Below, piece by piece: positions 1 to 64,000 of a stretch of 64,000 bases of DNA. Source of the DNA: Tomocerus qinae (lineage: Eukaryota; Arthropoda; Collembola; Entomobryomorpha; Tomoceridae); contig CM034547.1 of assembly GCA_020055645.1 (NCBI GenBank), positions 43,131,909-43,195,908 on the forward strand, read 5' to 3'. Below the pieces are notes generated by a model, which worked only from the letters and a program-made list of their open reading frames with translations, was not told where the DNA came from and ran no database searches. The position numbers were made by a program, and so were the translations under genes. Positions within the stretch are counted from its first letter, which is position 1. Each line of letters starts with the position of its first letter.

Positions 1-783
1 GTAATCAAGTAAGTAGCATTCATCGGTCGGCAAATCGTAACGTGCTTCGGATATGAAATCGTACCCGCAGAGTTGTAGTGTAGTTGGACCTCACACGTTG
101 TTTTTATCGGCTTCGAGTTCTGGTGGAAGCAAGCCTTTTGTGTAGTACCATATGATTCATTGTTCTTCCAATTGAATAGAAAAATAGATTGCTTGGGACC
201 ATAATACTACAGTACGCGTAAGTTGCGTCGCATTTGCTTGTGTGTGTACTGTAGTCATGTAGTGAACTCAGTGAAACTACTAAGTGTAATAAAGTGTATA
301 CGTATACGTTCGTACATCTACATTACATACCCATTTGTAATCTCTCAATTTCAATTTCAAACGATTTATTATACGCGATACCGCTGTACGGAAGACTACG
401 ATCTTCTTCACCACCTGGACAACCTTCTAAAAACTTTGTCACCTCCTTCTTCGTCAACATTGAAAGTTCTTTCTGAAACGTTATAAGATACATTCGATAA
501 TACAATTTAAGGAAAGTAGCTTGTTCTTACTGGTAACTGTAAAAAATAAAAACCTACGGAAAATCAAAATTGATTAATATTGAGTATCAAAATCAAAAGA
601 AAATCAAAATTGATTAAAGCTAAAAATTACCTGAAGAAGAAGAATCGTGCATTGAGTTTGGAACAAACTCAAATCCAGGTAAAAATCTTTTTTTCCGTTG
701 GATTTAATACCAGTTAAACAATGTCAAGCAAAATATAATATTGAAAATTTTCTAGCCTGGATTTGAGATTGTGGTATGGTGGC
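1..783. other. No gene seen; AT-rich flank
   Basis: I see no credible exon here. The short open frames have ordinary AT-rich composition and no splice context. Near 563-617 a short motif (ATCAAAATTGATTAA) occurs twice; similar words recur in the satellite at 44.6 kb. Confidence 0.5.
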
Positions 784-789
784 GGGTCA

Positions 790-945
790 GGGTAGGTACC
801 CGAAACCCGAACGGGTATATACCCGAACCCGAAAGCGTAAATACCCGAACCCGAAACCGTATATACCCGAACCCGAAACCGTATATACCCGAACCCGAAA
901 GCGTATGTACCCGAACCCGAAAGCGTATGTACCCGAACCCGAATG
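790..945. repeat. 22-bp minisatellite, left arm (ACCCGAACCCGAAACCGTAT)
   Basis: About seven tandem units of ACCCGAACCCGAAAnCGTAT(A/G)T. The array is mirrored at 2965-3200 on the other strand with more units, so the two arms have changed copy number independently. Confidence 0.9.
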
Positions 946-1144
946 ACTTATTTTCGGAATTTTTTTCCCCCAAAACACTCGAAAACTAAAAGTTCCCCAG
1001 GCAACACTAGTCTGTAGTCGAAGTCTGTACTTTGTCCCAATTAATCAATATTACACTTAATTACACCAACGGTGTTGTCCAAATAAGCAGTATATAGTCA
1101 AAACAAACCGTAATTAATAAAAATCTGCATTGTTTAGTCAATAC

Positions 1145-1337
1145 CAGTACCGTATTTAGAAGTCGATTTCGCAGGGGGCAATGGTATCATATGAGAATAT
1201 ATATTAGGCATATTCGCGCGAAGCGCGAAAAATTTTGGCTTATTTTGTCTAAAATGAGTCAAAAATAACTTAAAAACTCTTGGATTTCGGGGGGGGGGAG
1301 GCATTTGCCCCCAATGCCCCCCCTCAATACAGCCTTG
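1145..1337. mobile_element. 193-bp hAT-like MITE, 8-bp TSD GTCAATAC
   Basis: The segment is absent from the right arm of the surrounding foldback, which supplies an empty site with one GTCAATAC. Here the word occurs at 1137-1144 and again at 1338-1345. The ends are CAGTACCGTATTTAG and inverted CAAGGCTGTATTGAG. An 8-bp duplication with ends starting CA fits the hAT superfamily. It contains the palindrome TTCGCGCGAAGCGCGAA, a G run and a matching C run, and no coding capacity. Confidence 0.85.
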
Positions 1338-1424
1338 GTCAATACGCTTGTATTAATTAATCAAAACAATTCATGTAATTCAGTGTTAATTAGGGTAAAC
1401 ATACTGCAATTATTAAAAGTTAGC

Positions 1425-1660
1425 TTCAAATAATGTTATTCATCTTTGAATAATGCTATTCATCTTTGAATAATCTTATTCATCTTAGAATAATGTTATT
1501 CATCTTTGAATAATGTTATTCATCTTCGAATAATGTTATTCATCTTTGAATAATGTTATTCATCTTTGAATAATGTTATTCATCTTTGAATAATGAAAGC
1601 CTGCTTTAAATGATGATAAACAGCTCTGAATAATGGTAATCAGCTTTAAATAATGGTAAT
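1425..1660. repeat. 21-bp AT-rich minisatellite, left arm
   Basis: Tandem copies of AATAATGTTATTCATCTTTGA. The inverted counterpart is at 2340-2690 and is longer. Confidence 0.9.
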
Positions 1661-2339
1661 CGGCTTTAAATTCCTCAAAATAACCGTTGATTAGTATTCA
1701 AAGTGGAATTAATCGAAAATCACATTTAATAATCCACCGAAATGTAAATTAACTAATCGAAGTCAGCTTAAAATGTAATAAAAACAACTTTAATAATTTT
1801 ATTAGTAACTATTGCGTATTAATAACCCAAAAGCAAAACCTTTTAGTTTAAATAAGTTTTAATCAGGAATAACAAGCTTTGATTAAAACCAAATAACCTG
1901 TAAGTAAAACATCTTTTAATTAGATTAAGTATTCGTAGAGAGCGCCAAAAACCTTCTTAGTTTTGCTTACGTCCTACGGGATGTCTCAGTGTGAGTTAAT
2001 AATATTAGGCGACTATTCTTGATTATTTAATGTATCGCACTTTCACTTCATGAATGCAATATCATTGTTATGGTGATTACTGCCTACAAATGTTTTACAT
2101 ACAGGTTATTTGGTTTTAATTAAAGCTTGTTATTCCTGATTAAAACTTATTTAAACTAAAAGGTTTTGCTTTGGGTTATTAATACGCAATAGTTACTAAT
2201 AAAATTAATAAAGTTGTTTTTATTACATTTTAAGCTGACTTCTATTAATTAATTTACATTTCAGTGGATTATTAAATGTGAATGTGATTTTCGATTAATT
2301 CCACTTTGAATATACTAATCAACGGTTATTTTGAGGAAT

Positions 2340-2690
2340 TTAAAGCCGATTACCATTATTTAAAGCTGATTACTATTATTTAAGGCTGATTACCATTATT
2401 CAGAGCTGTTTATCATTATTCAAAGATGAATAACATTATTCAAAGGTGAATAAGATTATTCAAAGATGAATAACATTATTCAAAGATGAATAACATTATT
2501 CAAAGATGAATAACATTATTCAAAGATGAATAAGATTATTCAAAGATGAATAACATTATTCAAAGATGAATAACATTATTCAAAGATGAATAACATTATT
2601 CAAAGATGAATAACATTATTCAAAGATGAATAAGATTATTCAAAGATGAATAGTATTATTCAAAGATGAATAACATTATTTGAAGCTAAC
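2340..2690. repeat. 21-bp AT-rich minisatellite, right arm
   Basis: Tandem copies of TCAAAGATGAATAACATTATT, complement of the left-arm array, grading inward into divergent units around TTTAAAGCTGATTACCATTA. Confidence 0.9.
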
Positions 2691-2961
2691 TTTTAATAAT
2701 TGCAGTATGTTTACAATAATTAACACTGAATTACATGAATTGTTTTGATTGATTAATACAAGCGTATTGACTAAACAATGCAGATTTTTATTAATTACGG
2801 CTTGTTTTGACTATATACTGCTTATTTGGACAACGCCGTTGGTATAATTAAGTGTAATATTGATTAATTGGGACAAAGTACAGACTTCGACTACAGACTA
2901 ATGTTGCCTGGGGAACTTTCAGGTTTCGAGTGTTTTGGGGAAAAAAATTCCGAAAATAAGT

Positions 2962-3205
2962 CATTCGGGTTCGGGTACATACGCTTTCGGGTTCGGGTAT
3001 ATACGCTTTCGGGTTCGGGTATATACGGCTTCGGGTTCGGGTATATACGGTTTCGGGTTCGGGTATATACGGTTTCGGGTTCGGGTATATACGGTTTCGG
3101 GTTCGGGTATATACGGTTTCGGGTTCGGGTATATACGGTTTCGGGTTCGAGTATATACGGTTTCGGGTTCGGGTATATACCCGTTCGGGTTTCGGGTACC
3201 TACCC
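2962..3205. repeat. 22-bp minisatellite, right arm
   Basis: About eleven tandem units of GGGTTCGGGTATATACGGTTTC, the reverse complement of the left-arm array. A degenerate relative (CGGTTTTCGGGTCTACGG) occurs alone at 9185-9270. Confidence 0.9.
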
Positions 3206-3356
3206 TGACCCTATGGTGGCTGGGGTGTGGTGGCGACAAAAGACTTAGAATATTTTTGGCGAATTTTCTGGAAATGACCATTTGTAGGATTATCATAGAC
3301 TAAGTATTCATAGCAGAAAAAGGCTGTTTCAGGCTTAATCTTAGTATATGTAGGAT

Positions 3357-3543
3357 CAGGCACGTATCTAGAAATTTGTTGAAGGGGGGCGGAAACAAAA
3401 ATTATATCAAAAATAAAACATATTCGCGCGAAGCGCGAAAAAATTTTGCAATTTTTGGCCATTTTTGAGAAGAAAATTTCTTTTTCCTCAGATTTAGGGG
3501 GGGGGGCGCTGCGCCCCCCCGCACCCTACTAAATACGTGCTTG
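3357..3543. mobile_element. 187-bp hAT-like MITE, 8-bp TSD TGTAGGAT
   Basis: Second copy of the family at 1145-1337. Terminal inverted repeats CAGGCACGTATCTAG and CAAGCACGTATTTAG match at 13 of 15 positions. The flanking TGTAGGAT at 3349-3356 and 3544-3551 is a perfect 8-bp target duplication. The internal TTCGCGCGAAGCGCGAA palindrome and G/C runs are shared. Confidence 0.88.
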
Positions 3544-3596
3544 TGTAGGATTATTAGGTCTCTGTCTCTATTGAATATAGGGCTCATTTTTTAGTA

Positions 3597-4239
3597 TACC
3601 GTATTAATCGAATTAATTCTCCGAGTTGTTATTGTTTCATTGACCTTTTTTTAGCTTCTGAAAACGATGAAAATCGATATAGTTAACTAGGGTGGTAAAT
3701 TATTTCGATACGGAGAATTATTGTACACACAGTTAATTTTTACTAAAGTCCGGATGCATAAAAAAGTATATTATTTCTCGACTATCATATTTCCCATTAT
3801 GGAGACTAAGGTAAACACGTGCTCTCAAATATATCTACTACCTGACCTGGGTCCTATTACACCGTTGCTTTGAAATTTGCATTTTACACTTTGCAAAATG
3901 TGTATCCAGGAACTGGGTGCAATGGGATAAATTCTGTAAGCGCATCTGGCCTCGAAAATTCAATTTGAATACTAATTTGCACTTTGCATAGGTTTGCATA
4001 ACCTCAAGAGGTTTTGCGCAGTTGAATTATAGAAATTGTAAAGTGCGTGTGCAAATTGCAAAGCAACGGTGTAATAGGCCCTGATCTACTGAAGCTTATA
4101 GATTGGGATTGCGAATTATTTCGATTCGGAGAATTATTGCTCAAATGCTATTATTTTGCTCTTGAAAACGATAAAAATCGAAATAGTTACCAGGGGTAGC
4201 ACTATTTCAATACGGAGAATTAAATCGATTAATACGGTA
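3597..4239. mobile_element. MITE with TACCGTATTAATCG ends
   Basis: Inverted ends TACCGTATTAATCG and CGATTAATACGGTA, followed inward on both sides by AATTCTCCG words. A second inverted pair, GGGTCCTATTACACCGTTGC at 3849 and its near-complement ending at 4081, delimits a nested MITE of about 233 bp. No coding content. I could not identify a convincing target duplication. Confidence 0.7.
3849..4081. mobile_element. Nested MITE, GGGYCTATTACACCG ends
   Basis: The terminal inverted repeats agree over about 30 bp (CTATTACACCGTTGCTTTG on both sides). The interior is AT-rich and noncoding. It lies inside the 3597-4239 element. Confidence 0.75.
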
Positions 4240-5439
4240 TCTGTGCTCGATAGATACACTTTTGTTTAAGGTTGCTCATCATGCACGCCTGCATAGCAAC
4301 CGCATGGACCTATCTAAATGCGTGTTAAAAAATGCTTTACATCAAGCTTTATTCCTCCCGAAGATTACGGCCGATTTTTATGGGACTTACATTTTTGGAA
4401 TCCTGGACAATCGAGAAACACAGGAGGGCGGATGGACTTTTGATATTATTGCTTTAAATGGTGCAAAAAATCAACATTTTATAAAAACTAAAACTGATTC
4501 ACTTTTTTTGGAATTCGATTTTTTTAAAAGCATTTAAAGCAATAATATCAAAAGTCCATCCGCCCTCCTGTGTTCCTCGATAGTCCAGGATTCTAAAAAT
4601 GTAAGTCTCATAAAAATCGGCCGTAATCTTCGGGAGGAATAGAGAAGTCCGGACAAAGAAGGGCGGATAATATTTTCAATAGGCAATTACCTTGGCAACT
4701 TAGCATTTTAAATGTTATGTGAATGACATGTGACCCGAATTTCGACATCAATAGAGCCACATTTGAGAAAATTAAACAGAGAAAGCTTTTAAAAATGGAT
4801 AAAAAGGTGGTTATTACCAGTTCACACCTTAGTAAGTTAAACCAACGACGAAAGCGCTCTATAAACTTAAATTTAACAATAAAAGAAGTTCGAAAGCGGA
4901 GTAAAAACAGTGGTCAGCTATACATTTCTTCTGTAGGAAACCCAGTTCCAGGAAAGCACCGCCAGAAGTAAATATTGTATACCAATTTAAAATGCACATT
5001 CCGATTCTGAGAAGTTAGTCGCAGAACAGTTCATACTTATGACGTTATTTTCCTTCCAGGGAAAAATTCCAATAATCCCAGTTACATTCACACCTCAATC
5101 CAAATACGGAGTACTGAGAACAATTCCAGGGATGGAAAATATATTTGGTTTGAGGGTGCTGATGCTTACAGGGATTGTAAAAAATAAACAACGAGGAAAA
5201 TTTCAGGGATGAAACAAATAACATTGAGTCATTCCAGGCATCGAAAATATCAAATTGCAATAGGCATGCATATCTTTAACTTTACTCGAGTACTGTACAT
5301 TGTCCTGCGCTGTATTAATGTATTGTAACCTACATAAATAATTTCGAAATATTCATAATCTGGTCAAATATTTTGTAGTTCGTAGTTATACGATATTTAT
5401 AACCAGATATATCAAGAAAAACAATAAAATAAAAAATAT

Positions 5440-6345
5440 AACATGTAAAAACCTGGAAAAATATACGGTGAGAATGCCAGATAAACTAAAAAACAAGGCA
5501 CTATTTAGAGATTGTGGTATGATAAAATAATGAAATTTTACAAAAGTATTCTCCAAAATATCTCCCCGTGAGTTGAAAGCTATTCCCTTGCAACCCCTAA
5601 CAGATATCGAACAGACTATATGTAATTTTATTAGTAGTTGACGATAATTTCAAAATCAGGTACATTTAAACATGACAGAAGTCTAACGTTTTGTATATTA
5701 AAAGTAGAAAACTACAGGCCCAATTTCTTTAAATGGCGTTTTCAATAAACAACAGCATTATCTGTATTAGTTATGAACAAAATTTTGACATTAAATTAAA
5801 TTTTTATACACCCCTCATATTAGGTGTGCAATCATGTTATGATTTGAAGAAAACAAATAAAAAATTGCCGTATATCGTCAACTCTCCGTAAAGCGCCATC
5901 CACACCGACGGCGTAACCGATACGCTCGTAACAGTTACAACACGATAGCGTATCGGTTACGTCGTCGTTGTGGCTGGCGCTTAACTCCTTTATTGACATT
6001 AAAGTTATGCTATTTTGTAAAAGGCGTACAAAAATATAAGGGCAACAAATTCCTCTTTTACGAAATATTTTCCATCCCTACATAGACGGGCCAGGAAAAC
6101 ACAACTACATTTTGAGGTTTCGGATTATGTACTCATGTCACAAAACAAATAGTTAAAGTCAAAAGTAAAACAAATAGCGTTAAATAAGATAGTTAAATTG
6201 ACTTAACTTTAAACTCGCGGGGAGATATTTAGGGGAATACTTTTGTAAAATTTCATTATTTTCTCATACCGCAATCTCTAAATAATGCCTTGTTTTTTTC
6301 TGGAGTTCTCACCATATATTTCTCCAGGTTTTTACCTGTTATATT
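5440..6345. repeat. Large imperfect palindrome inside the TTAA foldback
   Basis: The arms share TAAAAACCTGG, TATACGGTGAGAATGCCAG, AAACAAGGCA and ATCTCCCCG in inverted order. The same arm sequence forms the arms of the foldback at 22.0-23.0 kb, so this is a dispersed family. Confidence 0.75.
5892..5980. repeat. Short GC-rich hairpin
   Basis: The inverted words GGCGTAACCGATACGCT and AGCGTATCGGTTACGTC flank a loop of about 20 bp. The outer stem GCGCCA/TGGCGC extends it. It could be a small MITE. Confidence 0.6.
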
Positions 6346-6355
6346 TATAAATAAC

Positions 6356-6758
6356 GGCTGAAATTAGGCAGCGGTACTTTGTTGCCAGCATGTTGTACTG
6401 TTGAGCATTGAGCTCAGAGCAGCAGTGCACTGGCTTATATTAGGTTAATGTTAATGTGTCTCTGTTGCCGCTAAAGGTTTAACCTGTGTCGCCGCTAGTG
6501 TTTGTAGCGTGTCGCCACTGTTGCCGCTAGTGTTTGTAGCGTGTCGCCACTGTTGCCGCTAGTGTTTGTAGCGTGTCGCCACTGTTGCCGCTAGTGTTTG
6601 TAGCGTGTCGCCACTGTTGCCGTTAGTGTTTGTAGCGTGTCGCCACTGCACTGTCTCCGCTGTTATGCCGTTGCGGCTAAGCCCCGATATCCCCCAACGG
6701 CAACAGCGGAGACAAAGTAACATGACAACAAAGTACCGTTGCCTAAAATCAGCCAAAA
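6356..6758. mobile_element. MITE with internal 32-bp minisatellite
   Basis: The inverted ends GGCTGAAATTAGGCA and TGCCTAAAATCAGCC, extended by CGGTACTTTGTTG, enclose about five units of GTGTCGCCACTGTTGCCGCT plus AGTGTTTGTAGC (6484-6650). It is noncoding. The minus-strand open frame through the array is a periodicity artefact. A related end occurs at 62.4 kb. Confidence 0.75.
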
Positions 6759-7204
6759 ACTAGATAGTCATAGTTGTATGATCTACAATTGAAACGGTTT
6801 ACAAATGTTGACTCTATTGTCGGTTATGTAGGGATGGCTGTCTGGTGAACTTTCGGCCATAAAATGAGAATTGCAATTTCTATATTTTGTTTACAAAATT
6901 TCTAGAAATTATCCGCCCTTATTTGGCCGGACTACTGAATAAAGCTTGATGTAAAGCATTTTTTAACACGCATTTAGATAGGCCCATGCGGTTGCTATGC
7001 AGGCGTGATGAGCAACCTTAAAACTTCGATTTCTGGCCTGTCGCATGTCCTTTCGACGTATTCTCAATTTCCTCCCAAGGCCCAAGGTATCGAAATACCC
7101 ATGTGTTTTAGGAAAAAACCCTCGACCCCGGGTTTTTTGGGTTTAAGGTGGGGGTATTCCTATTTACAGTTAGTTACACTGAATATCAAATTGGCCCTTA
7201 ACTT

Positions 7205-7540
7205 TTTTTTAGCAAAGTCCCTAAGGATCTGAGACGACTGGTCATACACACATATAGTAAATTTGAAAAAGATACATCGAAACTTTCTTCATCGTTTCCT
7301 TATTGAAAATTTGACAGTTTCGACTTCTTTTTCTAAGATACTGCAGTTTGAAAATTGAAACTTGGTTTTTTGGTCAAAATGTTTAGTTAAAAACTGCGAT
7401 ATCTTAGACAACAAAGTTGAAAGTATGAAATTTTCAATAAGGAAACGATGAAGAAAGTATCGATGCATCTTTTTCAAATTTACTATATGTGTCTAGGACC
7501 AGTCGTCTCAGATCCTTAGGGACTTTGCGAAAAAAAGTCG
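7205..7540. mobile_element. Hairpin MITE (AGCAAAGTCCCTAAGGATCTG family)
   Basis: The whole unit folds on itself: AGCAAAGTCCCTAAGGATCT near 7210 is mirrored near 7530, and about 130 bp of arm match inward (CATCGTTTCCTTATTGAAAA on one side, its complement on the other). Relatives are at 58772-59100 and, more distantly, 14826-15028. Confidence 0.8.
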
Positions 7541-8470
7541 AAATTTTTGTATTGCCCATGACCAACTTGGTAGTCAAGTAGCTTAGTAAATTGTCTGATC
7601 TGTCAACTAATTATATATCCTTGGCTGGATAGGCGCTAAAATATAAATCTTTCAAAACATTTTTGTTTGTATTTTGGTATATCATTGAAAAAAATTGTAT
7701 CACATAACGTAATAGGACAACTATTTTCACTATTTTAAGGAAAATTCATTCAAAACTAGAAACAAATAGATAAATTACCTAAATTGGCTCTACAACTTCT
7801 CCAGCCGCTACTCACAGGCAATTTAATTTACTTATTTAAGGAAATCAGAACCATCTCTTCTATAGAAGTCATATCATTGATCATCTATATTATTCTAATT
7901 GCATTTATTTTGTACCTTTTTTGGTGACAAAGAGTGTGATGAATTTAATTTCATAGTATTTGTGATTTGGTGACTAATGTGATATTGAGTTTGAGTTTAT
8001 TGACAATTGAACTAACAGTTTTAGAACTTTGTTCTCTCCCATTCACTCCCATCACAGCCATTCTAACATTCTAATATTAATAAAAAGTTTATATTATGAT
8101 ATGACTCTATGACTGAATGCTAACAAGCAATAATTGAAAATAGTCAATCAAATCGGAAGACGGAGCAGAATGGTGGTCTATATAGCCGAAGATGTTAGGA
8201 ATAGTCATAGTGTCACAGTCAAAATCGCAATTCTTATATTCCCACAGAAAAGTTCAATATATTATGCATAGGACGGGCTTTGGATTCTGGTTTTTTGAAT
8301 AGTATTCATAATTTTAAATAATATCCATAGAGATTTTATTATTTACTAAAACATGAAAAGAGAATATCCGGTTTGGCTGAACTTCCCGGCCTAACAGACT
8401 ATTGTTTATATTTAAAACGCATTGCCCGGCTCGGGCCCATAGAAATGTTTAAGTGACGGCATAGTAAAAA
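7541..8470. other. No gene seen
   Basis: AT-rich, with no supported exon, repeat array or inverted repeat that I could recognise. Confidence 0.4.
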
Positions 8471-8474
8471 AGTA

Positions 8475-8720
8475 TTTCACCTATAGTAACCACTTTTTGA
8501 TGATAAACAGAAGTATTGTATTCTGAAGCCAACACAGGGCTGTATACTACCCACCCTCGCCCTGTTAAGGGGGCTGTTCCTGAATTAATTCGAAAGTTTG
8601 AAATATTTCGAAATTCAAACAAAAATATGCATTTAATGTTAGTCGAAACCCATAGCCCTACCAACCGACAAGCTAACTGTATACGGAGATATGCAAAATG
8701 CAAACACTCGACAGTAGTGC
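8475..8720. repeat. Dispersed repeat, inverted copy at 10.49-10.93 kb
   Basis: The block containing GGGGGCTGTTCCTGAATT, CATAGCCCTACCAACCGACA and GTATACGGAGATATGC is found in pieces and in inverted order between 10490 and 10930. The pieces between 8.5 and 10.9 kb may be the remains of one composite foldback. The open frames on both strands here are repeat sequence. Confidence 0.55.
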
Positions 8721-9184
8721 AATACTCAAAATAACAAAATATTTACACCCGAGTTCCTAATTTTGAATGGGATGTGTATCTATTTAATAATGGGAGCCAA
8801 TACCAACAGCAATCTGCAGAATGTTCATGAATGTAGCCTACCACTTTTGGTGATGCCAAAAGAATGAGTTTTGTTTTGCTTTCCTTCTGCAGCCAGTTTG
8901 AATAGGATAAAACCGAGGGGATCGGTGGATGTATCCATGACGACGGGCTTCTCCCAGCTAAAAGTTAAAAGGTTAAGATAAGTTGGAGGCTAATACATTG
9001 AAATGCCTGTTGTACAAAAATCTCGAGTACGGTTGAATGGTGGTGAAAAGTGTGTTAAATGGAAATTTAAAGTACGGATCTAGACCTCGGACCCAACCAA
9101 GGCTCTTACATTTTCAAAATGTGGCCTTGTGACCGAGAAATCGGCACCGACATTTTCGTGCCATTAAAAAAACCGCGCGAAAAT

Positions 9185-9270
9185 CGGTTTTCGGGTCTGG
9201 GTGATTCGGTTTTTGGGTCTACGGTATTCGGTTTTCGGGTCTACGGCTTTCGGGTCTGCGGTAGGTCCCT
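9185..9270. repeat. Short CGGTTTTCGGGTCT minisatellite
   Basis: Four to five degenerate units of CGGTTTTCGGGTCTACGG. It resembles the 22-bp array in the foldback at 0.8-3.2 kb and may be an eroded fragment of one. Confidence 0.6.
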
Positions 9271-9599
9271 TCAATTTTTCGGATATTCATATATTGCCTA
9301 AAAATCCGGTCAAGTATAAGACAGTTAACATTTTAAACTTTTTCATGAAACCTTCTTGACATTTGCTTCAAAATTGGCAAAAGTCCTGGCCCGATTTTCT
9401 AGTGTAGTACATGGTCGGAATGGCAAACGGATTGGCTAGGCTGCATCGGAGAAAATAATCGATATTCCTCCCAGTTTATAAATATACATTTTATATTTTA
9501 AACTGTTGAAATCTTGACAAAATTTGGACAAGTGTTCCATCATTGCTGACGCCAAATCATTTAAGAACATAGATGTAAACCAAATGTAAACATGTTATT

Positions 9600-10450
9600 T
9601 TGAGTTCCAAGAAAAGGGGAATTTTTTTCTCAAACTAGTAAAAAATTTCGCGCTCCGAGCGATTATTTGCCTTTTTTAGGCCTTTTTTGACTTATTTCCA
9701 TCAAAAAATTCCAAAAAGTTTTTTATAATGAAAATACCTATTGGAAATCTTATCCCCCTCAAGGCATGAAAAAGGTTGCCTTTTTGCTAGCAAAAAGGCA
9801 AAAAGCCACCTTTTTGCCTTTTTGTGCTTTTTGTCTTTTTGGAGTAGTCACCGCCACCTGTGATACTTCATTAAAGCTAACTTTTGTAGACTGTCCCGTC
9901 CTACATATTCAAATATTCAGATAAATTGCAGATGCTAGTTAGATTTTTTGATTATTAAACTATTTATTACTAATACTGCACAATTCAAAATGAACTATAA
10001 TGTATTCGTGACAACTGACAAACCGTATAATAACAAATGAGCCAGGTTGAACATCTGCGTATTGTGTACAATATTATATGAGATATATCAACCAAAATAT
10101 CCAGTATTTGACTGGTACTGGTTAGCACTTAGCACAGCTTCTTCTGTGCTTCTTCTGTGCTTCACAGTGCAGGTTCTTGTTTTTTCCTCATGTTTTTTTA
10201 AAATTGCTTACAATGTTAGTTTGTTGTTTTCGATTGTTTTATTGTCTAATGAATGACCGATTGAAGATTAAGATAATTAAGAATTGCTGTTTTTTAAAAT
10301 CGCATTTCTTGTTCACATCCTTGGTTGTCAACATGTCTATTGCTAATTACCCCATTTAATAGCAAAAGGCAAAAAGGTAGCTTTTTGCTGATTTTGCTAG
10401 GCAAAGGCAAGCAAAAAGGCGAAAAGGTAGCTTTTTGCCTTTTCATCATG
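9600..10450. repeat. Two patches of AAAAGGCAAAAAG low-complexity repeat
   Basis: Patches at about 9660-9845 and 10355-10445 are built from GCAAAAAGG/CCTTTTTGC words in both orientations, able to form local hairpins. The DNA between them contains no supported gene. Confidence 0.55.
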
Positions 10451-10549
10451 CCCTGCCCCTCCAAAACTCAGTTCTGTATACGTGCTTGATACAGGTAGCT
10501 TGTCGGTTGGTAGGGCTATGGGTTTCAGCTATGTATGAATGTTATATGG

Positions 10550-10770
10550 GGTGTACTGCCTCAATACACAGTGATAGTACTGGGCGCAGACCTCATTACG
10601 GGCCTATTGCCAACTCCCTCAACACTGGTATTGTTTGTTAGTTAATACCCGAGAAGCCAAAGGCTGTTATTTACGAGTCACTGTTGTAGGACTGTTATCG
10701 GAAGTCCACTAGCCCAACAAAGACAAGTTATCCAAGCTACTCGGAAACACGCATTGATTAATTAGACGAC
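10550..10770. repeat. Dispersed repeat, inverted copy at 60.64-60.86 kb
   Basis: It shares GTTAATACCCGA, GACTCGTAAATGACAGCC-like words, TTTGTTGGGCTAGT and CGGGCC blocks with 60640-60860 in reverse orientation, at roughly 85% identity by eye. No coding sense was found in either copy. Confidence 0.65.
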
Positions 10771-10930
10771 TGAGTACGCTACCAAACCAACGTGGCTGGG
10801 TGGGTTTTGGCTAACATTAAAAGCATATTTTGTTTGAATTTCGGAAATATTTCAAACTTTCAGGAACACTTATAATTCAGGAACAGCCCCCTTAATATGG
10901 AGAGAACTTGTCGTATACAGCCCCTGTATG

Positions 10931-12056
10931 TTCACCTTTTGTTGCTGTGAGTCAAGAGATTAGAATAGATACATTTGAGTTTTATTTGGTAAATGACTAT
11001 GGTAACTGAAAATCAGAACGACGGTTCATGACGTCATTATCTGATTGGCACACTCAATTCGCCTTTGTGCCTGTATGTGCATATAAAATGTATAAAAGCT
11101 TAACTAAAAATTAGTTTCGACTGCAATATTTCCGAAACTAGAGATAGGAACTTCGTAAAACTTACGTATGTTCTTCATCAGTATGCAATCTCTGACTGAT
11201 CCAAATTTCATGTGATTCGGAGCTTGCAGTATGTGTTTTTTTTAATTAATTGTTTCGGAATTTTTATTTGCCTATCTTAATACACAGTAAAGTTGTCTTC
11301 TTAAAAAATTAATAAATCAAGTTTCAGAGATAGGAACTCGCTGATTTCTACATATATGAGGCTTAAATATGTAAGCATCAAGCACAAAAAATTTCAGCAC
11401 TATATTCGTTTGCAGTCACAATTTTTTAAAAGGCCGAAAATTACCCGTAATTCCGGATATATTGCTTTGATACTATTTTCCCTGACCGCCCACGTTAAGG
11501 TTTTTTTTATATAACTATAGGTATAAATGCAAGCCTATACTATACCATAAGGAAAATTACAGCTGACAATAACAACAACCGTATCAAATACTATTATTTA
11601 CGTCAATGAAAACAAAAATTAAAGCATAAAAGTTTAATTTTAACATGTTGTATTAACGTAGCAAACACACAGTATTTTTTGTGAATATCTATATTGTGCT
11701 TTCAGTGATTAGGAGCTCTTCGATGATTCTCCATAATCATTTATTCTCTCCGTATTGAAAAATTTTAATTTATTGTATTCTATTATTCTTTAATTTAATC
11801 AAATCATTGTTCTGATACATATTGAAATCTTATTACTGTGTCTTGTGGTAAGCCTTACATATTAAGGTCAGTAGCAAATAAATGCTCTCTCTCTCTACTG
11901 TTTGCTAACAACTATATAGTGAAAAATTAAGCATTATAATATTTTACTGATTATATTGACTTTATGAAACTATTCCTTCGTTAATGTTGACTAGTAACTA
12001 GGCTTGATTACTGGGAGCAAACAGCCTAGAGTCGTTCATTGTCTTAAATGTATCCT
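10931..12056. other. No gene seen
   Basis: AT-rich unique-looking DNA without a supported exon. A (CT)n run occurs near 11888. Confidence 0.4.
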
Positions 12057-13180
12057 AATTTGTAACGATATTCGTTACAAACAGAGTTGATGGCCGACAC
12101 GAGGCGAGGCAGAAATGAGGGAAGGCGGCCAGGATTAATTTTTACAATTGGTGCTAATAATTATTATTGTAAAGTCGACTAGTTTACTAGATCCGAATAA
12201 ATTCGGCAAGTTTCGAATAAATTCGACAACTTTGAACTAAGACTTGTGATGTGGTACTATTGATTATTACTTCACTAAGCAGTCTGGACAAACATATAAT
12301 CATAACATTTTGCATCAATATTATGTCAACTAAAATCAATTGTTAGTCTTAAATAACTTTTAATTATATGCAAAATATTTTCAATGATATCTTGTATTTG
12401 TAAATTCAAAAGTAAATCTAATTAATTAGTTTGTACTACTTCATAGAGAGAGATGAATACGCAGTGTAGTAGTGGTGATAATATAGGTACAAAATGTTAT
12501 GATTATATGTTTGTTCGTTTATTCAGACTGCTTAGTGAAGTAATAATCAATTGTAACACATGCAAGCAGTTGCTCTGTTCAGCAAGTAAGCATCATAGAG
12601 TTGAGTACAGTCAACAGTGTATTAGTTTGCGATTATGCTAAAAGTGTTAGTCAGTATTTTCCTATCCTATCACAAGTCTGTAGTTCAATTTCAGTGTTGA
12701 AATAAATATTTCCCTTGGGAATGGTTTATGAAAATCATATAAAATTTTGCTATGGAATTCTGTGCTCTGATTGGTCAATTTCAAAAATGCATCCACCAAT
12801 CAGAAGCGATTTTCACTGCGGTTATTATTTGAAAAATATCTCTTAGTGATAATTTGTACAGTAAACCAGGAGTAACGTTTACAACAGTAAGCAGACAGCA
12901 CAGCAAAGTATTAATAGGGTTATTTAAAGAAAAACGGATCCTTTACTGTGTTATTTAGCCCCATTTTGACTTTTGCCTACTAGACACCTGACATTTTGCC
13001 CGCCCAATAGCCACTTTTACCCCCTGGCCACCCGCCCACTAGCCGGTGACTAATAAAACTCTGCCAGTAACCCACGACTATGTGCTCCAGACTGATTGTA
13101 ACAATTACTTCTGGCCGCCTCCCCTCATTTCCTGCTCGTCTCACTGTCGGCCATCAACTCGTTTGTAGTTTGTACCACGT
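12057..13180. mobile_element. Foldback element of about 1.1 kb
   Basis: The left arm (GAGTTGATGGCCGACA, GGCGGCCAG) is the complement of the right arm (CTGGCCGCC, TGTCGGCCATCAACTC). Internally, 12235-12310 and 12480-12560 form a second inverted pair (CTTCACTAAGCAGTCTG and its complement). A dispersed repeat with convergent CCAAT boxes lies at 12710-12850. No gene. Confidence 0.7.
12710..12850. repeat. Dispersed repeat with convergent CCAAT boxes
   Basis: CTGATTGG at 12767-12774 faces CCAATCAG at 12796-12803. The block, including ATGAAAATCATATAAAATTT, recurs in the same orientation at 20735-20880. Confidence 0.7.
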
Positions 13181-13940
13181 GAGGAGTGGAAACTAGGACA
13201 CAAATAAACACACACAACGTCTCTCGACTCTTAGGTAAGCTACCAAGAGTCGGGTTTTCACGACAATCGTTAATGTGGAGCTTTAATTGTGAAGTATTAC
13301 AGTAATGAATATGTAAGTGATTAATTAAAATTGAGCATAATTTATGTGTACAACAATGTCACATGGTCCCAATGTTTAAGAGTACTGAGTACACCTCCTC
13401 CGTAGAGGACGTTTACTCACTATAGTCTTTTAACATTGTGTTATTATAGGTCTACTAGCTAGTAGCCCCAGCATGATTGACTCGATTTCGAAAGATAGGC
13501 ATTCAGCATAATCATATGTATTAGTTTATTTCGAAATACTTTTAACCCGTGGCGGGCTTATTGTTATGCGTTTGCGCATTGCAACAAAAAGCCGCAAAGT
13601 CCAAGAGACATGGATACATGGAACATAAGAATAAATATTTTTATTATATACTGATTATTATTATTATTATTATTATATAGCTTGAAGAAGAAATGTATGG
13701 CGGGAGCCTGGCTTAGCCTGGACTCATTAACGGCTATAGAAGTGTAAAATATTTTTTTTGGGAAAGTTTTCCACCTGATTATACATTTGTTTACATTTTT
13801 GATTAGAAATATGACAAAATTAGTATGTTTTGCTTATCTAGATGGAGCTTTAGTGCACATTTTCGTATATTTTGTAAAAAGCCCAAAAAACCCGGGGTCT
13901 TTTAAGTGAAGTTGGGTGGGTTGGGTTGCTGCCCACAAGT
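13181..13940. other. No gene seen
   Basis: Contains a short hairpin (CGACTCTTAGGTAAGC with its partner CCAAGAGTCG) near 13225, and an ATT trinucleotide run near 13660. No exon was recognised. Confidence 0.4.
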
Positions 13941-13956
13941 TGATGAATCAAATGTG

Positions 13957-14007
13957 TTGACTGGCTGAGCCGATTAGCAACCAAGTGCAGATCGGCTCAG
14001 CCAGAAA
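13957..14007. repeat. Short hairpin, TGGCTGAGCCGAT stem
   Basis: CTGGCTGAGCCGAT is followed, after 16 nt, by ATCGGCTCAGCCAG: a perfect 14-bp stem. Confidence 0.8.
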
Positions 14008-14267
14008 GCTTCACAGCAATAAAATAGCATGCCATTTCTGTAATTGAACGCACTTGCCACAAAACGGTAAATGGCCACTATTCTGTGCATTTCCTATAGT
14101 AGGTTAATAAATAAATGAGAAAATGACAATGTTGAGAATATGAAAATACAAAAGTTCAAGCACTTAGAAAATGTTTTGGAACCATGAAAATGTTTACACC
14201 AAAAATGTTAATTTTACATATTAAAATTTACATCTAGTCTAATTTTCCAAACACCCCGTATAATCAA

Positions 14268-14431
14268 CAGGGCCGCAGCGAGGGTTGTCTAGAGTCTAGA
14301 CCCAATGCTGACTTATTAGTCAGCATTGGGTGTAGACTCTAAACAACAGCGAGGGAGGTAGAACTGGGACAGGGACACGCCTCCCCAAAAACGCTACAAT
14401 TTTCAAATTTTTTTCTGGCTGCGGCCCTGTG
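14268..14431. mobile_element. MITE of about 163 bp with CAGGGCCGCAG ends
   Basis: Inverted ends ACAGGGCCGCAGC and GCTGCGGCCCTGT. Inside is a strong hairpin whose arms both contain ACCCAATGCTGACT (14284-14347). The CAGGG terminus resembles hAT elements, but I did not find an 8-bp duplication. Confidence 0.7.
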
Positions 14432-14825
14432 GTAGTCAAAGTCAACCATTAACGTTTTACAGCAAGATGCAAGTGTGATAAGGTTTTTCCTTACGCTCTT
14501 TTTGCGGCAGCGTCTCCAGAAATATATTACGACCCCAACTAGTACAATGAATGCAAATGATGTAAAATTGCTTGCATAGTAAACACTGTTATTTCCTTCT
14601 TCTTTAACTGTAAACAGTAAATAACATTGTAAAACATCTTAATTCATTAAGGTCAGGGTATATTTTTTGAAACCCGACTAAGCCACAATTTAAATGGTGA
14701 TAGGCTAGGTAACTAGCAAAAATTTTCATAGAGGGTAAATGCGAATTTTATGCGAAATTCGTACTTTTTTTATAGGAAAATCCCTAAGGATATGAGCCCA
14801 TTGATCCTAAGAATGGGAGTCCTAC

Positions 14826-15028
14826 AACCATACATTTAAAAAAGATAAACCCTATTATATACAGGACATTTTGAACATTTCACATCTTTGTCTTCTCTCT
14901 ACTTCAACATAAGGTTTTTAATTTTTTAAACGATGATATCTTGAAGTAGAAGACGAAAATGTGAAATGTTTATAATGTCATGTCCTTTTAGAATAGGGTT
15001 TATCTTTTTTAAATGTAATGTATGGGCG
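14826..15028. repeat. Hairpin MITE, distant relative of the 7.2-kb one
   Basis: Inverted arms share AAAAAAGATAAACCCTATT and CATTTCACATTTT-like words. Upstream, TCCCTAAGGATATGAG resembles the terminus of the 7205-7540 and 58772-59100 hairpins. Confidence 0.6.
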
Positions 15029-15757
15029 TAGACCACTCGGGGGTTGACTATCAAAATACGTTTCAAAATTCGTATAACGTCATTGGCTATACACCCGACA
15101 TTTTACATTTTTTAAGACATTTTGCACCCTGTATATGCGTTTGCTGCACTATCTTTATCTTATCGTACTGTTTAAGGAGGTGTCTTTCAGCGATTTTGCT
15201 CAGAGAAATCTGCGGCTGAACGTAGGTTTTCAGATTCAGAAGATTTTTAAGACGAGCATGAAAAGCCCGATTTTCGAAAATCATTTTTTAAATCGTCGAA
15301 AATTCAGTTTTCTTTCCTATTTTAATGAAATTTTTGTTATATCTTACGACTTACCAAAATCCCGGAATCATTTTGTTCTGATTAGACATGGGAACATTTT
15401 GGTAACGATGGCAATAACTGAAATTTTACTACGGGACGTAAGACAATAGCTACCACCCACGATGCAAGAGCTCCGTGGTGTGCATCTTTTGTTGTGCTTC
15501 CCGTAGTAAATTGCCCGTTGGCATAGCAACCACATTCCCCACACGTCCTTAAATACATTTATTATACACTAGTGAACCCAGCTAAGGGGGCAAATCTAGC
15601 ACTCAAGAGAAATTCAGCAGGCCACGCATCACAGTAATAAAAACAATTTCGAAATTTGAAAACATCCAATTAGATTATTATGTTAACTTTGTAACTACAA
15701 AGTATATTTAAATCAATATACTTTTATTTCCTACAGTGGTAGGCAAAATTGGTGTTT

Positions 15758-16030
15758 GGCGAGGTGGCCCCATGGAAACTGGCCCCCCGGACACCTGGCC
15801 CCATGGCAAGTGGCCCTATGGATAGCTGATACCAAGTAGGAGGAGCTTCCGTGTATAGTTATCGATGAGCATTGGGACCTTAGCATGGGGACTTAGCATG
15901 GGACTTAGCAAAATCGATAAGCTCGGACTGTACACGGAAGCTCCTCCCACTTGGTGCCAGCTATCCATAGGGCCACTTGCCATGGGGCCAGGTGTCCGGG
16001 GGCCAGTTTCCATGGGGCCACCTCGCCGGA
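15758..16030. mobile_element. GC-rich near-perfect palindromic MITE
   Basis: Arms of about 100 bp starting GGCGAGGTGGCCCCATGG mirror each other across a loop near 15860-15925. The arms carry repeated TGGCCCCATGG-type words and contrast sharply with the AT-rich surroundings. Open frames on both strands arise from the lack of stops in the GC-rich arms. Confidence 0.85.
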
Positions 16031-17155
16031 CACGGGCAAAATTAGCTGCAGCCCTAAATTCCTGATAAAAATGAATTTCCAACACCAAAGTAATAACTGT
16101 AGATTGTAGTATCAAACAGAGAACAATGAAATACTCTATTTTCATAAAAAAACTCCCATAAAGTTACCAAAAAGCTCCCTATTTAAATTTGAAAAAATAA
16201 GATTCCCTGTGGGATTTTGGAAAACCGTACAAACCCCATGTGTACAACATACAACTTACGAATAAATATTTTTAAAGAATAAATAGTGGCTCTGACTCCC
16301 AGTCCTTTTATTTCATTCTACAAAACGATGTCTCAACTGGCACAAAGGAATCAAGAGGGTAGTAAAAAGTAAACTCAGCTCTACTAAAACACGTTGAATA
16401 AGTTTGTCGATATAGCAGAACCAATTAGGATTTGAAGTTTTGGAATGCTATTTAATACGCACATTACGCACATTACGAAATGTCCCCTTTCGTTAATCAT
16501 TTCCATCCGATCCCCACTCACCATTCAACCTTCTTATGTAAATTTCTATTATTATTTCGATGTTATAATAATAATAATAGTATGAAACGACTCATTTCGG
16601 TGGTTAAGAGGAATTAGACTTGCGCATTTTGCTTTTTTGCTTGCAAGGAACGTGCATATATTACGTGTGCAGTTGATGGGAGGAGGAGGTACTCAAAAGT
16701 GCTGCAGTCAGCACTTGCGTTACACATGAGTGTCAGTGAGTGGGTTTTTTGCGTTACGTAATATATGCAGGTTTCCTAGGTTCTCCCTACCACACGTACA
16801 TACATATATATATAGACAGGTAAATTTATTGCTTTATCAAGTCTAAGATTATATATAGAGAGTCTAAGATTATATATAGAGACTAGTTGAATCCTAGCAC
16901 ACTTTGTGTGCTAGAAAATGTTGCAATCAGTAAATTTCTAGCGACTGCGCATTGGCCCGAATTTCATAGACCGTTGATTGGACTCAGTAGTCTAGGCTTT
17001 GCTCATTTACAAAATATTACCCTTGCTCATTAGTTACAAAATATTACGGACATAGATACAAACATTTATTCAAGAATAGTGAAAGAATCCCATGCGCATG
17101 CCCCAGTTTATGTTTATGTAGAGTAAAGATACTTCCTACTTATACACACAATCAC
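16031..17155. other. No gene seen
   Basis: Noncoding. A 21-bp unit AGTCTAAGATTATATATAGA is duplicated in tandem near 16838-16880. Confidence 0.4.
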
Positions 17156-17160
17156 ACAAC

Positions 17161-17438
17161 CAGGCATACAGAAAATGTTTTTCTGCCCGGTAACCAAAAT
17201 ATTTTGGGCTTCCCTTTTCGGGCAGGTAAAAAGCGGCCTGCTCGGTAACTACGTTAGGTCTCGCGTTCAAGTCCAAATTTGTTAATATAAAATCTGTTCA
17301 GGCGGGCAGCAGCTCTTTAGTGCTGCCTGTCCGTATTTATAAAATTACTACCCGCCGGGCGGGCAGCGCTTCACCGAATTATTTTTTGTCTGCCCGGTAA
17401 CGAGGTTATCGTAAAATTACATTTTCTGTATGCCTTGC
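17161..17438. mobile_element. MITE of about 278 bp, CAGGCATACAGAAAATG ends
   Basis: Inverted ends CAGGCATACAGAAAATG and CATTTTCTGTATGCCTTG, then TCTGCCCGGTAAC words on both sides. A GCGTTCAAGTCC word resembles a tRNA-type B box, but no tRNA fold or A box is convincing, so I do not call a SINE. Confidence 0.7.
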
Positions 17439-18102
17439 CTGCACATAACTATCTTTTTACATTATTACAGTCTCATTGGTTAGTTTAGCCTTGTAAAAGG
17501 GATCATTAAAAATTACCTGTTGTATAAGTTGCGTTTTTTAACTTGGTGACATTGTAGTCTCTACGACTGCTGTTCGTCATCTTCAATCATATTTTTAGCA
17601 TATTATACAATTTACATAAATGGGAACAAAAATTAGCTATTTTGTATAGTGGAAAGGGGTATGGGCTTTGCAGTTTGCATTTGCATTGCAATGATTGCAA
17701 TTGCAGTCAAATTATAGGTGCTTTCTCACTCTCACTTCTCGCTCAACCCAAACGTAAAGTCAAAAGTAAGGGTAATTAAGATAATAGGCCGTATTTATTT
17801 ACCAAACGTCTAAAAAATTTTCCAAAAGTTGCGGAAGGTGAACACTTCGGACTTGTGGCTCAGGAAAATTCACTTTTTTAATATATTGTCCCAGTTATCT
17901 GGTGAGTTGACAAGATGAATTTTCTCAAGGTCTATTTATAGTATAGTTGCCGTTGCCGATCACCAATAATGTATCAGAAATATTTTGTCTCATAACATAT
18001 TTTGCTAATGTATTTAGAACTTTTTGGATATGCACAGTAAAATTATTTATATTAGTTTAATCACAATTTTGCTTAAGTATCTAAATTCTCGGTTAAGTTG
18101 AC

Positions 18103-18365
18103 GTCATACCCCGAAACCTCGGCTGTTCATAGGGGGGGTATCTAAGCCAAAGTTGGCCAAAATTGTGGGGGGGTGGGGGTCTGATGGTCGCTTGGGATTA
18201 TAAAGTTGTGAAGTTGGGATTATAAAATACCGCTGGCTTGTTGGCTTGTACTTGTATTAATATGCTATAATAAATAGCTATTAACCTTGCCTAGCCAAAT
18301 TAGGCAGTCATTTTCAAAGCGTAGGGGTGTCTATCCCGTCCATAAGGCTTCGGGGTATGGTTGAC
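18103..18365. repeat. Probable MITE, CATACCCCGAA ends
   Basis: GTCATACCCCGAAACC at the left is mirrored by TTCGGGGTATGGTTGAC at the right; runs of G lie internally. No coding content. DNA at 17439-18102 shows nothing recognisable. Confidence 0.55.
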
Positions 18366-18758
18366 GTTAACGTTAACCCTATACACATTGTGTACAAGTG
18401 TGTCTGCATATGCAATTACAAATTGGGATCCGAGAGTGTCGATAGTCGATAACTACAATTTCTAGTATAAATTCAAAAAAGTTAATACACAATCTTGTTT
18501 TCACGTCTAATTTAAGTGAAGAGATTGGAATTCTTTAAGTCATATGAAACCTGATCTGACTTCAGAAGATTCTCACGTTTTACGTTCCCATATCCTGCAA
18601 AGCAGCCAAAAAAGTATACTTTTGTCCGAGTACCTTGTACAACCGTATCTCAAATTCCTAATACCTTTGAAATTAAATATTATATTACTTTTGGTATCAT
18701 TTGCAAACATATGCAAAGATACCGAGTGTAAAAAATGATGACTAGGCTTATTTTATAT

Positions 18759-20262
18759 GAGCGTTTCGGACGAAAAAGGAGGAATATAAAATCAATTTAC
18801 TATTTAGTTTAATCCATAGTTACTAATGTGTCAATTTTGATAATAATGAAAAGTCAGGGGTAGGATTTACCGATGATAAGTTAGCAATTGCAATGAAAGT
18901 AAACCGTCTTTCCTGCAATGCAATTAAAGGGAGCGTGTGTAAAAACAAGTAAGGAAACTTATAGGGTGTCAGATCGGTTTAAGTATTGTGCACTTTTGTC
19001 CTTCATCAGTTCAATTTAGAGTCGCTTGAAATTAACTTAAACACTGGGAACTAAATTTTCTAAAAAAGAAAGTAGTATTACGAATACTAGTGTAATGATT
19101 TTGTCTATTTTTCAAAAATCGCGAATTTCATTTGACCTACTTTATAGTGTGTGTAGCACAGGCTACTGTTGTTTCATTGACATCTTTTCAATAATGACAA
19201 TACTTTGCATGAAAGAAACGATGTCAATTTTAAATTTTGATAATATTTAAGCACCCCATTGAATTGGCGGTAGATAATCATATAATATAATACTTTATAA
19301 CCAACTAAGCCCCCAGTATTAATGCTGAATTTCAAAATGATTAGGCATATTAACAATGTTTAATTTTCGAAATAAGCTAATCATTCATATTGGACTTCCT
19401 TGTTTTATGAAATATGCATTGTGTACCGTTTTATTATATAGCGATGGAGATTTTCACGCTAAAAGAGCGGTTCAGCTTGTTGGTAATAAATAATGAAAAC
19501 ATAATATTCCCACAATAAAATTGATGTCAATTTTAGCCGAAAATGCAGGCAAAGCACGTTCAAAAGAGGGAATATAAACTTTTCGATATGTTTATTTGCT
19601 TTTGAAGTAATTGGTATTTGTGTTAACTATGAAATAATTTTGTCCGTATGACATCAATAACTTGAAAAATAAGTACCTAAGCCAAGATAGTTTCTTACAT
19701 GTTATTGGGACTGGGATCAGGTAAGCTGATAGCCCGAGTAAACGAATTAAAATTTCAATTTCTTTCTTATTTTATTTTCATATGCAGCAGTAGGACTACT
19801 CTCCCTATCTCATCCTGCCCTTTGCTTACTAGCATTCATTTTGGCACAAAATTGTCGAATTTAAAAAAATGAGAAAAAATCGATTTTAATTTTTTGCATT
19901 TGACTACCAACCTACCTGATCCCAGTCCTAATAATAGTCACTTAGGTAATTATTACGACTTCATCCTTGAGTAAAACCAATCTTGTATTAATTTTTAAAA
20001 AACCCATTATATTAAGTGTAGTATTATGAACTGAAACCTCGTCTTAAGTGCTGAGGGCTTCTCAAGACGTCCAATTGTCGAACCGATACGTGGAAATCGG
20101 CGTAATAAAATTCATACCCCTAGTGCCCGTCCATCATTTGTCGCAATTCCATAGTTGAAAAATTTTACCCCTGATATTTCATTTTTATCTTAATTGTAAC
20201 TATGGATTAAATAATCATAAAATAAAACTTTATATTCCTCCTTTTTCGTCCGAAACGCTCAT
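18759..20262. mobile_element. 1.5-kb TIR element with possible TA target site
   Basis: Inverted ends ATGAGCGTTTCGGACGAAAA (extended by AGGAGGAATATAAA) at 18759 and the complement ending at 20262. The ends lie next to TA dinucleotides, compatible with a TA duplication. A nested hairpin MITE (ATTGGGACTGGGATCAGGT at 19705 and its complement near 19930) lies inside. No transposase frame survives. Confidence 0.7.
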
Positions 20263-20734
20263 ATGCATATAAATGAGTTAGGATTGATTCGATTTAATTT
20301 AACTGAACGTATATGCTATAAGTATAATACCACTTATGACCACGACCACAATATATGACATTACATCATATATATATAAACTCGCCTTATAGTAATATAG
20401 TTTATATATATATGCATTTGCCTTACATTAGTTTCCTTCTCTGGTCACTGTGCATGGTCTCCACAGTATTTGGTCACACATACTTTTGTGGGCATCCCGA
20501 ATTATCGACAAGGAAATCTTGGATATTGTATGCCATGACTCAAGACCCAAAATTAACGCCCTACAGTACTGAATAGAATCACCGAAGAGCCATCTACCTT
20601 TTAGTTTAGCCTCTTCTGTGGAGTAGAATACATTTCCACCAGCTTTTTTTCAATTATTTACGATGGTGGTGGGTGATGGTATTCATATACATGCTAAAAA
20701 AGTTAGTCCGCATTTCTTTATATCACAAGTCATT

Positions 20735-20880
20735 TCAATTTCCCCTGGAAATGCTTTATGAAAATCATATAAAATTTTGAAATGAAATGCTGTGCTCTGA
20801 TTAGTCAATTTCAAAAATGCATCGACCAATCAGATTTCCGTTTCGATTTGAAAATTATCTCCATGGGATGATTTGGACAG
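20735..20880. repeat. Dispersed repeat, copy of 12710-12850
   Basis: Matches the 12.7-kb copy through ATGAAAATCATATAAAATTT, GTGCTCTGATT and CCAATCAG. Confidence 0.7.
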
Positions 20881-20924
20881 TATGCTTGCTATCCCTTCCA
20901 TAGTAACTGAAATAAAATAACACA

Positions 20925-21360
20925 GGGTTAGATTTGTCGCCCGTCTGGTGTGTGCACGTGTGAAAGCTATGTCACGCCCTTCTACCCTGTACCATATTAT
21001 ATAGAAACTATAACACTATAAGGAATTTCTATATGACGCATTGTCTATACCTTCAATGTTAAAAAATTTTCATTCTTGTGATTAGAGGGAGTCATGAGCG
21101 AGGTCTCCTCCGCAATCTTTTAAAATGAAGGGCAATATATTTACATACAGTGACTAAATCCGGTGACTAAAACCCCATCTTCATATGGAAGCGTTTAATT
21201 TTTTTGCGGTTTGGGACTAGCCATGTCATATGATTTTTATTGTAGTTTTCTCAATGTTTAATATAGTATTATAGTTTATATGCCCTGTACTACGAAAGTC
21301 ATTTTGGATATAATCTCTAGGCTGTTTCCATAGGGCTGTAAAAAACATATCAAATTGGTA
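20925..21360. repeat. Dispersed TTGTCGCCCGTCTGGTG repeat
   Basis: Shares GATTTGTCGCCCGTCTGGT, GTGAAAGCTATGTCACGCCC and TAGGCTGTTTCCATAGGGCT with both arms of the foldback at 49285-50045 and with 60190-60235. No gene. Confidence 0.65.
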
Positions 21361-21414
21361 AACTTAAACAAAGGGAGAGTTAATAAATCCAAAAAAGTAC
21401 TGTTACCTAACTCA

Positions 21415-21490
21415 GAGCTTTCGTATACTTTTTCAAATTCCGACCACACTCAAAAATGATTCTGATTGGTGGAAATTTTTTTCAAAAGCG
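21415..21490. repeat. Dispersed repeat, inverted copy at 40.70 kb
   Basis: AGAGCTTTCGTATACTTTTT through GTGTGGTCGGAATTT-type sequence to CTGATTGGTGGAA. The complement is at 40698-40770. Confidence 0.7.
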
Positions 21491-21990
21491 TGGTACACAG
21501 ATAGTGAGCGAAATGCAGTTTCTAAGGCAAATTTTCTCGGAGGGGGGAAAAATTAAAATTTCGCCGTCATTTCATTTTGTCGGTACACATTTCATAAATT
21601 TTCGCCTGTGAAATCAAAATATTCATTTCGCCAAAGTGAAAACCATGAATTTCGCCAGCTCGGTAGCGTGAAAAGAGATCCATATTTTCGCCGTGAAATA
21701 TTATAGAATATATGTACATTTGCCTCGAAAAGGGGGACAAGTCGATTATGATATTTGCAAATTTTGAAAATGTTGCTATGTGTTAAGTATTTTGCAAAAA
21801 ATTATTGATTTTCAAGGGTTTCTGACTTGGAAAAAATATTCTCACCTAGAATGTTAATATTAAGAGCATAAAATTGGGAACACTAAACAACCGATTCTTT
21901 AATATCTATTTTGAGCAAATCTATTGTTATCTAGTGCTACTTGTCAGGGACCTCTGTTCTGTTCCCGTTTCTCCGTAGATAGAAAATTCC
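21491..21990. other. No gene seen
   Basis: A run of TTTCGCC words (21540-21700) gives a degenerate low-order repeat. No exon was recognised. Confidence 0.4.
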
Positions 21991-23035
21991 AGAATTGCAA
22001 AATATTTAGCCTTACGGTCCTTGTCGTTTTATAGATTACGTATACGGAATAATAAACTAACGGCAAGTCCTAACAGAAAGCTCAAGTGAAAATATAACAG
22101 GTAAAAACCTGGAAAATATACGGTGAGAATGCCAGAAAAACTCGAAAACAAGGCATTATTTAGATACCAAGATATAAATGAAACTCGTAATTTTACAATT
22201 TTCTTCAAAAAATCTCCCCGTGCGTTTACAGCTACTAATTCACTTGCAACTAGCTCTTCGAAAAACAAAGTAATTTATAGGATAAATACAATAGTAATTC
22301 CACTCCTGAACCGGGGATGGAAAATATTTTCAATAATGGGAACACAAGACAAAGCTGCTATTTAGTATTGTACATCTTTGCAATCGTAAATACAACATTG
22401 TATTCGCTCAGTAATTGAAACGACTCTAAGTTATTTAATGAAAATCAAAACCAGGTTAAATTGTCGTATCCATTGTAAGTAAGTAACAATTAAGAGTATA
22501 AATCTTTCGGCATTAACAACATTTAACGGTAAAATATATTTAGCTATGTCAGTGATTGTTGTGTGAAAAAATCGCCATAATTTACAAAGTAACTGTGAAA
22601 TTAAAATTTTCTGCTATTTATACGGAAAAGTTTGTATCCCTTTAAATGTAGGATCATCTCATTTCAAAGTTTGAATTTCCAGGAATTTAATATCTGCGGT
22701 TATCAGCACTCAAAGTCTAGTTGGTATTGATACAAGTGTGTATCTAGTGTTTTAGGCAAGTTGTAGGGTTGTTGCAAGAAAATTAGCGGTAAACGCACGG
22801 GGAGATTTTTTGAAGAAAATTGTAAAATTACGAGTTTCAATTATATCTTGGTATCTAAATAATGCCTTGTTTTCGAGTTTTTCTAGCATTCTCACCGTAT
22901 ATTTTTCCAGGTTTTTACCTGTTATATTTTCATTTTCACTTGAGCTTTCTGTTAGGACTTGCCGTTAGTTTATTATTCCGTATACGTAATCTATAAAACG
23001 ACAAGGACCGTAAGGCTAAATATTTTGTAATTTTT
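21990..23035. mobile_element. 1.05-kb foldback, relative of 5.4-6.3 kb palindrome
   Basis: Arms of about 240 bp, nearly identical: CGGTCCTTGTCGTTTTATAG at the left mirrors CTATAAAACGACAAGGACCG at the right, and AAACCTGGAAAATATACGGT mirrors inward. The loop (about 22260-22780) has no supported gene. The open frames in the arms read through repeat sequence. Confidence 0.8.
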
Positions 23036-23039
23036 TTCA

Positions 23040-23640
23040 CCTCTGAAATATTCCTCATTATTTATTTTTTTAAATCCGTGTAAGTGCCCTGAAATCTAAT
23101 ATTTTCCATCCCTGCAATTGTTCACAGTACTCCGTATAACTGGGATTATTGGGTATGGGAATACTACGTAACAGGAATAAATGCATTTTTAAATCCGACA
23201 TTATTATCATTATTGGGTGATGCCAGCTGGCCAGCCAATGAGCCAATTCAGTGCACTCCCTATCTACGGAGATTGAATTAGGAAATGGAAAGTTTCACTT
23301 TCACTGTATATTCCTAGTTCCATGAGTCATGAGTCTTTCTTTCCAGTACCCAATGACTATGACTATGATGCATTGCACTAAGTAGCCAAGGAGATAAATT
23401 AGTGACCAAACAATTTCAAAATTCATTCTTCCGGTTCCTACGGCTAAAGTTGACACCGGACAGCTGATGTTGACCTAAATCGCAACCCACCGAAGAATGC
23501 TTTACGTTTTTCGTATCTTGCATTATTTCACAGAAATTACTAGTTTACGAGAAATCGGAGCTGACAAAATTTGAAGCAGAACTGCACACTAGTGGTGAAA
23601 CCACATACATTGCCCTTCGGGCAATGCGCTACCTGCTTTG
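23040..23640. other. No gene seen
   Basis: Contains ATTTTCCATCCCTG and CCGTATAACTGGGATTATTGG, shared in inverted order with 5060-5150 in the TTAA foldback. Otherwise nothing recognisable. Confidence 0.4.
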
Positions 23641-23679
23641 CAGTTTCTCCCCGTATGAAAAATGCGAAAATGAAAGTGA

Positions 23680-23830
23680 AAATGTGTGGAAAATTTTCAT
23701 GACTACAGCCGATCCCTAATTCCCCCCACTTGGGGATCCCTATTTAAATACACACTCGCCAATGACGTCATTGGCGAGCTTTTCACACTCACTTTTAATT
23801 TTTTCATTTTTCCATAGACATCTGCCTCGG
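23680..23830. repeat. Dispersed repeat with CRE/CCAAT palindrome
   Basis: A perfect 24-bp palindrome at 23755-23778 is centred on TGACGTCA and flanked by CCAAT and ATTGG (core CCAATGACGTCATTGG). The block with CCGATCCCTAATTCCCCCCA recurs inverted at 54345-54450, and a weaker version is at 61185-61260. Confidence 0.75.
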
Positions 23831-24035
23831 GTTGGTGAAAACCGAAACCCTGTGTCAATTTACTGTAAAAAATACCCTAGTTACGTAATTAAAAATATCA
23901 TAGTCGACTTGTCTCCCTTTTCGACGAATTCGTACATATAGTATTGTTGCATGGTTAAGGTTACGGCAACCAAATACTTGATGGGTGGATGGTTCATTCT
24001 TTTCGAGTTCAAACTTTTCTAATGTATCACATACA

Positions 24036-24795
24036 TACTGTCGTAACCATTAGTTCTGACAGTGATTCAAATTCTGACTACATTTTTGCCCCTCTCTGAT
24101 TGGTTCAAATTTTTTGACATTAGCCAATGAAATTGCAGATTTCATTTACATAAATCTATATGATTTCCAAAATGCATTTTAAGGGGTAGAATTTAATGAA
24201 GCAATTACCGTGAATTCATGATAAAGAAATGGATATTAAGATGAATACTAAATCCGAATCTCATTGCAACCTCATTCGCATGAGCATAGTCGAGTTGTTG
24301 GAAGTGTACCTGTGGATTAAAATTTTGTAATAAGTCTTATGCATATGATATGCATTATCAGAAATTATTTGGAATATTCAGTAAAATGTCTTAAAACGTA
24401 CTCTTTCGTATCTCTGTTCTCTGTTTACAAAGACTATACCTTCCAAATAATTTCTGATAATGTATAACAAATAAGATTTATTCCAAAGTTTTAATTCACA
24501 TACACTTCCAACAACTCAACTATGTTCATGTGAATGAGGTTGTAATGACATTCGGATTTAGTATTCATCCCAATATTATTTTTTCTTTATTAAGAGTGCA
24601 TAATATTCGCTATTCACGGTATTTGCTTCATTAAATTCTACCCCTTAAGATTCATTTTGGAAATCATATAGATTTATTATGTAAATGAAATCTGCAATTT
24701 CATTGGCTGATTACAAAAAATTTGGACCAATCAGAGAGAGGCAAAAATGTAGTCAGAATTTGAATCACTGTCAGAACTAATGGTTACGACAGTAC
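24036..24795. mobile_element. 760-bp foldback, TACTGTCGTAACC ends
   Basis: TACTGTCGTAACCATTAG at the left mirrors CTAATGGTTACGACAGTA at the right, and arms of about 330 bp match inward. Each arm has CTGATTGG and AGCCAATGA boxes facing one another. The unit abuts the next foldback at 24813. Confidence 0.85.
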
Positions 24796-25296
24796 TGCCG
24801 TCGATTGTGAAGTACTGTTACCTGCTTTCAAGTTTAGCCTTCCTATCCCCAAGTTGCATAGCGATACGCATTCTGATTGGTTGATAATTTTTGAAATCTT
24901 GCAATCTGATTGGCTATTTCTATGACAAAAATTCTATAGGTTACCTAAATGGGGACACATTTTCAAAATTTATGAAATTGTTGCAAAACTCAACCAAGTC
25001 ATATTATGAATCATCTGAATGATCTATTTACCTACGAGTTTCCCTTTCAATGTACACATTTCTGAGAATGGTGAATCGAGCTATTTATATACACAATATT
25101 ATGCAATTATTTAACTATGACTCTGGTACAAGTGAACAATCGGTACTACTTTATTCCAATTTATTACAACATGAAGGTAAATGCATTTAGGATTAACTAT
25201 GTAACTAACTAGTTAAATTCCACTGTATTCTAGAAAATATTTTTCCACAACATTAATAAGCTATTCGATGTCAATAAATTTATATAAGCAATCAGA

Positions 25297-25442
25297 TTAC
25301 ACTGTTTCAGAAGCTGATGCTTCATCAGTATTTGCTAGCTGATTGTACCCTTTCTTGGACAACTCCTCAATGACACTCAAGCGACTAACTTTTAATTTTC
25401 GTCGAATCCAGGTCAAAAGGACTCCTAGGCTAAATAATACAG
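25297..25442 (-). pseudogene. Inverted duplicate of the last exon
   Basis: The left foldback arm carries the reverse complement of exon 25711-25856, including its TTTCAG acceptor, with the frame open to a TAA stop. No upstream exon precedes it on this strand, so it is probably not expressed as protein. Its near identity to the right arm suggests recent duplication or gene conversion. Confidence 0.7.
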
Positions 25443-25545
25443 CTGAAATCAAAAAAGATGGATCTTAAGGATTTGAAAAGTCCCGAATACTGAACTCAGT
25501 AAAATACTATAGCTTATTGCTTTCGCAAATTTTCAGTCCGCCGCA

Positions 25546-25856
25546 ATGTGTCCACCTGAGGAAAATAAAGATTCCATTTTCTGGACATTTTTGAAATCCG
25601 ATCTTGTGGAGCATTATTTTTATCCGAGTAAGTTGAAGTTTATTTTTGAAATAATTTATAGTATATTCGGGACTTTTCAAATCATTAAGATCCATCTTTT
25701 TTCATTTCAGCTGTATTATTTAGCCTAGGAGTCCTTTTGACCTGGATTCGACGAAAATTAAAAGTTAGTCGCTTGAGTGTCATTGAGGAGTTGTCCAAGA
25801 AAGGGTACAATCAGCTAGCAAATACTGATGAAGCATCAGCTTCTGAAACAGTGTAA
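25546..25856 (+). CDS. 75-aa hypothetical protein, two exons, in foldback loop
   Basis: Exons 25546-25627 and 25711-25856 join by GTAAGT and TTTCAG signals in phase 1, giving 75 codons and a TAA stop. The N-terminal part has an aromatic stretch (SIFWTFLKSDLVEHYFYP). The last exon starts with a short hydrophobic segment (VLFSLGVLLTW), then RRKLK and a polar tail ending in ETV. I do not recognise the family. The last exon is clearly homologous to exon 4 of the 265-aa gene at 45968-48127, in the same intron phase. An acceptor (TTTCAG) lies just before the ATG at 25537, so the start could be internal to a once longer gene. AATAAA lies near 25998. The exon is duplicated in inverse at 25297-25442. 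It may be a functional short gene or a fragment caught in the element; the open frame and splice sites are intact. Confidence 0.55.
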
Positions 25857-26590
25857 TCTGATTGCTTATATAAATTTATTGACATCGAATAGTTTATTAA
25901 TGTTGTGTAAAAATATTTTCTAGAATACAGTGGAACTTAATTAGTTAGTTACATAGTTAATCCTAAATGCATTTACCTTCATGTTGTAATAAATTGGAAT
26001 AAAGTAGTACCGATTGTTCACTTGTACCAGAGTCATAGTTAAATAATTGCATAATATTGCGTATATAAATAGCTCGATTCACCATTCTCAGAAATGTGTA
26101 CATTGAAAGGGAAACTCGTAGGTAAATAGATCATTCAGATGATTCATGATATGACTTGGTTGAGTTTTGCAACAATTTCATAAATTTTGAAAATGTGTCC
26201 CCATTTAGGTAACCTATAGAATTTTTGTCATAGAAATAGCCAATCAGATTGCAGGATTACAAAAATTATCAACCAATCAGAATGCGTATCGCTATGCAAC
26301 TTGGGGATAGGAAGCCTAAACTTGAAAGCGGGTAACAGTATGATAATCTATCCCAAGAAGTGTGATAAAAATGCACTTCATTTTGGTAAATGATTATCGG
26401 AGTTGACACATGTAAAAGTGCCTAGATTATGACGTCATAGTTCAGGTACTTTTACACGGTGTCTACCCCGGCATTGTGGTTATCTAGAAACTATCCCTTG
26501 GCCTTGCTGGGAGCCACACTACGGTTTGGTCGTGCTATGATCTCTAGACCAGCATTGTGGTACTAATAAGGCAAGGTGACTTGAAAGCTG

Positions 26591-26900
26591 CACTGCTAGA
26601 AAAGTTTACTGCATATGCATGTAAATTGCACTGCATACAGACCAACTTCGTATATCACTGGATTTACCAAATTTGGATTACCGGGAACAACAGTAAATGC
26701 AACAATGCCAAATACAGTATTACTTTTATGCATATGCAGTTATTATATAGTAGACAGCTGATTGAGTAGCTAACTGGGGCCCCAGTAAACTCAACCTGGA
26801 TATGCAGTAATCGTTACTGGAACAATTACTTTAGCATGCACGTTGGATTTACCGGGACTTATGAATATGTAATCAGTAATTTCGTGTCATATGAAGTCTC
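26591..26900. promoter_or_regulatory. Left subterminal repeat region
   Basis: Scattered copies of TTACTGCAT, CAGTAA and GTTACTGG in both orientations (near 26606, 26692, 26714, 26783, 26804, 26813 and 26874), plus GGATTACCGGGAACAA and a second GGATTTACCGGGA at 26845. By analogy with plant CACTA elements these are candidate sites for an element-encoded DNA-binding protein. That role is inferred. Confidence 0.6.
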
Positions 26901-27151
26901 AGAATTTAGTCTCGTATTGCATATTATGAAAATAATCAAATTTTGATAGCAATCTATTTAATTCGTACACAAATTATATATAAAATATTATAAATACATA
27001 CCATCAATTACAAAAATTATGTAAATACATACTATAAATATAAACTACGTATAAATCTTAAAACTGAAATTTTATTTAAATTCTTTGTAGGCATATAAAC
27101 ATTAAATCAAAAGCACTTATTAAATGCCTATTAAAAGGTGCAAATTTGAAT

Positions 27152-30100
27152 TCAATTTTTTACTCGCCAAATCGTTTGCCCTAATAGAGCTTGCAGGGCA
27201 ACAGAAGTTTTACTAGGGTCATTTGGCCTTTCAAATACCCCAATATCTAAATATTCCCAGATTGCCTTCGATTCTAAAGGGAAATTTAAACCAAGGACAG
27301 TGAACGATTTGTAGCATGTATCCAAAGCGTTTAAAAAATTGTTTTCAGTAGGAATGATGAAATTTTCAACTACAATCCAGAAGCGGCTAAAGCAAAGATT
27401 TTCCAAACTTCCAACCGCTAATATAAAAGGAGACGTGGTTGTATTTTTTGCGGTGACCTCCTTAGGGTTTCCTATTTCCTGAAATATAAAAATTATTTTT
27501 AGTAAACAAAGTTACCATATTTTCATAAAAGTAAATTATAAGTTAACTATTAGATATTTCAATTACTGGGATGCAAACAAAAGTCGAATGCAGACTGTCC
27601 ATTCTTGACGCTTTGATTGTAGGGGTAGATGTATTTTGTAACGTTCGCTTTCGGGTATTAGAGTAGTGCTGATAGGTTTTTGTTTTTGGTTCCCGGGAGC
27701 CATCGTCTTTTCGGCCGCACATTGGAAGAAGATGAGACAGCAGCAAGAAACCGATAATCATCACATCGTCTAAATGACAAAAAATTTTTAAATGCTCAAT
27801 TAAAGTTTGTCACAAATTGAATGCTAAGATAAATCAAGATTTAAGCGCTCATTTTGTGTACACGAAAAGCATGAGGGAATTGGCAACCCCATTCCTATCC
27901 AAAATAGGGCGATTGGTAGCCCCATTCCTATCCAAAATAAGACAATTGGCAGCCCCGTTCCTGTTCATAATAATGCAATTATTGGCAGCTCCATTCTTAT
28001 TCAAAATAAGGCGATTGGCAGCCCCCATTCCTATACAAAATGAGGAGATTGGCAGCCTCAATTCTATACAAAATGAGGCGTTTGGCAGCCCCTTTTCTAC
28101 CCAAAATAACGCGATTGACAACCTCATTCCTATCCAAAATGGGGCGATTGGCAGCCCCGTTTTAAGCATGCTGATGAAAATGGTAGCCCGATAACTTTGT
28201 ATACAAAAAAATTATCAACGTCTTTCAACTACATGAGAACATTAGCCTAATAGGTTTTATTATATGATTGTCTTAACTCTTGCCTTATAAAGCTAGCTGC
28301 TAAATTAAAATTTCAATCAGATTGCACAGAATAAATGCCAATTTACGGATACAAGGTTTCATAATATATCTATTTTATTATACATCAGAAAATTCATTAA
28401 TTGCTATCAAACTATAATAATAATATAAATACGTTAATTTAGTTAAAAAGAGAAGCAATTGCTTCAATTACTTTTCCCATGTTTCACTTTCATGTGGTGA
28501 TGTTTTTTTGCCAGTGTGATCAAACCTTTCATCACAAATGCCGCATTTATATGGTTTGATTTTCTTGTGTACGTTTGAATGTACCCTTAACGAATCCCGA
28601 TTTCCGAATGTCTTTCCACATATTCCGCAAACAGGTTTTTCTATCTTCTGATGCTGGTTTTGCAAATGACGTCGTAAGGATTTTTTATGACTAAACGATT
28701 TACTGCACAAACAGCATCCCAATTCTAATAGATGCAAATAGAAATGTCAATTTAAGTTTTCATTAAAGTTTACTATCTGCTATATCTTTTGAAAGTTAAG
28801 GATTTACTTACTGCCGGTTACAGTGGTCTTTACTGCTATGCATTTTAATTCATTTACATTTCTGGAGCTACTTTGTTCACTGACTGCTGGGCATTCATCT
28901 TCTTCTTGATGTTTTTCAAGAGAAACAACAGCTAGTTGTTCCGCTAGGTCTTTGTTTTTCTTTTTTAAATGAGACTTTGCTTGATTCAATTGCTCTTTTT
29001 CCTGTAGAGCTTTGTCCAGTTTCTCGTTCAAGTCTTCTATTTGTTTTTGTTCCTCTGCTGAATTGCTTGTTTTCTTCAATGATAAAACCTGATTTTGCAG
29101 TTCTTGAATTTGGGGACGAAGTATTTCAATTGTATCGTTTGCAGTCAGCAATTTAGTTTCTACATCTTTAAGGGTTGACATTGAAATTTCAAGATGCTTG
29201 TTTTGTTCAAGTATAGCTGCATTTTCCTGCCTTAGAACTGACATTTCCTCCGTAGCTTTCTCAAATTTCGTATTAAATGTGGACACGAATTCTTGATGCT
29301 CTCTTATTGCTTGAATCTTGCCTACCTTTAACTGCGTCAATTTCGTTTGAAGAACATCTAATTTTGTTTTGAAAGCTCTGGTTTCATGCTCTAATACTGT
29401 AATTTCGGTCTGCTTCAACTCGTCGTCTTTTCTTAAGGCTTCTGATTCTGCTTTTGAACTCTGTAACAGCTGATCTTTTCTTAAAACTTCCTTTTGTAAT
29501 TTTGAATTTTCTTCCTTCAATTTATGGACTTTCTTGGTGAATATAAATGCATCTTTATCGTTTTTGTTATTCTTTTTTTCCATATCATTTATTTGACTTC
29601 TAAGAAATTCCACTTCGGCTTTTAAATTCGAAATTTCTCTGTCGCTGCTATCTGCTTTTAATTCAAAAACGTTGTCAATTTATTTTTTAATTCTTTAAAT
29701 TTCAAATAGCGTTAAATTCAAGTTTTAAAGTAGTTATTATTACCTTTCAATGTAATAGTCTCTTTTGTAGTAGCCACAGGATTGGGAATATAGCGAAATC
29801 CAAAAGTAAGGTATGCATTTTGCCTCAAAACTGTTGATGTCAGGCAAAATAGATAGCTTCTTTGGACCCTTAACTTTTTTTATCGGCGCATCCTGTACAT
29901 CTCCAATGCGGAAAAATTTCTCCAAACATACTGAAAAAAAATTTTATTTTTATTTTATTTTCATCGCAGAAACTCATTTATATATTATGATAATAAAAAT
30001 GTTTTACCGTTTGTAATATTTGCCTTCTGAAAACCAAAGCGTTCCCATATATACGATTCTTTTAAGGCTGCAGCAATATTAATTCGGTGACTGGGCGCTT

Positions 30101-33100
30101 TCATCAATAATTTTTGAAGAACAGATTTTTCTGGTAGGGTTGGTATAGCTTCCAGCCTTTTACGTATGTACTTGGTGTCAACAATTAATCGCTTACAATC
30201 TTCTCTATGGTCAGCATCAATTAAGCCCTGGTGTTGTGGGTGGAAAATTTCAAACATCACAGCGCCAAAAGACCAATAGTCGGATTCTACTCTCCAGTTA
30301 TTGTCGACAGAGCTTTCAGGTGCGTGATAGCAATATGTACCTACGTAGTCTTCTTTTATTATATCAGTTGGCTACAACAAACATAGAAATTCAGTACATT
30401 TTCAATTCATTTAAAGTATTTCAAAAACTGAAGCGGTGCAATTATTAGCATAAACATAATTATTTGGCATTTAATACCTTATCAAGAATCATTGAACACC
30501 CTAAATCTGCAACTTTAACGTGCAAATTGGAATCCACAAGAATGTTTGGTGTTTTTAAGTCACGGTGCACAATCCCCAAGGAATGCAAATGAATTAAAGC
30601 TTCCCCTATTTCGACAAAGTAAACTGACGCAGCTTCTTTAGGTATAACTGCTGTTTTCATAAAATCGTCTAGATTTCCATCTACAATATAAAACAGATAT
30701 TATGAGTTTACTATTTTTAAGAAATGAAAAATATTATATTGTCGACATTTTAAATGCTTATTATTTAGCCCCTAGCGTGCCTACCTATTAACCATTTGTC
30801 AGCCCTGGCTGGACCATCTATTAACAATTTGTCAGCCCTTACCTGCCTATTTATTATCAATTTGTCAGCCCTTCCCTTGTTATCTATTAACAATTTGTCA
30901 GCCCTTACCTGGCTACCTATTAATAATTTGTCCGCCTTTGCTTGTCAGTGTACGCTACAGACTTGCCAGCCTTTATAATTTTTTAGCATGTTGTACTTTT
31001 TGTCAGCCCTTGCGCAACTATGTAAACTTATATTGTCAGCCCCTTGGGCATTATATACTACAAGCATTGTATACTACATACTATATTATAACTACAAGAA
31101 AAATATTTAAATAAATATAATCTAAAGTAGGGAAATGATATTCCACAACAAAGTACAACAAAATACTACTATAATAACTATCAAACTAACAAAACCGTAA
31201 CGAGCCTCAAAATACAAGAAAACTTACATTGGCAAAATTTCAAAATGAAATTGGTAAAGTTCTCTGTTTGGAAAGCAGCAAAAAGTTTGACGATATAAGG
31301 ACTGTTGCATCTTCTCAAAGCATTTAGTTCGTTAAAGCTACAATTGACAGTGTCTTCATCTTTCTTTTCGATCCGCTTTAATGCCAAATAATCATCATTG
31401 TACTTCCATTTTATCTGTAAGTCACATATAATCGGTTAATATTGTTATTGTTTAGCGTTGCTATCGGTTATAGAAATTAAATAGGATTTACCTTATAAAC
31501 ATTCCCATATGACCCACTCCCAATTCCACCAATGAAATCAATATCCTCTAGCAATGAATCTTCTCTAAGAGCTATAATATCTGCAACTAAAAAAGTAAAA
31601 TAATTTTAATTAAAGTTTCCAGTTTTTGTATTACTGCTAAAAACACTATAACAAAGACTTACTTTGAGGGGCAAAAACAGGTAGCAAACCTGCAGGGCTC
31701 TTATTATCTGCTATTTTGGAAACAAAGTCTACACAGTCCTAATAAATACAAGCACACCGTTGTAAAATTCTTTGATGTCAGATTACACATTACTACGGCT
31801 GATGTCACAATAAACATTTGATGTCAAAGAATCGTATCACATATTTTATTAGATGTTGTAATAATTGGTCCACACTTACCAGAATAAATTCTGTTTGGTC
31901 CACACAATCTTTCTTCTTCGACATTTTCACAAACGTGGATCTGATCAATAGTTGTGGCAAGAGAAATGTCAAACGACTGAATGGAAGAAGCTGTTGCTAA
32001 AAATGCTTTCTTACTGCACCGCGTCTTGAAATACAGTTTAAAAGGCGTAGCGCAAGGTATAGAACTACTCTAGCAGTTTTTCAGGATATGAGTTGGTGCT
32101 GGTATTGGCATGCTATTGAAGTTTTACCTGCTTTTGACAAATGGTTTGCTTTTATAGCCCTTAAGAAATGTGTAGAAAGTGCAATCACGGTATGCAATGC
32201 TATTGGCAGCCCATGAAAATGATATGTAAAGGGATTGACAGTCGCTCAATAATATTATGTCAAAGAGGTGCCCGTCTTTCTCAAATGACACCTAAAGCAA
32301 TTGGCAGCCCTTCAATAGTGATATCTAAAGCGATTGGCAGCCCTTCGATAATTATATTGGTAGCCCTTCAACAATGATATGAAAACCCTTGGCAGCCCTG
32401 TATTGATCGTCTTATTGATGGGTATTGGCAGCATATACGTATATATCGTAGATGATCAAATTTGATCATGTGAATTTCAAACATGAATACATTTTTGGAA
32501 ATAAAGCTTACCAGGTAATAATTCATGACGTGGTTTGGTGATACCAAGAAGTGTTAACGGGTTTTGTGATTCTGCATATGAAAACAGTACTTCTGATAGT
32601 TTCGGCCAATATTTGTACAGCAACAGAGTTTTCCCTGGGTGTCGAAGACGGAAATCTAATGATATCTGACAACACAATAAAAGCATCAAAAGTATTTTAT
32701 TATGTCAAAATGTATAAGCAAAATTCAATACCATGCTCTTCGTGTCAAAAAGACGAGGCCAAGTTGATGCCACATTAGAGATTTGGTTTTTAGTTTTCCG
32801 AATTGTAGTTCTTCTTTGGAAAACTGTTGCGGCCATCATATCAGTAACAGCATCTCCCAGGTTAGATTTCAAAAATGTTACTTTTTCATCATCAAGCTCC
32901 GGATTAAAATCTAAGTAATAATATCATCCATTAAATTATAATGGTTTTCGAAAGTTTTGAAGGCTTTCATACTTAGACCATATTATTACCTTCATCTTCT
33001 GATTTCCATCCTGACGAGTCAAAATTTGGCAAATTAACGGTTTTTTTCTGAATTATGTTGTTTTTCTTTATGTAACTTCCTCTTTGTGACTTAATCCTTT

Positions 33101-36100
33101 CTTCAAGAAAGCCTACAGCATGTTGCATACCCTTTGTATAAAAGTACCACATGGAGGCACCTTTATCGTCTTCAAGAACATTGCCAAATGATGGGTAAAG
33201 CATTACGAGATTAACAGCCAGTGCAGACAATGCATCTTTACTTGGACTTAAATTATAAAGTAGAATACTTTATAAGCATATTGTTCCATATTGTTCAAAC
33301 TGAAAAAATTTAATAGTAGAGTTAAAGATTGCTAAAAATTAATTATTTACTATGGTCCAAGTTTGTTGAATAATGCGTCCACTAAAACAGCCGCAATTTC
33401 CCTACGGTCATCTCTAAATATGAATCCTTCCGATGAAATTTTTGTCTGGATAATTTTAGAAGTCCGGGGATCTGTAGTCAGTGTTTCTGTTATATCCTGT
33501 CAAAAGTTTAAACCGTCTTTAAAATTTTATTTGATAATTTTAGATGGCCAAAAAAATATTAAATATCATACAAAGCAGTAAATTTCCTGTTTTTTTGTCA
33601 GCTGTCCAGGTTGCATTGGAGGTTGCAGATTAGAAGAAGTTTCTGCTAAAACCGTGGGCGAAATCGGAACTTCTATTATAGGGAATGAAAGGTTTCCTAT
33701 ATTTTCGTCATCTAGATTAACAATCGACACATTAGGAGTAAAGACTTCGATGATCTTGCAATTTTCCACAGGAGTTACAGTAATCTCCTCTTGATTCGTC
33801 TGATTGATAAGTGGTCTAAGCGCCAAATCACACTTCTCTAATTCCAACAGGCTGTTGTATTCATTTACTCCAGATTGTGCTGTCCAACTTGAAGCCTAAA
33901 TATTAATTATTGTGTCCAGTTTACATGGAACGGTAACGTATTTTTTAAGTGATGATTCAGCTGTTCCCATCTCACTGAATACTAAGGGCAATGGCAGATT
34001 TTTTGGTTCAACAACGGAATACTTTTCACAGTATTTAAGTTCATATGACATGAAATGTTCACTGTATTTTCCCGATGCTTCTTGAACCATGAAAATTACG
34101 CTTTCAGCTACAACCAAAATTGAATAAATTTTTCCAAAAAATAAACTCATATGGTTATTTTCTAGAAACACAACAGACCCAAGAACATACTCAATATTTC
34201 TGTAAGTTATTTTTTCGGTGATTAGCACTTTATCCGTACTTAATAATGGAATTTTTTGTGTAAGTATTTGAAAGTTAGGTATGGAATTCACTTGGACAAT
34301 TTTATAGTCATAGTTTCGAATTTCGTCGAGTAAATACAAAGGATTTGTAAGTAGGTGATACGCCAATTTCAATTGATGACGGTACGATGTGGTTTTTGAT
34401 ATATTTTTAAAACTTCCACTGCTTCTTGCTACAGTTTTAAAAAACTTGTGCTTACTTTCAAAGTGCATGCACCAAAACGGTTTCAGTGGACCAATGGCTT
34501 CTATTGAGCTTCGGTAATGCAGTAAGTGATGGTGTTTAGGAAGTAACTTGGATTGAGTTAATGCTGGAGTTAACTTCAAAAACTCTGACACAAGAACACT
34601 TAAAATTTGCAAGTCACTTTTTGTTTGGACAGGGGACATTATTATATCAAATGTAGATCTTAATATGGAAAATAATTTCCAAAGCTGATTTGTTTTAGGA
34701 ATTATGTCACCGATTATCAATGGCAAACAAATCATTAAACACATATTCTGGGATGCACTTTGTAGTGATAAGCTCTTGCCACTTAAAAATGTTTCTTTGA
34801 TATCTGTAGGTTTTGATTTGTAAAACTGCAAGCCATAGTGATATGATTCTAATTTCAAATTTAAGGATTCTAAAGAAATAATTCCTTTGGAAATATAGGA
34901 ATAAATCATGGCTTTTAACAAATGAGGGAAAACTCCCTCAAGAATATCATGCATAATGTCAAAGGAATAATTTTTGGTAACGTGAAAATATGGTAGGTTA
35001 TTAAGAAGTGAGTCAAATTTAATTCCTGTTAGGGACAAGTCATTTTTCTTAATATCGTTGTTGTAGCTTTCCACATTTCGTATTTGTTCTTTTGATTCTA
35101 ATATTTGATCTTGTACTTGTGTTTTATGAATTGAGCAACGTCGGCAATGTCTGTTTGCACTAAAACTTTCGGTAAAGCCAAGTATTGTGTGTAAGCCGAG
35201 ATTGTCACCTGTGATTTGCGATACTGCTACTTTGTATAAAATATATTCATTTTCCTTTCGCAGTACGATCCCAGTTTCCCAAAGTTGTATTAATTCCTTT
35301 ACTACAAAAGATAAAATAGCATTGCTACCGCATATTTTGAAATCTTCAGATTTTATTGATGCTAGCAAAAACGTATTACACTGCTTAGATTGAATTTGAG
35401 CAGGGAGATCAGTAAAAGAGAAGTATAAATTTGCTAACTTATGTCTACCAGCTCTAGATCCAAGTGGATTAGCCATTTCAGCGTCGTCGTAAAATATTGT
35501 TATGAGTATTAAATTTTCAGCACGTAATTCACTTTGAAAATGATTGCCGCATCTAAACGATTTGTATACATTTGAAATCCTTTCTTCATTTAAATTGATA
35601 GTGGCTAAGAAATTTGTACATTCGGACAGCTGAACAAGAGTACTTGCTATCGACACATATTCCATTGTTACAGGTTGATATTCATTAGTTGCACCATTCC
35701 GTCCTTGTCTAAATCTTAAATCTGTGTCCAGTACTATCTGTTTAGGTAAATTGAGAAATTTTTTACGCTGTAGCCATTTGTCCATTTTGTACTTTGAATC
35801 TATTGTAACAAAGGGATTCTTGCATTTAGTCATTTTGGCTATATGTTCTAACTGTGCAGACTTGGGAGAAATGTCTAATGCGGAGATCGCTATTTGCTCA
35901 CAGTGTGTAACAATATATTCAATAATGTCTTTGATTTCCTTTAACGACGAGTCGAAAGTAGACATAGGCAACTTTCCTGAAGATAGTAGCCGACATTGGA
36001 TTTTTATAGCTAGTTTTTCCAATTCCACTTCAGAGACATCGATAAATACATCTTCTTTTTCAACAAACACATAATCTTGATCAAGGTCTTCATTATGGTC

Positions 36101-38058
36101 CATTGGATCAATATTTACGATATTTGAATTAGAACTTAAACGTAACTCACTGTGATATTTAAACACATTTCGAAAATGATAATAAAAGGATTTTCTATTA
36201 TTGTATTTCGATCCACAATGCACACATTTATATATGTCAGCTTCTTTTAGCGCATGGATACTTCTAAGGTGCCCAAGCAAATTTGTTAAAGATTGAAATC
36301 CTACAGAACAAATATGGCAAACATATACCTGTTCACTTTTGATTGCGTCAATTCTTGCTAAAAATTTTCTTCGGTTTCCTAAACTCAAGCCTAGTGACTC
36401 CAAATCAGATTCAGTAGCTGATAGGATGGCAGTATCATCGTAGTCTTCCACTGAAACAATAAAGGTTTAATTGTAAATTAACATCCGTATCTCAGGACCA
36501 ATATCACTACGTTAATTAAGTAAATAATCACTGTATATATCTATGATGACAGATTTTTGAGGCTTTTAAACAGCTTCAGATGTCACTCTATATACGATTA
36601 TGACTTTTAGCTTGTCAGCCCCCAATATGTTTATAACTTATAACTTGTCAGCCCCCATCCCGTTGGTAACTTTAAACTTGTCAGCCCCGGATACATTTGT
36701 AACTCTTAACTTGTCAGCCCCTGCACGTCTAAAATTCTTCAATTTGTCATCGCTTTCCACTTTCACAACTATTAATTTGTCAGCCCTTCTACACTTTCAA
36801 AAATACTAATTTGTCTGCCCTTTTACGCTTCCATACTAATATTTTGTCAGTCCACCTATTCTACAAATATTAACTGAGTATACCAGCCCACATGAGCTTC
36901 TAAAACTGTTACTGAGCTACCAAATTGTCAGCCCCGATTGCATCTAAAATTAGTAGGTTGTCAGCCCCAATGGTATGAAGCCGTTATCCATTAGACTTGG
37001 GGTTACAATTAAGAGTGACTAAATCATCGCCCCGCCAAATTAATATGCCATTAAACTTCTATAGTTGGCTTGTCAACTTTCCTAAATTAAAAGAAATGCA
37101 CTGGCTATTGGATGGAATGAAAGGTGGCATATCAAAGATTGTTTCATATAACGCCGTAAAGAAATTAGTTATTAATTTTATGGGTATTCATTCTATCATT
37201 CATATTATTATTCTTACTGATAACGTAACGTATATTAATAGCCATCTTTCGTTTTTTGCAATGAGTGAAGATATGTATCTTAGAGTTGAGTGGAATTTGG
37301 CCTTCGAAACTTATGCCCCGTGTGAGGCATTTACCTAGAAAAAACGGTTTGCAAAAATGCTAATGTTAGCATTACAAGATGAGTTGGATGGAGTGCACGA
37401 TGTTGACACTAGCAGGTAAATGCAGGTTTATTTTAGTATCGTTAAAACATTTGATGTAAAAAATATTTTGGTCATAATGTGAAACAACGTTTTTAACTTC
37501 AGTAAACCTCCATGCAAGCGTTGTTTATCTACGGAAAAAGAACAACCAGCCTCAGAGATTCAGAAAGAGTCTATGGAAGACTCGGAAACCCAGGATGCCA
37601 GTTCCAAAGGAAAAATATAGAAGAGGGTAAATATATACATTTTAATATTTTAACTTTCAGAAACCGACCTAATTTTGAAAAAGTATAAAAGCCTAGTACA
37701 ATTTTTACATTACAGAAACGATGGAGAAATAATTGCTGTCTGTGAATCTGAGCCAATTCACGAATATTCGCAGGCTTTATCCTGACTATCCTGACAATCA
37801 ACATTATCATTTATTGATCATAAAATACAAACAACTTTATGTGCATGTTATTGAAATGTTGATGTTTGGGTAAACCATTATATATGCTATACAATGGATT
37901 CATTAAATTATTGCTTCCTACTTTGTATCTTTTCATCAGTCGAATTTTTATATTTCTTAAATCTATAAAAATTTCAAATAATTACCTTCAAATTTCGGTA
38001 GTAAATGAAGTAAATCGAGGTGGTCCAACAAGTCTTTCACTGTGGTGTAGGTTCCCAT
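27152..38058 (-). CDS. 524-aa SAM protein, alternative product of transposase locus
   Basis: Eight exons: 38058-37986, 36450-36329, 33895-33572, 33496-33351, 33246-32990, 32910-32732, 32665-32512 and 27471-27152. All junctions are GT-AG, phases agree and the total is 525 codons with the stop. The first two exons are those encoding the SAM domain of the transposase, cut by a CAG|GTATAT donor. The later exons show RREIAAVLVDALFNKLGPYP, WYFY...GFLEERIKSQR, WPRLFDT...LDFRLRHPGK and a C-terminal FWIVVENFIIP...ALDTCYKSF block. These resemble uncharacterised animal proteins that, as I recall, accompany such transposases. Its role is unknown; by analogy with plant TnpA it may bind element DNA. AATAAA is at 27071-27076. 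The last intron is about 5 kb and holds the kinase gene. The splice choice at exon 2 and the last junction (acceptor AAATAG) are inferred. Confidence 0.75.
27880..28170. repeat. Minisatellite array 1, 33-bp units, TTGGCAGCCCC core
   Basis: About nine units. The core TTGGCAGCCCC is followed by a spacer near ATTCCTATCCAAAATAGGGC, period about 33 bp. It lies between the kinase stop and the last exon of the 524-aa gene. The overlapping 125-aa and 106-aa open frames are artefacts of the 3n period. Confidence 0.88.
28468..31924 (-). CDS. Protein kinase fused to coiled coil and three C2H2 fingers
   Basis: Nine exons: 31924-31880, 31738-31663, 31580-31492, 31414-31228, 30680-30478, 30371-30008, 29930-29744, 29651-28812 and 28724-28468; about 748 aa. 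The kinase domain (about 54-310) is complete: glycine loop IGSGSYGNV (60-68), LALK lysine 83, helix-C glutamate 99, HRDLKTPN (171-178), DLG (191-193, replacing DFG), APE (217-219) and DYWSFG (231-236). A basic linker follows, then a coiled coil of about 250 residues rich in E, K, L and Q, then three C2H2 fingers, the third atypical (CGIC...H with weak second His spacing). A TATAAAAG box (32156-32149) lies 225 bp before the ATG and AATAAA (28379-28374) downstream. It is nested in the last intron of the 524-aa gene, same strand. Exon 7 needs one base removed to stay in phase. The HRD...N and GxGxxG motifs suggest an active kinase; its substrate is unknown. Confidence 0.85.
29810..29825 (-). other. 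Apparent 1-nt frameshift in kinase exon 7
   Basis: Exon 7 (29930-29744) enters in the phase set by exon 6 and reads a plausible basic segment ending LPDINSFEAK. After that the plausible frame is shifted by one (AYLTFGFRYIPNPVATTKET), and only the shifted frame leaves in phase 1, as exon 8 requires. The switch falls at the TTTT run at 29818-29821 (AAAA on the coding strand). It could be a sequencing or assembly indel, a disabling mutation, or ribosomal frameshifting. Confidence 0.65.
30790..31045. repeat. Minisatellite array 2, 32-bp units, TTGTCAGCCCT core
   Basis: About eight units with core TTGTCAGCCCT and spacer near TACCTGCCTATTTATTA, period 32 bp. It lies in intron 4 of the kinase gene. 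Confidence 0.88.
32140..32430. repeat. Minisatellite array 3, 33-bp units, TTGGCAGCCC core
   Basis: About nine units, some degenerate, with core TTGGCAGCCC and spacer near TTCAATAGTGATATCTAAAG. It lies immediately upstream of the kinase promoter and inside the last intron of the 524-aa gene. Confidence 0.85.
32149..32156 (-). promoter_or_regulatory. TATA box of the kinase gene
   Basis: On the minus strand the sequence reads CTATAAAAGC, a consensus TATA box, 225 bp upstream of the ATG. It lies at the edge of the third minisatellite array. This supports the kinase being a separate transcription unit rather than exons of the surrounding gene. Confidence 0.55.
33896..38058 (-). CDS. 875-aa SAM-C2H2 transposase (CACTA/EnSpm TNP2-like)
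   Basis: Exon 1 (38058-37986) and exon 2 (36450-33896) join in phase 1 and give 875 aa. Residues about 8-62 form a SAM-type domain split by the intron. Two C2H2 fingers follow (CHIC...HLRSIH near 69-90; CVHC...YHFRNV near 102-124). The core has FYDDAEMANPLGSRAGRHKL near 344, GDNLGLH near 439 with a CRRC pair, and DIMHDILEGVFPHLL near 522, segments typical of animal EnSpm/CACTA transposase-like proteins. The Asp and Glu residues there are candidate catalytic positions, but I cannot assign the triad. The frame is undamaged. The TAG stop (33898-33896) provides the AG of the splice acceptor of the alternative exon. A TATA-like AAAATATAAT lies about 25 bp upstream of the ATG. The 37045-37620 gene lies in intron 1. 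Confidence 0.85.
36605..36975. repeat. Minisatellite array 4, 33-bp units, TTGTCAGCCCC core
   Basis: About eleven units with core TTGTCAGCCCC and a variable spacer (for example CATCCCGTTGGTAACTTTAA), period near 33 bp. It lies in intron 1 of the transposase gene. Confidence 0.88.
37045..37620 (+). CDS. Small basic hypothetical protein, three exons
   Basis: Exons 37045-37155, 37339-37415 and 37503-37620 splice at GTAAAG/CCTAG and GTAAAT/TTCAG with matching phases (0 and 2) and give 101 aa. If intron 1 is not removed, the frame hits the TAG at 37336-37338. Exon 1 is aromatic and basic (FYSWLVNFPKLKEMHWLLDG). The second exon reads RFAKMLMLALQDELDGV. The tail has CKRC and Glu/Ser-rich stretches. 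I do not recognise it. It lies on the strand opposite to the transposase gene, within its first intron. An upstream exon is possible, because the frame stays open back to 36997. The model rests on splice logic alone. Confidence 0.45.
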
Positions 38059-38149
38059 ATTAGAGGCTTGAATTATATTTTGAAACTTCTGATTTTATGG
38101 GCATCACTTTTTGTTGTCAAAAATCTTTTTCAAGTAAAATCTGAATGAG

Positions 38150-38411
38150 TGGATTCACACTTTCCGCTGTAGAACTTTGGCAGATATACAGTAATTAGAA
38201 ATTGCGCATGCTCAGAAAGCCGATATAGACTTTCTTTAAAGCACATGCAGTAATTTTTATTACTTTTACTGCATCTAGCCTTGAATTGATGCATACCGTG
38301 ACGATACAGTAACTGTTTGTCGGATATGAAGTAATGAATATTGTGCAGTAACTGCAATTGCAGTGCCACTACCTCTTACCTTGTTCCCGGTAATCATCTT
38401 TTTTAGCAGTG
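38150..38411. promoter_or_regulatory. Right subterminal repeat region
   Basis: Contains ACAGTAATTAG (38178), TGCAGTAATTTTTATTACTT with TTTACTGCAT (38247-38276), ACAGTAACTGT (38306), GCAGTAACTGCAATTGCAG (38345) and the inverted TTGTTCCCGGTAATC (38381-38395). It mirrors the composition of the left end. The 80-aa open frame here is not coding. Confidence 0.6.
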
Positions 38412-38504
38412 TGTGAATTTCTAAACCCAAAACCTTTTCGTTCTAATTATAGCTGCCATGATCTGTGTACTAGGTGATGGAAAACTGATATCCGGTTTGA
38501 TATT

Positions 38505-40460
38505 TCGAGTCGGCGAAAATTTTTTGTCACCATGACGCAATTAAATTTTTGACTCGGAATTGATGGTAGCGAAATTTCGATCTGTGTACTAGGCTTTAGC
38601 CAATGAAATTGCAGATATCCATGACGAAATTCTATAATGATTTCTACTTACTACCCCAAGGGATAATATTTCATGTAACAATGCTCTCAATGGTGAATAG
38701 CCTGTGCACTTATGGCAAGATAATGCAAACTAAGAGTTTTAGTTTTACATGATCGGAAACTCATTTTACGTGAAAACATATTCGTAGAAAGAGCGACAGA
38801 GAACCTAGTATCGGAAGAGTATAATTTAAAGCAACAGTGTTTTATTATACTTTAATAAACCGTTGCAAAACGGGTATAACAGCAGAGGAGTTTGCGTACC
38901 ATGCGAATACGACGAACATAATATTATTAATGGTCATCTATATAAATGGTAGTACATTTTTAATACCGGTTGCATTAAGTTATTATTTTGATCCTATAAG
39001 ATATCAAAACTTAAATTCACGTAAAATAAAAATTCCCGCTTACTCCTCATCATTAACTCTTGTGATCACGAAAAGGTTCAGTTCAATTTATAAGCTGGTG
39101 ACTTAAAATTGTTATATTTCCAATTTTCGTAAATTATAACCGTACAGTTCGACACTCCCCGGTCAGGGGGTGTGACCAATCTTTTTCACATACGAACTCG
39201 GTCTTAATTTTTACCTCAATATTGTGCTCTGAAAATTTGAGTAGCTTAGGTATAACCGTTCCAAAGTTATCGCCAATTGAAATTTTCAACCCTTTCCCCC
39301 AATCAGGGGATGGGACCGATCGTGCTCATATACGAACTCAGATCTACATTTTGCCTCAATATTGTGCCCTGAAAATTTGAGTAGTTTAGGTATAACCGTT
39401 CCAATGTTATCGCCAATTGAAATATTCAACCCTTTCCCCCAATCAGGGGATGTGATCGATCCTGCTCATATACGAACTCAGACCTACATTTTACCTCAAG
39501 ATTGTTTCCTGAAAATTTGAGTATTGTAGGTGTAACCGTTCTAAAGTTATCACGGATAAGGACGGACGGACGGACAGACAGACAGAAAGGGTAAACGCAT
39601 ACATCGGAGTAAACTCCTCTGAATAAATGGAGAAAACTGAATACAACTATGGAAGGCACCCGACATAGGCATATTACGTGTGTTGGACTTCGGGTAAACT
39701 GCTTTGGGGTACATTATCGAAAACATTAATTTATGTAAAAGTTGGTTCTGTGTCTACTGTCTACTATTTCTAAAATGTAAACTAATGTGTACTATGTACA
39801 TAGTTTGAATACAGTACACCTGCATAAATAGCTAGTAATGGTATGTAATGTGATTTATTATTACACCATTCATGTCAGTAACAAAGAGGTTGTAAAATGT
39901 AGAGCCAAAACCGTAATGCCTTTCAATGGTACAAAAATCAATCCCTATTGTCTTCGATTATGCATTAGTAGGTATCGTAAAAATTTCGCGCCGTTTCATG
40001 GCGGACGTAGTCGGATGTATTAGTAAATATCGGTAAATTTTTGTGCCGTTTCACGTCGGAGCTATTCATCTATGTTATAAAGAAAATATTCTCCACTTTT
40101 GCTCTATTCCCTTAATATTATTAGAACGTCTTTGATCAGTAAGTACTTGCCCGCCCGTAATAATATACGGATTGATATATTCAGTGTTTGGAGTATAATA
40201 AAACACTAGCTTTAAATCATCCTCTTCTGATACTCGGTTTTATGTCACTTTGTCTACAAATATGTTTTCAACGTAAAATGAGTTTCCGATCATGTAAAAC
40301 TCTTAGTTTGCATTATCTTACCATAAGTGCACTAGGCTATTTACCATTGAGATCATTGTTTCATGAAATATTACCCCTTGGAGTAGTAAGTAGAAATCAT
40401 ATAGAATTTGATAATGAATATCTGCAATTTTATTGGCTAATCGAAAAAAATTTCCACCAA
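38505..40460. mobile_element. Foldback interrupted by tandem repeats
   Basis: GCCAATGAAATTGCAGATAT at 38595 and TTTACATGATCGGAAACTCA at 38745 have their complements at 40430-40400 and 40270-40295. The loop holds the 139-bp repeats. At its left edge the 15-bp word GATCTGTGTACTAGG occurs twice (38460 and 38579), bracketing about 120 bp. Short open frames here have no exon features. Confidence 0.7.
39150..39590. repeat. 139-bp tandem repeat plus GGAC microsatellite
   Basis: Three diverged units of about 139 bp, each with TCAGGGG(A/G)TG, ATACGAACTC, CCTCAATATTGTG and TAGGTATAACCGTTC words, followed by GGACGGACGGACGGACAGAC. Noncoding. Confidence 0.85.
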
Positions 40461-40770
40461 TCAGAATAGATGTTTCCCACAATTGGTGACCGGTCACTAA
40501 ATTAACATGAATAGGTATTGAAATGACTACAGTACCTGCCTGTGTTATCCTGGAATTGTGGGAAACGTCTATTGTTTTTGAGTGTGGTCTGAATTTGAAA
40601 ATCCCCATGGATTCTATCTGGTCACTATAAGTAGAAATCATATAGAATTTCGTCATGGATATCTGCAATTTTATTTCATTGGCTAATTGAAAAAAAATTC
40701 CACCAATCAGAATCGTTTTTGAGTGTGGTCGGAATTTGAAAAAGTATACGAAAGCTCTGAGGCAACAGTA
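40400..40770. repeat. Direct duplication with a hairpin MITE in one copy
   Basis: Two copies of ATATCTGCAATTTTATT...CCACCAATCAGAAT run in the same direction (from about 40418 and about 40655). In the first, a unit of about 107 bp (40467-40573) with ends AGATGTTTCCCACAATT and AATTGTGGGAAACGTCT splits the sequence before GTTTTTGAGTGTGGTC; the second copy is the empty site. Confidence 0.75.
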
Positions 40771-40779
40771 GATACCTAT

Positions 40780-42470
40780 ATCAAATTTTCCACACTAGGA
40801 TTGTAGTTCAGCTTTCGATGAACCTTCTTTGCATTCACTTTTTTGAGTTTTAGATAGTTTAGAAGCCCCAGAGTAGATCCAAACTTCCTAAAAAATTAGA
40901 ACTTTTTGTCTTTGTCTCACATTGTCAATGATAAGCTCAACGGGCGTGGGGCTTAATTAGTGATAATCTTGTTTGACAAGGTTGGTCATTTCCCCAAAGC
41001 AGCTATAGTCAAATTCATACACTTTAGACTTTGTCGAATATACGCGTACCTTAATTATAAAATCTTAAATCGCAGGATTCTAACTAACAAGCTTTGCTCG
41101 CATTCGCTTCGAGCCGTATTGCATCAATGAACGTTTACAGTTTACGGGGCCCATGTCCGGCGCAGCGGCGCACGAATTATGCATCTCTCCACAATCTCCA
41201 GCCACGCCAAGCAGCGGGGCAGTAGTGGTAGCACAGTCTGTAGCCTAGAGTCTGTCTGCCTGCATGCACAATTGACGACGTTGACAGTTATAATTTGTAG
41301 GTTAGTGGGTTTGATTTGACTTTATATTATTGTGTTTCTACTTTCTAGTGATCTGAGAATCTGAGATACTGTTAACTAGGTGTGGTGGTGACAATAGACT
41401 TAGAATATTTTTGGTGGCAACTATTCTGGACTATATCCAAGGTAGGTAAAGCGTTTGATTAAGGTTCAAGGTTTTTCAAAATACGGGAGAATTCAATAAA
41501 TAAAGGAAAGTAAAGGTTACGAGAAAGTATATATGGCTACGTTTTAGGTGTACATAGGCATAGAAATTTACTCTATGGCAATACAGAAAAATACTTTTAT
41601 TGGAAAACTTAAAACCCCTCCAAGAATACAAAAACAAAATTGGTGTCTAAAAACGCAGAAGAGGTTGCTTTACTAAAGTCTATTGCATTGCAACATTCTT
41701 CATTTTCACTTCCGATTTTGAGACACTGACGTTTTCTTGGGAAAAAGCAATATCTCTCAACCACATGTAAAATTTTGAAATTTTCCAAAGTACCTCTGTA
41801 AAACAGTGTTTTCTGCATTTTTAGAGACTAATCTTGTCATTCTACGACCAGTATTCTCGGAGGAGTTTCAAGTTTTCAAAAAAAAGTTCAGGGCTGATTT
41901 GATAGTCGAGGTCAGATCATGTAACTTGGTAGCTGGAACTCTTATAAGTGACAGAAATTATTTGAAATAGGAAAATGAAAAAAAGCAGATCTTCGGTGGA
42001 CATTTATTTTTACTTAAATTTATGTGTAATTTTTACAAACATGACCTTTCATCTGAGGACCTACAAAAACAAGTATTTATTTGGCCTATATCATATCCCA
42101 TCTTTAGCTTCAGAATGACACCTCGCATGGACATTTTTCGACGAAAAATAAAATTTGACCTCTGATATGCTTTTGCCTTATAAACCATGACATTATAAGG
42201 GCTTTATTTTTGATCGGACAGAATTTTGTTGAAATAATTCCTTATAGGGAAAACTGCCTACTTCGAAATTTATTTCGTAATTTTGAAAGGGAAGAAATTC
42301 GAATTTTTCACAAATTCAGAATCCCGAGATGCTGCGGTTGTTGACTTCTGTTCCAAGTTTCATACTAATCGGTCCGGTAGTTTCGGAGTTCGTATTCCGA
42401 TTTTTTGGTGTCTTTTCACATAGCCACTGAAATACTGAAAAATGAATATTTTTGACCAAAGATGTTAGTT
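40780..42470. other. No gene seen; dispersed repeat fragments
   Basis: A stretch near 41815-41930 (CTACGACCAGTATTCTCGGA) is repeated at 43200-43300. The 41.1-41.25 kb segment is GC-richer but shows no clear exon or promoter. Confidence 0.4.
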
Positions 42471-42481
42471 CATAACATTAA

Positions 42482-43023
42482 GGTGGGGTTCATTGTTTCA
42501 TAGTGGAATCTATAGTCTGCGACAAAACTTAAAAAAATAGGGTGTGCGCGCAAATTGTGGATGAGAAGGAATTGCTGCGAGTTGTTGAGTTGTTTTGATG
42601 GTTGCGGAGCTTTTGTTTGTAAAGAAATTGTTTGTGGACGTCTCCTTGTTCTTCCCACAAAATTTTTCGCAGTAATTATCAAAAAATTTACATGGAAAAT
42701 CGCATTTTCCAAATTGCGAAACTTTAGGACATTGTGCAGAGGTGAAATAAATTTCAAAAAAAAGACGATCAAAATATCTATCGAACCTGAAACTTTTTTC
42801 AGTTATCATCATTTAAACAGGAAATAAAAATGTAAATACATTTCTGCAATGCATTTCTCCTACTCAAATTAAATTCAAATTTTCAGCTTTCGAAAAATGT
42901 TTTTGAAATTTTGGCCTTCAGGTTCGATAGAGAAATATGCGTAGATTTCAAAAGTGTCAATTTTATTACTATACTCTTTGCCGTTCTCTCTGAATCTGGA
43001 ATTTGCGAACAATAAACCCACCC
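42482..43023. mobile_element. 542-bp TTAA MITE, copy 1
   Basis: It starts GGTGGGGTTCATTGTTT and ends with the complement of GGGTGGGTTTATTGTTC; TTAA stands at 42478-42481 and 43024-43027. It is nearly identical to the copy at 54902-55446. The end sequence and TTAA duplication suggest mobilisation by a piggyBac- or Kolobok-type transposase. The roughly 100-aa open frames on each strand have no domain features. Confidence 0.9.
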
Positions 43024-43299
43024 TTAAAGTGCACAGATAAATGTAAGTAAAATGTTCACCGAAATTTTTTTTCCATTTTCCGATTTCAAATAATATCTGT
43101 CGAATGTCAAATAATAATCGTTAAAACGTTAATATCTCGAAATCGGAGATGAATATGAAGAAATGCCGAGTAGCAGCCCTAGACCAGGATTTTCTACGAT
43201 TTTAGAGACCAACCTTGTCTTTCTACGACCAGTATTCTCGGAGTTATATCCGGTTTCCGAAAAAAGTTAAAGGCTAATTTGATAGTCAAGGTCGTGTCC

Positions 43300-43510
43300 C
43301 GTGACGTTGGAGACGTGAGCCTTAAAGCAACTATATCAAAATTCCGAAAGCCACCTTTTGTTCCTTGATAGTCCACGGTTCCAAAAATGTAGATCCCATA
43401 AAAATCGATCTGAACCTCCGGGAGAAATAGTAGTCGATGTAAAACATTTTTTAACATGCATTTTGATAGTCCTTTGTGGTTGCTATGCAGGCGTGAACTA
43501 AAACCTTAAA
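43300..43510. repeat. Fragment related to the 4.27-7.02 kb TTAA foldback
   Basis: Shares TTTTTAACATGCATTT-type and GGTTGCTATGCAGGCGTG sequence with the end of the 4270-7017 element and again stops at a TTAA (43507-43510). The 87-aa minus-strand frame resembles the frame at 4262-4537 because the DNA is the same repeat. Confidence 0.6.
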
Positions 43511-43680
43511 GGAACAATGTCAAACATCAGAATTATAGAATCTATTACTGGATATTACTGGATTCCAAATCTGTAAACCATCAAAATCAAATGCTTGGTT
43601 CGGGAGGAATTTCGGCAAATGCAACGACAGTTTTTCAAAGATTGTGAATTTCAAATTCGATGGAGGTTGACCCGAATTTT

Positions 43681-45074
43681 AGCTCGCCTGAATAAGGCAG
43701 CTTATAGAACCGCACAGTCTGTCCGTACGTCCGTCCGTCCGTACCCACGATAACTTTTGAAAGCAATGACGGATATAGACCAAACTTGGCAAAAACAATG
43801 CCTATGGACCACTGACGATCCCTATTGATTTTGGGGTAAATCGGTCCATAGGTTGCTGAGATACCGCGCGCTCACTTTGTCTTCATTTTGATAGTTAAAG
43901 TGAAAAATGGGCATTGAAAGTTGTAATACCGTTTCCTATAGATTGTTAGCGGGATAGTATAAACTATATCATGCCGCTTCTACTAAAACTGAAATTATAT
44001 AGTAAAATAACTAAAACGGAAAACTACCTTTAAAAGTAAAATAACGAATCTGTTTCAAGTTTGTCTTGATTTTAACAGTCAATATTAATAAATTTTCATT
44101 ATGTATTGACTTTGATAGTCAATATTAATAAATTTTCATTATGTATTGACTTTGATAGTCAATATTAATATATTTTCATTACGATTGACTTTGATAGTCA
44201 ATATTAATATATTTTCATTACTTATTGACTTTGATAGTGACTATTAATATATTTTCATTATGTATTGACTTTGATAGTCAATATTAATATATTTTCATTA
44301 TGTATTGACTTTTATAGTCAATATTAGTATATTTTCATTATGTATTGACTTTGATAGTCAATATTAATATATTTTCTGATGCATTGATCTTGATAGTCGA
44401 TATTAATATATTTTGATTTTGTTTTGATTTTGATAGTCAATATTAATCAATTTTGATTTTCTGTTGATTTTTATAGTCGATATTAATATATTTTGATTTT
44501 GTTTTGATTTTGATAGTCAATATTAATAAATTTTCATTATGTATTGACTTTGATAGTCAATATTAATATATTTTCTATTAATATATTAATATATTTTGTT
44601 TTTCTGTTGATTTTCATAGTCAACATTTATCAATTTTGATTTTCTATTGATTTTCATTGTCAACATTAATCAATTTTGATTTTCTTTTAATTTTCATATT
44701 CAAAATTAATCAATTTTGATTTTCTGTTGATTTTCAGTCAACATTAATCAATTTTGATTTTCTGTTAATTTTCATAGTCAACATTAATCAATTTTGATTT
44801 TCTGTTGATTTTCATAGTCAACATTAATCAATTTTGATTTTCTGTTGATTTTCATAGTCAACGTTAATCAACTTTGATTTTTTGTTGATTTTTCAAATAA
44901 CACAGCTTCGTTTCCCTATAATATCAATGTCTGAATTTTTAATATGTCATAGCTACATATATAAAGACCAAATTCTGAAAGTTTAATCAAAATCCGTACG
45001 CTCGGTTTTGTGCTGTGTGCGAGTACTTTTTGTCTACCAAAATGTGTACACGTTAACCTTTAATCAGGCGAGCT
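43681..45074. mobile_element. 1.39-kb element with AGCTCGCCTG ends and internal satellite
   Basis: AGCTCGCCTGA at 43681 and TCAGGCGAGCT at 45074 are inverted ends. A GTCCGTCCGTCC run lies near the left end. The interior is dominated by the 40-bp satellite. No gene. Confidence 0.75.
44055..44892. repeat. 40-bp palindromic AT-rich satellite
   Basis: About twenty units based on TTGACTTTGATAGTCAATAT followed by TAATATATTTTCATTATGTA. The right half shifts to TTGATTTTCATAGTCAACAT with TAATCAATTTTGATTTTCTG. Each unit contains an inverted TTGACT/AGTCAA pair. Confidence 0.9.
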
Positions 45075-45967
45075 TCTGTTACGGCTTGCTGTAGGTTTTA
45101 TGCATGGAATATGGAGTATCCGACCAAGCACAACAATAGTCAATAGTGTAAAAGTTAGTTTCTAGCCTATAATATACTCATATAATTCTGTGACATAGAT
45201 ATTCATAGTTTTAAATTAGTACGTACATATTACTGAAGTAAAATTCCTTCTTGTGATCTTGTATTGTTTAGTTGGTAAATGATACATGATGATAATATGA
45301 CTCTATGTACTCCGTTGTAGCTCGCAAAGTATAATAATACCGAATGTGAAATCGTTGATTAAATCCGTATTGGAAAACGAATGTTTACTTACTAGTGTGA
45401 GTAAATGATTCATAATAATATGATACCGTTGTACTTTCCATCTTGAAAAGCCTTTGGGTGCATTCTGTGTATAGGATATGTCATATGAGTTGTATCTTAT
45501 TTTGTAATATTTTACAAAGTTTTACTAAGATGTCCCCATTTGGGGAATCTATAAAATATTCGTTATAGCAATAGCCAATCAGAAGGCTGGATTTCAAAAC
45601 ATTTCAGCCAATCAGAAAGCGTATCGAGGTGCAACTCCGGCATGGTGGTACTAAGGTGATTAGATACTAATACCATCTAATACATCTGGCTTCATTCCTC
45701 CCGAAGCTGAACCATAAGTCCGATTTTTATGGGACTTACATTTTTGGAGGACTCAAAGCGAGCAATTGCATCTGATAGCGACATAATAGGACTTGGTGTT
45801 GCTGTTAGATAAAACACAATAATATTATAACGTATCTATAGAGTATAATAGTATTTGGTACGCTATATAGTTATTCCATTACATTTTTATTTCCTATTGT
45901 TTTTATAGATCTTTCGACTTAACTTCCGCTTCTGGTTGGTGGACTTACGTAAAACCAAGTAAAAACC
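45075..45967. other. Upstream region of the 265-aa gene
   Basis: Carries one end of the tandem-CCAAT foldback family (45540-45650; CCAATCAG at 45575 and 45608) and a repeat fragment near 45695-45750. A short open stretch at 45750-45805 (reading KRAIASDSDIIGLGVAVR then stop) could be the tail of another exon; nothing else supports this. Confidence 0.45.
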
Positions 45968-48127
45968 ATGTCACCCAACCGATTTGAAGTTGACCCTGAA
46001 CCCCCCTTAAACGATTTCGAAGATAAGGTGGTAAGTGTATAAAAGTGTAATATAACTATATTAATCTCTAAATCATACTGAAAAATGCGTACTATCTGGC
46101 TTTATAAAAATCCGAATGATGACCTTTAGTAACCCCATTGTTGACAAATATTTTTTGAGTACTATACTTCACACCAAATTACAGGAGCCATACAGTCTTT
46201 AGCGTCACATTTGACTGTAACCACAACAACATAAATTATTAAACCGAAATAAAATAAATATTAATGAAAAAATATTTGTTATAGGCGGGGCTAAATGGGG
46301 TTACTATAGGTCATCATTCGGATTTTTATAAAGCCAGACAGTATGTATTTCTCGTTTGAGCCGGGCAATGTACTCATGATGTTAAAATTGAAGCCTTCTA
46401 CTAGAGTCTCGGATAAACTACTTATAGTTGCCTATAGGTATGATATTCCTGTCAAATGTAATTGTCTTTTTCTTTAGGGGTTCTTACAACTAATGGGACT
46501 TACATTAATCTCGACAAAAGAAATATCAAAAGTCGAGGAGGTTCTATCTACAGATTTCACAGCAGCAGTTGCACCGGCAAATGATATGAGCACTCGAAGA
46601 AAACGACAATTAATTTTGAATTTCTTTATAAAAAATCAATTACCAATTTGCTCCAAATTGGGTCTAAGAATGGCTAAAGCGTATAGCGATGCAGACTGTC
46701 ACAATTGCATTTCGGCAGATAACAAGATAGAATACCTCCTTCAATGTAGACGAAAGCTGTATCCAAAAAGAAGAAAATGTATGACACAATTGAAACAAAC
46801 AACAACGAAACAAAGAATCCGTAGAAACTTAGAGGTGACAGAGTATGTCCACAAAATATCATTTAACTCTACTCAGCGAAAACAACGGAACATCGAATTG
46901 GTTACAGGTAAAGAAAAATAAATCTCACAGTTGCGACATCTCATCTAGTGTTGTACTTAATGTAATTTCATTAGATTTGCATTTGCAACTACAAATATAT
47001 AGATTATCTCAACTCATTTCATTTGGTTTTTGAAAATCATTTTACATTACCGTCTCAGTTGGTTAGGATGTGGGTTTTGGCTTCCACTATAAAGACGTCT
47101 ATTCTGTATTTCGAAATATTTTTCATGGTTATCAAAGGAACTGGATCCCTTAAAAATATTTTAAAAGTTTAATTGTATTGCCAAAATAAATATTTTACAG
47201 CTCTACATAATAAATGCGTTTGTTCATAGGGTTGCCCTTTAAATACTGGAATTTACATAACATCTGTGAACCATTTACTCTAAAGCTTGAACGTCTAAGG
47301 GATGAAGACTTCTTACAAGTGATGAAAAGACAACAACGCTTAGGTGGAGGTACGTTGCTGTCAAGCAACGTATTACTTCTCCTTGTCCTGTGGTATGGCG
47401 ACAAGCCTTCTGATTGGCTGAACTTTTTTGAAATCCAGCCTTCTGTTTGGCTATTTTTATGACATGACGAAAATTCTATAGATTACCCTAATGGGGACAT
47501 TTTAGCAAATTTTGGAATCGTTGCAAGCTTCAATGAAGTCACGTCACGAATCATCTATTTTATTGCCTATAATAGTTTTCATTTCAATGTAGAGTAGACA
47601 TTCATTCTGGAATACGGTATTGAGCTATGAGAATGAGAAATGTATATCGAGCTATTTAATACATGCACCTTGAAAAATGACCGTTTAAATTATTATTCAG
47701 GGCCATTTTAAATTATTTCAATGTCCCATTAAATAGCATCCAATGAGAAATGTACGTGGAGCTATTTACATGCACAATCTTATGCATCTATTGCATTTTT
47801 ATTAACAATTAGTGTAGCGACAATGATGGGAGATTTGATTGTAACCGGTTATTCAAAATTGTCAATAAACCATATATACCATACCATGCAGTTATTATAT
47901 ACTATGAATTTTATTTTATAAATCCAACTTTTTCCGTTTTAGCTGTCTTGTTTAGCCTAGGAGTTTTAATGACCTGGATAAGAAGAAAATTAAAAATTAG
48001 CCACCGCTTAAATGCTATTAAGAAGTTTGCTAAATCTAAGATGGAAAACTCTAAGAAAGGCTATCGTCGCCTGGATAATACTGATGAACCAGGATCAGGT
48101 GGTCAGGGATCAGCAGAAACGGTCTGA
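45968..48127 (+). CDS. 265-aa basic protein of unknown function, four exons
   Basis: Exons 45968-46030, 46478-46907, 47230-47349 and 47943-48127 join at canonical GT-AG sites in phases 0, 1 and 1, totalling 266 codons with the stop. The protein starts MSPNRFEVDPEPPLNDFEDK. The middle is Lys/Arg-rich with several cysteines (CHNC, LLQCRRK, RRKC). Exon 3 reads YWNLHNICEPFTLKLERL. Exon 4 starts with a short hydrophobic run (VLFSLGVLMTW) before RRKLK, and ends in a polar ETV tail that looks like a PDZ-ligand type end. I recognise no family. Intron 1 contains an inverted-repeat MITE (46080-46340). Exon 4 and part of intron 3 lie inside a foldback (47380-49060), and exon 4 is homologous to the last exon of the 75-aa gene at 25.7 kb. 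Confidence 0.65.
46080..46340. mobile_element. Palindromic MITE in intron 1
   Basis: ATGATGACCTTTAGTAACCC at the left mirrors GGGGTTACTATAGGTCATCA at the right, with GGCTTTATAAAAATCCGA on the outer side of both. It is a complete hairpin element inside the intron of the 265-aa gene. Confidence 0.8.
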
Positions 48128-49060
48128 TTTATTTATATTCAGTCAGGCAATTTCCAACTAGGGTATTTACATTGCCTCAAAGTATTAGTTACTGATGATT
48201 GATGATTACAATGAAAAATTATGAGAATTATCAGGATTTTTACAAATATTCAAGTGGTTAGCATTAAAAATAAGGTATTTTCAGGTATTGGTCATAATTC
48301 ATATGGTAATAATTTAAAAAAAAAGAAATACTATTAATACAATCGTTCAGATTCTGAGTCACACATCTCAGCAGGAGTAGAGTCAATTTCTTGCTGTTTA
48401 AGTAGGTACAATTTAAGGTTCTTTTTGAAAGAATACATAGACTTACTATTTCTAATTTCTTGGGGAGTGGCATACCAATACACTAAAGCTTGCTCAGAAA
48501 AACTTCGTTTTCCATACGAGTTTACTATATGGATTTACCTTAACATAATTGTTTGATCTCGTTGTGAGCGAGCTAGGTCATCAAAGCTAAGATAGGTATT
48601 TGCATATCCATAGTGTGTGTTCTTTTGATTTATACTTATCATTGCGCCCATTATCGTATTATTACAGAATAAAAGTCGAAAGAATAAAAGCATGAAAGTT
48701 GAAAGGGAAACTGGTAGGTAATTAAAAATAGATAATTCATAATTCATGGCATAAAATTCATAGAGTAATAAAATAACTGCATAAGATTGTGCATGTATTA
48801 AATAGCTCGATATACATTTCTCATTGCTCAATATCTTATTCCAGAATGAATGTCTACATTGAAATGAAAACTATTAGGCAATAAAATAGATGATTCAGAT
48901 ATGACTGCATAGTAGCTCGCAACAATTCGAAATTTGCAAATTGTCCCCATTTGGGTAATCTATAGAATTTTCGTCGTCAAAATAGCCAATTAGAAGGTTG
49001 TATTTCAAAAAATTTCAACCAATGAGAAGACTTATCGCCATACTGCAGGGCAAAGGGAAA
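47380..49060. mobile_element. 1.7-kb foldback spanning the last exon of the 265-aa gene
   Basis: CTGATTGGCTGAA...CTATAGATTACCC...AATGGGGACA at 47410-47510 mirrors TTGTCCCCATTTGGGTAATC...CAACCAATGAG at 48935-49030. The middle holds exon 4 and the 3' flank. It is related to the foldbacks at 24813-26340 and 54599-56422. The direction of capture is not resolved: either the element arose from the gene, or the gene uses an exon within an inserted element. Confidence 0.7.
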
Positions 49061-49284
49061 TAATATTATTATGTTGCCTGATTCTATAATCTACTGCCTG
49101 TTTTGTTTGTAGCACTAGCAGTACGTTCCAATTTGATTGACTTTTTAATAAATATTATTATGAAGATCAATTTATTTCGAATTCGAAGCAAAAATATATT
49201 CTACCTATTGTCCCATTCTCGAAACTATTTTTGTACAGAACAGATAGGAAGCCTATCCAAATCCTTTCTATACTAACCAAGTTT

Positions 49285-50045
49285 CCATAGGGTTATATTT
49301 GTCGCCCGTCCGGTGTGTGTTAAAATTGATTTTAACCTGTGAAAGCTATGTCACGCCCTACTGCCCTGTACGAATATCATTTTGGATATGATCGCTAGGC
49401 TGTTTCCAGTTTAGGGGCAGGAATGTGAAAAACATTTAAAATTGGGTAATGGTTATTTTCATTCTGCACTCTGTACATGTTCAAAAAAATTGCTTTTTTA
49501 TTAACCTTAATTGTAATTATCAATTATTGAAACGTAACTCCTTACAAATTAATGATAAAAACATGAAGCTATGGATGATGGATAATTGTTGTTAGAAGAA
49601 ATCAATGAAACATTTACAATTTACGTATTTAAATGAGAATACAGAATATAGCACTGCACTTTGAAATAGTTGTAGAGGTCATTGTTACGTCTCATTGGAT
49701 GTTGTAGCCAGTAAGTCCAAGAAATAAACTGCAAAGACAGGGGACGAAAGCGGTGAGAAGGCCGAGTTAAATCGCAATAAGGTACCACATATTTAGGGTT
49801 GATCTACATATTACGTAATCACGTAAAATTTAGCGGTTTTTAGAACCACCCCTATTTGTAAATTTAAATGGAGATTGACCAATTTGATCTGTTTTTTTAC
49901 AGCCCTATGGAAACAGCTTAGAGATCATATCCAAAATGACTTTCGTACGGGGCAGTAGGGTGTGACATAGCTTTCACAGGTTTAAATCAATTTTAACACA
50001 CACCGACTTGGCGACAAATCTAACTTCATGTTAATTCTGTTACTA
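49285..50045. mobile_element. 760-bp foldback, TTGTCGCC family
   Basis: ATTTGTCGCCCGTCCGGTGT, GTGAAAGCTATGTCACGCCC, TACTGCCCTGTACGAA and GATATGATCGCTAGGCTGTT at the left have their complements at 49895-50040. No gene lies in the loop. DNA at 50046-50648 shows nothing recognisable except three GGGAGCATGNAATTACCT-type units near 50265-50330. Confidence 0.75.
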
Positions 50046-50648
50046 TAGAAGGGATAGTAAAGAATAATTCCTCTATCCCTTCTGTACAGACAGGTTTGCT
50101 GAATGTAACAATAAACAAATGCGTTACGACAGAGTAGTATAGATGAGTGACAAATTCGAGGCATTTGATCTATATATTGTCATTGCCAAAGGTAATTTCA
50201 CGCTCGAAAAACTTGATTTTTTGGAACCATATAATATAAGAGACGATATTACCCTTTGACCCCTGCAATTACCTGGTTACTGGGAATTACCTGGGAGCAT
50301 GGAATTACCTGGGAGCATGAAATTACCTTATGCTGCGTCCCCTTCAATCTAAAATTTTACTTACCTTAATCATTGCTATAAAATCGTTATAAATGGCCTG
50401 AAACCACTACACATATAAATAGGTAGAGGTGATTTGTTCTGATGACAAAAGTGAACTGTTCCAATGTCAGAGGTGATCTGTTTAAAAAAAAAGTGACATA
50501 GGTTCTGGTCAAGGGAGGGCGTATTTAGTATTTAGGCAAGGATAGTATAGGGGAAGGTTCGGACACTAGCTGTTCTTTTTATTGCCAATGGAGATGTCAG
50601 GTCACCCCCCGGTGTCACTCCCGAGGAAAGTAGTATGTAGTTTCCATG

Positions 50649-53581
50649 TACTGTTTGTTCCATGTTAGTTTGGTATTACCCATTGCGGAGTGGCACTTGG
50701 ATACGCATTCTGATTGGCTGAAATTTTTTAAAATCCAGCCTTCTGATTGGCTATTGCTATAACGAATATTTTATAGATTCCCCAGATGGGGGAATTTTAG
50801 CACCGCTTTACAATTTACTACAAATTACAATGCACTACATGAATTCAGAACCCCCAGTCAATAAGGGCGGATCATAAATCGTAATTTTGCAAATAAAAAT
50901 ATTAACAATCGTCCATATAGGAGTTACCCGAATCCCCATCAAAAATGAGTCGACAGCAGAGTACCCAAACAAACAGAGAAGGTTTTTGTATAAAATTCAA
51001 CGTAACTAGTGGTAATGACATAGTGGTGACTTTTCTAAACTGAAAATAACGCTTGCTTCCCCACATAAAACAGCACAAGGTGGTCCATTAAAAATTATAC
51101 GCTGATTCTGATTCCAATTCCCGACTCTATCTGCAGCCAGAATAAGCTGAAGCTTGAAGCTTCGCTGCATACGTTTAACTTAACTGGGAAAAATACAATA
51201 AAATTATCATGGGTACAGTAACTGCTCTCCCGAAGACTGTACCCAGCTTTTCGTTTCATACTGGCTGCTGAAAGAGATTAAAACATCCTATTGACTTCAT
51301 AGCCGTCATAATAACATTTTGACCCAACTTGCAACAGCCACGTGGTTCCATTATGCTTTTTTTAGTAGTTTTTAATAATTTAGATGTTTTTAGTAATTTT
51401 GAGTAATTTTGAATTTCTTTAGTATTTTAGATTAATTTTGAAGAATTTTGAATCCATTTCGTAATTTTAAATAATTTTGAATACAGAAATTGAGAAAAAC
51501 AAAAATGAGAGAAAAGCGAGAAAGGAAAAGGAGAAAAGTTTTAAGGTTTTAGGGAGTAAATGTCCCCCCTGCCCCTCCACGAAATCCAAGATAAAGAAAC
51601 TTTTTTACCAAAATACCAAACAATGGACTTCTAAATACTGCACTGGTTCAATTCTCAGTCTTTAACACGAGACAGTGGAATTCTATGGTGTTCAAAAATC
51701 AGGAATTTTTGCTTTGGCCAGCAGGGATTTTTTCAGATTACCAGTCGAGGAAGCCTTTATCACCCGCGGCTTCTAAATGTTGCGAATATTGAGAGTTGTT
51801 TCTTAATGGTGTAGTACATTTTAGTATAGAAGTAATAGGTAATACCTATGTAATAAATCTTTCGAAAAAGCGAAGGTTTTCAGTTTTCAAAAATATACAT
51901 AATATGAATGACGAAGATCTATTATTATTGACCTCTACATTAATTTGCAATGTTGAAAATTCCCAAAAATTTGACAATTCATTATTAAAGGGAAAGTGGT
52001 AGCATTTGGTTTAATTTGTTTGCTTTAATTTTTGAACTGGTTGCCATAATGTATTTTTGTTTCCAATATCTTCTTAATATTTAAGTCAGGCCAAAGAGCT
52101 TAGACGATAATAAGAAAATTTGAAATTCCGTGTATTTGCTTTTCAAATTTGAGTCGTTTCTTTTTGGCTGCGGTTCTTTAGCAAGTGGGAAATCAATAAT
52201 CAATTTTATAGCAGATTGATAAAGACAGTAGCGTACGTTTTTTTAAAAAACGTCCCTAAAAATCTGCAAATTCCAAATCTCCAAATTCGCTGATAGTACA
52301 ATGACAACGTCCAAACTCTTTTAGTTAGGCAGATTTTACGAAATCGCTTAAATTATCATTCGAAAAGCCGATTGACCCTTTAACTCTGCTGCCCTCAAGA
52401 CGGACTTCGGGTAACCTATAGGTGACCAACGTTGACAAATGCCAAGTTGTCAAGGAAATTAACCCTTTTAAAAATGATCCGCCCTTCTTCCCCGGGGGTT
52501 CTCAATTATTATTATTATACACAGGATGCACACAAAGATTATAACGTTGCAAGGTACAACAACAGAATCATTTTCATTCTACTGTTATGAATCATTTACC
52601 GCGTATAGTAATTGAAAATCATGGTGTTGAAGTGTGAAATGTGAATTATTGATAAACTGCCTCCGATTGGGACAGATGACACATTCGGTTTTATTTTACT
52701 ACATTGACAGTTGCAAACACATAATTGTATTTCAACCTATAATAGTAATAACAATAACATTCAGAATTTTACGACGGATTTTGAATTTTTTTAGATTAGG
52801 AAAAGTATAGTTTCTGGATAATTAAAATAGGGCGTAATTTAATAAACATTTATGCCTCAGTCTCCCGGTTAAAAGCTGATAATTAATTACGTCATATATT
52901 AATTATCCAGAAACGTTAATTTTCCTTAAAAGAATTCTGAATAAAACTAGGAAACTAAAAGCTAAATCTGTAGAATGAGTGGTCTATAATTCTTCAAACA
53001 AAAATACCAAACAATAGGATTATAAATGAGCTAGAAAAGAACGCTGAATATGGTAAGATTTTGTAATATTATATTATTATGCATTTTAATTATTTTAATT
53101 TTTAAATTTCAGTACTGATTCTTATGCTTGGTTTTCTTCTCAACATTGCCCGAAAACAAGGTTGAGTAAAATTATGTGTTTGCAACTGTCAATGCAGTAA
53201 AATAAAACCGAATGTGTCATCTGTCCCAATCGGAGGCAGTTTATCAATAATTCACATTTCACACTTCAACATCATGATTTTCAATTACTATACGGTAAAT
53301 GATTCATAATAGTAGAATGAAAATGATTCCGTTGTTGGACCTTGCAAAGTTATAATCTTTGTGTGCATCCTGTGTATAATAATAATAATTCATGTAGTGC
53401 ATTGTAATTTGTAGTAAATTGTAAGTGTTGCTAAAATTCCCCCATCTGGGGAATCTATAAAATATTCGTTATAGCAATAGCCAATCAGAAGGCTGGATTT
53501 CAAAAAATTTCAGCCAATCAGAATGCGTATCCAAGTGCCATTCCGCAATGGGTAATACCAAACTAACATGGAACAAACAGT
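50649..53581. mobile_element. 2.9-kb foldback with tandem CCAAT boxes
   Basis: TACTGTTTGTTCCATGTTAG at the left mirrors CTAACATGGAACAAACAGT at the right. CTGATTGG at 50710 and 50743, and CCAATCAG at 53482 and 53515, form 33-bp-spaced pairs in each arm. Further inward, GACAGATGACACATTCGGTT and its complement continue the arms. The left arm is interrupted by the 1.66-kb insertion at 50846-52503. Confidence 0.85.
50846..52503. mobile_element. 1.66-kb insertion with AGAACCCCC ends, AATT duplication
   Basis: Ends CAGAACCCCC and GGGGGTTCTC are inverted; next inward GGGCGGATCAT and ATGATCCGCCC also pair. The intact right arm of the host foldback reads straight through (complement: CATGAATTATTATTATTATA), giving an empty site with one AATT. 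Here AATT stands at 50842-50845 and 52504-52507. Two small open frames (51477-51665 and 51796-52002) have no recognisable domain. No transposase is evident. Confidence 0.78.
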
Positions 53582-54344
53582 TAACCCCATAAGTATGACC
53601 GCGAGTGACGTCACCCGAAGTCAAAATCCCACTGTAATGTTCCCACAAACTCCACCCATTTTCCTGTTGCATAGGGGATGCCCACGGGTTGGTATTTAGT
53701 GTGGATTTTTAAGCACCCCCAAAATATTTTGAAAACACACAAGATATTATCGTGTTTTTACAATAGATATAGAAAGATATCCTTCTAATGTCCCACTAGA
53801 TTTGACATAACAAAATAACAGGATAAGTAATAGTTAAGATATTTATACCCTTTCGACTTTACGCTGCAAAGCAGTACGAAAGAGTTAAGAGTCTCAGGTC
53901 CAAAAAACTATCTCCGGAGAAGCAAATGCTGTCTCCACCAGGCTTATATATTTTCGCACTTCATCAGCAGCGCCACAGCATTACAAACCAGCAAGGGAAG
54001 CCGCCTCGTCAAAGAGACGGATAGTTAGACACTGCGGCGGGGAAGCTTAACACAAACATTCGGCTAAGTGTTTTATTGTTTTTCCCAAGAATAAGGTACC
54101 TTGCTTTGCGGTTAGTTTTAAATATCAGTCAGTGGACCCCTAGACTAGATAAGTAACTGGATATCGAGAAAAATTTGTAAACAGGCAAAAAGCTTCCATT
54201 CTCCACACTTTTTACAGGGCTTTGCCTTTCGTACTAAATCGCTTCCATATAAATTATCACATTGAGAGATGCAGATGTCCCTTCTAGGCAACCCACGGCA
54301 CATCCCTATGGGGAAATTAAAAAATGAAAAGTGGGTGGGAAAAG

Positions 54345-54450
54345 CTCGCCAATGACGTCATTGGCGAAGGCTTATTTACATAGAGATCCCCAAGTGGGGG
54401 GAATTAGGGATCGGCTGTAGTCATGTAAATTTTCCACACATTTTCAATTG
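54345..54450. repeat. Dispersed repeat with CRE/CCAAT palindrome, copy 2
   Basis: The palindrome at 54346-54367 (core CCAATGACGTCATTGG) and TGGGGGGAATTAGGGATCGG are the inverse of the 23.7-kb copy. DNA at 53582-54344 shows nothing else recognisable. Confidence 0.75.
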
Positions 54451-54901
54451 TTCCGAACCCCCAATAAATCGAATAATACACCATTCCTTCTCAGTATATT
54501 ATATTCTATTTTCCTTGCCTTCTAGGTAGGGTTTCTTGCTATTTCTATGGTTTTTACCAAAAAGAAATTTAATATTTAATTCCAAATTGGGAGAAACATA
54601 CTGTTAGCCCCTCTCAACCTTTGACTTCCTATCCCCAAGTTGCATAGCGATACGCATTCTGATTGGTTGATAATTTTTGAAATCCTGCAATCTAATTGGT
54701 TATTTCTATGACAAAAATTCTATAGGTTACCTTAAATGGGGACACATTTTCAAAATTTATGAAATTGTTGCAAAACTCAACCAAGTCATATTATGAATCA
54801 TCTGAATGATCTGTTTACCTACTAGTTTCCCTTTCAATGTACACATTTCTGAGAATGGTGAATCGAGCTATTTATATACACAATATTATGCAATTATTTA
54901 A

Positions 54902-55446
54902 GGAGGGGTTCATTGTTTCATAGTGGAATCTATAGTCTGCGACAAAACTTAAAAAAATAGGGTGTGCGCGCAAATTGTGGATGAGAAGGAATTGCTGCGA
55001 GTTGTTGAGTTGTTTTGATGGTTGCAGAGCTTTTGTTTGTAACGAAATTGTTTGTGGACGTCTCCTTGTTCTTCCCACAAAATTTTTCGCAGTAATTATC
55101 AAAAATTTTACATGGAAAATCGCATTTTCCAAATTGCGAAACTTTAGGACATTGTGCAGAGGTGAAATAAATTTCAAAAAAAAGACGATCAAAATATCTA
55201 TCGAACCTGAAGCCGCTTTTTTCAGTTTTCATCATTTAAACAGTAAATAAAAATGTAAATACATTTCTGCAATGCATTTCTCCTACTCAAATTAAATTCA
55301 AATTTTCAGCTTTCGAAAAATGTTTTTGAAATTTTGGCCTTCAGGTTCGATAGAGAAATATGCGTAGATTTCAAAAGTGTCAATTTTATTACTATACTCT
55401 TTGCCGTTCTCTCTGAATCTGGAATTTGCGAACAATAAACCCACCC
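54902..55446. mobile_element. 545-bp TTAA MITE, copy 2, with empty site
   Basis: It starts GGAGGGGTTCATTGTTT and has TTAA at 54898-54901 and 55447-55450. The undisturbed sites at 25.1 kb and in the opposite arm near 56.12 kb read AATTATTTAACTATGACTCT with a single TTAA, so the insertion and duplication are directly demonstrable. It is about 98% identical to copy 1 by eye. Confidence 0.93.
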
Positions 55447-55809
55447 TTAACTATGACTCTGGTACAAGTGAACAATCGGTACTACTTTATTCCAATTTAT
55501 TACCACATGAAGGTAAATGCATTTAGGATTAACTATGTAACTAACTAGTAAAATTCCACTGTACTTTAGAAAATATTTTTACACATTAATAGACTACTAA
55601 TTGATCTCTATAAATATAAATAAGCAATCAGATCACACTGTTTGAGAGGCTGATTCTTCATCAGTATTTGCTAGCTGACTGTACCGGTACCCTTTCTTGG
55701 ACAACTCCTCAATGACATTCAAGCGACTAACTAACATTTTCAAAATTTATGAAATTGTTGCAAAACTCAACCAAGTCATATTATGAATCATCATCATCAT
55801 ATCATTATC

Positions 55810-55938
55810 CTGTTGACCTGGATTCGACGAAAATTAAAAGTTAGTCGCTTGAATGTCATTGAGGAGTTGTCCAAGAAAGGGTACCGGTACAGTCAGCTAG
55901 CAAATACTGATGAAGAATCAGCCTCTCAAACAGTGTGA
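55810..55938 (+). pseudogene. Truncated copy of the shared last exon
   Basis: Reads LTWIRRKLKVSRLNVIEELS and on to a TGA stop, matching the 25.7-kb exon with a few substitutions and an in-frame 6-nt insertion (GYRYSQLANTD). The acceptor, the hydrophobic start and the preceding exon are missing. The inverted partner lies at about 55638-55735. Confidence 0.75.
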
Positions 55939-56923
55939 TCTGATTGCTTATTTATATTTATAGAGATCAATTAGTAGTCTATTAATGTGTAAAAATATTT
56001 TCTAAAGTACAGTGGAATTTAACTAGTTAGTTACATAGTTAATCCTAAATGCATTTACCTTCATGTGGTAATAAATTGGAATAAAGTAGTACCGATTGTT
56101 CACTTGTACCAGAGTCATAGTTAAATAATTGCAAAATATTGTGTATATAAATAGCTCGATTCACCATTCTCAGAAATGTGTACATTGAAAGGGAAACTAG
56201 TAGGTAAACAGATCATTCAGATGATTCATAATATGACTTGGTTGAGTTTTGCAACAATTTCATAAATTTTGAAAATGTGTCCCCATTTAGGTAACCTATA
56301 GAATTTTTGTCATAGAAATAACCAATCAGATTGCAGGATTTCAAAAATTATCAACCAATCAGAATGCGTATCGCTATGCAACTTGGGGATAGGAAGTCAA
56401 AGGTTGAGAGGGGCTAACAGTAATTTCATTTTCAAATGACATCAATTGCATGTATCATGTATCTTATTTTCGAGCATTTTCGAATCTGTTTGAGCATTCG
56501 AGTCCGTTTGAGCATTTCCGAACCTGTTTGAGGTTTTTTCACTATATATTAAAACCTTAGGATCTGAGATTATCTTATGGTTACAGAAATGGAAAGGTCA
56601 TGCATACATGATCTTTTTCTGTTTAAAACGCCTAAAACTAAATCTGCCAAACTGAGTGGATGATGACTGATGACAAATAAATAACGTATTTAGACGTGGA
56701 GTATCTCCTAAATCTACAGTATGTATTGAAAGTGGGTATACATAGGAGTTTATGGGTATACATAGAATTTCAGTATCCATAGCACTTTCATTGTTAGTAT
56801 ACAGTACACAAGTTCAATTTGCAATTTTTACCAGCCAGATTTCCCTTTTATTATTTCATTGTTCGTCCCTCTATCCTTCTTTTCGCAATAAATAATGCGT
56901 TGTTTCAATCTGAAGAACTCAAT

Positions 56924-57208
56924 ATGGTTAAACTGTCAATAAGTGAGCGAAATGAAATTGTAAAGATGCGGACAACAATGTCGTGACGAGAGGTGGCTGA
57001 GAAATTCACTATCCGGGAAAGACAGTTAGCATCAGAACAGCTCGGTTTGATAGGACTGGTTCCGTCAAAAACTTACCAAAAGTAGAAAGACAATTTTTTG
57101 ATTTCTGAATTGGATGCTAAGGGAGTGGATCCTTACAACATTTGGTTTCAGCAAGACGGTGGTCCCCCACATTATGCCATACAATTTAGGAATTGGGTAG
57201 ATGAAACT
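56924..57208 (+). pseudogene. Tc1/mariner-like transposase remnant
   Basis: One frame with two stops (TGA and TAG) reads VKLSISERNEIVKMRTTMS, then REVAEKFTIRERQ, a helix-turn-helix-like N-terminus, and after an internal deletion IWFQQDGGPPHYAIQFRNWV. The QQDGxPPHY block around the second catalytic Asp is typical of DDE transposases of the IS630/Tc1/mariner group. The inverted copy near 57640-57525 keeps only the N-terminus, there without the TGA stop. Dead by deletion and stops. Confidence 0.75.
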
Positions 57209-57505
57209 TGATCATAATGATCATGATCAAGGGACCATGATGATCATGATCAAGGGACCATGATGATCATGATCAAGTGAACATGATGATCATGATCAAG
57301 TGAACATGATGATCATGATCCGGTGACCATGATGATCATGATCCAGTGACCATGATGATCATGATCCAGTGACCATGATGATCATGATCCAGTGACCATG
57401 ATGATCATGATCCAGTGACCATGATGATCATGATCCAGTGACCATGATGATCATGATCCAGTGACCATGATGATCATGATCAAGTGATCATGATCATTAT
57501 GATCT
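57208..57505. repeat. 23-bp ATGATCATGATC minisatellite
   Basis: About thirteen units of CATGATGATCATGATC plus CAGTGAC; each contains the palindrome ATGATCAT. Confidence 0.92.
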
Positions 57506-58260
57506 GTGGTAACCGCTACTGTTCTGATGCTGTCTTTCCAGGATAGTGAATTCCTCAGCCACCTTTCGTAACGACATTGTTGTCCGCATCTTTACAATTT
57601 CATTTCGCTCACTTATTGACAGTTTATCCATATTGAGTTCTTCAGATTGAAACAACGCATTGTTTATTGCGAAAAGAAGGAAAGAGAGACGAACAATGAA
57701 TTAATAATTGGCTGGTAAAAATTGCAAATTGAACTTGTGTACTGTATACTAACAATGAAAGTGCTATGGATACTAAAATTCTATGTATACCCATAAACTC
57801 CTATGTATACCCATTTTCAATACATACTGTACATAGGATAAAGAGGATTATTTTGTCAAAGATTAAAATTTATAAATCTCTTGTTTTTACCAGTACATGG
57901 TGGTGTTCTAATTTGTTTCATTTATGCATTACTCATTTTTAGTAATAGCACCACCTAGATCCAATTTCTAGATACGCCCTTGGTTCTGGGCTTCGGTTCG
58001 GTACTAAGTACAACTTGTTTCCTCCCATGTAAAGGTTGACAATGGACATCTATATAATATATACAAAACCTGAAATTAATTTAAATATGGATGGAGTACA
58101 ATTTGCAAAGTGAACAGTTCGTCTTTTGCTTTGGAACAGTTCACCTTTGGCCTTTGGGACAAATCACCTTTTCCTTTTTAGACCGGTTTCTCAGGTCAGT
58201 TAGTTGACCGTATACCAAGTGGTAGTGCTGGCTTATTAAAATTTTGAAATTGCATATTTT

Positions 58261-58479
58261 TCTAGAAACTATTGGATCAACTGAGAATTCGACTTCTACC
58301 GGTTCCTCCAAGCGAGTTGAGAAAGTTTTCAAGAACAAGATATCAACAAAGTTGTGGATTCCTGATATTACTGTGACATTAATAACAAAAGAACAAGTAA
58401 CACAACTGAAACAAAAACCTTCAGTCTGTTTAAACAGACTTGATTTTCAAAATAAAGCTGTAATTTACCACGACAGCAG
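58261..58479 (+). CDS. Possible isolated exon
   Basis: An open frame bounded by TTTTCTAG upstream and a GCAG|GTATGA donor-like site downstream reads a plausible hydrophilic segment (KLWIPDITVTLITKEQVTQL, then CLNRLDFQNKAVIYHDS). No neighbouring exon could be joined to it and no family is recognised. It may be chance. Confidence 0.25.
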
Positions 58480-58771
58480 GTATGACTTGCTCTGGTCGCG
58501 GTAAATCTTATCGTTCCCAACGCAAATTTGCAATACAAAAAGGCATGTTTATCTTTGCAAAGTGTTGTCAGTCAAGGCCACTTTAGACTCATTCTATATC
58601 GTTGTCATATTATCATATTATTAAGGTGCACCACTATACAAACTGAACCAAAGCAATCCAAAAGTATATACATTCGCAAATTAGTAAATCTCTATGGATA
58701 CGTATCACTAAGCCGCTTGATTACCATGTACATCTTGAACAAAAAGATACAAGTGAAAAAATTGTATGACA

Positions 58772-59100
58772 TTTTTAGCAAAGTCCCTAAGGATCTGGAC
58801 TTACTGGACCTACGAAGAAGTGTAAATACCCAAAAAATTCACAGGAACTTCTTTGACAAAAGACCCGTTGAAAATTTAACATTTTCCATTTTTGTAATGA
58901 AGATATCGCGATTTCAAAATTACAAAAAAACAATATTTTAGTGTTTCTAACTTTAAAATCGTGATATCTTCAATACAAAAATGGAAAATGTTAAATTTTC
59001 AACGGGTCTTTTGTCAAAGAAGTTCCTGTGAATTTTTTGGGTATTTACACTTCTTCGTAGGTCCAGTAAGTTCAGATCCTTAGGGACTTTGCTGAAAAGA
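58772..59100. mobile_element. Hairpin MITE (AGCAAAGTCCCTAAGGATCTG family)
   Basis: The arms (AGCAAAGTCCCTAAGGATCT, TACTGGACCTACGAAGAAGT, AAAAGACCCGTTGAAAATTT) are mirrored almost base for base around 58930. It ends like the 7205-7540 unit, but its interior is different. Confidence 0.85.
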
Positions 59101-59179
59101 AAAATAACGTTGAATATCAAGGCTAGTAGAAGTAAAATAGGTTTGGAATTCCCAGGCACTTCTGAATTTTTGTGTATGT

Positions 59180-59340
59180 AAACCGATTTGTGACGTCACA
59201 CGGCGACTTTCCTATACATTTGCATGGGCCATCACCATGGTGAAAGTGCATGTCAAAAAATTTAAAAAATTTTGTCAAAAATATTTTTCTGCCCCATGGA
59301 AATGAATAGAAAATGTCGCCGTGTGACGTCACAAATCGAA
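59180..59340. mobile_element. 160-bp palindromic MITE
   Basis: CGATTTGTGACGTCACACGG at the left mirrors CCGTGTGACGTCACAAATCG at the right; each end contains TGACGTCA. Confidence 0.85.
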
Positions 59341-59551
59341 TGCATTACAAAAAAATCGAATGAAGCCTGGAATGCCGCAGGTTGGTTGAATATGATAGTC
59401 AAAAGACGTCCTGTTGTGTCATAGCTACGCGTATGTCCCACACTTAACAGTTTCGAGTGGTATTCCCAGCAACACTTTATTTTCTAGATGGTCTGGTTTG
59501 CATTGCATTCCTAATTGAGCAGTAATGACGTCAAATCGAAGGTATAAAGTG

Positions 59552-59738
59552 GTAAGCTAGGTTTTGAGTTTCACTTCCTTTTCACCTTACGCGCAAAGGA
59601 ACATTCGCAAATAAAACATTGCCATTGCCCCAGGTGAGGGGATTTGGAATTTTAGGCAGAATAAGTAACTGAATGGTCCTTTTTCCGCGTGAAGTGAAAG
59701 GGAAAGTGAAACAGTGAAACTCAAATTCTAGCTGTAAA
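59552..59738. mobile_element. Hairpin MITE with GTGAAA-rich ends
   Basis: AGCTAGGTTTTGAGTTTCAC and TTCCTTTTCACC-type sequence pair with GTGAAAGGGAAAGTGAAACA and GTGAAACTCAAATTCTAGCT. The arms resemble interferon-stimulated response elements (GAAAnnGAAA) by composition only. Confidence 0.65.
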
Positions 59739-60117
59739 ATTGACAAAATTACGAAAGAAACAGGGTGGTGGCACTCCCACTACAGTAGATCTGTAACTGT
59801 GGCAACTAAATAGAAAAGTCGTAATTTGAGTCCCAACAATATTACACAAAATAGCTTTCAAGGGAGTTTCAATTTTCTGAAAGTTGAACTTTGTTCAACT
59901 GAGGTTTTTCTTGACAACGATATAGAATTAGAGTATGAATAGCATCAAGCATGAGTATAAAGTGTCCAAGAATTATATGAATATGAAAGTTATATGAATA
60001 TGACAACATCACTATAACGATACTATCAATCGAAGTGTAAACTCAAAAATCTGTATAGAAATAGCAAAACGATAGGAATAGGATGAGTCTAAAGTGCCCT
60101 TCGGTCTGCATTTGTGC

Positions 60118-60283
60118 TTCGTCCCCTCAAACTAACTTTTTTGTACAGAAAAGATAGGGGCCTATCCCTTCCATAGTAACTGAATTAACACGGGGCTAGA
60201 TTTGTCGCCCGTCTGGTGTGTGATAAAAGTGATGTCAAAATCACGTTTCTTTTCTGTACAAAAAAAGTTAGTTTGGGGGGACA
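60118..60283. mobile_element. Hairpin MITE with internal TTGTCGCC repeat
   Basis: GTCCCCTCAAACTAACTTTT plus TTGTACAGAAAAGA pairs with its complement at 60250-60283. The loop holds a TTGTCGCCCGTCTGGTGTGT fragment of the 20.9/49.3-kb family. Confidence 0.75.
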
Positions 60284-60639
60284 ATAACCACAGTAACGAG
60301 TTTTAATTAACAAATCAACTCAGCAAAATTCAAATGCAAACTTGCAAAGTGATTTCACGCATGCTCGGCAGATTTGCGACTGCGATTTCGCACGTTTGCT
60401 AGGCCTGAGATAAGCTACTCATGTTGTCGTCCACCTGCTGACTGCTGAGTACACACCACCCACACACTGCCACATTGGCCTATGGTGGAGCACTCAGTCG
60501 TCTGACTCAGTCATTCATCAATGTGTGCTTCCACTGCCAGTTCGAGTCTTTGGCTGGCCGAGGGCTGTTTAGAGGCTAGTGTTTGAGTTGTAAATGTGGA
60601 ATTAAGACAAAGGTTAAGTACTAACTGCAAGGGCGATCG

Positions 60640-60865
60640 TCAATCGTATATGGATACCTCGATCTCCACGAGAATAGCTTGGATCACCTATCTTTGTTGG
60701 GCTAGTAGACTTCCGACAAAAGTCATACAACAGTGACTCGTAAATGACAGCCTTAGGCTTTTCGGGTATTAATTAACAACAATACCAGCGTTGAGGGAGT
60801 TGGTAATGGGCCCGTAATTGAGGATTGCTCCCAGTCAACCCATCGCTAAGCCATCTAAAATTTAG
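60640..60865. repeat. Dispersed repeat, inverted copy of 10.55-10.77 kb
   Basis: Same blocks as 10550-10770 in reverse order. The 69-aa minus-strand frame here is part of this repeat. Confidence 0.65.
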
Positions 60866-61184
60866 GGCTATAGTAGGAGAGTTTTTGGTCCAACACTCTG
60901 TGCGAGAGTTAATGTTATTGGTAATGTGAGTCAATGTGATAGATATTATGTAGTAGGAGGCGCCAATTAATTCTCCTGTCAACGGCCAGGTTTTAATTGT
61001 ATTTGGAAATGTCGCTGCTGCAGCTCCGCTACTGTCCTCGTCCCATCCACACTATTATTCTTCCAGGTTAACCTATTACCTATATCTATCTTCCTTGCTC
61101 CCAGTACTATCTCTCTGTAGTGAGGCAGCACACTCTATGTAACAACCGGGTGCAGATCTCTATGGAAAATAAAAAGTGGTATGC

Positions 61185-62380
61185 GAGTTCACCAATGACG
61201 TCACTACGTATTTTAAATGGCAACCCCCTAGGGATGTTTCGAAACCCCAATAGATTGATTTTATATGCCATTCCTTTTCAGTATATTATTATTATTCTAT
61301 TTAGCATATAAGATACGTTGTGTTTTTTTAAATAATAACCAAGGAGCTTGGACGGTACGTTACTACTAAACTCAAACGCTACTATACCATGACAACGTCC
61401 ATGCTCCTTGATAATAACGATGACCTGTGATAACCTCAAGTTGCTCCGCCCACAGCAAATATCTTTTCATGGGTATGTAAACATAAAAAATGATTTTAAT
61501 TTAACTTTCATGGTTTTCATGTAAAAAATAATAGTAATACTAATGTTTTTGTTATCCGAACGCGATGTAAAGCGATGTTACATGTAATTTGCTGCGAATA
61601 TCGCAAATATATAGTACTCGAGAAAGTAACCGTGGCAAAAAGGTTATCAGAGGTCATCATTATCATTTAAAAAAACTCAACAGTACATGTCGTCCACCCA
61701 TTATAACAGACACGGGATGCAACCAAATCAGAAAAACAGTCGAAACAAGATTCTAACTGCCCAGATTACCTTCCTTAGGAAATCGAGATTTTATTGTCTT
61801 TGCAAAAATTCCGCATTTAAATTGATAGTTAATCTTTTTGGCTTTGTTCATATTTCGTTCAGTGTCTATTCGTTCAAATTACTATATGAATTATACGTGG
61901 CAGTTAGCATAAACAAATATATAAGAATTCACAATAAAAGACTCAAACATTATTAAAATAAATGTATTATGACAAAGGAAATCTGCTATTTGACGTAAAA
62001 GACAGAGTAGTCAGTAAAAGAAAGTGTATATTATTATAGTGTACAGCAACGTGACTCGAAAGTACCTATGACAGTCCTTACTCCAAACTGGCTGCAGAAA
62101 GATGCTGAAATTGGCTATTGGCATAACCTTATTACGTTCGATTCTCATTGGTGTACAGTAGAATACATGCTTCATAGGGTGTGACTAATAATTGAAATTG
62201 AACGGCCGTATAAAAGAACCTGGTAATAGTGAGGGGTCTGAGTACTTTTTACTCCACCGTGCTCTTTTATCCCCTCAAATTTCATTTAGCATAAGTTGGT
62301 ACACTGAAACTGAAGTATTACTACCATGTGCTACTATTTTAATGTAGGATACTTTTGTACCATTTTTTCTGAAAATTAGG
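61185..62380. other. No gene seen
   Basis: Starts with a weak copy of the CRE/CCAAT repeat (ACCAATGACGTCAC). A short inverted pair (ACCAAGGAGCTTGGAC and its rough complement) lies at 61330-61410. The 89-aa frame at 61687-61956 has no exon support. Confidence 0.4.
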
Positions 62381-62384
62381 GGTG

Positions 62385-62695
62385 GGATTTTAAACAAAAA
62401 TACGGCTAGATTTAGGCAGCGGGATCTCGTTGCCTCAATTGCCCCTGTTGCCTCTAGTTTAGCCACTTAACCTATTATCTTTGCCATTTGCTTACCGTTA
62501 CTATTTCTGCCTCTTTTTTGACCTAACCTAATTAAAAATAAGAATATTACTTGTGTGTTAGGCTTTAACAATAAAACAGTTTATTTTTTATTAGGTTAGG
62601 TCAAAAAAGAGGCAAAAATAGTGACCGGAGGCAATGGGGACAATATATTAAAGTAATAGGTTAATGGCTAAACTAGAGGCAACGGGGGAGGGGTT
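62385..62695. mobile_element. Hairpin MITE of about 310 bp
   Basis: CTCTAGTTTAGCCACTTAAC and GCCTCTTTTTTGACCTAACC at the left pair with GGTTAGGTCAAAAAAGAGGC and GGTTAATGGCTAAACTAGAG at the right. The outer TTAGGCAGCGGG resembles the end of the 6356-6758 element. Confidence 0.8.
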
Positions 62696-62785
62696 AAGTT
62701 ATCAGTTAGTTCAGTTTATCAGTTATACCAGTCAGTTACAGTTTAAAGTTTATCAGCTAAGTTATCAGTTATAGTAACTAAGGTG
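62695..62785. repeat. TATCAGTTA short tandem motif
   Basis: Irregular repeats of TTATCAGTTA and CAGTTTA. Confidence 0.6.
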
Positions 62786-64000
62786 ATTTTCAAAATATTT
62801 GACCCCGACTCTACTGGAAATTTTGAATAGTATTTTCATACTGAAATTTTGAAACTAAAGTGGTAGCATTGGTAACAAATGTGTTTTCTACAGTAAATAT
62901 TTTATTTTTTTAGTTGTTATTTATTTGGGGCACGTTATTGTCAAATAATTACAAACAAATACAAAAATCATGAAAAGAGAAAATTTGAAATCGTGAAAAA
63001 ATTATTATGAATTAATTACGTATCTAGATTCGTTGTAAAGTTATAAAAGTAATCTTTAATTAATTGTAGAAAATATTAGTAAATGTTAGCAAACAATGGT
63101 GAATGGTTTAGCTGAGAGAAGTTAAAAACTGATGTTTACTGTACTGTAACGATATTACGTTATGCAGTTTTATAGGTTTACTTTTCTTTAAAAATTTTGT
63201 AAATGGCAAATAATTATTTCATTAATTAATTTATCTCACAATGTTGATAATCTTAGAATAATATTAGTTTAGTACTGTATATAGACATATTTTAGTTTCA
63301 TTGTGTAATAAAGACGTTCAAAAAAACTTAATATTGGTATGTTTTTTGATCATAAAGGGGGCTAACCCCCATTATTTCTAAATATTTTGAAATTCAGTTA
63401 AAAACATGCTTCTAATGGTAGCCTAAAACCTTAGCCCTACTATTCATCTTGATTTAATCTTTTAATTTTGTGTAATCTCAATGTATTTACTGTTTGGGAA
63501 AGGCATGAAATTAATTTGATTAATTTAGTGCACCATGGAAAAAATCGACCACTCCTGATTCCTGATTGATGTAAATTGGTGGAAATATCACTAATACGAT
63601 TCTGGAAATAATATTCCAAAATAATATTCTTGAGGACCTGGACGAATTCGAAGAATTGCAATGCGTGCAGAATTTCTGGAAGTTTTCATCTTTTTGTACA
63701 TGATTAGGATCATTATTCTTATATGTGTCGATTCCAGCAAATTTAAGCTTTCAGGTGATGACTGAAAAATTTGGTTTTTTATTTTATAAAATAAAGCAGA
63801 AAATTCTCTACAAAATAAAAAAAAATTCATAATTTTAAAACCATTCCTACTATTTTTAAAAATTCATTGAAACTGAGACAATTATTTTATGCTTTCATAA
63901 AATAAAATAGAAATAAATTCAGTAAGTAACCGAAGGCCAGCATTGTAGAACATCCGACAATTCAAACTTTTATGAAAATTAGTACCACCGTTCGTATGCA
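62786..64000. other. No gene seen
   Basis: AT-rich with no supported exon, repeat array or inverted repeat. Confidence 0.4.

Follow-up and report, generated by a model that had tools for sequence, protein, structure and literature searches.

A candidate RAG1-like transposon that may carry its own protein kinase gene in Tomocerus qinae

Introduction

Within the window analysed here, a stretch of 64,000 nt from Tomocerus qinae contig CM034547.1 (assembly GCA_020055645.1), positions 26591..38411 probably constitute a single mobile unit of 11.8 kb that contains a protein kinase gene. Our favoured explanation, to which we assign a probability of about 0.55, is that paired ends, a RAG1-like recombinase, and a kinase with arrays of a short shared core all belong to one element. 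Counted against it are the single copy in the window, the weak 2-bp repeat at the borders, a region to the left of the recombinase stop (the B region) that found no relative at E <= 0.01, and several exons that lack codon support. As a rule, cut-and-paste elements of eukaryotes rely on host kinases and chromatin. If the explanation is true, a transposon equipped with a canonical kinase of its own, apparently one with a DNA-binding tail, would make self-control by phosphorylation testable.

Ends of the element

The initial annotation had placed a CACTA/EnSpm-type element between these borders, with a kinase gene inside, and this much is supported. The inverted ends that it described, starting with CACTG and matching at 13 of 14 positions, are borne out at 26591 and 38411 with a TG on each side, and so is its 15-bp inverted subterminal motif (Table 1). 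Over their first 20 nt the two ends are identical at 16 positions. The termini, CACTG..CAGTG, have the CA..TG form of CMCT elements and the CAC..GTG form of EnSpm, as these are defined in PMC12730594. The TG on either side, a possible 2-bp target-site duplication, is weak evidence taken alone and comes from a single copy; neither a second copy of the element nor a match spanning its joined flanks was found elsewhere in the 64-kb window.

Since 509 inverted 14-mer pairs lying 8-16 kb apart in the window match at 13/14, the agreement of the ends alone says little, and with one copy at hand it is conceivable that the two ends derive from different or nested elements with a host kinase gene in between. 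We consider such an accidental border very improbable, however, as only one of the 509 pairs, the element's own, has CACT at both ends, and that same pair has the 2-bp repeat, the 15-mer and subterminal enrichment. Moreover, exon 1 of the transposase begins just 353 bp from the right end, with the gene running in from there, and arrays private to the element (described below) span the interval. Inverted pairs within the element number 111, and the ends, being short, are absent from the 25 longest.

The subterminal enrichment concerns two motifs, TTACTGCA and TTACCGGGA, which occur five and three times, respectively, in the outer 300 bp of both ends (null means of 0.009 and 0.000). When 2000 pairs of 300-bp stretches were drawn at random from the sequence beyond the element, none reached either count; the test is not blind, the motifs having been chosen after the ends had been inspected.

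The neighbourhood of the element is itself rich in repeats. Dispersed repeats at 24813-26340, 42478-43027 and 54597-56422, mostly 93-99% mutually identical, include the inverted pair 24813-25489 / 26340-25664, and the long repeats of the left flank end at 26342. A self-complementary stretch at 26398-26470 (78% over 74 columns), 120-190 bp left of the insertion, may represent a small inverted-repeat element. Tandem arrays at 44062-44892 and 57209-57504 have units of 40 bp and 23 bp.

Table 1. Features of the candidate element and its borders, in window coordinates; the codon test figure is the fraction of the null that scores as well, so that lower values mean better coding support
Feature	Position	Strand	Basis or remark
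TG, left half of possible 2-bp target-site duplication	26589..26590	.	flank inspection
Left TIR, CACTGCTAGAAAAG	26591..26604	+	13/14 identical with right end
Subterminal 15-mer, GATTACCGGGAACAA	26676..26690	+	85 bp inside left end
Third copy of TTACCGGGA	26849..26857	+	subterminal motif count
Putative last exon of second element gene, B7	27155..27478	-	open frame, AG acceptor; codon test 0.335
Putative exon B6	27567..27706	-	phase fits B5 and B7, GT/AG; codon test 0.072
Array G2, 8 cores (4 perfect TTGGCAGCCC), between kinase and B6	27880..28157	+	steps of about 33 bp
Kinase exon 9, C2H2 fingers, stop	28468..28724	-	codon test 0.060
Kinase exon 8, coiled-coil-like	28812..29647	-	weak Pfam coiled-coil matches; codon test 0.000
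Kinase exon 7, frame of 3' half uncertain	29744..29930	-	codon test 0.233
Kinase exon 6, APE and DYWSFG	30008..30371	-	codon test 0.018
Kinase exon 5, HRDLKTPN and DLG	30478..30680	-	codon test 0.000
Array T2, 7 cores (6 perfect TTGTCAGCCC), inside kinase intron 4	30796..31042	+	core search
Kinase exon 4, catalytic lysine and alpha-C glutamate	31228..31414	-	codon test 0.268
Kinase exon 3, glycine loop GIGSGSYG	31492..31586	-	codon test 0.220
Kinase exon 2	31663..31738	-	codon test 0.007
Kinase exon 1 with ATG	31880..31924	-	codon test 0.050
TATA-like box upstream of kinase, TATAAAAG	32149..32156	-	weak: 19 TATA-like matches in element
Array G1, 5 cores (4 perfect), between B5 and kinase, just upstream of kinase	32203..32398	+	core search
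Putative exon B5	32512..32665	-	open frame; codon test 0.223
Putative exon B4	32732..32910	-	open frame; codon test 0.210
Putative exon B3	32990..33246	-	open frame; codon test 0.007
Putative exon B2, matches C-terminus of Folsomia P0012	33351..33496	-	open frame; codon test 0.020
Putative exon B1, 3' end also matches P0012	33572..33895	-	open frame; codon test 0.010
Transposase exon 2, from the second half of SAM through C2H2 and the RAG1-like DDE core to the BAH-like C-terminus and stop	33896..36450	-	open frame of 851 codons at 36451-33896 (P0001)
BAH-like domain, residues 700-851 of P0001	33899..34354	-	BAH fold
Array T1, 9 cores (7 perfect TTGTCAGCCC), transposase intron 1	36612..36967	+	core search
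Transposase exon 1, first half of SAM domain	37986..38058	-	completes SAM domain
Inverted copy of 15-mer GATTACCGGGAACAA	38381..38395	-	16 bp inside right end
Right TIR, reverse complement CACTGCTAAAAAAG, ends 38411	38398..38411	-	13/14 with left end
TG, right half of possible 2-bp target-site duplication	38412..38413	.	flank inspection

A RAG1-like recombinase

The transposase had been described as TNP2-like with an intact frame. The frame stands, being open over 851 codons; the TNP2 label is loose, as that profile is absent from the 11 Pfam families found at E <= 1, among which Plavaka is the only transposase (E 0.002). The assignment to TNP2-type EnSpm was accordingly dropped, and at 17.9 bits against a cut-off of 26.3 the Plavaka profile does not provide a Pfam assignment either. 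What the protein does possess is a RAG1/Transib-like fold and the DDE core of CMCT recombinases, with C(2)C and H(3-4)H between the second D and the E. The residues in question are D322, D416, C436/C439, H641/H645 and E665; D416, C436 and C439 are invariant in 36 sequences and H641, H645 and E665 are kept at 90% or more, while D322 is invariant in the 12 closest sequences only. We thus refine the description to a CMCT recombinase that is RAG1-like and has SAM, C2H2 and BAH-like parts.

Compared with the EnSpm/CACTA and Plavaka elements of the CMCT group, the Tomocerus element is alike in its CAC..GTG termini, in a flanking TG that may be a 2-bp target-site duplication, in its DDE core with C(2)C and H(3-4)H, and in its subterminal repeats, but differs in the SAM and C2H2 N-terminus and the BAH-like C-terminus of its recombinase, in its kinase gene, in its internal one-way arrays, and in matching the Plavaka profile only weakly. 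Transib, ProtoRAG (BbRAGL) and RAG1 are 8-14% identical to the recombinase and have other ends; the Tomocerus protein is further set apart by itself bearing the BAH-like tail, and no RAG2-like gene was noticed. RAG2 carries a histone-reading PHD; with a BAH-like fold at its end, a RAG1-like recombinase would parallel, in one protein, RAG1 plus the PHD of RAG2. Eight relatives align over the BAH-like region. Given that Foldseek finds 0 matches at 1e-3 (best E 0.047) and that Pfam BAH does not match P0001 at E <= 1, we term the domain "BAH-like" only. A literature search on BAH domain, transposase and EnSpm returned open-licence papers among whose listed matches "BAH domain" is absent.

The SAM-C2H2 transposase P0009 of Folsomia candida has the same domain order and is 39% identical over 99% of the query. 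Viral contigs yielded no relatives, either from P0001 (1 pattern match) or from alignment A2 (72 pattern matches); searches for Rfam families and tRNAs gave 0 matches each. Transposase intron 1 also contains, on the opposite strand, a short open frame resembling two exons (37261-37622, +); it has an in-frame stop near its start and is possibly a third element gene or a relic.

The kinase gene and its surroundings

The kinase gene is modelled as nine exons running from 31924 to 28468, with GT/AG boundaries, consistent phases and 749 encoded residues. It had been called complete, which holds for the kinase domain (Pkinase profile, E 1.8e-47); in the tail, the third and last finger, in exon 9, seems interrupted by a change of frame. 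The motifs comprise GIGSGSYG (GxGxxG), the lysine in LALKRI, the glutamate, HRDLKTPN (HRDLKxxN), DLG, APE and DYWSFG (DxW), and the kinase domain is followed by a long coiled-coil-like stretch and then by the C2H2 fingers. The alpha-kinase profile is not among the seven families found at E <= 0.5. By the codon test, exons 2, 5, 6 and 8 are supported (0.000-0.018) and exons 1 and 9 are borderline, whereas exons 3, 4 and 7 are not distinguished from the null (0.220-0.268); exons 3 and 4 hold the glycine loop, the lysine and the glutamate.

The protein was searched as given by the genome and the model splice sites, with no base changed. The 3' half of exon 7 is readable in two frames, and in this exon as in exon 9 (29744-29930 and 28468-28724, minus strand) an alternative frame gives a better-looking protein, both places lying near runs of seven A. 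These frame problems may reflect decay by mutation or an assembly error, and the broken third finger means that this copy of the element may be decaying.

To the left of the transposase stop lie five exon-like frames (33895-32512), then the kinase gene, and then two further frames (27706-27155) that continue the phases of the first five. The Folsomia gene model P0012 likewise joins transposase sequence to a stretch aligning with B1/B2. Considering this phase continuity and the P0012 join, the element's gene region likely encodes a second product, and the kinase appears to be nested in a 4.8-kb intron of this second gene. Exons B1-B3 have codon support (0.007-0.020), B6 scores 0.072, and B4, B5 and B7 are not distinguished from the null. 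The joined B-region protein has no relative at E <= 0.01 among 8000 candidates; a possible likeness to SAMD3-like proteins is not used here as evidence, and a literature search on SAMD3 and transposons returned nothing on such a likeness in titles or abstract openings.

Is the kinase an element gene, or a host gene captured by this copy or subfamily of a real element without any part in transposition? Ordinary AGC kinases head the list of its solved relatives (PKC iota, E 4.2e-28; ROCK2; RSK; AKT), it has a TATA-like box of its own (weak evidence), and no kinase was seen with any transposase relative, the relatives having been viewed without their genomic neighbourhoods. All three observations would suit a passenger. 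On the other hand, although 378 proteins pass 1e-5 in a search with the kinase, none of the 120 matches listed exceeds 33% identity or 36% coverage of the query, and such low identity speaks against a conserved host gene having been captured recently. The arrays, to which we now turn, also speak against a passenger, and on balance we consider that reading fairly unlikely.

Arrays shared between the two genes

The 10-bp core TTG(T/G)CAGCCC (TTGKCAGCCC) has 21 exact copies in the element and none, on either strand, in the rest of the window. Allowing one mismatch, there are 29 cores in the element, all on the plus strand, and six outside it within the window (four plus, two minus). The element's cores form four arrays with steps of mostly 33 bp. 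Between arrays, the identity of the cores is 0.83-0.98 and that of the spacers 0.20-0.39 (28 of the 29 units, the one at 30963 being left out). Young minisatellites normally conserve whole units; here only the core has been kept while the spacers have diverged, from which we infer constraint on the core at the protein or RNA level.

The core that T2, in a kinase intron, has in common with T1, in a transposase intron, is the best evidence that a single copy offers for a common history of kinase and transposase, and argues against a chance neighbour. As the T1 and T2 spacers are as different as those between other arrays, the association looks old, which counts against a passenger; because none of the 120 kinase matches listed (of 378) covers more than 36% of the query, it is from the arrays alone that a long residence of the kinase is deduced. 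A different history would have the kinase and its flanking G1 and G2 arrays arrive together as a second mobile element in the intron of the second element gene, which would explain why G-type arrays bracket the kinase gene. We regard this as improbable: 0 of 18 inverted pairs of at least 14 nt in 27480-32512 enclose the kinase gene, the arrays are direct repeats with different spacers, and T2 lies inside the kinase and T1 outside with the same core. Taken as a whole, the evidence leaves the kinase as an element gene rather than a passenger at just short of even odds.

What the arrays do is a separate matter. The introns that house the four arrays are the three longest of the models, at 1535, 547 and 4805 nt (the last only putative), against 66-141 nt for the other 12, and on the gene strand the T core contains CTGAC, which resembles a branch-point sequence. 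They could thus be intronic splicing or spacing repeats unrelated to zinc fingers, a role compatible with either an element-gene or a passenger kinase. The G core, however, reads CTGCC on the gene strand, which is not branch-point-like, although its 33-bp step and its remaining bases are kept, and we rate a splicing or spacing role as somewhat unlikely.

A possible mechanism and its precedents

Under the favoured explanation of one element with its own recombinase and kinase, the recombinase would read the subterminal motifs through C2H2 fingers assembled by the SAM domain, and its RAG1-like core would cut and paste the element. The kinase may dimerise via its coiled coil and be held on element DNA by its C2H2 fingers, for which the TTGKCAGCCC arrays are natural candidate sites; by phosphorylating the recombinase or nearby chromatin proteins it could then set the expression or timing of transposition. 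Such array-tethered regulation by the kinase we hold to be unlikely as matters stand. The fuller picture of a self-regulating animal cut-and-paste transposon, in which a RAG1-like recombinase with a BAH-like, chromatin-reading tail is paired with a Ser/Thr kinase that is tethered to the private arrays by its own zinc fingers and switches transposition or splicing by phosphorylation, is distinctly doubtful.

In maize, En/Spm makes a transposase and a second, DNA-binding product from one gene region and has arrays of short binding sites; these sites are subterminal and En/Spm is not known to have a kinase, whereas the arrays of the Tomocerus element are internal.

The initial annotation knew of no animal CACTA element with a kinase, and nothing contradicts it in the titles and abstract openings of open-licence papers among the matches listed, none of which names a kinase in an animal CACTA/EnSpm element; queries for "transposon-encoded kinase" and for EnSpm, kinase, C2H2 and transposase together gave no match among open-licence papers. 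Among animals, SmTRC1 and its relatives are CACTA-like; 7 of the 14 SmTRC1 copies analysed have 2-bp repeats, and the ends of this group begin CCC, unlike those of the Tomocerus element (PMC1636069).

In fungi, DNA transposons with a kinase gene have already been published. According to PMC12730594, fungal EnSpm, Plavaka and other transposons have TET/JBP genes as established cargo, alpha-kinase genes are found in the IS3EU transposons of rust fungi, and the IS3EU families that bear TET carry an alpha-kinase. Like the Tomocerus element, IS3EU is a DNA transposon coding for a kinase as well as a transposase, but it belongs to another superfamily and its kinase is an alpha-kinase, in contrast to the Pkinase-type enzyme with coiled coil and C2H2 fingers found here. 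In Coccidioides, kinases are enriched among the genes near transposons, according to PMC5872316.
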